Shown here piece after piece: positions 1 to 64,000 of a DNA stretch of 64,000 bases; positions within the stretch are counted from its first letter, which is position 1; every line of letters begins with the position of its first letter. Source of the DNA: Cladochytrium replicatum. Taxonomy: Eukaryota > Chytridiomycota > Chytridiomycetes > Cladochytriales > Cladochytriaceae. The notes beneath the pieces are model-generated. The model did not search any database and was not told the DNA's origin. It saw only the letters and a program-made list of their open reading frames with translations. Location of the stretch: assembly GCA_025526935.1 (NCBI GenBank), contig JAHLKD010000045.1:124001-188000 (forward strand). Direction: 5' to 3'. Made by a program: the position numbers and the translations under genes.

Positions 1-2394
1 ACCTTTCCCTCTCCTGTGGCTGCGGCAAAGACTGTGGAGGAATAAGGAGCCCACGCAACGTCTCCAACCGGAGAGTTGAGGTCAAAGGTCATGATCGGCT
101 TGGGAAGGTTATGATCCCACAATTTCACAGTCCAATCCGAAGAAGCGGAGAGTAGTATCTTTGTGTTGAACTTGTTGTATCGAACCATGTACACTCCCAT
201 TTGATGCCCCTTCATTATAATAAGCCAACATCACAAAATTCTTGGCCATCTCGGCTTTCTCACCTCAAAAGTCAACAAGTACTGGCTGTTATACGCCTTC
301 GAACACTTATGGATCTGACCTTCCTCAGTTCCAACCACAAAAACATCGTCTTCGGATTTGTTGAAGTCGAAACAAAGCCCGGACGCCTTGCCAAATAGCT
401 TTTCCTCTTCTTTCAAGATTGGTCGCTGGGTCGCTGCATTTGCAGAGCCCTCGGAAGACGAAGTGGAATCCGTTAGAGCAGGCTTCGCGGAAGCTAACAA
501 CGCTGACTGATGCTCGAGTTTAATAATATCCTGAAGTGTAAGTGGATAATGAGACTCAATTTGCATGTTAAGTTGAAAATCTACTCACGGTGTATACTAG
601 CTCGTTCTTGACCAGCGTCCACTGGGTCACACGTCCATCAGAAGAAACAGAAGAGAAGTTCATGTTCTCGTCGAGATCGTCTTTTTGCCAGCAGATCTAA
701 CGGAGGTGTGTAAATTATGTGTTGATTTCAATTGGCTGCACTGCAAACCTGCCAAACAGAATCCGTGTGTTTGCCAGCCAAAGACTTGAAGACGGGGTGG
801 TCGCTCTTTTTCTGCAGGTTGTACACGCACACCGAGCCGTCGAACAGTCCAACCGCAATCATTGATGGATGCTTATGGACGAATATTGATCAACATCTCT
901 TTATTATCTTCCGATCATTTTCTCACCTGCGGATGGATGTCGAGACACATCACTCCACTTTCAGTAACATACAGAAACTCCGGGTAGGACGGGTTCTTCA
1001 AAGTGAAGCAAGCGATCATTCCTGGACCTTGCTTGGAGAAATCATACGACCCGTATCCAATTGCAAACAGATCGCGGAATTTCGGGCTGCAACAGATTGC
1101 CGTAACCTGCTTGCGTTTCTCCTTTTCGCACACAAACTTCCAGAGCGGAAGCAATGTACCAGCTGTTAAAAATTTTAGGAAATGCTTTGATGCCGATGGT
1201 GACGTCTGTTCACTCACTCTTTCCCTCGCGCAACTCGTCTGAAGCGTCTTCCCAGTACTTGTAGTCCTCCGCAATGTCGTCAAAAGTGTTCTGATTCGCC
1301 ATTCTCTCTATGATCGTGATCGCCTTTCGAAGCTCCACAGATTTGTAGTAAACCTCTTCCCCACCGTGACCTTCAGACTGCAGCATGTTGTTTCCTTTGT
1401 CTTCTTCTTTATGTCCCTTTCCACCTGGCTGCGGTGCCTATATACAAATGATAAATAAAGAGCTTGAACATTAATTGCGAGAACCCACTTTGGACTTTTC
1501 TTTAGCAGCCTTTTCTTTGTGAAGTAGATCTTCCACATAAGCGTCGTAAATTGACCACTGGTTGACTGTCTCGGAGAAAGTGCGTGCAGGAGGTGGCTCC
1601 GTGTTGGTCGAGCGGTCCTATCGAGGTTATAGGTTATCATATACGGAGGCGATCATGCTTTTGCCGTGTTTACCCTGAATGGGTTGTTGATCGTCTGCGC
1701 TGCACGTTCACTGAAGTTGAACTGATTCCGTGTGGGATTCTTAGCAGGCTTCTTCTCCTCAGGTTCGGGAGCTTCCCCGCCTTCTGCTACCGGCTGCTCG
1801 CTCACGGCTGATGACGCAGCATCCTCTGTTGGAGCAGTGGTCGTCCCGGTAGACGCGGTTTGCTGAGTGTCATCACCGCCTTTGAAAACGAGATACCTAA
1901 TGAAGTTTTTTTAAACATGAAGTGACTTGTGTTTCGAGGATCACTTACCCGTCGAACTCAAAGTGCACGACGAGGTGGTCAACGTTGGGACTGGCTTTGA
2001 AAACACGATCTTTGTGGTTGTATCGTGCAATATTGTGCGGCGCGTGCGGGTTGTTTGCGTTCAAGATTCGTGTGAGCTCCTCGCCCAGATCTGCCTCGGT
2101 GAGAACAAGTTGTCCTACAGGCTTGAGTAGAACTTTCGGCTGTGTATGGTATGGGATGGTTGATCAATGCCAGATTTCGAGACAGAATTAGTTCGTACCG
2201 GTAGCCAGTCGTCGGATCCAGGAACTGCAGTGTGATCTGCTGGGCCATCGCCAGAAGCTGATTTCAGCGAGTTGGTCGAGAGTGTCCTATTTTGAAGCTG
2301 GTTCTCCACAGCCTGACGAGCGAATTAAATTTATTAGCGAAGTACCCCAAAGGATCGAATGATGCGGCACCTTTGTCTTTCTCTGTGAGCGCAT
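1..2394 (-). CDS. DNAI1: Axonemal outer-arm dynein intermediate chain 1 (partial, 3' end off window)
   Basis: WD-repeat intermediate chain of the outer dynein arm of the flagellar axoneme (Chlamydomonas IC78/ODA9 family). Seen: about ten exons joined by short GT-AG introns. A tentative first exon (2394-2371) is followed by 2312-2199 (ending DDWLP), 2139-1949 ([20 protein letters not shown]) and 1896-1674 ([18 protein letters not shown]); these joins keep frame. Then come the blocks [71 protein letters not shown] and [20 protein letters not shown], in the family's order. The final WD/C-terminal exon lies left of position 1. No stops or frameshifts were seen, so this copy is probably the functional one. 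The start exon is the weak point: the ATG at 2394 gives only eight residues before the first intron. It is divergent from DNAI2, its obligate partner. Confidence 0.9.
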
Positions 2395-2436
2395 TGATTT
2401 AGTCCGGGCTACCACGTGCCACGTGACAACGCGACC
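2395..2436. promoter_or_regulatory. Candidate bidirectional promoter between DNAI1 and DNAI2
   Basis: Only 42 bp separate the predicted DNAI1 ATG (minus, 2394-2392) and the DNAI2 ATG (plus, 2437-2439, in a strong gcgaccATGg context). Two CACGTG palindromes lie 7 bp apart at 2413-2418 and 2420-2425. GACAAC immediately follows; it fits the right half of an RFX X-box (RRNRAC), but no clean left half-site is present, so RFX control is only a suggestion. Transcription starts and core elements may lie inside the first exon or intron of either gene. The shared-promoter role is inferred from geometry. Confidence 0.5.
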
Positions 2437-4683
2437 ATGGAGATCGTGTATGTCTACCAGCGAAAGCACAAGGACTTTGGGAAGCAGACCAACCTGCGTG
2501 ACCAGCCGGCGGTACTTTGCCTAGATGAGCAGCCGGACCCTATGTACATGAGGAATTACGTGGAGCGCAACCCTTGTTCGGTCGAAGTACAATCCGTCCC
2601 AGAAAAATCCGAGCATGAGGCGAGTTCCAAATACTTGAGACGAATGAATCAGATAAATAAGCTCATGTTTCCAGGTCAACACTGAGTCTTTCAGCTTTCA
2701 GAATCGGGGAATCATGCATCTTCAAGGTGGATGGCCGAAAGATGTCGACCCAACAGACGTAGAACACACAATTCGATACCGCAAGAAGATTGAGAAAGAT
2801 GATGAGTATCTACGCGCGGTAAAAAACCTTGGCTCGGTGAGTTTACACAAACATTTTGTCATCCCAGCTGAAGATACAAACAACACACAAGGTCATGGAG
2901 CACTGCATTAAGCAGAACAATGCGATCGATATATACCAAGAGCACTTCGCCGAAGTCACGGATACACTTGAAGTTGAGCAGCCATGGGCCAAGTCATCGA
3001 ACGTGTACCGGTATGTTTCATCCTACACAAACATTTCAAAATCTTTGATTTAAAAATCCACAAACATAAGTGATCCGAATGAAGTAAAGCGTGCTGCTAC
3101 ACAAGTGTCGTGGTATCCTGATGACGGCAACAAGATTGCTGTCGCGTACTCTGTGCTCCAGTTCCAGCAAATGCCATCCAACATGTCGATGGACTCGTAC
3201 ATCTGGGACGTTGAGAATCCCAATGTGCCCGACCAAGTCCTGACCCCTACGAGTCCGATCGTCTCACTCAAGTACAACCCTAAGGATCCTCATGTGTTGG
3301 TCGGAGGATGCTACAACGGACTCCTGTGTATGTGTTAACGGCTAAAGCATATCTCTAATCTCATCGCTCTGTTTGATACTCCATAGCATACTGGGATGTT
3401 CGAAAAGGGTCCTATCCTGCAGATTCAACCCCAATCGAAAAGAGTCACAGAGATCCAGTGTACAATGTGGCATGGGTGCAGTCGAAATCGGGTAACTGTC
3501 ACCGCATAATCCGAAGTATTGACCATATTAATTCTTGAAAGGTGCCGAATTCTTTTCCGTATCTACGGACGGCCAGGTTCTTTGGTGGGACATCAGGAAA
3601 CTATCCGAGCCCACAGAATCCATGTTGATTGATCCGGAGAAGAATGGGACGGTGGTTGGTGGAACCGTTTTGGATTTCGAGACTACAATGGTGAGGATGC
3701 TACAGCCACGACTTAAAAATGACTGCATTTCTTACGAAGTGCAAACTCTCACTAGCCAACGAAGTTTATGGTCGGAGCGGAAAACGGGTCCGTCTTCATG
3801 TGCAATAAGAAAGCAAAAAACCCTGGAGAGAAGATCACGCATATCTATCCCGGTCATCATGGCCCTATTCGAGCACTGCAGGTATGTAAACGAACCAAAA
3901 AGGGTTAGAATTCGGTCTGACCTCTGTGATTGCGCAGAGGAACCCATTCTTTCCGAAAAACTTTTTGTCGGCTGGGGACTGGACGACAAAGGTCAGTCTC
4001 CGTTGAATAATTTCGTATTTTGATTTACAATGCGGTTAAGATCTGGGCGGAAGACGTCCGTTCACCAATCATGGGGACCAAATACTGCAATTCATATCTT
4101 ACAGATGCGTGCTGGAGCCCTACACGACCATCTGTCTTCTTCACGTCAAAGCTTGATGGGACAGTAGACATCTGGGATAACGTGTTCAAGCAGAACGATC
4201 CCACTCTGACCATTCAGGTGAAAACAATAAATTGCTTGAGATTCGAACTTAATTTGCCTATTGCAGGTCTGTGAAGCACCGCTGCACTGCATCAAAGCCC
4301 AAGAGCATGGAAAGTTGATTGCTGCTACCGCAAGAGACGGCTCCACTACGATCCTGGAACTTTCCGACAGTCTTTCAAAAATGCAACGGAACGAAAAGTC
4401 GATCTTTTCACAGGTAAATTGTTCGCTGCCAATATCCCCCTGCCAACGTGAACAATGTGCACAGATGCTAGAAAGGGAGGCAAAGAGGGAGAAAACACTC
4501 GAGGCTTCTGCAAGAGAGAAGCGAATCAAGGCGCAACAGAAACGTGCCAATTCAGCTACATTCAGGCCGACCGGATCAGCACTTGATGAGCTCATAAAGA
4601 GTGCTGAAGACGATTTCTTCCTCACTATCGAGCAGGCCGGCATTGATGTTGTTAGGCCCACTGCCAAGGCGGCAGAGAATTAG
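2437..4683 (+). CDS. DNAI2: Axonemal outer-arm dynein intermediate chain 2
   Basis: Second WD-repeat intermediate chain of the outer dynein arm (IC69/ODA6 family), which pairs with DNAI1 at the base of the arm. The start is the ATG at 2437 ([20 protein letters not shown]), matching the family N-terminus. About ten exons follow: [20 protein letters not shown], then [86 protein letters not shown]-type blade sequence, [20 protein letters not shown], and a charged coiled-coil tail ([20 protein letters not shown]). The stop TAG is at 4681. Introns are short with GT-AG ends and no frame breaks. It is convergent with PEX11, whose stop lies about 210 bp downstream. This looks like an intact gene. Confidence 0.93.
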
Positions 4684-4891
4684 CCAGCAATTAAGCCGTC
4701 GTATTTTGTTTTGTACTTTGAACTATCCAGTAATACATTGAGTCTTAGTCTGGTTCGGTTGGGACTAGTTGGGTTATATGTGCCAGCCCATTTTGTTGCT
4801 TTTATCTCCATTTTTGAGTTGCATTTATCTCCATTTGACCACGTAGACACAGGGTCCAGTTTGCACTACAAAGTCACGCATACTTTCTCGA

Positions 4892-5839
4892 TCACAGGCT
4901 TGTCCACTGTGTATAACCACCGAGGGCAGAGGTGATGGCTCCGATAAGACCAACGTACCCAGACTCGATGTTCACGTATTCAAGTGCAGAAATGGGGATC
5001 AAACTGTCGAGCGAGTCCTGGACTGTTGCGAGAACCAGCTTGCTTCGCTCGCTAGAAATAACGACCATGAGAGAACGAATGATAACGATTGAAGGTTACT
5101 ACTACAAACCTCTTGAGGGCCCTGATAGCCTTGACGGAAGTTTCATCTTTGGGACTCTTCCTCAGGCTCTTGCCTTCAAGCTCCAGCTTGATGGCGTTGA
5201 GGCGGAGCTTGTGGGCGTTTCCAAGAATGGAAGTCGCGAGGGCAAGGAGCCAGAATTGGAAGCCTCGCTTGTTGATCTCCTTGATCGACTCAAACTTGTA
5301 TACGCCGGCTGTGTGGGCCTGTTCAAACTTGTCAGCGCGATTGGTTAAGACCAGATAGAGAGGAACATACCCAACCCAAGAAGTCGTAGGTGAGCCAAAT
5401 GGACAGACAGATGTTCTTCACAATTGTTGTGAGGCGAGTGATGTCATCTTTCACAGTCAAGGCCTTCTGAATCCCTCGGACGAACTCCAATTGCCTGCCA
5501 GCGCTGAGAACTTTGTAGAAATAAATAATGAGCACGGAAGAAGGAATTGCCGCGTGAGCAATGAGATTACGACGTACGCTTTCGGGTCTGAGCGAGCGAG
5601 CTTCCGAGCTTCTGCAAACGCTCTATAGTGTCCTTGTCGCCACCATTCTTTTGTAACCGCCAGACGAGGTAGCGAGCGTAGAATTGGATGAAACGGTAGA
5701 TTCTGTCACGGCCTGTGACGATAATGTCATGCATTGAGGATGCGAGGGTAATTCACTTTTATGATGAATTCTTACCCATAGCCGTCGACAAGAACTTGAC
5801 CGAGTGGTCCGCGGTGGCGATCAGCTGGAGCTGGGGCAT
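4892..5839 (-). CDS. PEX11: Peroxisomal biogenesis factor 11 (PEX11 family)
   Basis: Peroxisomal membrane protein of the PEX11 family, which elongates the membrane and promotes peroxisome division. Seen in order: MPQLQLIATADHSVKFLSTA, then RIYRFIQFYARYLVWRLQ (the conserved N-terminal amphipathic region), LSAGRQLEFVRGIQKAL, ICLSIWLTYDFLGW, RGFQFWLLALATSILGNAHK, and the C-terminal block LVLATVQDSLDSLIPISALE followed by GYVGLIGAITSALGGYTQW. Exons are joined by short introns. The ATG at 5839 and the TGA at 4894-4892 frame a protein of roughly the family's 230-250 residues. Assignment rests on the order of the N-terminal, central hydrophobic and C-terminal blocks. Confidence 0.85.
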
Positions 5840-6127
5840 TTTTCGTTTCGATGATGGAATGGAACGGAGAAGTGCAACGATGAAGTCACCCGCACGTGTT
5901 GGTAAGGGCACGTGTCGCTCACTTAAAAAAATTTCCCCCAAAACGACGCAAACCTGCGGAAGTCAGAAATAAAATCAACTCAATTATTAGAGCAAAATCA
6001 AATAATGGCAAATCATTTTCTAACACACACTATTCTTGCCAAAAACTGATTAGTGAAACACAAAAATGGCATTGCACGTGAACTGTTTCCTTCAACTTCA
6101 TACCCAACGCACACTCGAACATCAATT

Positions 6128-7149
6128 TTAGTAAAATCCTGCCCAGTATGCTTTCCACTCCAACGGGTTCGCCTTGAGAATGATCAGATCCGCATACGGT
6201 CCAACAACAAGTCGGCCAAGTTAGCTTTCAATTCCAAGCTGCTTGGCCGCATTCACTGTGGCGTGTTAGCGGACCTCTAGAAGGGAGCACAATGGCACAG
6301 AGGGGAATTCGAAGGTTTGGTAGGAGTGCATTCCACTCAAACATCGGTCTGAATAATATGATGAGGGCTCAAATATTGATTTGATCATTCAACATGACTT
6401 CCTTCGTAGCAGATTGTTACGCCTGCATCGTGTGCATTCTTGATACATTGAATGGTAAGAAACGGAGAGGAGTGTTGGACTTCAGCACTCACGCACAGAC
6501 GCCGGCGTCGTTGCATCTTGGAATTGGAGCAGGACTCATAAACTTGCTCTAAGAACCCTTCTGTCAGCGGCCATTATTCAACAAGAATTGGTATTAGCGA
6601 TCCTTCACACCCGAACTGAATGAATGATGTTTTCGTTGTATTCTAAACGACAGGAAAATAAGTTAAAATTTCATCACATCTTCAAGTCTGACTCACACAA
6701 TGTGCGGTAACGAGGGTAGCGCCCATATCTTTCACTGTTTGTGTGATCGCCTTCAATTCCTCCAAAGTGAACTGGATGCTGTCCAGCTTGTCGGTTTCGG
6801 AAAGAACACCACCAAAAGTCTGCATTTTCAAGACAGTTTTTCGGCAGACACGTATGGATGCTTTCCAGTGAAGACCTACTCACACAGACTTTGATGCAAT
6901 CTGACCCATTTTCATCAAATACGTTGCAGTTCTGAGAGCTGCATCGATGTCATCAATGACGTATCCTATGTTCCCATAAGGATCCCACTGCGTCATCGTG
7001 TATGCCGTGTTTGGTTTCAAGTCGCCGTGGCCTCCCGTCTGTGACACACCCGGACCTCGCTGCGCAAAAGGATTTGAGTCGAACGACTTTGCGGCTATGT
7101 TTAAACAATGTCTCTCGCCTGGAAGAGTCGAGGTGCTAATATCATCCAT
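6128..7149 (-). pseudogene. Truncated amidohydrolase (imidazolonepropionase/prolidase-like), copy A
   Basis: Fragment of a metal-dependent amidohydrolase of the TIM-barrel superfamily. Seen: GPGVSQTGGHGD (the family's SQTGGHGD loop), then VIDDIDAALRTATYLMKMG, TFGGVLSETDKLDSIQFTLE, ELKAITQTVKDMGATLVTAH, IKNAHDAGVTICY, and a C-terminal block NAAKQLGIES-stop-LGRLVV ending LIILKANPLEWKAYWAGFY. The in-frame TAA at 6223-6221 sits where copy B (28.14-28.61 kb) has a Lys codon. The first 100 or so residues of the enzyme, with the metal-binding HxH strand, are missing; sequence to the right of 7150 is DNAI1 3' sequence in the other orientation. So it is a broken duplicate, not an active enzyme. Confidence 0.8.
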
Positions 7150-7170
7150 TCAGCGATTGTTCACACCGAG

Positions 7171-7523
7171 GGAGACGTTGCATGGGCTCCTTATTCCTCC
7201 ACAGTCTTTGCCGCAGCCACAGGAGAGGGACAGGTAGAAACGGGACACTTATGCATTTCTTTCTGTTAAAACTTGTGTCTCTATTCTTGTAGGTCTTTGT
7301 GTTTGACCTCGATATCAATAAGTACGAACCTATTTGCGAGCAACGAGTGGTGCGCAAGACCAGGCTGACCCACATTGCGTTCAATCCTTTCGAACCCATC
7401 ATTTTGGTGGGCGACGAGAAAGGAAACGTTTTAAGTCTGAAACTCAGTCCGAATCTTCGGAGAGTACCGACAGGAAGAGATGCGGACAACCAGTCTGATC
7501 GGCTTGAGCACATTCTTTTTTGA
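7171..7523 (+). pseudogene. DNAI1 3'-end duplicate (last two exons only)
   Basis: Reads [20 protein letters not shown], then a GT-AG intron (about 7234-7292), then [40 protein letters not shown] and [20 protein letters not shown] to a TGA at 7521-7523. This is the C-terminal WD blade and tail of DNAI1, the part that is off-window for the main gene. The first roughly 55 bp repeat the sequence at 12-65 on the opposite strand. Everything upstream of the junction near 7150-7170 belongs to the reverse-oriented amidohydrolase fragment, so the piece has no start or promoter of its own. The reading frame itself is undamaged, which suggests a fairly recent duplication or rearrangement. Confidence 0.85.
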
Positions 7524-7612
7524 TTGCGATGGGCAAGTCTGATTAGGTGTACTCATTGGTAAAGACTACACAAACTTTCACGAAGTTGATCCCAGAAATG
7601 AAATATATGATC

Positions 7613-8344
7613 CTAACTAACGGAGGGAATGTAGTTTTCTTTCAACCTCTTCTCCAAGACAAGTGCCATGGTCACTTTATCGTATACGACCCCTCCTTTG
7701 GTGATAGCTGCACGACTAATCGACTCACACACAAACCCGCACTTTTCAAGCACTCTCCTGCTTCCCGTGTTCAGCGCGAACAGCTCCGCTTCTAATTGCA
7801 CTGCCGCGGGCTCTTCACGATTGATGAACTCTACCAGCCATCGAACGCACTCCGTACCATAGCCTTTGCCCCACACGGATTCGGCAAACCAGAATCCAAG
7901 AGATACTGTAAGCAGACCGAGATCAGACTTGAATCTTGTGAGTGAACGGTTAAACGATAATAACACAGATAATTTTGATCAAATACCATACCCGTAGCCC
8001 ATTGACCCACACACTTTTCCGTCGATCTCGACGCATAAGCTTTCCAAAGAACGATCGTCTCCATCCAAAAATTTCTGCCTAGTCGCCTGATAAGATTGCG
8101 CAGCTGTGAAGTGCAGAGCATCCTGGATCGTATATCTTATGTTTTGAAGGTCCTTCGAGTTACAATGTGAGAGACAGATTTGTGTATCTTACGGGCTTGG
8201 AAAGTCATCCGTGAGGTATCGAGCGACCGATTGGTTGTTAGCAACTGTTTGCAATTGCTCGATGTCGCTGGTCGGATCGAAGAAGCGAATTGTGCAACGA
8301 TCTGTTTTTATCGGGAAAGTGTCCAAAGCTTCAATTCTGGGCAT
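7613..8344 (-). CDS. GNAT-family N-acetyltransferase (RimJ/RimL-like)
   Basis: Acetyl-CoA-dependent N-acetyltransferase of the Acetyltransf_3/RimJ-RimL type. The ATG at 8344 gives MPRIEALDTFPIKTDRCTIR, the usual TxRLxLR-type first strand. After an intron come YTIQDALHFTAAQSYQATRQ and VEIDGKVCGSMGYG. After a second intron come SLGFWFAESVWGKGYGTECV, where WGKGYGTE is the Q/RxxGxG/A acetyl-CoA loop, then LNTGSRRVLEKCGFV, the typical N-x-x-S-x-x-x-L-E-K-x-G-F motif. The stop is at 7613. The substrate cannot be read from sequence. Copy-A duplication debris lies immediately upstream, but this gene itself looks intact. Confidence 0.85.
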
Positions 8345-8525
8345 TGTGAGAACAGGATGCTGCTCATTCACGGCAATAGTACCGCTTTTGAAACTTTTCC
8401 TGTCCGTCCCACCTGCTATTTGCGGATGACACTTTAAATTTCTCACTTCGTTACGTTGTGCGTTGAATTGACTCGAATAGAACGACACCTCAACATGATT
8501 CCCTCAAAAAGATATCTATAAACCT

Positions 8526-10043
8526 CTATCCTTCTGTCCTAAACTCCGCGGCAGGCGCTACTCCCAGAAACCCAACACTTGACCGCCCAAGCACAATTTC
8601 CTTGAAATGATGTGAATTCTTGAACTCGGAGAACAGCCCAAACACCACATGAAGGGACTCGATATTTGATCTCGACTCCTTTGCTATCTTCCCTCCTCCA
8701 ACGCTGTCGTATACGGGTACATCCAGTATCGCAGTAACTATCCGTACTCGAGAAGCCAGCGACACTTCCAGACTCGTATCGGGAAGTACAATCTATACGC
8801 TCAGTCATCAAAGAGAAAGACCCATTTTTGGTGTGCGTCGGTTTATAGTTACCGAGAGCAATGCGTCCTCGACTTCGGGGTTCCAGACTTGCATCAGATC
8901 CTCCAGATTCGGCATGCACCGTGTAAACTCGACCCGCTGCTGCGGCAGGTGCGTGTCGTGGAGCTGCATGACGCTGCGGATCCATGTGTCCAGAGCGCGC
9001 GGGTTCTGAACGCGAGCGGCGGGATCGAGGGTGTGCACTGTTCGTGGGGCGGAGGTTTGTGCTTTACTTACGGCGCGGAGTTGGAGGTCGAGGACTTATA
9101 AGAAATCAGTTTGGAGACTTTATGGCGCTTCATGGATTACCTGAAGGGTCAGATTGCAACGTTGTGGGTTCGTCGAGAAACAGGAGGCCGAGATTGTCAG
9201 CAATGAGATCGGGTCGCGGAACCTAGTTGAGAAAAGCTATTGATATCTACTTGAATTTTCGTTGGGATTAAGATCGTACTTTGATAAAGGCGTCAATGTC
9301 GCCGATCGCTGGGATAAAGTCTGGGAGAAAGGGTCTGAGAATGGTGTCGAGGTCGGTTTCTTGTGGATGGTGCACATCAATGTACTGAAAGAGCTCCTGT
9401 ATGTCGTCACTTGGGACTGCATTCGAGGGCATTGTCCTGCGGTGCGATCAAGTTTGTAATACACCAATGAGGATTAGCCAGATGAATACCTATTTCGCCA
9501 TGGAGGTTCAGAGCCAAGTTCGTCGCCTTCGGACTCACTCGTGCCATCATTGCTACCGTAGCTTGACACATCGCGCATCACAGCTGGGCTCGAAGGAGCG
9601 GTCATCACAAGAGGCGATTGTGATGGCTGTGCTGATTTTGTACGCAGGGATGCAGGGAGCGATAGCTACACAAATCCAAATCATGAGCGCAAGTGCAATC
9701 ATTTTCAACTCTTGTTTTATTACTGCTGGAGAATTCGCTTCGTCTTCTGACTCTTCGATGCGGTTTGGTTGTTGCGGAGGAGAGTCGCCTTTGGCTAAAC
9801 AAGACAAATGTGGTGAATTACTGAACAAAAATAGAAATGCTAGGCTTCGTACAGAAATCAGGAGAGGAGTGGCCGTCGCTTTCTGGTTGATGTTCAGGAA
9901 CGAAAAAGTGGGTAACATCCACCTCTTCGTCAAAGTAGTTATTTGGGACGCTTTTGAATATCTAAGTGCGGATCAGCACCGAAACGAGGAGATGTTAACC
10001 ATGTTACCAGTGATTTGCTTTCGATACCAGAATCTGTGTTCAT
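8526..10043 (-). CDS. IFT46: Intraflagellar transport protein 46
   Basis: IFT-B complex subunit needed to carry outer dynein arms into the flagellum. Seen: an acidic, low-complexity N-terminus (NYFDEEVDVTHFFVPEHQPE, RIEESEDEANSPA) as in the family, then the core LFQYIDVHHPQETDLDTILR, PFLPDFIPAIGDIDAFIK, VPRPDLIADNLGLLFLDEPT, NPRALDTWIRSVMQLHDTHL, RCMPNLEDLMQVWNPEVEDA, VTAILDVPVYDS and LHVVFGLFSEFKNSHHFKEI. About nine exons; joins are supported by splice sites and continuous homology. The start ATG at 10043-10041 (MNTDSGIESKSL) is the most plausible but is the least certain part. An IFT gene that serves dynein-arm transport lying within 8 kb of the DNAI1/DNAI2 pair is notable. Confidence 0.9.
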
Positions 10044-10683
10044 TTGTGGCGACTCGTCATTTATCGCGACATTTACCAGATTTGGGAATGCCGTGTTAAA
10101 ACATCCACAAACAGCTCTACCAAAAACAAGAGGGAATAGTGTGAAGTAAGTTGATATTGGATGCTGAAGCACCTGAAGAATGAGACTACTGACTACAAAC
10201 TTGGGGAAAGAAACAGAAACCAACAATCAATCCTTGTTCGTCGAAATTGAAAATAAGTTTGACAGATTTAAAAAAAACGTCCAATACCTGCTCATCCACA
10301 AACCAAAAAAACAAAACTAAAGATCAATTGAACAAATGAACTAATAATATAGAGAAATTAAAAACAAAAAGAACGACAACGACAAATGCTGCATACACGC
10401 ATTCACATTGGACGCTTCTAAAATAACAATCAAACCACAAGCACAAGGTCAGGCTTTATAGAGTAGGTAGAGGCAAACAATGAAGAAAACGATCGCACAT
10501 TGCGCTGATAAGAGGAAAGAATCACCTGGCGTTGCGTATCGACAGGCGGGAGTGTTGTACGAGGTGAAAACAGAAAAGCTACCAACTGAATGTAAAGAAA
10601 CAGTCCTAGGAGGATTACGAACCAGCCGCATCCCGCCACAAAAATTCGACACACCTGCGCTGTCACCCGCGGTTCGATCGCAT
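10044..10683. other. Intergenic, AT-rich, no gene seen
   Basis: Between the IFT46 start and the stop of the next minus-strand gene. It is A-rich around 10,260-10,400 and would hold the IFT46 promoter and the neighbour's 3' UTR. Open frames here overlap the C-terminal end of the four-TM gene in other frames and look like shadows. Confidence 0.5.
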
Positions 10684-12112
10684 TCATTGGCCGAGAACGG
10701 TCGTGGCTCCCATCGACACCAAAGAGGCAAGCTTGCTTGTCTTGTTGGCAACGAAGAGAACGAGAGCAGCGATCCACCCAATAACGCTGAACAAGGCGAA
10801 GGCCAAGAATGAGCTGTTAAGCTTGCACGTATCGACCGACATGGCGTGCCCTGGCGAAATGACAACGGGGTAGTCATCGGTGATAGCGTCTCGCATAACA
10901 TCCCTGTAAGCCCTTACGGCTCCGCAGTTGTATGCTGTCACACCAGCAATTGTAGCGACAGCACACCAAATCCCGACCATGACCACAATCGAGAATGAGC
11001 CAAAAAGAGTCGCCCTGACGAGGTTGCGGGTTGCAGTGGGGCCAACAAAGGTGCGCCGGTTGAGACGGGCACGGCGGCGAATTGAGTGAACCGACACACC
11101 AAAGAGGGTGGTAGCAACAACAACAGATAGCGCAGAAACAACTGTGGTGAGAAGAATGCCGCCCGAGGCAGATGTCACGACATAAGAGGCTTCCGAGTCA
11201 GGAGGAGCGTAAGTTGCACGTGAGACGTGCGTCGAAGAAAGACCCAAAGCAACACACGAGCTGACAATCTATAAGGGCAAGGAACTAAGCAAAACAGCCA
11301 ATATATCGTCTAATCATGCAACTCACCAGACCGAAGTAGACAACTGTTAGAAGGTTGCGAGAGACCGGAGATTCCGAGAACGCACGGAGGTTGTTTGACT
11401 TCAAGTCGTTGCTCCCGTCTGGGCGTGCCCACTGCCAGCGTACGGAGGCGTTGCGAGCAAGGCCTCGTGACAGCGTGTTGTCCCACTTCTTGGAGGACTT
11501 CTTCTCATCGAAATCAGCGTCGTTGAGGTTCAAGGCGACAGACCTAATCCCACGCTTTTCGTCCGACGGTGTCGGTGACACGTCGCGGAGCTGGATGGCA
11601 TTGGCAAAGTGGGGCATTGGGTTCTCGAAGAAATCATCCTGATCGTCGAACTCGGGTTGAGGCTCGAGGGTACGGCGGGAACGGTAAGAGGTCGACTTGT
11701 CAATAGACGGGGGTCGCTTCTTCTCGTCTGAGGAGACGGCGGAATACGTTGAAGAGGTGATGTCAGCGTGCTTTGGTGAAGATGGGGCCTCAAAGATATC
11801 GTCCTCGTCTTCTTCGTTAAGAACTGGGACGAATGAGTGACGGGAGCGGGCGGGCTGAGGAGGGGTGATCTGGCGGGTGTTGTCTGGAAGTCGAGAATCT
11901 ATGATGTAGTCGGTGTGCTGAAGGACGGCGGGTTTCGAGGTGGTTGAGAGACGCTTTCCCTTTGCCTTTTCAGACTCGGAGCGCTGGATGAACAGGGATG
12001 TCCGCGAGGCATTGCTGTGCTGGGGAGGAGGTGACGATGACGACGAACCCGAAGGAGCCATAACAGGCACGAAGTCGAAGTCGTCGTCGGTGTGAGAGCT
12101 GTTTGCAGACAT
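10684..12112 (-). CDS. Four-TM membrane protein with long disordered N-terminus (orphan)
   Basis: Two exons (12112-11327 and 11268-10684) join in phase 0 across a GT-AG intron to give 456 residues. The first 235 or so are Ser/Pro/Asp-rich and predicted disordered (MSANSSHTDDDFDFVPVMAP; DEEDEDDIF; DDQDDFFENPMPHF). Four hydrophobic segments follow: NLLTVVYFGL plus IVSSCVALGL (TM1, split by the intron), GGILLTTVVSALSVVVATTL, SFSIVVMVGIWCAVATIAG, and FLAFALFSVIGWIAALVLFV. The order cytosolic tail plus four TMs resembles MARVEL-type proteins in topology, but I see no diagnostic motif, so no function is claimed. A single Cys lies in each of the last two loops. The reading frame is intact. Confidence 0.8.
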
Positions 12113-12349
12113 TGCAGAGCAGAACCGGCAGGGGTTGCAGGGTATTGAGGGGGATTAGAGCTGGTTGACAAGACAGATCGGAATGACGGAAAGGCTGGGC
12201 GGGGTGGGTGGGTGGTCGCTGAAGAAAGCACAGCCACACAGAGCAATTAGGACTGGTGGCAGTGCGGGTATGATGGTAGATATCGATTGACGTTTGGGTA
12301 CACCAAATCGACTCCCGCCTCGCTGGTGGCTGTTGACGAGTCCAGAAGT

Positions 12350-13460
12350 TGGCCAAAATCAGTCTATTCCTTTCTTTCCCCTGGTGCCTTGCCAGTTTCC
12401 CGTTCTTACAAGCTTTCGCAATGACTTGTCCCATTCACACGAAAGCCCACTATCTTTCCACCACTGAACCACATCCTCATGTTCCCCTTGCTTGGCCATA
12501 CTCAGGGCTTCGAAACTCCATTTCAGTTCAAGTCCGCTGTTCCTCCACCAATCCAGCACCTCCACTCGACCCTCTGTCAGACCACTCTAGCTCCAGTCCA
12601 CTTTCTAGCCACCAGTCCAAACCCTTGAGCTCACCGTGTCTGCTTGCTAAATCTAAAGCTCGATACGTCTTGAGCTTAAGCCCACTGTTCTTCCACCATT
12701 CTAACACGTCTACCCGGCCTCCGGAACGCGCTAACTCTATTGCCGCACCGTACTTCAACACCAGCCCGCTGTTTTTCACGCGAATATGTCCGTTTTTGCT
12801 TGCGAGTCCATTGAATACTGTTCCCACGGAGCCCAGAGCCGCTCTACATCGTCGTCGGCTTCACGTTCCACTATTTCATCCAACACGATCTGCTTCCACC
12901 ACTCGAGCACGTCGACGTGGCCCTCCTCGCTCGCCAAGTCCATCGGAAGCGGCCTAGCGATAATGTCTTGCGGATCGCTCCAAGTCACTGCGAGACCGTT
13001 CGATTGCCACCACTTTAGTACGTTGACGTGGCCGAACTTGCTCGCCTCTGAGTGTACTTTAGCTCCAATCCACTGCTCTTCCACCAGGTGAGAACACCGA
13101 TATTTCTGGTCGGGCATGCCTCGTCGAATGCATCCTCGCTCCACATCAGCTCGAGCCCGCTGTTCCGCCACCACTCTAGCACAGAAACGTGTCCGTTGGC
13201 GCTTGCTGAATCGATGGATTTATCGGTGTATTCGCACGGCCGTTCACGATTGGAGAGGTAGTGGTCGAGGAGGCGAGCGAGTCCTTTTGAGCTGGCTTCG
13301 TCCATCGAAATGGCTTGGTGGATGAGCTTCCGCTGAACACTCACTCGGTTGAACCAGAGCGCACATTTATACGCGAGCTTGGGCTCATGTGCCCACTCAC
13401 CGAGAGTGATGAGGATACTGTCAATGTTTCGGCGGGAAGTGATGTTTGCACAAAAGATGT
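12350..13460 (-). pseudogene. WW-rich repeat protein, frameshifted paralogue
   Basis: Minus-strand relative of the intact gene at 16,082-17,185. The N-terminal part reads NIDSILITLGEWAHEPKLAY and KCALWFNR, followed by SMDEASSKGLARLLDHYLSN and repeats such as ASANGHVSVLEWWRNSGLEL, NIGVLTWWKSSGLELKYTQ, FGHVNVLKWWQSNGLAVTWS, GRVDVLEWWKNSGLKLKTY and VEVLDWWRNSGLELKWS. The frame changes near 13,050 (about 13 nt missing compared with the paralogue), near 12,785 and near 12,575, and each change produces an early stop, so no single ORF covers the repeats. It is decayed but still easily aligned, so the loss is probably recent. Confidence 0.8.
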
Positions 13461-14368
13461 ATGATGTAAATGTGTTGGTCTCCCGCCATGCGCTTCATGA
13501 TTCATTGTCGATCACGGTACAATTGTGCATCATCCAAGCATGAACTCAACATAGTCATGGCCGTCATCACACATTCAAGTTTTCCCCTACCATCAACCAA
13601 AATCTCGGTGCAACCTTTGAAAAACGCACAAGGCTGGACGTCAAATGTTATTGCATGACCACCATTCATCCTTTTGAGAGTGACCTGAGTGGCCACGGAC
13701 CGACCAACTGTCCATGACACAAGATGCAGTGCTTAGGAGTTACCCAGCATTTGATTTTACAGAGGAATAGGGAGCAGTCGGTGCACGGACGAAATTTGAC
13801 GTGATAAATTACTCTGCGACGGGAAGCGGTCAAAACTAACGAGGGCAATTTGCCGAGGCCACCTGGTACATGATGAGTATATATAGTCATTTACCCATTC
13901 TTCGCCTTTTGGTTTTCCTTGCAGATTTCCCTTTCACATATTCTCTTATTTTAATTTTTTGAGTAGTCCCCATACTTCCAACCCAACACACTGAAAATGT
14001 CAGCAGCTTCTAACCTTGATGTGAGTGCTTCATGCTCACGTGAATCCGTGGCATCATACAGTAAGCAAACCCACCAATGCAATGGCGAGCAAAGCTAATA
14101 TCAGGATCTGTATTCCAGCTGATGATGTGCGACCAACTGCGCCGCGCCGAAGCCGCTGTGAACAATGGAAGTCGGAACACGTGACCGTTTAGACCTCCGC
14201 TGTGATTGATCTTGGATCCGAATCGGACGTTTGAAGATGGTGCCTCAGGGGAAGCTGGCCTTCTTTCGAGAGAGGAATCTCACTATGATACTCCTACTGA
14301 TTCATCCCGTAGTCTATAATCGTAAGATCCACTGGCAATAAGCTTGATTCTTGTTGATCCCTTTCTAG
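13461..14368. other. Intergenic with possible orphan 5' exon
   Basis: An ATG at 13,997 opens MSAASNLD and runs into a gtgagt donor-like site; nearby text (cagtaagcaaac, caccaatg) recurs at 30,501-30,600 after a similar MSA start. This may be a 5' exon of the Ser-rich membrane gene that follows, or a dead exon. Nothing else is recognisable. A short minus-strand frame at 14,283-14,540 overlaps that gene antisense and is taken as a shadow. Confidence 0.3.
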
Positions 14369-15060
14369 TTGTCCATGCCCACCGATCTGAAAGCAGCTCT
14401 ATTCTTTCTTCAATTTCGTTAGATTCTGCTGTGAGCCTCACGGCTCTCTCTTCCGCTATATCATCTTTGGATGTCAGCACATCCACTAACTTGCACGCCC
14501 CGATGACGATCCACTTCACAACCACCAGCATATCCCGCACAGTCGCATCGCATTCAATTCGAGCTCACAATACCTCTGCCGCGTCCTCAAAGACTGAAAT
14601 CAGCTCGGGAGGAATTGCCTTCGGTTCAGGATTATCTTTCGCGATTGGCTTCGTTGGTATAGCCGCGTTTGTTATTTTCGCAATGATCGTTCGCAAACTT
14701 GTGGGAATGTTTAGAAGACATGTCTTACACAAAAGAAAAGTCAAACAAGCGATGCGCAATGGTGCAGGTGAAGAGGGGGACGACGGTTCGACCTCCGCGA
14801 ATGAGATTGATGATAGTGCCACGGTTGTGCAGCAACCTGAGCCTACGGATTCGAGCTCTTATTACGATCCGTCGCCGTTGATCCGTGTTCACGAAGCAAC
14901 TGCTTATTACGATTTACGAAAGGCAACGCTGTCGATCATTATTAATGGGGATTGCGCTCCCAGCACCTCCTTTGGTTCGGTTTCGACCAGCAGGAACACC
15001 ACCAATACATTTCCCGATTCCTCCCAAGAACAAAACCATCGTGCGACTTCTTCGAGCTAG
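14369..15060 (+). CDS. Ser/Thr-rich single-pass membrane protein (5' end unresolved)
   Basis: Exon beginning after a ctttctag acceptor near 14,368. It encodes a Ser/Thr-rich segment (SSILSSISLDSAVSLTALSS; TIHFTTTSISRTVASHS), then a strong TM helix GLSFAIGFVGIAAFVIFAMI followed by a basic stop-transfer stretch VRKLVGMFRRHVLHKRKVK, and an acidic then Ser/Asn-rich cytoplasmic tail ending at the TAG at 15,058-15,060. The layout (Ser/Thr-rich exterior, one TM, basic juxtamembrane, polar tail) is that of fungal wall-sensor proteins of the Mid2/Wsc kind, but no diagnostic domain is visible. No in-frame ATG lies upstream, so at least one 5' exon with a signal peptide is missing from this model. Confidence 0.55.
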
Positions 15061-15337
15061 AATTTAGAATGTGCTTGTCCATGTGGCATTGATATATTAC
15101 ACTGCATATTCTCCATTACTTTGCAAACTCTTCATGGCTTTCCTTGCATCTTTTCCAACAGCCGGGTTCCCCCGCCATACCATCGGATTCGCGATTCTCC
15201 CAATTATTTACGGAATCAACACAAATTGATCCGCCCAAATTTCCCAGCAAGCACTCATTACCTCACGGCTGTATTGGCAGGCTTGTGCACTTCCAGAACC
15301 CCGTCCATTCCGACTCGTTTGCACTTCGAGATAACTG

Positions 15338-15570
15338 AAGTACGTCAATGAGTTGAGAAAGTGTCCGGGTGGACAGAATCTTATTGCTAGTAACATTGAT
15401 AGAGATGTTAGTTTGTACTTGATAGAGATCACTCAAGTACCGTCAATGAGTTAAGAAAGTGTCCGGGTGGACAGAATCTTATTGCTAGTAACATTGATAG
15501 AGAGGTTAGCTGTACTTGATAGAGATCACTGAAGTACCGTCAATGAGTTGAGAAACTTTCAAGGACCGTT
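15338..15570. repeat. 97-bp tandem repeat, about 2.3 copies
   Basis: The unit beginning aagtaccgtcaatgagtt starts at 15,338, 15,435 and 15,532, an exact 97-bp spacing. It contains gtccgggtggacagaatctt and gctagtaacattgatagaga. The two full units differ at only a few bases; the third breaks off after gttgagaaa. No ORF spans it. It lies in the gene-free stretch 15,061-16,081. Confidence 0.9.
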
Positions 15571-15780
15571 TGCTGCAGACGATCGTTATGTGCATAGGGA
15601 CAACAAAAGTGGATTGTCGACGGAACTGGATAGGTTCTGAAGCTGATTTTGGTGCCGATCGCGACTGTGAGTGCTTTTCCACAGAAAACAATCAAAATCA
15701 CCGAAAACAAACATGCGGTTGAATCGGATGGGGCACATTTAGCTAAGCTCAGTGGGCATTTTACAATCTCCACTTATGGA
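15540..15780 (-). other. Unidentified coding-like fragment (related to 24.46-24.62 kb)
   Basis: A minus-strand reading contains CGKALTVAIGTKIS, resembling KGIKAITVEIGTATPP at 24.53-24.57 kb on the same strand; the DNA around both also shares ctgcagacgatcgt and ggtgccgat. Both look like remnants of one gene family that I do not recognise. The fragment merges at its 3' side into the 97-bp repeat. No complete gene can be built here. Confidence 0.3.
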
Positions 15781-16081
15781 GACGTTTGGTCCCACCAATT
15801 CGCTTTTTGGAGAACTAAGCGATTCAAGAACAGAGAGGAGGTTTCCTCGCTGTGTCTTGGTGTGTATTGGCGATTCGCCACCTGGATGTCTGCTATATCG
15901 ACGCAAAAGGGGGGCAAAAGATTAATTGTTGTTTGCAGATCGCTTGTTGTTTCAAACAGTTTATATCAGATATGCTCTCCTTCACAACCTCCCGAACTCG
16001 ATTGATTGCTCTGACACATCATTTTAAGCAAATCGAATAAACTACTCTTCAAGTCGGAGCCCAACTCTTTCCACCACCTAT

Positions 16082-17185
16082 TTACGTTCTCATCCCGTTC
16101 CGCTTCGCGCATACTGGAGATTCTGAATTCCGCTTGAGTTCCAGCCCACTGGCATTCCACCAATTGAGCACATCATCTCGATGTTCCGCTTTCGCCCATG
16201 TCATTGCTGTACTCGTCCACCTGAGTTCCAATCCGCTTGAGAGCCACCAATCAAGAACCTTGAGCTCCCCACGCACGGTCGCCCAATCCATTGGCCGATC
16301 CAAGCTTACTACCAGCCCACTCTGCTTCCACCACTCCAAGGCCGGCACTTGACCTGCCGCACTTGCCAAGTCCATGGGCACAGTGTAACGCATCTCGATC
16401 CCGCTGTTTTTCCACCATTCAAGAACGTGCACATGTCCTGCGATGCTCGCGGCGTCCACCGACTTGTCGCTCCACGGATCTCCGCGTTCCTCATCATCGT
16501 TGGGTTTGTTTAAAAGATTCTGTTTCCACCATTCAAGTACGGCGACGTGTCCTGACTCACTCGCCAGATCCATCGGAAGCGGTTCTTCGATGACACCTTC
16601 CTGATCGCTCCACGTCACTTCGAGTCCGTTTGATTTCCACCATTCAAGCACATCGACGTGGCCGTTCTTGCTCGCTTCGTTCAGCGCCTTTTGGGTATAC
16701 TTGAACTCAAGCCCGCTGCTCTTCCACCACCTCAGAATACGGATGTCACCGAAAGCACATGCGTCGTCGACCGCGTTCGCAGTCCATTTCAATACAAGGC
16801 CGCTCTCTTTCCACCAGTCAAGGACGTGAATGTGAACGTTATAACTGGCTAGATCAATCGCCTCGGATGTATATTTGAGCTCCAGACCGCTCTTTCGCCA
16901 CCAGTCAAGGACAAGCAGATCGCCATGCAAGCTTGCGGCATCGATTGATTCGTGAGTGTACAAGCACGGCCGTTGATAATTTGAGAGGTGGAGATCGAGA
17001 GGGCGAGTAAAACCTTGTGCACTGGCTTCGTCCATGGATGTTATCAGGCCGATCAGCTCACGTTGAACGTTTGGGCGATTGAACCAAAGTGCACAGTTGA
17101 AAGCGAGCATTGGCTGATGAGCCCATGTGCCGAGGGTCAGAAGGATTTGGTCGATGACTTCGGGTGGAAGTGCGACTGACAGCAT
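16082..17185 (-). CDS. WW-rich ankyrin-like repeat protein with F-box-like N-terminus (intact)
   Basis: Intronless 367-residue ORF from ATG 17,185. The N-terminus LPPEVIDQILLTLG resembles an F-box first helix, followed by AHQPMLAFNCALWFNRPNVQ. Residues from about 70 form roughly nine repeats of 33-34 residues with consensus xAxDxASxxGHVxVLEWWKxSGLELKYT; examples are LHGDLLVLDWWRKSGLELKY, NGHVDVLEWWKSNGLEVTW, AGHVHVLEWWKNSGIEMRYT and RGELKVLDWWLSSGLELRWT. The helix-turn-helix spacing is ankyrin-like, but the Trp-Trp pair and SGLE turn replace the usual TPLHxA motif. If the F-box is real, a substrate-adaptor role in an SCF ligase is possible; that is inference. Paralogous remains lie at 12.35-13.46 kb and 52.1-52.8 kb. 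Confidence 0.8.
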   Translation of the reverse strand: MLSVALPPEVIDQILLTLGTWAHQPMLAFNCALWFNRPNVQRELIGLITSMDEASAQGFTRPLDLHLSNYQRPCLYTHESIDAASLHGDLLVLDWWRKSGLELKYTSEAIDLASYNVHIHVLDWWKESGLVLKWTANAVDDACAFGDIRILRWWKSSGLEFKYTQKALNEASKNGHVDVLEWWKSNGLEVTWSDQEGVIEEPLPMDLASESGHVAVLEWWKQNLLNKPNDDEERGDPWSDKSVDAASIAGHVHVLEWWKNSGIEMRYTVPMDLASAAGQVPALEWWKQSGLVVSLDRPMDWATVRGELKVLDWWLSSGLELRWTSTAMTWAKAEHRDDVLNWWNASGLELKRNSESPVCAKRNGMRT

Positions 17186-17575
17186 ACTTCCCGGGTCAGC
17201 CTACTGGCTTGCCTGGACCTTTATGTTTTCAGAAGTACGGCCCGTATGTGGATCCTTTGCTTAGTATCAGGCCATTACAAAGTGACTATAATTGGGGCTA
17301 TTGCGGAGCGCCTGTGTTGGATTGTGGATGGCCCTTGCAGATATTGGACCCTGTATCTAAAAGAAAGTGACTCGTGGGTGTCTTTGCGAAAAGTTCGCTA
17401 GTGACTGCTTCATCGGATCCGAGCGCACGCCGGTGCCAAACAAAACAGTTGCAGCAATCAAAAGTGAAATTTACACTAGACAATACCAACTGGACAAAAA
17501 ACAACAACTGATATGACCAGACAGAAGATGATTGAAAAATGCCGTCCCTCATCGTGATTTTGTCGACGTCCGCAC

Positions 17576-19364
17576 CTACCCTCGCGCCGTGTGCGCCGAT
17601 CCACTCGAACTCGAGTGTGTTCCCGCCCTCGACACCGCTCCACTCGAACTGCCCTTACCATCTTCCAACGCACTCGCCGTCCTCTCTCTCTTCCTCCTCT
17701 CCACCTCCTCGAATATCGTCTTCGACTGCTCATGGATCCTCTGCGCAATAGCTGGCGGGTAATTCCTCAGCGCTCCCCCCATGTCCGCCACGACCGGATA
17801 ATTCGGGTCCCCGTACACCAGCATCCTACTCGCCCTGTACGCGTCCTCGGTCGCCGTGTCCTCCTCGGGACCTTTCCACGGTTCCTCGATCTCCTCGCCC
17901 TCCCAGACTTCCACGGAGCTCGAGACCGCTCCGTACCGCGTCATACCCCGACCCCTTCGTCCACCGTAGTACCGCCTCTCGCTACCAAGCACGAACTCCG
18001 TCTCTCCGTCCTCGTCGGCTTGTTCGAAGAGCTCGGATGAGGTGAGACGAATGTTGCGGAAGAACGTGCCGTGGAGGGCGTGGCGGATGTCGGAAACCAC
18101 GTCGGCGAGACCGAGAGTGTCACGTACGGCGTAGGAGAGAGGCATACGCCCGTAGGTGGAGTTTGGATTCTTTGGTGCAAAGTCGAGGTGGGAGAAGGCA
18201 TACATGTGGCCGAAGGCGAAAGGAACCATTTCGAGACAGATCAGAAGGTCTTGGAGTGCAACAGCAATATTATCCGCAGTATATTCCTCGTCTGATTTTG
18301 AGAACAATGGTAAACGGGGACAGTTATGAACATTGGAATGGGGACTTACTTCCACGAACTACACCAGAGGCAACCAAGAATGAAATGATGAGTCCTTGCC
18401 AGAAAGAGAAGAAGACAATCGCTTTGATGGCAAAGAACTTTGGGAACGGCCTAAAACCTACACATCAGCGAACGTGTGGGACAACTTAAATGATATCAAC
18501 TTTTACCTGAATGGCTTGAGGTCCTTATACCATGCTACGTAGCACAGCAAAAGCACATACATAGCAAAAAATACTGACAAGTTGTACAAGAGAGCAGTCC
18601 ACAGATACACCGATGTCCACGAGATATACGCATCATTGTAGTTCCCCGAAAGCTTCATGACGAGAATGAAGAACGCGAACACTGGCCTCAGGATCACGAA
18701 CTGAATGACGCCACGACGTAACAACAGGAAAGAGGCGGGATCGCTGAGCTAGAAGAAAGGATGTATGATCAGGAACAAAATCTCACGTAGTGGATTGGAC
18801 CCACATCGATCTTTTTGACAAAAAGTGAGACAGGGAAGAGATGCGATGCTATTGAGCGTTCCGCCATGATGGAGAGGACATGGCGCTCACCGCCTAGACT
18901 TTGAAATGTGAATGTAAGCAATCCATGTGGAACAGATTGGGTAAACTCTTTGCGTACTAGTTAAGGAGCAAGTTGAAAAACGAGTAGATGACAAAAGCTT
19001 CATAGAGTTCTCTCATAGTGTCGAGGTATATGGCAACCTTGTGGGAAGAGAGCGAAACCAGAGCCGAGATTGCGTATATCGGTACCCTTATGAGAACGAA
19101 CATTAGTGACGGTGGCTAATCATCATAATTGCAAAATGCATACATTGCAATGATCCTGACTGCTATGCGTTGTAGTGTTGGGCTCGAGTAACGTTTCCAA
19201 TGCAATGCAATCGAGAGGGATGCCACAGAGACTGCAACGATACATGCAAGGACCGCCAAGTAGTATCCGAACACGCCAATCTTTGCATAACCCTCTGGTA
19301 TCTGAGTAGGCGAGGCATTCTGAACCAATGCAGCTGTCAGCGACGGAATGTGTTTGACTGTCAT
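17576..19364 (-). CDS. TMEM184 / organic solute transporter alpha family protein
   Basis: Seven-TM protein of the Ost-alpha/TMEM184 (DUF300) family. The ATG at 19,364 starts MTVKHIPSLTAALVQNA; TM1 is GVFGYYLAVLACIVAVSVAS. Conserved family blocks follow: HWKRYSSPTLQRIAVRIIAM joined across an intron to VPIYAISALVSLSSHKVAIY, then LDTMRELYEAFVIYSFFNLL, GGERHVLSIM, FLLLRRGVIQFVILRPVFAF, TALLYNLSVFFAMYVLLLCY, and FFSFWQGLIISFLVASGVV. A last exon with DNIAVALQDLLICLEMVPFA precedes a long hydrophilic C-terminal tail ending at 17,576 (Arg/Glu- then Ser-rich). About six exons, no breaks. Members are vacuolar or plasma-membrane proteins; the substrate is not inferable. Confidence 0.88.
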
Positions 19365-19979
19365 CAAATCGAATCAACTTCTAACGCGTGGAATGATGCG
19401 AATGAACGGCACAGATTTGATAAGTGACGGGAGTGTGGCTTTATGTACAGAAATTGATTGATATGTCAAAGCCACTGACGAAATTATAGAACTTTAGGGC
19501 ACACAATTTGACAAGCGACCATTCTCTTGTTCAGCGGCTCAATTGATAGGATGAAGATCCGGAAAAATGCTTGGTTGAGCGTCAATCGAGCACTACTAGC
19601 ATAACTTTTTGTCGCCTTTGGTTCCCATGTCGCTGTCATGGACGTATGTCTAAACGCATGCACTCAGCAACCTGCCCCGCAGATCATTCCGGAGTTTTAC
19701 ATCCGTGCAGTTTCGGCTGTCTCCAACAAACAGTGAACAAGAACCTGGTGGCCGAGAGATCCCTAGCTCGATTGAAGGCGGTATGATCGCTCTGATCGTT
19801 GCAGATCCTTGTGGGAGGATTACTGCCACGCCGATCCTGAAAGTTTTCAAAAACCATTCATGTTGTCTGGCAGCACATTTATAGATTAGGAGCTTTTTTC
19901 CTCTCTTATGAGCCGCACGACCAGAAATGGGTGAAACATAACGGTACCCCAAACTATTGAATGCCGCCCATTCCACAAC
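19365..19979. other. Intergenic, no gene seen
   Basis: 615 bp between the TMEM184-like start and the stop of the second GNAT gene. Frames here are short and I can support no product. It presumably holds the TMEM184-like promoter and the GNAT 3' UTR. Confidence 0.4.
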
Positions 19980-20555
19980 TCACAGTTCCTTTGCGAGCTT
20001 CAAGAACACTAGGTTATCCCGCTTCGGAATACCAAATTGAGGCTGACCGTACATGAATAGGGCCTTTTCCCCAGTCGGTTGATATCCCCTTCGGTAATAA
20101 TATGTGAGCAACTCCTCTCTCAGTTCGAGGACGGTCATCACGGCCTTCTGTGCACCGAATCTGGTCTTTGCATAGGACTCTGCTGCAGCAAGGATTTTTG
20201 AGCCGACTCCACCTCGCTGACCATCCGGCTTAACGGTCAGCATGCCGATGTAGACCGACGTCGGCGAAGTGGACGGGATGAGTTCGACTTCGACGCATGC
20301 GATTGGAGTGGATGGGTTTGATGGGTCAGGGAGGAGGATGACTGCTGTTGTCGTGGGTTTTGAGAGGAGTTCGGCGAACATGTCGACATCGAGTCGCTGG
20401 CCGTCGATGTAGTCCGATTCTGTTGTCCAACCGACACGGCCAGATTCACCGCGGTAGGCGGAGTTAACGAGATGGACGACAGCTTTGGCATCTGAGGGCT
20501 CTGCGAGTCGGAAGGGAGGTGGGAGTGGAGGAGCGGCCGAGCCTGTGGACAGCAT
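19980..20555 (-). CDS. GNAT-family N-acetyltransferase (single exon)
   Basis: Uninterrupted 191-residue ORF from ATG 20,555. FRLAEPSDAKAVVHLVNSAY is the standard GNAT first strand and helix; GRVGWTTESDYIDGQRLDVD and TTTAVILLPDPSNPSTPIAC form the middle; VYIGMLTVKPDGQRGGVGSK is beta-4 plus the Q-R-G-G-V-G acetyl-CoA-binding loop; ILAAAESYAKTRFGAQKAVM and LLTYYYRRGYQPTGEK give the C-terminal YYxRxGY motif. The size and motif order match small fungal GNAT enzymes with the GWTTE signature. Substrate unknown. It is unrelated in detail to the GNAT at 7.6-8.3 kb. Confidence 0.9.
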   Translation of the reverse strand: MLSTGSAAPPLPPPFRLAEPSDAKAVVHLVNSAYRGESGRVGWTTESDYIDGQRLDVDMFAELLSKPTTTAVILLPDPSNPSTPIACVEVELIPSTSPTSVYIGMLTVKPDGQRGGVGSKILAAAESYAKTRFGAQKAVMTVLELREELLTYYYRRGYQPTGEKALFMYGQPQFGIPKRDNLVFLKLAKEL

Positions 20556-22214
20556 CGCGAGTTACGTTTCTCCAAGAGTTTTTACGAGGACGGTGGGAAT
20601 TTTAAGGTGCGTGGCTGGGAGAGCCAAAGATCACGAATAAGGACAAAACTGCTCCCAGAATGACTGCATTGCTCATCGCGGAATATTACTAATGTTACTC
20701 TCACGCCAGTTGCAATTTGGCTCACTAGAAACACCCTTTCATCATTTATCCAACTTGTGCTCCCATTGTTTGACCACACTGCCTTGAATTCACCGAATCG
20801 ACGAATATTCCGTTGAGACGAGCAAAAGCAGGACATCCACATGATCATTATTGACATGGATTAGCCATACTCAAATACCAACGAACTATAAGATCTCGCT
20901 GGGCACTAGTTGAAGCTGATGAGCAGCGAGTAGTTCGAATACGGCAACTTCATTGCGCGCGCAGTCACAGTCATAGATATCCAGGCTTTCTGCTGTTGTT
21001 TCTTGTAGTGGTCTCACTATCCACTGTCGCTTTTAACTCGTTCAAAATTCTGCAGCTTGAATTGTCAGATAAACCTCATCGTGAGCCAAAGGATTCCACA
21101 AGTTGCGATTGGTCATGTCCCGACGAGACCGTGACCGCTCCAGTGTTATATCTTCTGAGAGATTTGCTCCCAAGGACTTGGTTCGTTGCGAGCGGGTGTT
21201 TTGAATGATGTTGAGGTGGGGAAGGTGCAGAAAGGAGTTGGAGGGTTTTCGACTGCTGAAAACGCTGCTGGTGTACAAACATCGACTTTATGTGAGCCTG
21301 ATAAACGCTTGGTGCTCAAATCAATTACTCCAATCCGGCTGATGCGACTGTTGATCACATCTTTATCTGCTCCACATCAAGTCAGTTTTCAGGCTCGGAT
21401 GATGAGCTGGAAAGGCAACAGCGGAGGAGCATGAACATGCTGAGGATCAACGTCAATGACGCCGAGCTTGGAAAATAATTTACAATTACATAATGAGAAC
21501 ACTGCCATGTACTTGAGTGGTTCTAAACAAGAATAGGATGCGCACTTTGTGAAGAAGACTTCTTCGAATCCTCGTTTTGGGACTTCTTCCAGAAAAGTCT
21601 ACTTCCCAACTCCGGTCAATCGTCAACCAGCAATACTTCTCATATGCGAGTCATCAATTATCTTTCCAGGGTATTTTGTGGTCAACTTTCATAGGAAGAC
21701 AGTAATCTCTCCCCTTAATCTGTAACAGGTTCTGCTTTAGCCTGGCCTATTCCGAACCCACTCAAACGAGGCTGATAGACCAGGAGCTTCCACATCACAC
21801 CTTTTCTGTGAGCAGGAGACACTTGAACGAAGGACAGATTTCTCGGACCACCAACGAGCTCTACAAGCTTAGAGATGAGAGAGCTATTGTAAAGCCACAG
21901 ATGTAGGCTAGCAATTCTGCATTTATGGTTCTGTATTCACTAGATGGATAATAAGAGAGATGAGCGATGAGACCTCTTTGCATCCTTACGCTGAGGTGTA
22001 TCAAGAGGCTTGATTCGTGATACCGGTTGGAAATCTTATACTATAGTCGCTTCTTGGAGGCGTCTATGCACGCTGCACGTAGCCCATTCTTTTGTCTTGA
22101 TCAATATATTATTGGAAAAGTAGGCTATATTGGCAAAGTAGGCTTCCACCTACAAATACTTTGTTACTCTGCCTTCAAAAACAAAAATAAACGGCAAAGA
22201 TACGTCCGCTCTCC
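20556..22214. other. Long intergenic stretch without a recognisable gene
   Basis: 1.66 kb. Short frames exist on both strands (for example around 21,000-21,430), but none shows a domain, and I could not splice them into a convincing protein. AT-rich 3'-UTR-like sequence occupies about 21,470-22,200. No tRNA, rRNA or repeat was recognised. Confidence 0.4.
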
Positions 22215-23030
22215 CTAGTATTTTGTTTGTGCCTCGCAAATCTCGAGCCACGCCTTCGCGCCGTTTAGGCACTCTTCGTGCTGCTCCTTTTTGTGATCCT
22301 GCGCGTATGCAGCGTCGCAGTTGCCAGTGTAGGTTTTGTACGTCACCTCGCACACGTTTGTGTAGCTGTACTCGTCACGGTGGTCGTTGCCTTGCGGACG
22401 AGCCTGGCGAGCTCGAGCAGGGGTGTGGTGACGACCGGCCTTGTTGGCATGGTGTGCACCATTAACCCGACGGCCAGTGTAGCCCTTTGCGCGAGCACCG
22501 TAGTAGTCGCTCGAGTAGGAGTCGCCGGAGTATGAGTCGTCATAATAGTATGAATCGTCGTAGTAGTCCCCGGCGTACGAATCATCGCTGTGGTAGGAGT
22601 CTTCATAGTAATCGGTCGAGTACGTGTTGTCGTAGTAATCAGTGGAGTACGAGTCATCGTAGTAGTCATTGGAATGGTCGGACGAGTAGCTGTAGTTGTC
22701 GTCGCAGTCCTTTCCGGCAGGTCGGCAGGTGTACTTTCCGCTGCGCTTGTCCGCTTTGGCGATGCAGCACTTTGACCCGGAGTTTGCGCACGAGTCCTTA
22801 CCCAGGTGGCAGGTCTGCCAGTCCTCGATACCGTACGAGTAGCTGCTTTAAAAATGTTTTTAACAAACGCATCGCATGTTGCAAGAAGATAGATCATACC
22901 TGGTGTAATCCCGCTTGGACATGTTCTCGATATCTGGAACAGCTACAGATGCTGCAGCTGGGGCAGCAATTGCCGATTCGGCAAAGAGAGCGATCGCAGC
23001 AAGCGCGAGGGAGATAGTTGCAGTTCGCAT
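22215..23030 (-). CDS. Secreted Tyr/Asp/Ser-rich protein with six-cysteine module
   Basis: Two exons (23,030-22,900 and 22,845-22,215) join in frame to 253 residues. MRTATISLALAAIALFAESA followed by IAAPAAA is a clear signal peptide. NMSKRD is a Kex2-type KR site, so a propeptide is probably removed. Next is a compact Cys module, CHLGKDSCANSGSKCC followed by KYTCRPAGKDC, spaced C-6-C-6-CC-12-C-6-C and resembling a small disulfide-rich fold. A region of about 60 residues built from YYDDSYS-type units follows (repeated S/T-D-Y-Y-D/E-D/N-S/T-Y), then a basic segment and a C-terminal part with VCEVTYKTYTGNCDA and CLNGAKAWLEICEAQ. A structural or adhesive wall protein is plausible; the Cys module alone does not justify calling it a toxin. 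Confidence 0.8.
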
Positions 23031-24720
23031 TTTGGTGATAGAGAGTAAAGGTTTGCTTTAAGGCCGATGGTGTGTTGATTGTTTGATGTTTGGAAAAGGG
23101 ATGCGTTGCAGGTTGTTTTAAATGGTTTGTTGTCTGATGATGGATGCATCCTCCAGAGACAGACCAACGAGACAACAGCTGCTCGAAAAGTTTTCACAAC
23201 CTCGAAAAAAAATTTCCGCTATGCAAGGTGGAATATTCGTTTCACTTTCACTTGGGTAGAGCCTATCCTTCCGTGAGACCTGGAGCCACGATTATGTGTG
23301 TAAAGCCTTGAGTGTAGCTAGACCATCGCATTGATGACACCTCAACGAGACCACGAAGATCAAATCACCGTGTGTTCTGTGTCCATGCACAAAGTTTAGT
23401 GCATGTTAAGCGTAATCTGTGTATCAAAATCACCAAGAACTACCGCACCTTCGCGAATCATCATCGATCTCACAGTCTGTGATCGATCCACATCCACAAG
23501 AAAGACAGGGCAATCGCGAGCTCCTCCATCGTCCTCTTCCATCCTACAATCTCCTGCAATCTATCAAGGGCCGCGGAACGTAATGCTTCCCCAGAAGCTT
23601 CAACACTGACCTCCTTTCCAGCTTTGTCCTCGAAAGATAACGTAGCCACGAAGAATTGGCGCGGGGCTTCAACGTCGCCAGCGATCAGGCACATAATTCC
23701 CAGCCGCCACGAGACCGTTCTATTGCGCTGCTTAACGGAAAGAGTGATTTTTAAGTATGCTCATCCTTTACATAGACCCGTGTTCGGGCACATTTGTGGA
23801 GAATATCTGTAGTTGTGGATTTAGGTCCGATAGGCACCTCGATGATCAGAACGAAAGACGGATGAATGTATTCAACCGAAGGTTTGGTTTGCTCTGGCCG
23901 CCTAGAGAAGGCATTGCGAAGCTTAACATACTATGGAATTGAATGGTGATGATGTTTAAAGCCACTGAAAAGCATTGGGGAACCTTGCACATAGGAAAGT
24001 GAAAGCGAAAACTTGCTATATACATCTCAGAAAAAAAATCGAATTATTTGTGTGATTACTATGTCTTGCAGAATGCACTGGTGTCAATAATTTTCTTTGG
24101 CAATTGCGGGGAGCACTTAGCCTCCTTTCTGAGTATCCCAAGGTGCAAACCCGATCTCCAGCCATGGCCATCGGATTAGAGCTCTTTCCAATCGTCTTCA
24201 GAAAAAAAATATCAACCACCATCCACCAACCGAAGACCACTCCTCTGAAAATACTCACGAAGGCATGACTGGGACAAAACATCTCCTCCACGATATTCCC
24301 AAAGATATTCTTGACTCTCTCATTCCTCACGACCGCGTTGGCTGCCTGGTACACCTCCAGCACCCCTGCTGCAGACGATCGTGGTTGGAGGTGGCAGGTT
24401 GCCGCGGGAGAGCCACACTGGCCCCTCTTTGGCTGAACCGTTTGGGGGACCGACGACGGAGTTGAACATGTTGAAGTTTAGGATGCGCATGACGCCGAGG
24501 TAGGACCATTGGAGGAGTTGCGGTGCCGATTTCGACTGTGATGGCTTTGATGCCTTTCTGGATGGCCCTGAGTGTGCCTAGCTACAATGTCAGAAGCGCC
24601 ATGAACGATACGGTTTCGGCTGTGCTGGCGAAGCTGCAGCACCCGTAGATCACATTGCACAGCAGTGGACAGGACGGTGTTTAGTAACGCTAAAAGCGCA
24701 CTTCTTCATTGTGATTCTCT
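23031..24720. other. Gene-poor region with degenerate minus-strand coding remnants
   Basis: A 74-codon minus-strand frame with an ATG at 23,694-23,470 (LIAGDVEAPRQFFVATLSFE) has no recognisable homology. From 24,720 down to about 24,240 the minus strand carries coding-like pieces in changing frames: KGIKAITVEIGTATPP, YLGVMRILNFNMFNSVVG, and LEVYQAANAVVRNERVKNIF followed by GNIVEEMFCPSHAF. They look like one decayed gene of the family also seen at 15.54-15.78 kb. Product unknown. Confidence 0.35.
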
Positions 24721-24725
24721 GTTAT

Positions 24726-27010
24726 TCACTCTCTCGAGCTCGCCGTGGGGAGTAATCTAAGTGATGGATCAGTCTCTATATGAAATTTAATATAAGCTTT
24801 ATTTATACTTGTTTCTCCATGAGCTGATAGAAATAGATTTGGCCGTGCCGCATTCCGTGCCCGGGAAGACACGGTTGAGGTCATTCCCGTCTGAGAACTC
24901 GCGCGTGAAGTGGAGGTAGCCGGGGACGTTGACGCAAGGGTAGGCGGAGGAATAAGGAGCCCATGCAACGTCTCCAACGGGAGAGTTGAGGTCAAAGGTC
25001 ATGATCGGTTTGGGAAGGTTTTGGGAAGGTTATGGTCCCACAATATCAAAGTCCAATCCGAAGAAGCGAGAGTAATATCTCCGGGTTGAACTTGTTGTTT
25101 CGAACCACGTGCACTCCCATTTGATGCCCCTTCACAATAATAAGCCAAAATCACACAATTCGTGGCCATCTCGGCTTTCTCACCTCAAAAGTCAACAGGT
25201 ACTATCCGCCTTCGAACACTTATGGGTCTGACCTTCCTCAGTTCCAACCACAAAAACATCGTCTTCGGATTTGTTGAAGTCGAAAACAAAGCCCAGACGC
25301 CTTGCCAAATAGCTTTTCTTCACCTTTCAAGATTAGTCGCTGGGTCGGTGCATTTGCAGAGCCCTCGGGAGACAAATTGGAATCCGCTGGAGCAGGCTTC
25401 GCAGAAGCTAACGACGCTAACTGATGCTCGAGTTTAATAACATCCTGAAGTGTAAGTGGATAATGAGACTCAATTTTTGCATCTTAAGTGGCAAATCTAC
25501 TCACGGTGTACACTAGCTCCTTCTTGACCAGCGTCCAATGAGTCACGCGTCCATCGGAAGAAACAGAAGAGAAGTTCATGTTCTCGTCGAGATCGTCTTC
25601 TTTTTGCCAGCAGATCTAACAGAGGTGTGTAAGTTATGTGTTGATTTCAATTGGCAGCAGCGCAAACCTGCCAAACCAGAATCAGTGTGTTTGCCAGCCA
25701 AAGACTTGATGATGGGGTGGTCGCTCTTTTTTTGTAGGTTGTACACGCACACCGAGCCGTCGAACAGTCCAACCGCAATCATTGATGGATGCTTATGGAC
25801 GAATATTGATCAACATCTCTTTATTATATTCCGATTCTCTCACCTGCGGATGGATATCGAGACACATCACTCCACTTTCAGTAACATACAGAAACTCCGG
25901 GTAGGACGGGTTCTTCAAAGTGAAGCAAGCGATCATTCCTGGACCTTGCTTGGAGAAATCATACGACCCGCATCCAATTGCAAACAGATCGCGGAATTTC
26001 GGGCTGCAACAGATTGCCGTATCCTGCTTGTGTTTCTCTTTTTCGTACACAAACTTCCAGAGCGGAAGCAATGTACCAGCTGTTAAAAATTTTATGAAAT
26101 GCTTTGATGCCGATGGTGACGTCTGTTCACTCACTCTTTCCCTCGCGTAACACCCCTGAAGCGTCTTCCCAGTACTTGTAGTCCTCCGCAATGTCGTCAA
26201 AAGTGTCCTGATTCGCCATTCTCTCTATGATCGTGATCGCCTTTCGAAGCTCTACAGATTTGTAGTACACCTCTTCCCCACCGTGACCTTCAGACTGCAG
26301 CATGTTGTTTCCTTTGTCTTCTTCTTTATCCATTTCCACCTGGCTGCGGTGCCTATATACAAATGATAAACAAAGAGCTTGAATTATTGCGAGAACAAAC
26401 TTTGGAATTTTCTTTAGCAGCCTTTTCTTTGTGAAGTAGATCTTCCACATAAGCGTCATAAATTGACCACTGGTTGACTATATCTCGGAGAAAGTGCGTG
26501 CATGAGGTGGCTCCGTGTCGGTCGAGCGGTCCTATCGAGGTTTTACGTTGTCATATACGGAAGCAATCATGCTTTTGCCTTGTTTACCCTGAGTGGGTTT
26601 TGTTGATCGTCTGCACTGCACGTTCACTGAAGTTGAATTGATTCGTGTGGGATTCTTAACAGGCTTCTTCTCCTCAGGTTCGGGAGCTTCCCCGCCTTCT
26701 GCAACCGGCGGCTCGCTCGCGGCTGATGATGCTGCATCTTCTGTGGGAGTAGTAGTCGTCCAGGTGGACCCGGTTTGCTGAGTGTCATCCCCGCCTTTGA
26801 AAACGAGATATATAATGAAGTTTATTAAACATTATGTGACTTGCGTTTCGAGGATAGCTTCAAAGTGCAAGACGAGGTGGTGAACGTTGGGACTGGCTTT
26901 GAAAACACGATCTTTGTGGTTGTATCGTACAATATTGTGCGGCGCGTGCGGGTTGTTTGCGTTCAAGATTCGTGTGTTTCTCATCCAGTTCTGCCTCGGT
27001 GAGAACAAAT
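24726..27010 (-). pseudogene. DNAI1 degenerate copy B with AstE/aspartoacylase-like tail
   Basis: Near-duplicate of the DNAI1 segment at 12-2,103, same strand. It keeps [53 protein letters not shown] and [19 protein letters not shown]. Damage: one inserted G turns HTDSVWQV into HTDSGLAG and shifts the frame near 25,685; about 10 bp including a splice donor are missing near 26,850; the first exons are absent (homology to copy A ends near 27,008). At 24,945 the frame switches from DNAI1 (APYSS) to YPCVNVPGYLHFTREFSDGN followed by DLNRVFPGTECGTAKSI, which matches the zinc-carboxypeptidase-like succinylglutamate desuccinylase/aspartoacylase motif (DLNRxFPG). So the locus is a chimeric pseudogene. 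Confidence 0.85.
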
Positions 27011-28140
27011 CACTGAATGGATGCGTCCGTCAGCATCAGCTCGCTTGCCCGCTCCTGTCGCGGCAGCATCATCGTCTACGACGACCAGCACCTTCCCTTT
27101 TCTCACCGCTCGAATCTCAGCTCTAGCTGTCCGACGTCGGCCAAGCCGCCCTGGCGGCTGACGCATCCGCCAACGCATTGCTTCTAAGTTTTATCGGCGA
27201 GTCCATTCTGAATTCCGTGATGAACACCATGTCACTTATCGCCATCACCGCAGCCGCCATCTGAGTCGGACATATCGATGACAACCTCAATTGCAGAGGG
27301 AACGACGGGATCGTGGCATGCACAGCCGACAGCATCGCGATTGCACCGTTTAGCGCTGAGGGCACGTCCCTTGCTTAATTTCGCACAGGTGGTTATGTGT
27401 ATCTGCCATAGACAAGCTGGGGATAGGTGGGGACACTCAGAATACAGTTATTGTTCAATCGACGAGAGCGCCGCTAGTTATAGAGAGCAACTTAAATTTG
27501 CGGAGAACCCTTTCAGAGATTTCAGAGACTTTGTTGACCAACCAATGAGGAGCCTCAGACTACACGAATAGTGAGATATTCAAGTCAAAAGTACTTTACT
27601 ATTGTTCGGTGGATTGGTCGCTTAGGAGAAATAAACGATTTGGAATGAACAGTTTCGATTTGTGATAAAGCTAGTATTTATTGAATGCAAACCAAGCAAA
27701 TACAATAAACACGAAAAAAAAGTCGATTTGTTCCAGTCTGCGAGTCGTTCGTAGTTGGGTGCCGATCGATGTCCATGATGCAGAGAAAAGAAAAGAAATA
27801 GAGAGTTTCCGTCAGCAAAGGTTGCCGGTAAGTTCACGAAACCACCATCAGTGACAGCCCCCCAGAAAAGACAAGAGACACAAGCTGCCTGTGCATGTTG
27901 GGTGTCTTTTCAGAATAATTTTATTTCATCATGTGCGCAGCATTTTCGGCCCTTGCTGGCGAGACCCATTTTTGGGAGGTAATCCACTTTACAGCAAAAT
28001 GATTCATTTAAGTAATGAACCGATGAAACAAACATAGACACTAAACTTCAACACTTGACCTAGCGAAATCTCTACCTCCAGGGTATCAACATCGCTTTTC
28101 ACGCATCATCCATCCGAACAAGATACTTCTCATGTTCATC
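27011..28140. other. Intergenic, no supported gene
   Basis: 27,010-27,370 is GC-richer than its surroundings and open in more than one frame (Ala-rich readings), but no family is recognisable and an in-frame stop interrupts each reading. 27,570-28,140 is AT-rich with nothing seen. Confidence 0.35.
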
Positions 28141-28615
28141 CAACAACATGGCGGCCAAGTTTGCCTTCAATTCCAAGCTTCTTGGCCGCATTCACTGTGG
28201 CGTGTTTGAGGACGTCTGGAGAGGCGAGCACACTGGCACAGAGATGGTTTCTTGGTAGGAGTGCATTCCACTCAGACAGTCGGTCGTAATATGGTGGGGG
28301 CTCAGATATGGATTTGATCGGTCAACATGACTTACTCCGTAGCAGATTGTTACGCCTGCATCGTGTGCATTCTTGATACATTTGAATGGTAAGAAACGAA
28401 GAGGACTGTTGGACGTCAGCACTCACGCACAGACGCGGCGTCGCTGATCATTTCCATCTTGGAATTGGAGCAGGACTCATAAACTTGCTCCAAGAACCCC
28501 TTCTGTCAGCAGCCATCATTCAACAAGAAATGGTATTAGCGATCCTTCACACCCGAATTGAAGGAATGATGTTTTCGGTGTATTCTAAACGAGAGGAAAA
28601 TAAGTTAAAATTCGT
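28141..28615 (-). pseudogene. Amidohydrolase C-terminal fragment, copy B
   Basis: Second copy of the 3' part of the amidohydrolase at 6.1-7.1 kb. CIKNAHDAGVTICYGV and VLKHATVNAAKKLGIEGKLG are readable, and the DNA follows copy A (6,200-6,670) closely. Here the Lys codon is intact where copy A has TAA. The homology stops at about 28,612, immediately before the CNOT9 5' region, and everything N-terminal is missing, so this is a 3' fragment only. Comparing the two copies shows which substitutions arose after the duplication. Confidence 0.75.
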
Positions 28616-28688
28616 GATCAGCGGATCAAAAAGTCAAATTAAAAATTTATAATTCAACTCTCAAAAATTCTCTCCAAATACTCTCAAA

Positions 28689-29924
28689 ATGCACACGCTC
28701 GCCCAGCACCACCTACAAAACCCTCAGCAGCTGCCCTACCTCTACCAGCAGCAGCAGCAGCAACAACAGCAGTCGTCTCTCGTGAACCAGCTCCATGGCA
28801 TCCCTATCGGCCTGACCGCTGCAGAACTCATGCTCGCTGGCGCTGGACCGCCAGTAGCTAATCCAGGCGGAATGCAAACCAATCCTGTCGTCCTGCAGCG
28901 CGGAATGCCCATGCCCGGTGTGAATGTACCACAGGGTCACTACCTCGACGAAGAAAAGGTGTACCAGCTCATCTTGGACTTGACAAGCCCACAGCACCGC
29001 GAAGCTGCCTTGCTGGAACTTAGCAAAAAGCGCGAGACGTACGAGGACTTGGCCCCAATTTTGTGGCACTCGTTTGGTGTGTTATTCCTGATTCCAACGC
29101 GACAAAATGCCTGAACTTGCGATTAATGCATATTTTAGGTGTGATGGCGGCGCTGCTCCAAGAGATCGTCGCTGTATATCCCATTCTTACACCAGGAGCT
29201 TTGACGGGCCACGCTTCAAACAGGGTCTGCAACGCTTTGGCACTCTTGCAGTGCGTCGCTAGTCATAACGAGACTCGATCCCTTTTCTTAAATGGTGAGC
29301 TGACACATACATTACTTGAGTTGTAAGCTCACTCGGAGTATTAGCACACCTTCCTTTGTTCCTATACCCATTCCTCAATACCACCAGCAAAACTCGTCCG
29401 TTCGAATACCTCCGTCTCACTAGCTTGGGTGTCATCGGCGCTCTCGTCAAAGTGAGCTCTTGGATTCATTTATTCATCTCAACGGTCTAACTATTTTCTG
29501 AACCCAGAACGACAACACCGAAGTCACAAACTTCCTCCTCTCTACCGAAATCATCCCCCTCTGTCTCAGAATCATGGAAACCGGCTCCGAGCTCTCCAAA
29601 ACCGTTGCCATCTTCATCGTTCAAAAGATCCTGCTCGACGACATGGGCCTCAACTACATCTGCCAGACCTACGAGCGCTTCTTTGCCGTCGCGGCCGTCC
29701 TCGCAAACATGGTCACCCACCTCGTGGAGCAGCAGTCCATCAGGCTGCTCAAGCATGTGATTCGGTGCTACTTGAGACTATCCGACAATGCGAGGGCGAG
29801 AGAGGCGCTGAAAGCGTGTTTGCCTGAGCCGTTGAGGGACGGGACGTTCACGGCTATCTTGAAGGATGACATGACTACGAGGAGGTGCTTGCAGACCTTG
29901 CAGCAGAATATGCTCGAGCCATGA
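28689..29924 (+). CDS. CNOT9: CCR4-NOT complex subunit 9 (Rcd1/CAF40)
   Basis: Armadillo-repeat subunit of the CCR4-NOT deadenylase complex. Four exons (28,689-29,076; 29,139-29,294; 29,345-29,451; 29,508-29,924) join in frame to 355 residues. The N-terminus is Gln-rich (a CAG/CAA run near 28,747-28,771). The family core starts at [20 protein letters not shown] and continues through [116 protein letters not shown] and [20 protein letters not shown]. It ends MLEP, close to the usual end. Conservation is very high and nothing is broken. Confidence 0.97.
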
Positions 29925-32374
29925 GGCAGTGGAAATGACTTTCATTAATTGCAGAAAATTTTGTTTTGAGATCAGCAAAATCTATGTATAAGCTTTTGTT
30001 AGAGAAGACTTTGCTACAGATGTCAGCGGGGCATAAGAATACTGTGAATCTGGCGTACCTCCCAAGTTCGTTTCGTCAGTTTGGAACAAGAACACACACG
30101 AAGCGGAACCTACGTGTGTCAAACGCGCTTGCCAATATCACCTTTCACTCTTTTAGACTTTGTGATAATGAAGTACCGCCAACGGCTTCGCTGTCTTCGG
30201 AGATCATATCAGTTAGGAAACAATACTGCCCCGTATGCACACCGTGTCAGTATTTGAACCACATCCCTCGCATTTCGCAAAAGAGAGGACGACCTTGAAA
30301 ATAAAGTTTGACATCTTACGAAATTGTGTTCTGACGGCGAGGAGTGTGAGTGGAAACGGCCGGGCACGGAACGGATGTATACAATACAAAAATGGTTGCG
30401 GCACTGTTTACCCCGTTTGTTTTCTCCTTGTGTAGTTGCGACTGTGTAGGCTAATAACGTCAACGTTTTCACACAGTCATCACACCTAACTTCACTCAGA
30501 ATGTCAGCGTCTAACTCCAACCCAGCTTCTCGCAACTCCGTCGAATGAAACAGTAAGCAAACGACTGCAAACCACCAATGTGCAAACTTAGAATATCCAG
30601 TAAATTTGGTAAGAGCAGTTTCCGGTTAAAAATTTTAAAAGGTATTTATCATCAGGAGCTGCGGCGTTACTGGAACATCATCCAATACCGGGCTGCATAA
30701 CCAGCGGCAGCCCCCATCCCAAGTACCGGCTGACCATTCAGAGTCAGCGGTCTTACGTAGCGACTTAACAAAGCTGTTTGAAGAGCACGAGAGAGCTTGG
30801 GAATTCGTTGAGCTCACAAGCTGGTAGAGCAAGTGCGCTTGGGCATGTTACTTCATCGCATCGCCAGGCAGTTTGGAGTGAATTTATGAAAGGAACGCTG
30901 AATTGCCTCCAAACTCGGACTTGCTCGATGATTTGTATCGACAAGCACACCCAGTGTCGCATTCAAGCACGAATTTTCCACTGAAGCCAGCTACAGTCTT
31001 ACCGATGGTGTTGATCTTGATATATCCAAGGTACAATGTCGAACAGTTCGGATCTCAACCAACAAAGCCTGTTTTCTTAACTTTGGTTAAAATTAGGATC
31101 TCATTCATCAGCATGGTGTCATTGGACTCCTCGAATATATCCTGAGCTCTTTGATGAGCGTACCCGAAAGGCTGATCCCCTTATGTCTCGGCCTGATAGA
31201 TCTGGTCACATCAGTATACCCAGACTGAAGCTTACTACGAAGGTACCGTGGAATGATAAATCATTGACTGAAAGTGATGAATCATTTGTCCAGAGTACAT
31301 TCAGCTCGAAAACTTTCTTTATGAAGCCAACTTCCGTCTGACCAAATCCCGGAACAGTATGAAGATGAACGCTGCTTATCCTGAACCATGTATGGGGTTG
31401 TAGAAAGTATGCAGAAGCGTTGGTTGGAGAAAGTGAGCCCGAAAGTAACGAAAATTCATTGCAAACTCATGCGTTTCAAAAACTTAAGCTCCGGTGTTTA
31501 AGACGCATCGCGATCTTATCTGGTTCCAATGCTAGCGTCATTCCTCGGTGTTTTGGGTGCCCTCGCCGACGCTCGCGCAAACCTACACATTATTGATTAC
31601 GTCGAAAAAATTTGCATTCTTGGTGGAATCCATCTTTGAAAAAAGTGCGTTGCGACGGTTTTCAGTGCTGCGGCGGACAGCTCCAGCAGCAAGACACCCA
31701 CTTTTGCTGAACAAGCTTTGACACCATCCGCGTCACAACGGACGTATTCGTATTCTTGAAAATACTGCTTCATGGTTGGGCAAATCGCCAATCAATTTGA
31801 ATTCTCTCCAGTGTCCAACGGGTGAATGCGTCGATTCGAAGGTGCAAAGTACTCCGAGAGATACAGCGCCGATCACGTCGAATCCTCTCGAGTGGGGCGA
31901 ATGCGTCACATCAAAGGTGAAATGCAGCAGGTCCCGAGACCGCTCAAAACATTCCGAGCAGACTCCATGAGATACAGTGGTCATCACGTCGAATCCTCTC
32001 CACTGGGCGAATGCGTCACCCCGAAGGTGAAACGCAGGAGGTCGCGAGACCGCGCAAAACATTCCGAGTAAACTCGGTGATTTGCATCTTGGAGTAGTTA
32101 AGATCAGAAGATTTGTCGGTTAGTGAGTGTAAGTAATTCACCTAACCATGTCAAGCACGTTGGACATCCAGGCCTCTCTTAAAGAACAGTCGGAAGCAGT
32201 CACGCGTTCTCATGCGTTAATAAATAGCTGATTTTCTTGTGTCCGAAAGTGTGCCAAGCACTACATTCGGGGCTGGAGCAGCAACAAACTGTATTGGAAC
32301 GCACAAAAAAACCAATTGGAAAGCTGATCGGACGATGCAAAATGTTGGACAACCCTAACTAAACATTGCGTGGT
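29925..32374. other. 2.4-kb gene-poor stretch
   Basis: Contains an MSA-start fragment at 30,501 (MSASNSNPASRNSVE, then stop) that resembles 13,997, scattered short coding-like readings around 30,655-31,150 with many stops, and the 110-bp repeat listed separately. It looks like decayed coding sequence; I recognise no family. Confidence 0.35.
31803..32071. repeat. Tandem repeat, about 110-bp unit
   Basis: Units contain gatcacgtcgaatcctctc, a gggcgaatgcgtcac block, ggtgaaa-gcag-aggtc and cgagaccgc-caaaacattc. The landmark gaatgcgtc occurs at 31,824, 31,899 and 32,009: the last two are 110 bp apart, and the first unit is shortened. Copies differ at roughly one base in ten, so the array is not new. 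Both strands are open through part of it by chance of the unit length. Confidence 0.8.
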
Positions 32375-35300
32375 TCATGCTGTTGCCCGTTTCGCAGCAC
32401 TTGCCAAGGAAAGAAGCTCATTGAATTCTCCTGTTTCCAAGCACATGGAACGGAAGATACTATCATCCTTGGTCATCAAGTCGTATGGGTGCGCAAACTC
32501 CGCTAGTGACCCATTATCCAAGACCGCCACCAGATCATAATCAGCAATCGTTTTAAGTCGATGGGCAATAGTCAGGACTACGTTTCCGTCAGCCATCTGC
32601 AAATCTATCCAATTCTTCGCTGTTACCTGTAGCTCCAGCCATTTCTGTTCGAATAGTTTGTTGAATTCTTGCATCCGTCTCATGATCGACCGAGGCCGTT
32701 GCCTCATCCAATATAATCACTTTCGATTGTCGAATAAGCGCTCTCGCCAGGCAGAGCAATTGCTTTTGCCCGTGCGAGAAATTACTTCCCCCGTCGTTCA
32801 CTTCCATATCCAACGTGATCCTGACTGCACTAGCTCGCAAAGTCACTGCATCTTCTACCGCAGCGGTCGTTTCCTCGGAGGACGATTCGCTTCCTGTAGA
32901 GGAATCTCTTACGACATTTGCTCGTTGCAAAGAAGCGTTCAGAGTTGCATCGTCGACAGTTCCGAACGGGTCGAGGTTACTTCGAACTGTTCCAGTGAAG
33001 AGCACGGCATCTTGAGGTAGCATAACAAGTTTGGAACGAAGATCACGAAGACCAATCTGACTAATATCAATGCCATCGATAACAATCCGCCCACTGTCCG
33101 CTTCAACGAGTCTTTGAAGATGTGTTAGCTGGAGAAAGCACACCGTTGTTGACGAGCTTACCTGAAAAATGCAGCTGCCAGAGATGACTTGCCTGCACCA
33201 GTGCGACCAACAATGCCGACTTAATCATGAAGCTTTTCAATCGACAATCTTTTCTGTAAGGGAAGAAAAATTCCATACCTTTCGATCGGGCCGTGATATC
33301 CATAGAAAGCTGCTTCAGCACTAGAGGCAAGTCTTTGGCATATCGCATCGACAACCCTTCTAATACAACATGGCCCTGCGCTGGCCACTAGTGATCATCA
33401 TTAGGTTTGTTAATTAGCGTCAAGGCGATGCCAATTCTTTGTACCTCCTGGGGTGGTCGAAACTCCTCGACCACGTCTGGTTTCTCATGATCGATGCTGA
33501 GGTATTCGTGGACACGTTCCACAGCATTGAATGCCATCTCAAACGATGTCAGGGTATACACAAGATACATCAAGCTAACGTTCAGTGTCATCATATAAGT
33601 AAGACACAGACCAATCGATCCTGGTGAGAGCTTTGCTGCAATGAGACCAAACCCGGTCCCGAGAACAATAAGCTGGGAAACAAAGGTGATTCGAGTCGTA
33701 AGCCACTGATTTGCAACGCCCATGTTGTAGGTGGCACGATTGTATGTGTCCACTCGCTTGTGAAATTCCATGATAAAGCGCTGGTGGGCGGAATACGCGC
33801 GTATCGTTACAACTCCGCTGTCGAGTAATGCATAAACAAATGTCAAGATTCAACGAGAATAAGGTCTCACTTGAGGGTTTCAGAAAACAGTGAAAACATT
33901 GGGCTCTGAGTCACAGATTCCAACCTTCTTATGGCTCGAGCGGTGGTGATGTAATAAGATCCAATCTTATAGTACACAAAGGCTGAAGAAACAGTGAGAC
34001 CGAGTGAGAACAATGTTTAGATGTAGTTACATATTGGAACCATCGCGACGAGAAGACCCGGAATGAATAGTGAGACCATGATCACAACGAACAAACTATA
34101 GAGCATCGAAAATACAAAGTTTCCAACGGTGGTAGCCACGGCGTTGTCGATGTTAGACATATCTTTCGTCACACGATTCATGATTTGACCAATTGGCGTT
34201 GTCTCATAGAATCGAATAGGTGCCCTAAGAAGTGACGCCAAAAATTGCTCTTGTATGCTTTTTGAAGCCCAAAGACTTCCAAAGACGAGATACACAAGCC
34301 GAATTGATATGGCGACAACACTGGCAAGTCCGAGAAGTCCGTAGACGGTCAAATAGTAGTTCACATCGACTTCGGACTGATCATCCCGATAAATAGAAGA
34401 TGGGTTCTGGAATACAATCGTTGCGACGCCGGACGTCATGTTATCTCGCAAACCAATGCTTGCCAAGATGATCGAAGTTGAGTGAGAATATATAGGGTCT
34501 GAGAATATGCGGAAAACTGGTCCAGTCTGAGCATCGTCTGGTTTGGAATACTGATCAGACCAAATTCGAATCCACTGTAGGAGTAAAATCGTTTACTACG
34601 GGGAACATTCGTAAGCGAGTCCTACTTACGAAATCCATCAGTAGCGTGAGAATGTGATTCGCAGAATAACCAGCAGCAAGTGCGAGTACCGCAGGAATAC
34701 CGCCGAATGCATTCATGTAAAACCAATAGACCTTACTGTCCACCTGAATAATAACTTGAACAACAGCACTCTACTATTAAACACCAAGGAGCTTACCTGT
34801 CCTTGTTCAACCTTTTCTGCTTTCGTCAGCTTCCCCTTCTTCACCTTATCATCATCTTTCCCATCTCCATCCTCCTTTCCAAATACCCGTCTCTCTTCAA
34901 CAGCGAATCCCTTCGACCTCTCGAGAAACAGCAGCTCTTTCGATGATACCAACGACGCCGCGAACGCGTCCGCAGTCTGCAACATCTTTGCCGATTCTTC
35001 GGCCATGACTTCATCCAGCGTTCCTTGAGCTGCAATGCCGCCTTCAACTAGCACTACAATGTGATCTGCGCGAGGAAGGCATAGCGAAGTGGCGTTGGTG
35101 ACAAGTACCCTTGTCCGAGATGCCAGGAGATCAAGAATGCAGTGCTGGAATAGGTGGCGTGCAGTTGGTGCGTCCACAGCTGACAAGCAGTCATCCAGCA
35201 AAATGAACTGACAGTCGCTATATGCTGCCCGAGCTAATGAGATGCGCTAATCCATGATCATAGTTTGATCAACTGCTGTAGTTAACAACCTTTGCAATAA

Positions 35301-38188
35301 AAGTACCTGTTTCTGTCCACCGGATATGTTGATCCCTTTCTCTCCAATCTCAGTCATATCCCCTCCCTCCAAAGTCTCCAAGTCTTTCTCTAAACTGCAA
35401 GCAAAGAGTACCTTACGGTACCGCCCCTCGTCAAACTCTTTTCCAAATAGGATGTTGTCGCGAATGGTTGCATTCAGGAGCCACGCTTGCTGCGAAACAA
35501 ACGCCACCGGTCCGTTACCACCGTTGACTTCCCTCTCCTCATTCGGATTGAAGTAGTCCCCTGAGACGTGATACATTTCGCCCAGGATCGCCATGAGCAA
35601 TGACGACTTCCCAGACGCTGTTGCTCCGCAAACGACTGTGAGCTTTGAATCCGGGAAGGCTACATCGATATCGTGAAGTTCAAACCCCTTTGCTTCTTCG
35701 GCAACCACAACTGACGTAGGTGTCGTATGGGCAGCCTTAACGCCAAACCATGATTTTACTCTCTCTGTAAAGGACTGACGTTTCCCATTCCCCTCACTTG
35801 ACCCCGGAACAGTCGCGCTATCCTCCATGTTCTTCCAAGCAAAACTAGCCGATCTCAATCCAAGTAAAGGAATACTCTCCCCTTCTTCCCTTCGCTTCAC
35901 CAACTGCGTTCGGTACCGTGCCTGAACATCACTGTACTTTTGAAGCTCGGACTCTCCCAAATACGACGTAATTCGTTGGAACGAGACCCACGCGCTCATC
36001 AGCTGCACGATCGTGTCCGGAAACAGCTGCAGTGCGGGACGGAGTAGCGCAAACAAACTTAGAGCGGTGAACGCTGTCGGAGCCGTCAGGTCTCCACCGA
36101 CGACTTTGGTGAAAGTGAAAAACGTCACGAAAGAAACGACAATCGGTGCGCAGACCCAGAAGACGCGAGTACTGATGGCGAGTAGCATGACCATTTTGAT
36201 TCCGTGGAGCTCGATCTTTCGAAGCGCATTGATTCTTGAGCCGAATTGCTCCTCCCAGGCATAAAATTTAACGATACGCATTGCCTAGAAAAATGTGAAT
36301 GAAACGATCAGTAATCTGGAGTTTTGATTCCAGACATATGATGTAAGGCAATACATACCTGCAGCATTTCATTGACTGCGTTGGAGCGATTGTCACCAGC
36401 GGCATTCGCTTTTCGAAACCACGCGTGCATCTTTTGTGCCAAAGGGGTACCAGCAAACATCAGAATCACCATCGTGAAGACACCTGTGAGGGCAGCTGGG
36501 CCTAAAAGAACCAGCAAATAGACGATACACAGCACAATGCGCACTGCTGTTGAGACCGGCGTGTACTTTTTTTTGTGTGAATTGTGATCAAAACATGCAT
36601 TCGAGCAGATCATTGTTAAACTTACCAGCTGAGCCGTGTACTCTCCCACTAACGTCGCATCTTTGCCCATCAGATTAACGATCTTTCCCGCAGATGCAGC
36701 ATTTGATGTGTTTTCTCCGGACGAATCTTTCGCTTTTTCCTCGATAACGGTTCGTTTTAATGCTTTTGCATAAATCAAACCAAGCAGGACGTTGCGAAAC
36801 CGAATCGTTAAATGTCGTCCCAGCTACAAATAATAAAAGCAAGTTAGAGAGAAGTGAAGCTTTGGACAGACTCACTACTTACAATGCCAATACCATTTTC
36901 TGCTGCGAGTTGGATCATGGTCGCAAAGAATAGCAAGAAGACGAGGAAGTATGGATACCATTCAGGTTTATCGATGGGATCCTGAACATTCAGCAGTAGC
37001 TGCTGGAGAAAGAACGACCCGGAGAAGTAGAAGACAGATGCAATGACTACCAATAGCCACTGAACCAGGAACAGGCGAGAGCCGTAAAGCCAAAAGAGCC
37101 GAAATATCGACTTTGTTGAAGCACTGGGCAGAATTTGAGCCTGGATGCTTTTCGGGTGAGATGTTTGTTTCATTATCTTACCTGAGTCGTTTTTGTTCCT
37201 TCATCGAGCTTGAAATGTGTAACGATGCCGGGATACACCAGATATCTTTCACTTCGACCTTGTTCTTGGACCCGAATTCCATCATCGGATCAAACCAGGA
37301 GAAGATGATCCAGGAAAAGAACGATGTATGCTCTTCTGGCGAGCGTGGAACCTTAAAATAAAGCACGGTAACAAGTGAAGACATGAATCGCGTCAAATGC
37401 GATTTTCCTTACACCATCAATATCTTTCAGCATAAGTTTGCCAAGCTTTAGTACACGAAGGCCGTAATAGATGGTGAGGGCAAAGAGAATCACCGATATA
37501 CCCACAGCAAATCCGGTCAGAACAGAATCGACCGAGGAAAGAACTTGAATGGGAATAGATATCCCGAAGTATACCGCAAGAGATATAAGGACTGAACGCC
37601 GCCGACGTTTGTCCAGCTCGAAGAGCGAAGGTCGGCTGTCTGAACCTCTGGTCACCAAAAAGAATCCAAAGGCAGCAACAATCTTGCAAGAGTTTAAATA
37701 TCAGGAACGCTTTCACGCAAAGTTTGAATGCATGAACTTTACCGTTGAAATCACATTGAACACAGAGGCCAATTTTTGGAATTCTGAGAGGGAGGCTAAT
37801 GTGTAAATTGCTCCAAGGGCAGCAAATGCAGAAGCTCCTATATAAATTCTTGGTGTGAATCGAGCACCCAAATGCTCTGCCTGGGCAGCTCTCAAAACGG
37901 AATCCGTATCGATAGTCTCCCACGTCTCGGCAAATCCGTCGCCTTCTTGATCATTTGAGCTCGAAACAGGAGTATATCCAGTTGAGGCGTGCGGTGAAAT
38001 GTGAGCTCTTCTCCAGAAAAAGTAGCTCAAAATGGCGGGAAGAACGAAAAGCGCAGAGTATATCGAAAGCGCTGCGCTGAGCAAGAATCTGCAGAAAGGG
38101 TCTAACGCAATACTACATATGTGCACTATACATACGGATCAGCAAGACAGGTCTCCGAGGAGGGACTTTCCAAACAAGCAGTCGCCAT
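32375..38188 (-). CDS. ABC transporter, subfamily C (MRP/ABCC), full length
   Basis: Multidrug-resistance-type ATP-driven exporter, probably vacuolar or plasma membrane. ATG 38,188 ([18 protein letters not shown]) leads into an N-terminal hydrophobic domain ([20 protein letters not shown]), the linker block [23 protein letters not shown]1 ([17 protein letters not shown]), NBD1 (Walker [14 protein letters not shown]-loop [20 protein letters not shown], signature ISGGQKQ, Walker [14 protein letters not shown]), TMD2 ([20 protein letters not shown]), and NBD2 (Walker [17 protein letters not shown]-loop [20 protein letters not shown], signature [15 protein letters not shown], Walker [14 protein letters not shown]-loop [13 protein letters not shown]). 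Introns are numerous and short. An apparent in-frame TAA at 33,223-33,221 is inside an intron when the acceptor attaag is used (giving [12 protein letters not shown]). Substrate unknown. Confidence 0.93.
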
Positions 38189-38540
38189 TAGACCTTAGCA
38201 AATTTCAAAGTTGAGTTGCGTGATTTGCGATAAAACCCTGCCAAAATGTGAAATGGCGCAGGCAGCAGTATTTTCAAAATTTTTGGTGCAGATCAGATTC
38301 AGAGGCGCACCACCAGTTTTGCTGTGGTTTGAATTGTTTTTTGTTTTCCTATTTTTGAGATTGAAGATTCAAATAAAGATATATTAAAAAAACTCAAAAA
38401 AAAAGCTCGTCGAATGATCGAATGGCAGAGACCGCTGATCCCAACATCACAGTAAACCACTCAACTTTCTCACATCCACCGTCTCACGTCCACCAACATC
38501 AGTTCAAAAAACAAGAATCCTTCGGAGCTTCCCAACAATC
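38189..38540. other. Intergenic between ABCC start and MADS gene 3' end
   Basis: Very AT-rich (38,260-38,400). It should contain the ABCC promoter and the MADS gene's terminator region, both genes being minus strand. Confidence 0.5.
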
Positions 38541-39519
38541 TTACTCTGACGCCTCCTCCTCCTCAGCTTCATCTACTTCCTCTTCCTCCTGTTGCCCAAC
38601 CGCCGCCGCAGTCCCAGCATTTCCACCGACCATGCCTCCGAAAGGCGTGTAGTTCCCGTACAGATACGCCGCATTCAAACCCGGGTATTGTGAGTAGTTC
38701 ATGTACGCCTGGTTCCCGGCCGCATCCGACTGCGATCCGCCTTGCTGACCCTGCTGATTCTGCTGCTGCTGTTGCTGCTGCTGTGCGGCAGCCACGGCGG
38801 CCGCGTACGCGGTGTACTGTTCCTGAGAGCCGTTGGCAGCGAGAGAAGAGTACGCGGCTGCTTGTGCGACGGCTGCGTTCACCGCTGCGGCGGTCTGGCT
38901 TGCGGATGAAGATACAGCTGCGGAAGAGCTGGATCCGGATGCGCCGCCGCTTGTGCTGGAAGATGATATCCCGCCGCCGCTTGAGGAGCCTGCAGGTGGG
39001 CCGACGTCGGGTGCGTTGAGGCATGCCTGTATGAGATTCTTGCCTTCATTCTTCGTGATTAGGGGTTGCAGCTTTGGTGTTGCAAATGTGTAGACGTGGC
39101 CGGTCTCGGAGGCGACAAGGAGGAGTACCTGAGTGCCAGTCAGCGTAGAGAGCTCATAAGCCTATGAATTAGGTAATTAGGATTTGACGAGGTTGGGTAT
39201 GAAAGGCATCAAGATATCAAAAGTACTTTCTTCATGATTCCAGCTTTTCGTTTGGAGAAAGTAATGTGTCGTCGGCTCTTGTCGTCTATATATTCAATCT
39301 TGATTTTTCGACGTCCAGACCTCTTCTCCTGCTTTCCTCCCCCTTCATCGTCGTCCGAGCCGTCAAAGTCATCGTTTTCAGGATCAATCTGAGTAATCTT
39401 CCGTCGTTCTAAGAGAAGATAACGATTTTCATTGAGATATTCCAATAGAGCCCATGTTGAAGTTAAACCGTGGACATACTGTTGTTGCCCTGCTGGGAAT
39501 CGTCGTAGCTTTCAGCCAT
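38541..39519 (-). CDS. MADS-box transcription factor (SRF/Mcm1 type)
   Basis: DNA-binding regulator of the type I (SRF-like) MADS family. ATG 39,519 (MAESYDDSQQGN) is followed by an acidic leader (DPENDDFDGSDDDEGGG), then the MADS domain: GRRKIKIEYIDDKSRRHITF and SKRKAGIMKK, joined over an intron to AYELSTLTGTQVLLLVASET and GHVYTFATPKLQPLI. KSRRHITFSKRKAGIMKKAY is the hallmark DNA-contact helix. The C-terminal half is low-complexity: Ser/Gly/Ala-rich, a run of Gln near 38,760-38,785, Tyr/Gly-rich, and an acidic end (EEEEVDEAEEEEASE). It corresponds to Mcm1/SRF homologues that control cell-type or muscle-like programs, partner-dependent. Intact. Confidence 0.93.
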
Positions 39520-39779
39520 TCTGAGAAGTTGAGAAGGATTAAGTTCGTGTGTGGCTCCAAGTTTGACAGCTGCACTGATAACCCAAAAGAGAGTCAGTTA
39601 GCGGAGTAGGACAGCGTGTGAAGTGAGGAGGGATAGAGCAGAGGAAGCACTCCTGAACATGGCCCAGAAAGGAAGAGTCGCGCTCACCCAAAACGGCAAA
39701 AGTGGGACGTCCAAAGAGGGAAGGAGAGGTTTTCGAAGGCCACTGCACTGCCACCGGGTGTTATGTCGCAGCCAATCAC

Positions 39780-40270
39780 AAATAACTGAAAGTGAGTGAG
39801 TTATTCACTTCAGGAAACGAAATTACTGAACCGTTCACAACAACCACGTCATTGCGTGCATCTTGGCCGGGCCTGAGAAAACTAAATTCAAAAAAGAGCT
39901 GAGTTGAACTGAATTTCGAAAGCAAAAGTTTCTTGCTCTCACCAGACTTGGACAACCTGATCGAGAACACCATCAAAGACATTCACCGAAAAATTGCGAG
40001 TTTCTATGGAATCAATACACATTGCTGACGTTGGATCTCGTTGTAGCGCACTCGTATCTGAGCCTGTATCAGTACTTCAGTAAAAATCTCATTTGATCAG
40101 AATAGCTTACTGTATATACTGAGAAAACACGGCACCTGTGAATACAGACAGGTACGTCGAATCAAGCGACTCTTTGAAAATACTGCACAATTCTGCTTTG
40201 ATGTTCTTTGCGAGAGAGTGTTTCTACTCACCAAAAGATAGCTATGTCGCGACGTTATTGTTGCAATAAA
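39780..40270 (-). CDS. Unidentified spliced gene, 3' part
   Basis: A minus-strand reading joins NIKAELCSIFKESLDSTYLS, VFTGAVFSQYI, then after an intron (gtaagct...actgaag) HTDTGSDTSALQRDPTSAM and CIDSIETRNFSVNVFDGVLD followed by QVVQVW. After a second intron with a pyrimidine-rich acceptor (ttttctcag) it reads PGQDARNDVVVVNGSVISFP and ends EVNNSLTFSYL-stop near 39,780. Phases fit at both joins, which chance seldom gives. The 5' part (40,200-40,860) could not be resolved. I do not recognise the family; the sequence looks globular, not low-complexity. Confidence 0.4.
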
Positions 40271-42229
40271 TCACGTTGAAAGACTAACCGCTTACTTTGG
40301 AGGAGAGGGGTGTTTGTTTTTCACCGCAAGTTCAAATGAATGTACACAAACAAATTTATAAGCTGAATGGATCAATCTACCACGACTTTTGGGTTTTCTG
40401 GAACTCCAACAATCGGCACCTGGTGGAGTGATCAACAAGCCACGATTCTTCCAGCTTCTGGTCTACAGAAGTAATTGGAAGATTTACTCTTGATGTTGGG
40501 CAAATTATTCTCAGTGCTGGTACTTCTGAATATTGCTGTTGAGCTGCATGCGGGCTGGTGAATTCGCGAACAGTGGTCACTTTGCTAGCGATTGCGGGGA
40601 AATAATTCCACTCAGTTGATTTTGTCCGATCGTTGTGCCCTTAATGTCTGGTTTAACGTCGGCTTTTTGTTACTGCGACTAAGTGCGAAATTCCTCTGTA
40701 AATAAGCAATGCCTATATTGGTTGTTGAAAATAACTGTTTCTTGTACTTTTCATCAATTGAGTTGAAATTGTTGAACTGTGTGGTGAATCGGCTTAGTAG
40801 GAGTAGGGTATGTTCGAACATGATTGAGTAGAGTCGATGCTGAGATTCATACACGCCATTCTATCATTGCTTTATACTCTTTTATAGTAGTGCATGGTAA
40901 TATCACTTATATTATGCATTACTTCAGTTCAAGGGTATTCTTTGTTCCCGTTTAGGAACATAGAATCCATTGTCTGATTGAAGCACTATTTAGTAGTCAT
41001 CAGTAATATTTACTTATTGGGAACAGTAGTTTAGTAGTCAAGCTTATGTGGTAACATCATAGAACTCACGTAATTACGTGTTTCCACCATCATAAATACA
41101 TATTACTGTTCCTGAATAAATGATTGTTATCAGTTGAACAATTATAAACGACAGGTCTCTCTGCATCCCGCATTGAGAGCTCCTGGACGTCTCCAGTCTA
41201 TCTGTTATGTCATAGTGTGTTATGTGTTATGTGTATGGCTATTCGAGAGAATAACGTTTATATTAGATATTTCCATAAATCTATAGCCACAGGTTAATTA
41301 TAAAAGCCGAAACGACAGTATATTTGAATTGTTTGCACAATTCAAAGAGCCCGTGAGATTTCAGGTGGCTGTGGCGCAAGAGCGTGATTGGAGAAACACT
41401 TGTTAAAGTAACTGTAATGATAGAGTCCTGTACGTTCATAGTCCAACAGAGATCGCCCGTGATGATATTGTTTGAAGGCTCCAATACCAATGCCATTTCC
41501 ATATCTAAAGGATTGTGAGTTATTCAAGTCGCCTGAGAAAGAAAGATGATACCTATTCTCGCTTCTTCAGACCTCACCCCAGCTCCCTCTGTGCAATTCC
41601 ACCTCTCCACAGTCTTCGATCCAATGTCAATGCTGTGGTGCAATCCTTTTCCGCCTCCTCACTCTCTTTCTCAATGGCGGATTCGGTCATGTTAATGGTA
41701 GCTTTGGTTTCACTGATGGTATTCCCATTGCTCGTAATCTAAAAGACAGCGTCACATGAAAATCGACCACAGTGCGGCCTTGAAAGTCACGTTTTGGCTT
41801 TCAGGAGCTTCAGCTGCCCCCACCAATTGTTCAAATCAGTGGATACTAAAAGTAGAGATGTTATTTTTTGAGTAATCTGATTTGAATCGACCTTTGAATC
41901 ACATACTTTGATGGACTCCTTAAAAAGATATTAAAGGGTGGCCATGGCTTAATTATGCATGTATAAACTGCAATAGCCCCGATTTCCACAAAATATCTCT
42001 AAAATATATCGTAACCTATAATTTATTTGTCAAGATAGAATTATACAAAGGCAAAGCCCTACATGGCCATCATTCTAGATACTACGTGCAGCAAGATCCT
42101 TCTTTTTGATATCGGCCAGCCAATCACTGTACAAGTCACACAGAAGACAAGATAAAACAATACACATGAGCACTTTATCAACCAAGTGATTACAATATTA
42201 TTGTGGCTTGAGTGTGTACACGTGACCCG
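40271..42229. other. Mostly AT-rich intergenic; TPR-like remnant inside
   Basis: 40,860-41,280 is strongly AT-rich with nothing coding. Around 41,745-41,590 the minus strand reads EEAEKDCTTALTLD then RRLWRGGIAQRELG, which resembles a TPR helix pair with the central residues missing; a gtgagg donor follows and KQYHHGRSLLDYERTGLYHY could be a next exon. This looks like a decayed TPR gene. 41,880-42,180 is AT-rich, the TIM8 promoter side. Confidence 0.35.
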
Positions 42230-42763
42230 ATGTCAAACAAGCAAGTTGATCTCAGCGTATTGGGACTTGACGACAAGAGCCAGAAGGGTTGGGAGTCCAG
42301 GAGGAATGCAAAGCTGTAATCGTCTAAAATTATATCGTGGATTATGTAGAGCTCGCCACTTTCATCGAAAATGAGGAGGTAAGTTGCGGCACTTTCTTGC
42401 CATGGCGCAGAATTCTGAGCTTCTTTTTTGGATTATTTTACAATGATAGCGGCGTGCTGCATTCCAGCGATCTGTACACCTGTACGCGGACACATGCTGG
42501 GACAAATGCATCACAAAAGTGAAGGCAAATTTGGATAAATCCGATGAAAGTAATTCAAGATCAACGAACTGTTTCAACCTCCGAAGCCTGACAAACCTAT
42601 CTTTTATCAGCGTGCCTTACAAACTGCGTCGAACGTTTTTTGGACACGAGGTACAGTTGTGTGGTAAAGTATTCAATATGTCAATCGGTCACTGATAATT
42701 TCTATGTTCTTTAGCCTCTTCGTTATCCAAAGATTTAACGAGACTGCAGGCTCACGGTCATAA
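42230..42763 (+). CDS. TIM8: Mitochondrial small translocase chaperone Tim8
   Basis: Intermembrane-space chaperone that with Tim13 escorts hydrophobic precursors to the TIM22 complex. Four exons: ATG 42,230 (MSNKQVDLSVLGLDDKSQK), ELATFIENEE, RRAAFQRSVHLYADTCWDKC with ITKVKANLDKSDE, then TCLTNCVERFLDT, and SLFVIQRFNETAGSRS to TAA 42,761. The joins (AAGG/gttggg, GAGGAG/gtaagt, GAAA/gtaatt, ACGAG/gtacag with tag/cag acceptors) keep frame and give 91 residues, the usual Tim8 size. Both CX3C motifs are present (CWDKC at 45-49 and CLTNC at 64-68), the defining disulfide pattern. Without splicing the second CX3C seems lost, so this gene is easily missed. Confidence 0.88.
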
Positions 42764-43008
42764 AGCGTTGCAAAAGTGGGGGCGCGATTTGGGCAGTTGG
42801 GATCAATTGCACAATATGCACTGTCTTGCCGAATATGCTACTTTTATAGACTGTGATGAATGAATGTTCGAACGCGATCAAATAATCATGGCAGTGACAA
42901 ACAATCTAGCTGCAACGAATTCAAGTGATTTCAATCAGCCCTTGAAGTTGAACAATGTTGCTTTGGTATCATTAATTCCCGTGGTGGTCCACGAATTATC
43001 TGAACAAG

Positions 43009-44676
43009 ATGTCCAAGTTGGACCTCAAGACGGGTTTCGCTATCCCCGCGCCAATGCACGGTTCCACCGCAATCAGTGCAGCTGGATCCTTCCTTTTCAT
43101 CATCACACTCGCACCTCACAAAAGCATGCACCACGCCTGCGTTACAACAACAGCAATCCACGGCAAGCAAGTTGACCAACTCTTTCCTGCAACAGATGAA
43201 GAGCTAGACGAAGTTTTACTTTTTATTAAAACCGAAGCATTTGAATTCGAGGCTACCGAGAGGCTTTGCGGTTGCCCTCAGGATCCCCACTCAATTATAC
43301 GGTTAAAAAACTGCTCATCGGTAGATCCACTGATGAATGATATGAAGGCGAATGCGGCGGTACGCACCTTTTTTGCAGAAGTCCGCGATGCGATCGAAAA
43401 GTCGTTCCCGCTGGTTCATAGCAACCTAGAGCGTGTGATTGTGAATGGATTCTCGTTGGTGCGTATTTGGACGGCATCCTCGCCAAAGAAAAAGCCTATC
43501 TTGTGCGACCTGTGACAACATGCGTGGAATTGCAAATATCGGATATTGGTTTTAAAAGGCTTGCGGCGCCATCTGGATGTTGTGTCCGTGAACCACGAGA
43601 CTGAGAGCCAATGGACGCACCTTCCTTTCAGCGGCTATATTGATGCCAAAGGCACCCTAATCAGAGGCACCCTAATCAGACAGACTGTTGGACAACTAAT
43701 TCGATTTTTCGGCAGAGGAGGGACTTATTTTGGGACGTGGGACATCAAAAGAACCCGATGCTTGCTGTTTACGAGGCCGTGGAAGAGCTGATCCGTGCCG
43801 GACTCGTTGATGGGAGGGACGTGATCTTAGCATTTGGGCACGATGAGGAGATTTCTGGATTCGGTGTATGCCAACGAAACGATATTGGATGAAAATCATC
43901 CTCGCAGAAATTGTGTTTCTGTTTCCTGTCTTTCTGGTGATCTTCAGGGAGCGAAAGAGATCGCAAATGACCTCGAGGAGCACATAGATCCCGGCGCTTC
44001 CCAACAGTAGCGCATTCCTCCAGTTCCTACAGTGCGTTGTCGCGTCTTCACCCGTCATTGACCCGTTTCTCCGCTGGGCGATCCGCAACATCTACTGGGC
44101 TCGTCAAAGCGTCGTGAACTAGGTAAACACGGAATACCAGTATGCGATGACCACGTGCCAGGCTGCGGATTTTGTGCAGGGCGGTGTGAAGGTCAACACG
44201 CTTCCCAAGTCGTCGAGCGTGATTGTGAACCATCGTGCGGTGATCCATTCGAAAGTGGCGGATGTTGTGGAGCATTTGGTGGAGATTGTGGGGAGAGAAG
44301 CTGATGCGCGTTGAATTTGACAGCTCAGGTTCGAGCCTAGGAATATATCCGTTTGTAGGGAGATGCTGAATTTGTAGGCGGGTAGTTTGTGGACCGCAAT
44401 TCTGGACAAGTGTGGAATGTTCCTGAGTCACGAAACGTTGGTGTGACTTTCAGAACGTTGAAGATCGAAGTGCTTGATGGCACACTTTTATTTCCACCGA
44501 TCTCTCCGAGCTACAGGAGCAGGGAGTGGGACGTGCTTGCGGGGACATTCAGGGGTGTGTACGAGTCGGATACCGAGGAAGATCTTGTAGTTACTCCCAA
44601 TTTGAAACTTGGACGGAAACCCAGACACTGGGCACAGCTGGGGGTTGACAAAGCCTATCTACCGTTTCTGTCTTAG
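43009..44676 (+). pseudogene. Carboxypeptidase S (M20 peptidase) pseudogene
   Basis: Remains of a vacuolar M20 carboxypeptidase of the CPS1 type. Readable blocks in family order: SAAGSFLFIITLA (membrane anchor), FFAEVRDAIEKSFPLVHSNL, RIWTASSPKKKPIL, HLDVVSVNHETESQWTHLPF (first metal ligand HxD), GTWDIK, VYEAVEELIRAGLVDGRDVI, LAFGHDEEISGFG (catalytic Glu-Glu), GAKEIANDLEEH, FVQGGVKVNTLPKSSSVIVN, and REWDVLAGTFRGVY. The blocks lie in different frames: breaks near 43,510, 43,755 and 43,870, stops near 44,007 and 44,120, and a 15-bp direct duplication (ggcaccctaatcaga) at 43,650-43,680. I could not rescue it with introns, so I call it dead. Confidence 0.8.
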
Positions 44677-44829
44677 CAAAAAGCAGATTAACATCCATAC
44701 CTGTAAAGTGATGATCTGAATATTTACTATGAATCACAGTCAGTTCCACTCTGCGAAACCAAAACTTCTTTCGATATAATGCTGCTCACCGTCCCTCAAC
44801 CTTCTCACACCGCAGCACAGATCTCTATA

Positions 44830-45491
44830 TTAATATGGAGCAAACTTCAAAAACTGTCGAAATCCTAAAACTGCAGGGCCGGGTGGTGGTTGAGCAATTT
44901 GAGGTTGTACTGGCTGTATTGCTTGGGCCATGTATTCTTGCGCGATTGCGTTTCCCGTTATGTGTCCAATGTCGGACCCGTCATCATCCGAGCCAAGCTT
45001 GCAACACAGTATTATGCACCCCAATAGGAATACTCCCTCAAGTATCCCTCCAATAATTGCATATTCGCTCGTGTTTGCAAATGTCGCACTGGCTTTGGCA
45101 GTTGCTAAGATCTGGTGATTACCTCTAGGTCCAAGAAGTATAAATGAGATGATTCTTAGATAGAAAGGGAGCAGCATTTCTCACCAGTGCTGCATTTCAG
45201 TTTGGTGAGGACATGGTGGTGCCAGCCAGTTCTCACCCCCTTTAAATCGTTATGAAGGCGTTCTACGCTTTTGCATTTTGCAGCAGCAGCAATGGCAGCT
45301 GCATGCATTATGCTTGACCAAAAACCAGCCAAGGTTGCGGTTCCGCTTCCTTCAGCTACCAGGATTGGGCAACCATCACTCAATACATAAGGCGCTAAAG
45401 GTTTCATCCACGTGAGCGATGCGACGGTACCAGCCTCAGCTGAGTTCCGAGCGCGGATGCTGACGAAATACGCATCCCACCTTCCTTTCAT
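44830..45491 (-). CDS. Small single-pass membrane protein, unknown
   Basis: Two exons: 45,491 to about 45,179 and about 45,110 to 44,830. The first encodes MKGRWDAYFVSIRARNSAEA, LSDGCPILVAEGSGTATLAG, FWSSIMHAAAIAAAAKCKSV and HHHVLTKLKCST. The second, after a cttag acceptor, encodes ATAKASATFANTSEYAIIGG, a TM helix ILEGVFLLGCIILCCKL, an acidic turn (GSDDDGSDIG) and a Gln/Pro-rich tail (VQPQIAQPPPGPAVLG). Alternative acceptors in the same stretch (for example caccag) would give short, stop-terminated products, so this join is a choice. A 5' exon with a signal peptide may be missing. No family recognised. Confidence 0.5.
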
Positions 45492-46014
45492 GGTTAGATC
45501 GCTCCGTCAAGCATGTATGCATTTTCCGATCAATTGGATTTAGATATGTTTCTTATGTCGTTGCCAAAGTTTTCGTAACCAGCAATGTAAATCATGGGCC
45601 ATACTCCTGAAGAGTACAGCGGCTAATTGCCCGAATGTCTCTTTTTTGAGAAATAGAGATGTGCTATGTTGAAAATGATTGGATGGAGTCGCTTGAATTC
45701 TTAAAATCGATTCACCAGCTGGTGGATGATGCCCTTGTTTTTCAACACACCAAAAATGGCGAAATGACTTTTGCGGATCATATTCTTTTCGGTGCACAGA
45801 GATGCTTTTCAAATTGCGGCACTGAGGCCGTTAATCTCGGACGTTTCGGGTCTGTCGTGGAAAATAGATGTGGCAATCGAAAAGATTTTGAATACACTTC
45901 TGTGCCCTGGTTCCTGTATTTACGATGGGATTAGAGAGGTATGCGGTAGTGAAACACCAAAAAATCACACGACTCTTTTGTAGCAAGCTGTGTCTTCCTG
46001 TAAAACATGCATTA
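45492..46014. other. Intergenic, no supported gene
   Basis: Short frames on both strands (45,540-45,930) show no domain and contradict each other. 45,960-46,010 is probably the KRI1 3' UTR. Confidence 0.4.
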
Positions 46015-48578
46015 TTACAGCCCATAAGCCTCCAACCGTTTCTTGCTGATCCCTCCCTTCTCTTCCTCCTTCTCCTTTGTCGCACCATCCGTCCCGCTCT
46101 TCTTCTTCCTTTTCCTCTTCTTCTCCGGCCCCTCATCTTCTTCCTCCTCTTCCGCCTTGCCTTTCTCGGCGGTCGCAAGCAAGCTTTCCCACTCCTCCTG
46201 CATCCGATTCTTAAACTCCTCCACCCTCTTCTTCCGTTTCCGATTCGACAGTCGTCTTCGGTCCCGCTCGACTTGCTCGGCACGTCGGTAGGGGGCGAGG
46301 GTTTTGAGAGACACGAGCTCGTTGAGCTCGGTGTCGTCGGGTGCGAGCAGGATATCGGTGCCCGAGAGGCCAAAGCTTTCGGGGGATACTTCACGGTACC
46401 GGAACCGTGGGCCTTTGGGAAGCTTTTTGGTGTCGAGGGAACCTGTTGGAAAGAGTTCATTTAGCATCCGTCAATAAATGGTAGAATGATGTGGGTCTCA
46501 CTCTTCTTTGAAGCGATTTGTGGAGGTGGTGGTGCACGGGCCTCCTCTGAAACGTCTTCCATTTCGGCGTCCTCGTTGCCTACCCATTCCTCTCCATCGT
46601 CCTGGAATTCCGCGTCGTCGCCAACTAGATCACCAATCTCAATATCATCATCAAACTCCGGCTTCTTGCTTGGATCCTGAAAAAAAGAACACGATCTTTA
46701 ACATTATAATCGTTGTTTACCATACACAATTCCGGAATCTCACCTCAGACCCATAGTAATCGTCCCCGAACGCAGCAGCCATAGCTTTGTCGTGGCCATC
46801 TTCATCGAACTCGTCGTCACCCAGAACCTCGGCAAGCACTTCGCCAGCAATCTCGTCCTCGCCCTCGACACCGGCGTTCGCCTGAATCTTTCGTAGCCGT
46901 TCAAGAACCTCAAGACGTCTGAGCTCCCTGAGCCTCTCCACCTCCTCCCGCTCGTGCTCTTCGGCCTCCTTCTTCCTCTGCTCGCGAGCCTCACGTGCCA
47001 GCTTGCGTTTATCAGAAGTCGCTCGGACAGAGTCTGGAATGTTGCGAGCGTATGTGACGAGTTCAGTTGCGCCCCTTTGAAAAAACAGACACAATTAAAA
47101 TGGTTGGGTCATAACCAAAAATTAGAGAAAGCGTACTCCTCTTCGAAACGGTGCTTTACGATTTTCTCTTCAAACTCCCGCTCGCGTTCTACGGCCTGTG
47201 CGAGCTCGAACGCCTCCGCGTCTTCAAAATTGTCGTCGTCGTCGTGATGGGTGGCGACGATCTCGTCGTACGTTGGGATTTTGTCGCGTGGTTTCTCCAT
47301 CCAGCCTCGGTTGAGGATGTAACTGGAATGTAAGATTTATAAAACACGGGGAAAGTGTGGACGGAGTGCAAATGTTCATACTCGAGCAAAAAGGCTTCGT
47401 TAGGATCTTCGGAAAGCGGTGGTCTGGCTGGGTCTTCCCCTTTCTTCCCCTTCGTTCGTTTCTGTTCCCTTTGCTTTCCCTCAGCGGATTCTCCTTCGGA
47501 GGCGTACCTTTTCCAGTTTAGAATTCCCTCTGCTCCCTCCTGAAAAAAATGTCAGAAATCACGGCCGTGCAATAAATTTCGTTCGCTTAACAGCTGCCAT
47601 GTTTTCGAGTAAGAAGTTTCGGTACGCCTCCTCCTCATCTTCCACCTCCTTTTCCGTCTTTTCGCGCACAGTCAAAAAGTCATCTTCATCATCAACATCT
47701 TCAAGAGCTGCCCTCTGGAATCAAAAGTGTTAATGATTTGGCCTTTTTGTTCATGTCACACCGCCGTACCTTCAGCTCCGCCTTCCATTTCGCCTCGTCT
47801 CCCACATTCTGTCCTCTTGGTCCATCTTCTTCTTCAGAGTCTGAATGCACAACTCCGTCCTTGTCAAAGTCTAGTACTTTTTTGAGAAGGGATTGTCGCT
47901 TCACATCTCCGATGGTCATTGACTTCTTCTCCTCGTTCTGTGTGAGCCAGGATTAAGAGCAACGCGAGAAAATTGTGGCAACTAAGATCACCTTCTTTGA
48001 GCGGATCTTCTTCTCCCAGTCCTGCTTTGCCTTTTCGATCTCCTCCTCTACAAATTGTGTGTTAGTCACGCACTTCTGATCTGTCTTCGTGTAAACAATA
48101 CCATTGAAGAACGTGCTGTTGGGATCATAGACCTCCGCCTTTCCCTCTCTGATCTTGATCCATGTCCGTACAATCGCGGCGTCGATCGCGGGTGTAACAA
48201 GCGCACCGTCCTCGTCCTCCTCCTCATCATCCTCGTCCAAAAACTCATCATCGCCACCTTCGATCTTTTTTTTTGCAAGTTCTGCTCCATACTTGTGCGT
48301 CACTTGAGTATGAACGTGTCAGCGCGAACCTGTACATGATGCAAATCTGTCTCACAGTCATTCAACTCCTCGTGTCGTTTCCTTGTTTCAAACTTTTCGG
48401 CGTAGGCTTTGTTGATAGTGAATCCACCGTCGTCGTCGTTGTCGACTTCCAGGGAGATGAAAGATTTTGATGACGTGCTGTTTGAGTCTTTTCTGTTAGA
48501 GGCTCTGTTTGCATGATCGATTGCTGAGCGAGCTGCATCTGTCAGTGCGAAACTGGCGGATTTCTTTTTTCTGGGCAT
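46015..48578 (-). CDS. KRI1: Ribosome biogenesis factor KRI1
   Basis: Nucleolar factor for 40S subunit synthesis (Kri1 family, partner of KRR1). ATG 48,578 (MPRKKKSASFALTDAA) is followed by FTINKAYAEKFETRKRHEEL, the acidic run DEFLDEDDEEEDEDGAL, AIDAAIVRTWIKIREGKAEV, then DPNSTFFNG, MTIGDVKRQSLLKKVLDFDK, EEAYRNFLLENMAA, EDPNEAFLLEYILNRGWMEK, the long Glu/Arg coiled coil (REQRKKEAEEHEREEVERLR), PEFDDDIEIGDLVGDDAEFQ, and the C-terminal Kri1_C block GPRFRYREVSPESFGLSGTD with DDTELNELVSLKTLAPYR. It ends in a very basic tail (EKKRKRKKKSG). Several short introns; intact. The 5' flank contains a 10-bp tandem repeat. Confidence 0.93.
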
Positions 48579-49207
48579 CCAGAAATGATATTTTCTGACA
48601 GGTTTTTGATGGATGTGGCTTGAACATGTAGGGGTTTTGAAGTCCAACAATTGGGAACTGAAACCGAAAGGGAAACTGGAAAATGGAAATGGGAAATGGA
48701 ATGGGACGCAGTGGATCGGAAGTAGTGGGCAAGAAGCAAGGAACGAGAACAATTTGCACAATTTGCACAATTTGCACAATTTGCACAAACCAAACTCCTT
48801 AGTTTGAGCGCTGGGCTAGGTTGTGCTGATCCATCGATTCCAGAGCTGTTCCAGTTACGGGTTCCTTCAGCATTACTGTTGCACCAGCATTGATCTTCTC
48901 CAACACCAGTCAATGTTCTGTGATCTCCTTGTCTCTCAGATGTAAAAATTCTTCTCTCCCGTCCTATAAAATCCCCTTACGCCCCGCTCGAAATCTTCGC
49001 CCGGACCTCACCCCCAAACCCACCGCCCGCAGTTGAACTTTCGCTCAAAACCTCATCTGCCGCTTAACCGTCGCATTCAAGGTTATTGTAGCTTATTTTC
49101 AGCCGGATTTCCGCTTAACCAACCCAACAATCAACCCCACCACCTCATCCACGACCGCCTCGCTCATCAAGTTATCTGCAAAGAAAGACCGGGCCAAGAG
49201 TTCGGAT
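48579..49207. other. Divergent intergenic region KRI1 / DM13 gene
   Basis: 629 bp. Holds the KRI1 promoter (with the aatttgcaca repeat at 48,750-48,788) and, pyrimidine-rich from about 48,980, the 5' region of the plus-strand surface-protein gene. No other gene was seen. Confidence 0.5.
48750..48788. repeat. 10-bp tandem repeat aatttgcaca, about four copies
   Basis: The text runs gaacaatttgcacaatttgc then repeats the same decamer to gcacaaacc. The copies are perfect. It lies about 170-210 bp upstream of the KRI1 ATG on the minus strand, so it could be a microsatellite in its promoter or 5' UTR. Confidence 0.9.
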
Positions 49208-50715
49208 ATGTCTGACTCGGCTTTCCATGCCGTCTCTCGGGTGCCTGCGCTTCAATTCCCTCGAAGCTCTCCTTCGGTAACGGTTCCACCGACCGCTTCT
49301 TCGCTCCGTGCGATGATGACCGCACCCGCGTCGGACAGCTCCTTCCTCTTTTTCCTTTGCAGGAGCTTTTTACCCTCTTTCCTGATGACGCCGAGCCCCC
49401 GCGCTCAACCCCCGCAACCATCGGCTCTTGCCGCTCCAGAGCTTCTCCTGACACAGCCCAGATCGACAGCATCCACACCAAACGTCTCCCCACCATCGTC
49501 TTCCAAGACTCCCACAGGACACCGGCGATCTAGCCGTCTGTCCTCCCAAGCTCTTGTGCTGACCTCGCTCCTGTGGTCGCTTTCCGTGCTATGTGTCGCA
49601 GAGGCACAGACCTGCACAAAGACACATCCGTTCGTCGGATTCCGTGGGACGTTTACTCCTAACCTGGGGACAATTCAGGTCCTCGACGACTGTTCATTTT
49701 CGCACGAGACATTTGGTAAGTGCAACGGTGACATAATCATAACTGCTTAATCTTACTTTGTTCTTATTTTTAAGCCGGATTCAGCAATGCAACCCTTCGT
49801 GGTTTGCGATGGGGTGGAATCATCGTGAACGGGAATGGTGAACTCCGTCGTATCGGCGTCGTATCCTCCAGCGTCGTTACCGGATCGGACTTTGTTCAAG
49901 CATTCCCTCTGTCCCAGGGAATTACTTGGAACAGCATGCACATTATGACCATGCAGACCGTTGCCGGTGAGATCGTGGCCCAGGTCACCTTGGGCCGCCC
50001 CTCCGCGATCACAAGGACAACCACGACCACCACCACCACGACGACTACCACCACGACCACCACGACGACGACCAACCCTATCACGACCACTACCACGACA
50101 GCGGCTCCCATCACAATCGTGATCTCCCCGCCTGGATCCCCCCGTTCCTCAACTCCAGACGCAACCGCTGCTCCCCTCAGCAGCCCCGTGCCCACCATCA
50201 TCGACCCGGCCTCGCCGATCGTCATCCGAACCGGCCCGGCCCTCCACTACCCCGGTCTCCTCCCCACAGTCCTGAACATCTCCCTGTATGTCAACGACAC
50301 CGAGTCGCCGGTCCTGGTCATGAAGCGCGGGAAACGCTACACCTTCTCGATCCAATCTGGCGCCGCCCACCCGGTCTACATCACCACCTCCCGCGAGGGA
50401 GGCAAGAAGAGCTTCGGCGCCAACTCGACCGAGATCGTCGTCGGGGGGAACATCACGACATTCGGAACCACGGCCGCTCCCTTCGTGTTGGACTTTGTTG
50501 CTCCGCTCAAGGGCCAAGTCGCGGGACTGAACGACACCACGGCGCTCTTTTACCAGTGCTACATCCACCGCCGGATGGGGTGGAAGATCGTTTTCGATGA
50601 CGACCCAACTTTGACGAACGGCGCTGGTACTCCGGGCGCCAATGTCGCTACCCGGAGTGCCGGCCAGCTCGCACTCGTCGTGCTTGTGATCGCCACCGTT
50701 GCACTGATGCTTTAG
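49208..50715 (+). CDS. Surface protein: DM13 domain, Thr-rich stalk, cupredoxin-like domain
   Basis: Two exons (49,208-49,715 and 49,775-50,715) join to 482 residues. A hydrophobic signal-like segment, ALVLTSLLWSLSVLCVAEAQ, lies near residue 115; the ATG at 49,208 is the first, but an internal Met may be the true start. Next comes a DM13-like domain (FRGTFTPNLGTIQVLDDCSF and LRGLRWGGIIV, matching the VLDDC-F and W-G positions). A Thr-rich stalk follows (about 19 Thr in a row, coded by acc/acg, 50,017-50,075), then Pro/Ser-rich sequence. A second domain has KRGKRYTFSIQSGAAHPVYI and ALFYQCYIHRRMGWKIVF, whose His, Cys, His and Met sit where type-1 copper ligands do. The C-terminus SAGQLALVVLVIATVALML suits a GPI anchor or TM. 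Confidence 0.75.
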
Positions 50716-51375
50716 GCGTTTCGATTGTGGGAATGTGTCGAGAACCCCCAAGTTGCTTTGTCTTTTGCTTTTTTGAACCGGCCTCATTCCCCCCTCTCGA
50801 AGTTTGGATTCATTTCATCTTGCATGCATTCATGCAATTGTCATGACCACCCATTTTATTCCCATACAACATTTCACTTGAGTACATACACTTGATTATG
50901 TTCTTAGTCATCTCTCACTTTTCACATAATTTATTGCCAACTCCCATTGATCTTCCAAAAACATAGGATAAGCCCAAGCTAACTCAAAAAAAATATTCTC
51001 TTTTCCTGCGAAGTTTTTTTTCGAGTTCCTCTTCCGCTCTTACCTACTTTTTGGATGGTTTTGGATACTATGCTTGCTCGAGTGTTTTGTTGTTTTGGTT
51101 TTGCGGAAATCTTCGTCGAGGAACTCTCCTGAAGTGGTATGCTTTCGTCTTTTATGGGCTGCTGTTTTGTTTTCTCTATGTGTTCAGCAGCTTTAAATTT
51201 TTATTCACGGCGATTGAAATAATATGAAGATGTGCTGATAGGGTGGCCGTTGCGGTTCTCCCGGAAAACAAATATGTTTCCTCTAGGCCACCACCACAAA
51301 AACGAACCCAGACGCTACAGAACCTTGGATCGATCCACCAGTAGCTCTATCGTCGACTTCTCCATAGTGTGAAGT
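50716..51375. other. Intergenic, no gene seen
   Basis: AT-rich 3'-flank of the preceding gene with poly-T/poly-A patches (50,980-51,030); nothing coding. Confidence 0.5.
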
Positions 51376-52032
51376 GTGCGAAAAAGGATCGAAATCTTTA
51401 TAGAAACCGTGGCTCATTCAATATCGCACACCATGCGTTTGGGGGGGATCTTGGGGTTATTGTCGGTGGTATTTATGCACAGCCAGACCGAGAAATTCAC
51501 AAAGGAGATGTACAATTTCTTCAAGGATCCTGCTGGGTTCTCCTATGTTGTCCCTGATCCCTTCAACTCGTACTTTGAAATTGTCGTGAATGACCTTCGA
51601 GACCAGGAGCATCATATTCAGTCGCTAGATCCCTCTGACAAAGATTTCGTGGGGATGTTGAACCAGGTAAACTACACTCTCGTTGCTGATGGCGGAAATG
51701 AGTCGAAGCGAGCGACCTTATATCCCCCGTCACGGTCAATCTGGTAGTACACTGTCGTTTTGGAAACCTCTGACCTGTTCGTCTACGACGTGAGCGCCGG
51801 TTGGATAGTGTGCATGGGGGTGGTGCAGTGGAATTTGTTGCGAAACATCGAAATGGTGGTGGTTGAACCTGGACAAAGCCCGTGCACAGACTTTGTTGGA
51901 GACGATGTCCGCACACTGGGAAAACGAGTCGACGTCTGCGGACTGTGCGCGCATGTTGTGAACGGGGCTGCGACTAATGGTGCTTGTGTGAGCTTATTCT
52001 TACCGATCCGACGAAGCGAATACGCTGTCTAA
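51376..52032 (+). CDS. Unknown secreted-type ORF interrupted by one in-frame TAG
   Basis: One frame runs 51,376-52,032 with a single stop, TAG at 51,745-51,747. Before it: a hydrophobic start (MRLGGILGLLSVVFM, from an internal ATG), then KFTKEMYNFFKDPAGFSYVV and FEIVVNDLRDQEHHIQSLDP. After it the same frame continues YTVVLETSDLFVYDVSAGWI and PCTDFVGDDVRTLGKRVDVC to a TAA. Either the stop has killed the gene, or an intron starting at gtagta removes it. The length and the even composition suggest real coding ancestry. No family recognised. Confidence 0.4.
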
Positions 52033-52099
52033 CTTTCGTTTCCATGGTCGGATCTATGCATTTTGGAGGTGGTCGCTGATCTCTTGGGTTTGCGAAAGC

Positions 52100-52790
52100 T
52101 AAAGTCTCAGCCTGTTTCGGAAGCTTGTGGGACGTGATGTGCATTTATGTAATGGATTCTCCACCAAACGGTATTCGCAGGCCGACAAATCAGCGGCAAC
52201 GGAGATAATTTCTCCGCCAGTCATCAGTCTCGGGCCGCTCTCGCTGGCTGTTTCGACCGCCTTCATATTCCATTTCAAATCAAGTCCACTTTTCGTTCCA
52301 CCAATCAAGTATATCTATCCTCCCATGGCAAGTCGCCTGATCCATTGATTGGGCGGTATGTCGATGCTCCAGTCTACTTCCCTTCCACCAATCCAACTTC
52401 CCATTCGTACTGATCCAGTCCGTTGCAAAAAAGCTCAACTTTGGCTCGTGTCCACTCTCGTTCAACCACCAAATGAGCACGTCGCGTTTGCTCGCTAAAT
52501 CCATGGCTCACAGAGTCCTTCTGCGGTGGCATAGTTGACTGCCAGCTCGTTGTAGATCAGGTAGTCAACACTGAGGTCCCATTTAGCCCTCGTCAACTGT
52601 GATTGGCTGATTGGAGGAAAGTAGATCATCTCCAGGCTCTGCATCACCACCCTGATTTTCCATTTCAGCTTCAGGTCTTTAGTTAGCCACCACTGCACAG
52701 TTTGTCCACCTTCCATCGCCGAGATTACACTATTTGGGCACTCGCGGCGTCCTCTGCAAACGCGTTCCAACGCATTTCCAGTCCGCACTG
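52100..52790 (-). pseudogene. Degenerate WW-rich repeat fragment
   Basis: Minus strand reads pieces such as MDQATCHGRIDILDWW, LDLKWNMKAVETASESG, KRDVLIWWLNESGHEPKLSF and KLDWWKGSRLEHRHTAQ in different frames. These match the WW-SGLE repeat of the intact gene at 16.1-17.2 kb but are more diverged than the copy at 12.4-13.4 kb. No N-terminal domain or full-length frame is left. Confidence 0.65.
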
Positions 52791-53631
52791 ACCCACCAAT
52801 TCAGACCATTCAGATGACCGTTTTTCTTTTTTAGAGAATTTTCGTACATTGTGCTGCATCGCCAATGATTTCGCATTCCATTACATCATAACAACGAGGC
52901 TTGTTGGATATTGATTGGATCACGACCTGATCATAAATATCTCTTCATATGCACGAACTACTTTAAACCATTTTCATATCGTCTTGTTCGGTAATATCTC
53001 ATCAACTGAATGCCAACACAATTCCTCACTACAACTTTGGATGCATTCACCTTATTATTTTTTCAGAATTCACTTCAAACGATCGACGGATCTAATGCAC
53101 CAGGTCTCTGACTGTGGCTTGGTGTGGATGTTCTCGTTTCCGTTTTTGGATGCTGAATTGACTTCCTTTTTGGTAAGCTCGGCTGCCATCCCACACAACG
53201 CACGAGTCTATCCATCAAGAAAATAGCCACCGATTCAAGCCTTCCATCTTGCACCCACCTTTCCATGTTTATAATACACATCATGGGAAGGATATCCACA
53301 GGCCTAAAACGACAAACGTTAAAATTTGGTCTCTGAATTGTTTAATTTGCAAGGATTAAATTTTGCTCCTAATCAGTTAAATGCTATTCCTCAGGATATT
53401 CACTCTCCATTGATGCACTTCGCTGTGTAGCTCTGATAAAAATTCTGTCACTCGCCGGCATGTTGCCAAAGTCCTCTTAAATCACTTGTCTGTCATAAAT
53501 CGATCCATGGTTAAAGTTTAAAGTTTCCAGCCCAACTGCTAATGTGACGATGTGTGATGTTCTACTACTGCACTGCTACCCATGGTAGATAATGTCAACT
53601 CCGGTGTCCACAATTTGGCTGCCGCTTCCAC
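52791..53631. other. Intergenic, no supported gene
   Basis: AT-rich DNA between WW-repeat debris and the retrotransposon. Frames around 52,915-53,300 exist on both strands without any recognisable domain. Confidence 0.4.
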
Positions 53632-53636
53632 TCCTG

Positions 53637-53951
53637 TGTTAGAATGCAGGCTATGTGTACCTGTTGGTGGGTAAGCTCTTTACAATGAGCTCGAGATCGT
53701 TTTAACGATACTGCAGACAGTGACCCAATGTAGAGTACCGAAGAGTTCATTGATAGGGAAAAACTCGTACTTAAACAAGTGCGGTGAAACAACCCTCCAA
53801 CCTTCCATAAATCAAGGTTGGAACAATATACACGATAAGTAAACAAAAACGTAATAATGAATGTTCTAACTTTGTCTCGCCATGTAGTCAAAGTGACACA
53901 ATGGCTTTGCCTGAAAACTCAGCCCATACTTCGCCTCGACCAATCCCAACA
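53637..53951 (-). repeat. Copia 3' LTR
   Basis: 315 bp, starting on the plus strand with tgttagaatgcaggctatgt and ending cccaaca. It is the downstream LTR because the element is on the minus strand. Immediately internal to it (53,952-53,964) the minus strand reads a purine-rich tract aagtgaggggaag, the expected polypurine primer for plus-strand synthesis. Confidence 0.93.
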
Positions 53952-53982
53952 CTTCCCCTCACTTCGACACATGGCAACAATT

Positions 53983-55900
53983 TCATTTCGTTTCAGGTTT
54001 GCTGGTAAGTGAACTCAAGCCCATGCCGTGTCGACAGAAACTGAACTTTGGTCTTGGAACTGCTTTCGTGAGGGCGTCCGCGATGTTCTCTGCCGTAGGA
54101 ACCCGTTCCACCACAATTTGGCGCGTTTCGGTGAGTTCACGAAGAAAGTGAAAGCGAATGTCGATGTGCTTGGCTAACGAGTGTTTCTGTTCGCCAAACG
54201 ACAGCGAGGTTGCTCCGTTGTTGTCGCAATGAATGACCGTAGGCCCGCTTTGTTGGAAGCCGAGCTCGCCGAGAAAGGAACGGATCCATTTGACTTCAGT
54301 TGCGGCAGAAGAAAGCGCAACGTATTCGGCGTTGACTGTTGATGTTGCTACGGTTGACTGCTTGTTTGATTTCCATGCGACGGCCGTGCCGTTGATGAGG
54401 AAGACATAACCAGTTACAGACTTGCGATCGTTAACGTCATTTGCGAAATCGGCGTCGGAGTAGCACTCGAGGTGCAGCAAGTTGTTGGCTGACTTTCGAA
54501 AAGTCAGAGCGACGTTGGTTGTACCTTTCAGATATCGTAGGATCCTTTTGACCGTACTCCAGTGGCCTAGATAAGGAGAAGCTTGATAGCGCGCAACCGT
54601 GTTGAGCGAGTAGGCCAGGTCAGGTCGAGTTCCAATACTGAGGTACATGATCGAGCCTATCGCCCGTGCGATAGCTTATGTTTTCCCACCATTCCGTAAC
54701 CTCGCCTTCCATAATTTTGGTAAGTTGGTCCGTGGTTGATCATGGAGTTGAAACGTGCTGAACAGCAGTTGTTTCAGGACGTGAGTAGCGAACTGCTCTT
54801 GGTGGACCATCAATGATCCATCCTTCCCCTGGGCCACCTGCCAACCGAGAATGAACCGCAGTTCACCGAGGTCAGAGATGGAGAGCGACTTCGATAAGTG
54901 CTCTTTTAACCACGACACCTCCAAGGTTGAGTTACTGAAAATGCCGAAATCGTCGACATAAATAGTAATGATGGTGAGGTCGTTGCCTCGTCGTTTCACG
55001 TAAACGCAAGAGTCAGACGAAAGCCGCGTGTATCCAAGCTGGGTGAGGATGCGGTGGATCACGGAGTTCCATTCTTTGCCTGATTGTTTGAGACCATAAA
55101 GTGCTTTGCGGACTCTGCACGCAAGGTCAGGTCGGCCAAGTACTTCAAAGCCGGGAGGTTGGCACAAATAAATGGCTTCCTTGATGATGCCATTTAGATA
55201 AGCTGTGATGACATCGAGCTGGTGTCGTTGAAGGCTAAGGGCCGCTGCAATGGCAAAAATGATGCAGAGCGACGAATGCCGAACGACAGGGGCGTACAGT
55301 CCGTTCCAATCAAAATCCACACCTCCCCGTTGAGTGTAGCCTTGAGCAACCAAGCGAGCTTTAAACTTCGCGACTCTCCCGTCAGGATTCTCCTTGACTC
55401 GAAAACACCCACTTCGTTCCAATCAACTTTGAGTTGGGGTTGGGGCCTCGAGCTCCCAAGTTCCAGTTATCCCTGTGCGCAAGCATTTCGGAGTGCATGG
55501 CCGAGTCCCATTCTGTAGCGTACTGCGAACGTTTCGGCTTCGTTGTAAGATCGTGGGAGCGGGATATCGCGGGCGAGAGATGTTTGGCAAGCGTAACAAG
55601 GACGGATTTGGTTGCTTGCTTTGGAGGTCCTTGACGTCCAAAGGTTGGATCAGCGATTAATTGCTCTGTGGGTTTGCAGGTGCGTTCAGTTCGGCGAGGC
55701 GTCGGCGTGGTTAGTGAGCCTTGTGGGCGAGGCTCAAGCACCGGTTCTGGTGTGACAGGTACCGGTGTTTGGAAACCATCGAGATTGTCATGATCAGGGG
55801 CACGAGGGGTGGGAAAGTCTGAAAGGGAGGGACTGTGGCGAGGCGGAGGGGTAATAACCCCAGAAGCAATTTGAATGCCATGCTCGTCATCAGTCACAAG
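53983..55900 (-). pseudogene. Copia reverse transcriptase / RNase H region, frameshifted
   Basis: RT block from about 55,420: ARLVAQGYTQRGGVDFD, then LQRHQLDVITAYLNGIIKEA, KALYGLKQSGKEW and the catalytic IYVDDFGIF. RNase H block from 54,648: YLSIGTRPDLAYSLNTVARY, CYSDADFANDVNDRKSVTGY and STVNAEYVALSSAATEVKWI, ending at 53,983. A Pro-rich linker (55,380-55,900) joins integrase to RT. Frame changes occur near 55,915 (a run of six G), near 55,400, and twice between 54,640 and 54,720. Catalytic residues themselves are unaltered where readable. Confidence 0.9.
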
Positions 55901-55901
55901 C

Positions 55902-57410
55902 TCAGCAGCTTCCCCCCACCTCCCCTGCATTAATAATGTCTGGTATCACGTCTGTTTCGTCCGTCGCCGCCGTCACCTGTGCAATCACAGGTTGGTCACC
56001 AGGAAGAGGATAGACGACGATTTCATCATCAATGTCCTGGTTCTCAAAAGCGCCGATCCTTGCGGTATCCGCCACAGTTCTTTGTTGCAGAAATTGCCTG
56101 AAAGCGTCAATACCGCGTTCACGCTCATTGAATACAACTGAGATCGCAGTGATTACTTTTCCAGTTGCAAAGTTCAACAGCTTGTAACCTTGGTGTTCAT
56201 AGCCAAGGAGAGCGCAAACGCGAACCTTTGGGTCGAACTTTCGGCGTTTCTTTGCATCGACATGCGAGTATGCAGTGCAACCGAATGTTCGCAGATGTGA
56301 AAGGTCTGGCTTCTTTTCGTAAGCAATTTCAAACGGCGTTTTGCGGTTAGGGTTTGCGGATTTAGGGGATCGATTGTACAGGTAGTTTGCGCACATCAGT
56401 GCATCCCCTCCGTACTTCCCCAGGAGTCCTGATTCTGCCAGTATGGTCCGCGCTTTCTCTTCGAGCGTTCGATTATGACGTTCAGCAACGCCATTTTGCT
56501 GGTGAGCATCAGCCATGCTCGGTATGTGCTGAATTCCGTTATGCCGGAAATAAGCGTCGAGTGCTTTGAACTCTCCGCCTCCATCAGAGCAGAAGGTCTT
56601 CATTCCGCGACTGAAGGTGCTTTTCATAAGCTCGTTATACGACATAACGTGCTCCTTAGCGTCGCTCTTCTTGGGCATGAGGTAAAGAATCGAGAAACCG
56701 CCTTTTCGTTGACGAAGGGGTAACCCATACTCATAGCCTTCTCTTGTTCTCAGCTTGATGATCAGCAAATCACCGTCAACCACGTCCAGCGCGTGGTCTG
56801 GCTTTGGCGATGTGCGACTTGGGAAGGAAACCATTGTTGTTTTCCCCATGACACATGGTTCGCAGAACTCTTTTGAATCATCACCGCTGAGTTCAACCCC
56901 CGAGGCCAAACCGTTTGCGGGGCGTTTGACGTCTTCGAAACCAATGTGTCCCATCTGCACATGCCACTGCATCAGTGGATTTTCCAGGGTTGCCGTCTTT
57001 GTTTTTGGAATGGCAGCGGCTACTCCGCTTGTCTGCTTCGGCTGATCGAGGGTGTAGTACCCATCTTTTTTCGTTCCGACAGCAACAACACCATATCCAT
57101 GTTTACTGATGGCAACTTTCCCGTTGCCCATCTTGATCGAGAATCCCTTGGAGTCCAGCTGAGCCACGGAAAGTATGTGTCCGTCGACATCAGGTGAGTA
57201 TAACATCTCAATCTCAATGTCTCTCACTTGTCCTTTCCCATCAATGACCTTTATGGGTCGGATCCCTTTCCCTAGCACATGTAGGACGACGTCGCTGTCC
57301 TTGATTGCTGTTGAAAGGGTGAAGGAATTGTCGCCAAGATCAATGTAGTTGGTCAGCAAGTCTTTGCTGTCTGTGATGGAGTTGGAGCAGCCGGAGTCAA
57401 TCAATGTTTC
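55902..57410 (-). pseudogene. Copia protease-integrase region
   Basis: Same frame as Gag, directly after a UGA codon. Protease active site LIDSGCSNSIT (D-S-G) leads; then the integrase zinc finger (H in WHVQMGH, paired Cys in EFCEPC), and the catalytic Asp and Glu positions (DVVDGDLL, FCSDGGGEFKA, HQQNGVAERHNRTLEEKART). RSPKSANPNRKTPFEIAYEK and LRTFGCTAYSHVDAKKR are the usual copia block after the core. The frame ends at a stop at 55,902 just after the G-run shift. Confidence 0.9.
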
Positions 57411-58357
57411 TCAGTCCTTTGCGTGTTGTGCAATGTGTTGTCTTTCACTGCTCACGGTGAAGCACAACTTTGCTGTTCCGCCTTTAGCACTACCATTGCC
57501 GCTGCCACTGCGTTTCTTGCCGTTTCCTTTGGGGCCTTGCCCCTCCTTCCCTCCGCCAGGTGCCCAACAGTTTGCCTCGATGTGACCTTTGAGCCTGCAG
57601 TTGCGGCAATTGAGGTTTGCATGAGGGTTGTTTCCACGTCCATTTCTTCCTCCAACTTTGTAGGCTCCGGCCCCTCCAGATCCCTGGCTTCCGTTCTGAC
57701 TTGAAGAACTGGAACCGTTTCGATCTTTGAACTTTTGTTCCTGGTCCAATAATCGACCAATTACGCGTTCGTAGGTCAATAAAGTTGGGTCCATGGCTTC
57801 AAGAGTCAAGACCACGGGATCGAATTCAACAGGTAAGGACTGTAGGAGTTGGAGGATGTGATCCTCAGTGCTGATCTTCTTTCCAGCTGCATGAAGCTGC
57901 TGCACCAGCATCATCATGTCAGATATATGCTGCTGGAGGCTTGCACCTGATTGCATTCTGAGTTGGATAAATCGACGGTTGATTGAGGTACGTTGCGCTA
58001 GGCCCGTACGGATGTGGGCTGATTTGATCTTGTCCCATATCTCCTTTGCCGTCGTGGTTTCGTGAACGTAGATGAGCTGGTTGTCGGCCAGCTTCAGAAT
58101 CAATTTTGAACGAGTATCCAAAACTTTGGCGAATCAGTCAGCCTTCCGCTTTGCTCAAAGTACACAGCCTTCTCAGCTTTAGTTTCAGCCTCGTCACTGG
58201 CGACTTCGGTTTCTTTGGGTGGATACATCAGGTCTTTCGTAAGGTGATCATGCTGGCCCTTCATTTGAAAAAAGGCCTCGATTTTGATGCACCAGTTCTC
58301 AATGTCCACTCCACTGAACTTCGGAACTTCACGATAGATGTCATCAGATTCTGTCAT
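57411..58357 (-). pseudogene. Copia Gag, one frameshift
   Basis: ATG 58,357 (MTESDDIYREVPKFSGVD) begins the capsid domain (ENWCIKIEAFFQMKG). The frame shifts near 58,125 and continues as LDTRSKLILKLADNQLIYVH, ETTTAKEIWDKIKSAHIRTG and HILQLLQSLPVEFDPVV, with the zinc knuckle CRNCRLKGHIEANC (CX2CX4HX4C). It ends at UGA 57,413-57,411, after which the protease continues in the same frame. Confidence 0.85.
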
Positions 58358-58420
58358 CGTAGAAATGATTCAATTACACTGTTGGTGGGTGGGAAGATGG
58401 TCAACTTCTGTCTTGTCGAG

Positions 58421-58440
58421 CCAGGTATGGGCTCATAACC
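58421..58440 (-). other. Copia primer-binding site, half-tRNA-iMet type
   Basis: Directly after the 5' LTR the minus strand reads ggttatgagcccatacctgg. Its first twelve bases complement gggctcataacc, the anticodon arm of initiator tRNA-Met, not the tRNA 3' end. Drosophila copia is known to prime from such an internal, cleaved tRNA-iMet; the match here suggests the same mechanism. Confidence 0.75.
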
Positions 58441-58755
58441 TGTTGGAATGCAGGCTATGTGTACCTGTTGGTGGGTAAGCTCTTTACAATGAGCTCGAGA
58501 TCGTTTTAACGATACTGCAGACAGTGACCCAATGTAGAGTACCAATATTTTATTGATAGGGAAAAACTCGTACTTAAACAAGTGCGGGTGAAACAACCCT
58601 CCAACCTTACGTGAATCAAGGTTGGAACAATATACACGATAAGTAAACAAAAACGAAATAATGAATGTTCTAACTTTGTCTCGCCATGTAGTCAAAGTGA
58701 CACAACAGCTTTGCCTGAATACTCCGCCCATACTTCGCCTCGACCAATCCCAACA
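58441..58755 (-). repeat. Copia 5' LTR
   Basis: 315 bp, starting on the plus strand tgttggaatgcaggctatgt and ending cccaaca; the upstream LTR for this minus-strand element. It differs from the other LTR in a short block (accaatattttattg versus accgaagagttcattg) and about ten scattered bases. Confidence 0.93.
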
Positions 58756-58760
58756 TCCTG

Positions 58761-60675
58761 CAGAACAACCCTCGCCTGACTCGGTTTGTTTGGTCCAGTG
58801 TTGTTAAATACCTAGCTAGGAGGTATGATGTCAAATGTAACAGCACTTGATGGACCGTGGCGATATCCCAGAGAAGAGTGTAACTCCCTCTCAAGTTCCA
58901 GTGGACACTGGTTAGGGGTTCTATTCCCTCCTGGAGAGCCACCATTTCCCACACTATTCAACAGGTGTACCAAATACCTGTTATTAAATCTGCAATATTA
59001 TAATAATGTGAGTTGCTGGATGGATAACCCGAATTGGGGACTTTCGTAGCAAACAGGAACCAAAAGATCCATCTGTCCAGAACTTCCATGGTGGGCGGTA
59101 GCATGGATCCCCACAGTAGTTGTCTGAGTGCCAACGTCTTCTATCATTGCAATACAGGAGGTTCAATGTGCAACCAGACTCAAAGCGAAGACATGGGTGA
59201 ACAAGCTTGTGCAACTGGTGAGGCTCCACATTCAGCGCCCCCATCGCGCTTCGAAAGCACCTTGACGAAATGTACGCTCCAGCCGTTTCACGGATTAGCC
59301 ATACACGCAATGCCAGGTGTGCCTTGATGTGCTTCTGGGGGCCCGAATTGCCAGATGTGCATTGAAACCAGTTGACTGGTGCATTTCCCCATGGCAATAA
59401 CCAGATCGGTCCTGGAGTCCTTCCAGTCCTCCCTTGTCCCACCAAGTGGGGCAATGAACTTGCACATTCGCTCCACTTCTCACTGCTTTGACTGGTAGAC
59501 TTGCCAGTGACATTCTGCATGATTGTTCAAGTTGGTGTAGTGTGCAAGCATTGCCTAGATGTATTGCACAAACCAACAAATTCCCCCGTCAACTTGCTGA
59601 GTGTTAAAAACTAGCATATCAGACTGTTTGCTATATGGGTTATCTTTGGGTTGTCTTTTTTCTCTTTGACCTGAGAGTTTTTTTGTCAATCCCTCTTCAT
59701 TCTTATTTATGGACTTGTGTTTCATGTATTTATTTCCATGTTTGGCAGGTTCTGTGTGGAGTGATGGTGGCATTTAGTGGGGAATGTGGTGTGGCTTGGT
59801 CCTTTGAGTTGATGTGACCAATGTCTTTGACCACAGCATTCCCTGGTTGCCTGACCAGCTTGGGTGTAGTGTACAGCCTGTCTGAGTATTAGACATATAC
59901 ACACACCTGGGAGAACAGGTACTGGGCCAAGAGACGGAACCTGGAGCTGTTGTGCTAGCTACAGTACAGCTAAAAACGCCCTACCGCTGCCAGGAGAAGC
60001 CCTTGGTTTTAACACTGAGTGTCTGTGGTGACCAGAGAAGGAAGTGAGCTCTGGGCTCGCCGCACCTGGAATATGCACAAGTCAGATTAAGTTGGATTCA
60101 CAGCTATTGTAGGTGCTTATGTTGTCGGCATCCTTCAGCGCATTCTACACGGTTTTGGTGGTAGCCTTGATCTCGCGTTGTTTGAAAAGTTCCCAGACTA
60201 TTATTGTTGTGAATTGTGTTCTTGTGAGCAAACGAGACGTGTTTAAGAGAATTCAAAATGCGGAAAAATGAATGATGATGCAGTTGGTAGTATTGTTCTG
60301 CAACGATGGTGGGCTTTTGGGCCATCTGTGGATTATAATCAGGAGAAAGGAAGATCTTTGAAAAGAACTACAGCATACACTTTATCCAGCAAATTGCTTT
60401 TCCAATATCAATATTGCAATGTTCGCATCAACAGTTCATGTCACAACAGCAAAGCTCTCTTGTCCCCGGATCTAGCTGTGTTTCTTTGTAGAGTGTCTGC
60501 TAACTGCTGCAGCCCGTGAACAACCAGATCGTCCAAGGAAGCTTTAACACAGAAATATTAGGGGAAATTATGATCACTCTTTCTAAGAAAGTTATAGATA
60601 GTTTTAAGGTGGATGGTTTTATGCACTTTGAGCCACTGCGCCAGTCAGCTGAGGGGGACCGCGTCCACACGTGCA
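58761..60675. other. 1.9-kb gene-free stretch, partly CpG-depleted
   Basis: No protein domain or splice-consistent gene found on either strand. From about 59,600 to 60,000 CpG is almost absent (none at all in 59,641-59,880), unlike the rest of the window, and TG/CA are common. It may be an old repeat or DNA of separate origin. 60,600-60,675 leads into the transporter gene. Confidence 0.5.
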
Positions 60676-62570
60676 ATGGACCACTCTGAGCTGAGTTGGG
60701 CCATTTCACCAGCAAGATCCACTGAGAGAAAGCTACCATCAAGCGCCGATCGCATTTCACGCAAATCCCATCACACCCCCACATTTCCAAGCGTGTCCAG
60801 CCCCCACGATCGTCCTCCTCCACCATGCATCTCAACTTTCCCTGATCACAGAAGCCTCTCGAAAATAGACCCCAACACTCTCTTTGAATTCATAGATCGT
60901 GATCTTCATGTCGAAGAGGAGCCAATGAGACGGTCCGGATCCGTTGATTTCAACACCCCGTTGCTACATCCCTCGAGTTCTGCCTCGTCTCCCAGCAGAT
61001 GCTTAAACCGAACCGCCGTAATGGTGTGCGATCCAGCTGCACACCAATCCGAGTCCCCGGCGTTCCCTCCACCCCAGTTCCACACATACCATAAAGCAAA
61101 TGAGAAAGATCGGGAGTATGTTGAGGAATCAAGTGATGGCGTGAGGAAGAGAATCCCCGAACAGGTCTCGAGTGTCTGGAATCTGGTCGAATGGTGCGAG
61201 CTGGACTTTGTGCGGGGGCCGTTTGGGATGTTACGAAGGACGATCGAAGTGCTGGACTCTTCTGCGGGATGGATGATGGCGTACTTTTGCTTGAACCTCT
61301 CGATCACTATCTGTACGTTACACAGACAAAAATCAACTTTGTTCATCCAACTGGACTGAAAAAATATACTCTTTTTCAACTGATTGACGGATGGCGTGGT
61401 CAAAAGATAACAAGGTGATCCTGCAAATGTTCAAGTTCAAGTACCCCCGGCTCCTCACCGCCCTCCACGCCTTCTGCTCGGTCATCGGAGCGTACCTCAC
61501 CGTCTCCGTTTTCAAAATCGTCGACATCAACATATCGCACAACAAACCCGGGACCGCATCTGATCCCAAGCTCCCATTTTCGGTGGATCATGCCCGAGAT
61601 GGATCACCTTCGCGCGAAACTTTGAAGCAGAACGTGTTTGATGCACCGAGAAGACGAGTGGAGTGTGTGCAAGATCTGTTCGTGATGATGGCGTTCTCGG
61701 TGCTTTATACTGTCAACATCGCGACGTCGAACGTGTCGTTGAGCCTGGTGAGCTTGCCGTTCCACCAGATCGTACGGAGTACGAACCCGGCCATCACAGT
61801 CATTCTCGAGAAACTGATTTTTTCAAAGCGGCATTCGAACTTGACCTACTGCTCTCTTGCCATGGTATGTACATAAGATCACAGACTTTGTGAAAAATGA
61901 CGGCATGTCCAGGTGATCGCTGGTGTCGGTATGGCGACACTCGGGGAATACGATTTCAGTGCGCTTGGGTTCCTTCTGACTTGTCTTGGCGTGCTTCTTT
62001 CAGCACTCAAAGGGGTAGCAACCAACGTGTTGCTGGTCGGACGGCTGCGTCTGCACCCGATGGATCTCCTCATGCGCATGTCGAGCCTCGCGTGCCTACA
62101 GTGTCTTTTGATCGCCTATGTATCAGGCGAGTATGATCGGATGCTATCAAATGTATCCCGGCTGCGTAGGGCAGATTGGTCATCATTTACCAAACCGTCA
62201 ATGCTGACCGGCGAGGGTGCGGCATCTGCAGCCGGGTGGCTCACGATCGATGGACTTTTGCTCGCGTTGCTTGCGAACGGGGTGTTGGCGTTCTTTCTAA
62301 ACTATGTGTCGTTCACGGCGAACAAGAAGACGTCGGCGCTGAGCATGACGGTCGCGGGGAACGTAAAGCAGGCCCTGGGAATATTGTTGAGCATGTGGGT
62401 GTTTGGGTTCGTTGTGGACGTGCTGAACGGGGTTGGTAAGTGGGACTGTGGACGAGGCGATGCGAGTTATCTGATTAAGCGAATTTGTAGGAATATTGGT
62501 CACGCTTTTTGGAGGAGCGTGGTACAGCTCTATTGAGCTTGCGACCAAAGTGTCGAAACGTTATGGCTGA
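60676..62570 (+). CDS. Triose-phosphate / nucleotide-sugar transporter family (TPT, DMT superfamily)
   Basis: Multi-TM Golgi- or ER-type transporter. The ATG at 60,676 starts a long polar N-terminus (MDHSELSWAISPARS). GWMMAYFCLNLSITI begins TM1 and is joined across an intron to YNKVILQMFKFKYPRLLTAL, the family's N-K motif after TM1. Then HAFCSVIGAYLTVSVFKIV, LFVMMAFSVLYTVNIATSNV, SLSLVSLPFHQIVRSTNPAI with TVILEKLIFSKRHSNLTYCS, VIAGVGMATLGEYDFSALGF, KGVATNVLLVGRLRLHPMDL, LLALLANGVLAFFLNYVSFT, ANKKTSALSMTVAGNVKQAL, and a last exon LVTLFGGAWYSSIELATKVS ending TGA 62,568. The S-L-x-V-P-F-HQ-x-x-R-x-x-N-P and K-T-S-A-L-x-M-x-V-A-G-N-V-K blocks are diagnostic. The exact substrate is not inferable. 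Confidence 0.9.
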
Positions 62571-62803
62571 TCAACACAGTTCCTTAGTAAAGTTCCCACG
62601 CTCAGATCGTTTTGGTGGCGTAGTCCCCAACCCTTTTCTTCGCACCCAAGCCTCGTTTTAACCTGAGCTGCCACCCAAACCCACACCGAACCCAAAAAAA
62701 AACAGGTAAGCCTACTGCTGAAAAGGACGTCGATTCAACAGGTGCTGACGGTAGCTGGGCTGCGTACCATGCTTGCTTGGCTCTTGCAGATCCATCTCTC
62801 ATA

Positions 62804-63571
62804 ATGGCTGAAGAGGAACATCACGAGACCTTCGAGAACGTCGGAGCCGGAGCTTCGCTCACCTACCCTATGCAGGTAATTGACAAGACCGACATTTGAG
62901 ACGCATAGTGTGCAAGAGAGTTGCGGCATCTATAGCACGTTGATACTACCCGCGGCGATGTTTGGACTAGGATCTATTCTCGGAGGCAAATGATGATTTG
63001 TCGGTCACTAATAAGTATGTTGCAATTTTTATGATCTATTAGTGCTCTGGTCTACGCAAAAACGGCTTCGTTGTCATCAAGGGTCGTCCCTGCAAGATCG
63101 TCGACATGTCCACTTCCAAGACTGGAAAGCACGGTCACGCTAAGGTCCACTTGGTCGCCATCGACGTAAGTGGACGCTGTTCGGCATCGGAGCTATCATC
63201 CTAACTCCACTATCTCTTACTATCAAATGCTGCAGATTTTCAACGGCAAGAAGCTCGAAGTATGTACTTTCATTGATGCTATTTGAAAGTGTGCTCACAT
63301 CTCACTATAGGATATCTCCCCCTCTACCCACAACATGGACGTCCCCAACGTCAGCCGCATGGAATACCAGCTCCTCGACGTCACCGACGACGGCTTCCTC
63401 TCCCTTATGACTCAGGACGGTTCCACCAAGGACGACGTCAAGGTCCCTGAGGGTGAACTCGGCATTCAGATCTCGAAGGACTTCCACGACGGCAAGGACC
63501 TGATCGTCTCTGTCATCGCTGCCATGGGCGAAGAGGCCGCCATTTCCGTTAAGGAAGCCCCCAAGGCCTAA
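62804..63571 (+). CDS. Translation factor eIF5A
   Basis: Elongation/initiation factor that relieves ribosome stalls at poly-Pro. Four exons (62,804-62,875; 63,043-63,165; 63,236-63,259; 63,311-63,571) give 159 residues, the family size. [20 protein letters not shown] is followed by YPMQ and [20 protein letters not shown], then [20 protein letters not shown] with the hypusine-accepting Lys in KTGKHGH, then [20 protein letters not shown] and the OB-fold C-terminal domain ([20 protein letters not shown]). Codon use is markedly C-rich at third positions, as in highly expressed genes. A ctcttgcag acceptor 14-15 bases before the ATG suggests a 5' UTR intron. Gene symbol conventions differ among fungi (HYP2/ANB1 in yeast). 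Confidence 0.97.
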
Positions 63572-64000
63572 ACGGAGACAAACTTTCGCAATTTTTGTCT
63601 CCGCGTGCGCGTTACAAAATACGATTTCTCGACTCTCTGCTTCAACGTCTTTCGATACTATTGGTTTACTTGTTCCCCACCTACCTTCCTCTGGAGTTGT
63701 GAGCTGCTCTAGAAGTCGATTCGTTCATTATATATCACGGACACATTCAGCTTGCAACATTTGGTGTTATCAAGAAAAAAAGTTCTGGGACTCGGGGGTG
63801 TTGGGGTTTCAGTTGCTACTGGACGGGAGTAGGTTTTGCTTTACGAATTGCGTGCGAAACACAATGGAGGATCACCGTTTAGACTTTGTTTTGGACAAAT
63901 GTCACTTCTTTGCGTTTCCTTGTTGTGCCTTGTATTGTTTGTTATTCAAAACATGCCCCCCAATGGTTGTACGAGCCCAAAAAGCAAGTCCAAAGTCAGT
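63572..64000. other. eIF5A 3' flank, no gene seen
   Basis: T-rich 3' UTR and downstream DNA to the window edge; nothing else supported. Confidence 0.5.

What the first reader, a model, noticed from the sequence alone, without database searches (positions are those of the whole stretch)
2371..2439. DNAI1 and DNAI2 start head to head with about 42 bp between ATGs
The two outer-arm dynein intermediate chains form an obligate 1:1 pair. Here they are divergent neighbours sharing a 42-bp spacer with two CACGTG boxes. Such a gap leaves no room for two independent promoters, so one shared, bidirectional element would lock their dosage.
Basis: partly seen in the sequence, partly recalled or inferred. 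Interest (0 to 1): 0.75.

Follow-up and report, generated by a model that had tools for sequence, protein, structure and literature searches.

The report
Two flagellar dynein genes, head-to-head
In a swimming-spore fungus, the genes for two partner subunits of the flagellar motor start back to back only 42 bases apart, and a second copy of the pair in the same genome is dead in both genes; it is a striking but probably local example of a known kind of gene arrangement.

Summary
Confirmed. The window, from the chytrid Cladochytrium replicatum, holds DNAI1 (minus strand, ATG at 2394) and DNAI2 (plus strand, ATG at 2437), with 42 bp (2395-2436) between the start codons and CACGTG at 2413-2418 and 2420-2425. 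Both starts are supported by conserved N-termini. The surroundings hold no TATA box and no RFX site.

The best reading is a compact shared promoter; 'locks their dosage' is not shown. The arrangement is not general: in 12 of 12 other zoosporic fungi that could be checked (8 cleanly) the two genes sit on different contigs. The nearest relative, Nowakowskiella, could not be checked. The pair is older than a duplication inside this genome: contig C78 carries a decayed copy in the same order (DNAI1-DNAI2-PEX11) in which both genes are pseudogenes and the spacer plus both 5' ends are missing.

CACGTG is not specific to this pair: 26 close CACGTG pairs genome-wide against 24 for a control pattern, and boxes within 60 bp of 2 of 13 proteasome gene starts. 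One of the 26 does lie just upstream of the outer-arm beta heavy chain gene, which is suggestive. A new member of a known kind, of moderate interest.

The parts
2395..2436 (.). 42-bp spacer between the two start codons, 60% GC; candidate core of a bidirectional promoter
   Evidence: sequence; no TATAAA/TATAWA, GTTRCY or X-box in 2301-2520 on either strand
2413..2418 (.). CACGTG box 1
2420..2425 (.). CACGTG box 2, one base from box 1
   Evidence: the 14-mer CCACGTGCCACGTG occurs at 2 places in the genome on the plus strand
2371..2394 (-). DNAI1 exon 1 (MRSQRKTK), followed by a 58-nt intron with donor GTGCCG
   Evidence: conserved N-terminus
3..2394 (-). DNAI1, exons 1-11 of 12 (last exon lies left of the window, in L003)
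   Evidence: best solved relative 9fqr DNAI1, E 3.2e-200
2437..4683 (+). DNAI2, 11 exons
   Evidence: with one intron corrected; best solved relative 8j07 DNAI2, E 2.8e-214, from residue 1
1621..3447 (.). stretch that has no counterpart in the decayed second copy on contig C78 (both 5' ends and the spacer)
   Evidence: blastn of L072 against the region: L072 903 pairs with window 1620 and L072 930 with window 3448

Best explanation
DNAI1 and DNAI2, two partner intermediate chains of outer-arm dynein, are divergent neighbours in Cladochytrium replicatum. The 42-bp spacer with its two palindromic CACGTG boxes is most likely the core of one compact bidirectional promoter: a bHLH-type factor on the boxes keeps one stretch open from which transcription fires both ways when flagella are built, with starts in or just beyond the spacer. 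Shown: gene identities, start codons, spacing, boxes, the decayed second copy. Inferred: factor binding, shared firing, co-expression. The arrangement arose in this lineage before a duplication; the duplicate pair has lost both 5' ends together with the spacer, and both of its genes are dead.
For: Exact 42-bp gap with well-supported starts. Two CACGTG in 42 bp, about 2-3e-5 by chance at background. A close CACGTG pair also at -53/-45 of the outer-arm beta heavy chain start. At least 15 HLH-domain matches in the genome, so candidate binding factors exist. Same divergent order in the C78 relic.
Against: No expression or transcript-start data. Not linked in 12 of 12 other species checked. CACGTG pairs are at background genome-wide, 26 against 24, and single boxes lie near 2 of 13 proteasome starts. 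The outer-arm gamma-type heavy chain on C14 has no CACGTG in 300 bp.
Confidence: 0.55

Rival explanations
1. Two separate promoters that overlap: each gene starts transcription inside the partner's first exon or intron, so the transcripts overlap at their heads and may interfere with each other rather than fire together.
For: 42 bp leaves very short leaders if both starts lie in the spacer (sequence). Sharing factors was not noticeably tied to co-expression of neighbours in yeasts (PMC2045684, abstract).
Against: The only CACGTG boxes lie between the two start codons, where they serve both directions equally.
Confidence: 0.25
2. Accident: a rearrangement brought the genes together and nothing keeps them so; boxes are an ordinary promoter element of one or both genes.
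For: Not linked in 12 of 12 other species. Another tight divergent pair of unlike genes, DRC2/NDUFS4 with 108 bp between starts, turned up among the starts examined. The region is prone to rearrangement.
Against: A chance meeting of exactly two partner subunits is unlikely a priori; the order predates a duplication that left 70-86% DNA identity.
Confidence: 0.17
3. DNAI1 really starts elsewhere, so the 42-bp gap is not its promoter.
For: Exon 1 has only 8 codons, its donor GTGCCG is weak, and the public model splices it differently (P0001).
Against: The N-terminal motif is shared with 7 of 8 other chytrid proteins read, and the public model begins with the same residues.
Confidence: 0.03

Closest known systems
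Divergent gene pairs with bidirectional promoters, e.g. histone H2A/H2B, HSP60/HSP10, TAP1/LMP2 (named in passages of PMC2871058)
   Same: Two genes of linked function, opposite strands, short spacer, plausible shared element.
   Different: Here an axonemal dynein pair, 42 bp between start codons, and not found linked in other species checked; co-expression unknown.
RFX / X-box control of ciliary genes in animals and choanoflagellates (passages of PMC10530576)
   Same: The idea of a common cis element for flagellar genes.
   Different: No RFX monomer or X-box in 2301-2520. The same paper found no enriched motif, RFX or other, in ciliome promoters of the chytrid Spizellomyces punctatus.
CACGTG (E-box) elements bound by bHLH factors (family knowledge, recalled)
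   Same: Exact CACGTG, twice; HLH-domain genes exist in the genome.
   Different: Binding untested; boxes also near housekeeping genes.

Membership tests
Head-to-head gene pair with a bidirectional promoter | adjacent genes on opposite strands with 5' ends facing and less than 1 kb apart | tested here: met
   42 bp between start codons; transcript starts themselves not known
Head-to-head gene pair with a bidirectional promoter | one stretch drives both genes | not testable with these tools
   needs reporters or CAGE
Head-to-head gene pair with a bidirectional promoter | co-expression of the two genes | not testable with these tools
   no expression data at hand
Head-to-head gene pair with a bidirectional promoter | conserved linkage in relatives (common, not strictly defining) | tested here: not met
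   different contigs in 12 of 12 species, 8 clean; same order untestable
DNAI1 (IC1) orthologue | best full-length match to axonemal intermediate chain 1 | tested here: met
   9fqr/8j07 DNAI1 best, E 3.2e-200 and 1.9e-198
DNAI2 (IC2) orthologue | best full-length match to axonemal intermediate chain 2 | tested here: met
   8j07/9fqr DNAI2 best, E 2.8e-214 and 4.1e-213
CACGTG element specific to flagellar genes | enriched near flagellar starts over other starts | tested here: inconclusive
   within 60 bp of start: 3 of 6 axonemal spacers against 2 of 15 control starts, p 0.11; 0.17 with duplicates merged
RFX-controlled ciliary promoter | GTTRCY or GTNRCC N0-3 RGYAAC near the start | tested here: not met
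   none in 2301-2520 on either strand

The most novel reading that the evidence does not exclude
The paired CACGTG is a shared on-switch for outer-arm dynein genes in this chytrid (DNAI1, DNAI2 and the beta heavy chain each have one close to the ATG), and the single spacer makes the two intermediate chains one genetic unit, so that after duplication the spare pair was lost as a whole, keeping the subunits at one working copy each. It would be a first candidate flagellar promoter element in fungi.
Probability: 0.2. Interest if true: 0.65.

Novelty: new member of a known kind. Interest (0 to 1): 0.42.

Why it matters
How chytrid fungi switch on flagellar genes is unknown; a published scan of ciliome promoters in one chytrid found no enriched motif (PMC10530576, passages). 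A 42-bp spacer that has to serve two outer-arm subunits is about the smallest place to look for such an element, and the dead second copy on C78 offers a natural comparison for how partner genes are lost after duplication.

Tried and rejected
Paired CACGTG as a mark of flagellar genes: 26 places with 0-8 bp between boxes against 24 for the reversed pattern. Open frames around the 24 loci (25 places) other than ours were ranked and read by eye. Frames of five of these loci were then matched to Pfam as SART-1, HMGL-like (best NCBIfam match homocitrate synthase, below its cut-off), ABC transporter, sugar transporter and LMW phosphatase; one locus, L010, is the beta heavy chain. The other 18 loci were not identified by a family search, and I did not establish how many of the boxes lie in promoters (one, L005, lies in an open frame that looks coding).

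Longer word CACGTGAYAMCGCG, prompted by the second 14-mer site: 5 places including ours against 0 for its reversal; the others were not followed up.

A home-made coding-strand HMM to count tight divergent pairs put known genes on the wrong strand and was dropped as a gene finder; its codon scores were used only to rank frames. Instead I looked for opposite frames close upstream of 22 other gene starts; in two of these (L063, L065) the ATG I had chosen runs into stops, leaving 20. One clear tight pair: DRC2/NDUFS4, 108 bp by my count; one doubtful (L062).

Mended count: one search compared 3 of 6 axonemal spacers with 2 of 17 control starts (p 0.09). Two proteasome starts were not established, so the counts given are 2 of 13 proteasome and 0 of 2 cytoplasmic dynein starts, p 0.11, or 0.17 with duplicates merged. 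L063 also has a box 437 bp before its proteasome domain. More proteasome-family exons were listed than the 18 loci fetched, which stand for 15 genes.

Heavy chains on C7 and C20, first taken as axonemal, are cytoplasmic dynein 1 (the C20 copy tested; C7 is its 85% identical duplicate) and were counted as controls. TPH-family loci, Tctex genes (no DNA given) and the DNAH10-type gene on C2 were left out of the counts because no start was established.

Linkage rows. Clean, one protein and one contig on both sides: Borealophlyctis, Phlyctochytrium arcticum, Polychytrium, Gorgonomyces, Paraphysoderma, Sorochytrium, Blastocladiella emersonii, Irineochytrium (its DNAI2 contig is only 6.4 kb). Less clean, clusters or two contigs: Chytridium lagenaria, Spizellomyces palustris, Kappamyces, Synchytrium endobioticum. 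Dropped because rows could not be matched one to one or were partial: Geranomyces, Batrachochytrium, Neocallimastix, Rhizophlyctis, Quaeritorhiza, Globomyces, Gaertneriomyces, Polyrhizophydium, Allomyces. Only the best 120 rows of each search were seen.

Papers: no paper held all of 'bidirectional promoter', 'dynein intermediate chain' and 'head-to-head'; some searches were seen as listings only, apart from PMC2871058 and PMC10530576 (passages) and PMC2045684 and PMC4820839 (abstracts).

Full report
What is there. The window is G000:C45:124001-188000 of a 50.5-Mb assembly in 198 contigs, and the DNAI2 protein on a contig of the same length is labelled Cladochytrium replicatum. With the window and 5 kb to its left I built spliced models. 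DNAI1 runs on the minus strand from ATG 2394 in 12 exons; DNAI2 runs on the plus strand from ATG 2437 to 4683 in 11 exons, after correcting one intron that the script ranked wrongly. DNAI2 matches human DNAI2 from residue 1 (E 2.8e-214); DNAI1 matches axonemal DNAI1 (E 3.2e-200; the match begins near residue 38). The starts are sound: the DNAI2 start [10 protein letters not shown] is shared with Nowakowskiella, MRSQRKTK resembles the start of 7 of 8 other chytrid proteins read, and the public proteins of this genome begin with the same residues. My models keep stretches near both N-termini that relatives also have and the public models drop.

The spacer. 2395-2436 is 42 bp, 60% GC, with two CACGTG boxes one base apart; 2301-2520 holds no TATA box and no RFX site. 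Two boxes in 42 bp would be expected by chance at about 2-3e-5, without allowing for a general preference near starts.

Is CACGTG special to flagellar genes? Close pairs (0-8 bp apart) occur at 26 places genome-wide against 24 for the reversed pattern, so as a class they are at background. One of them lies at -53/-45 of the ATG of a dynein heavy chain gene on C11, whose protein fits the outer-arm beta chain best (7kzm, E 1.9e-52). If all 26 pairs were promoter-proximal among 10,000-20,000 genes (an assumed number), 0.007-0.013 would be expected at the five other axonemal starts examined; this is after the fact and only suggestive. A single box lies at -18 of the DRC1 start, which I set by eye. 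None lies within 300 bp of the starts of DRC2, the gamma/DNAH5-type heavy chain (C14) or the DNAH2-type heavy chain (C154). Controls: within 60 bp of 2 of 13 proteasome starts, these two being duplicates of each other, and of 0 of 2 cytoplasmic dynein starts. The comparison of 3 of 6 with 2 of 15 gives p 0.11, or 0.17 with duplicates merged. CACGTG is thus probably a general promoter-proximal element here, with flagellar preference unproven. The genome has at least 15 matches to the HLH domain.

Is the pair conserved? The protein searches give the contig length for each hit. In 12 of 12 species where both genes could be matched they lie on contigs of different length; 8 of these are clean. In seven of the 120 rows (P0004, P0008, P0010, P0015, P0019, P0022, P0037) DNAI1 carries NDK and Dpy-30 domains. 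In the three sequences read (P0008, P0019, P0022) an extra stretch precedes DNAI1; in P0008 it is NDK and Dpy-30 by Pfam. In such species the stretch upstream of the DNAI1 part is not DNAI2. For Nowakowskiella, the closest DNAI2 by identity (82%), no DNAI1 appears among the 120 rows listed in each, so the same order is untested. For Cladochytrium tenue a partial DNAI1 is listed but no DNAI2.

A second copy in the same genome. Contig C78 carries, in the same order and orientation, pieces of DNAI1, then DNAI2, then the end of the next gene, PEX11 (PEX11 named). The alignment jumps from window 1620 to 3448 with 26 bp between: both 5' ends and the whole spacer are missing. Frame-breaking indels number 12 in the 2 DNAI1 exons aligned and 16 in the 6 DNAI2 exons aligned. 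So the divergent pair existed before this duplication, and both members of the spare pair are dead. Whether the loss of the shared 5' region came first cannot be told. Seven proteasome gene pairs compared are 76-84% identical in DNA and the cytoplasmic dynein pair 85%, which suggests a whole-genome or hybrid duplication; this was not tested further.

How it most likely works. The spacer acts as one compact two-way promoter with the palindromic boxes near its middle as the likely factor site. That both transcripts start in or near the spacer is inferred from the geometry; that they fire together is by analogy with yeast divergent pairs (PMC4820839, abstract), against which stands a five-yeast study in which sharing factors was not noticeably associated with co-expression of neighbours (PMC2045684, abstract). 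Overlapping but separate promoters remain possible, as does plain accident.

Verdict. It is a new member of a known kind, with a neat twist in the jointly dead duplicate.

Noticed in passing
L003 1-5065 (window -4999 to 65) and window 7171-12236: An inverted segmental copy of 5,067 bp at 99.4% identity, including the 3' end of DNAI1.
   Followed up: partly
window 24946-27008: A 5'-truncated second DNAI1 copy, 91.7% identical to window 36-2108 over 2,095 bp, with internal stops and no match to the spacer or the 5' part of DNAI2; the 30-bp overlap of its edge with that of the inverted copy looks like an inversion with staggered breaks.
   Followed up: partly
genome-wide: C10/C26, C44/C9, C52/C39, C47/C6, C101/C9, C7/C20, C27/C55: Proteasome genes come in diverged pairs (76-84% DNA identity), as does cytoplasmic dynein (C7/C20, 85%): likely whole-genome or hybrid duplication.
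   Followed up: partly
proteins P0004, P0008, P0010, P0015, P0019, P0022, P0037: In several other chytrids DNAI1 is annotated as one protein with an NDK and Dpy-30 part, N-terminal in P0008: a gene fusion or fused gene models.
   Followed up: partly
L037 about 1041-1152: Another tight head-to-head pair: DRC2 (by family match) and NDUFS4, 108 bp between starts, no CACGTG.
   Followed up: partly
L010 1460-1514: CACGTGTGCACGTG (gene strand) just upstream of the outer-arm beta heavy chain start.
   Followed up: yes
window 5893-5914: Two CACGTG boxes upstream of PEX11, the next gene after DNAI2.
   Followed up: no
L019, L020, L021, L023: CACGTGAYAMCGCG, the right half of the spacer, occurs at 5 places including ours against 0 for its reversal.
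   Followed up: no
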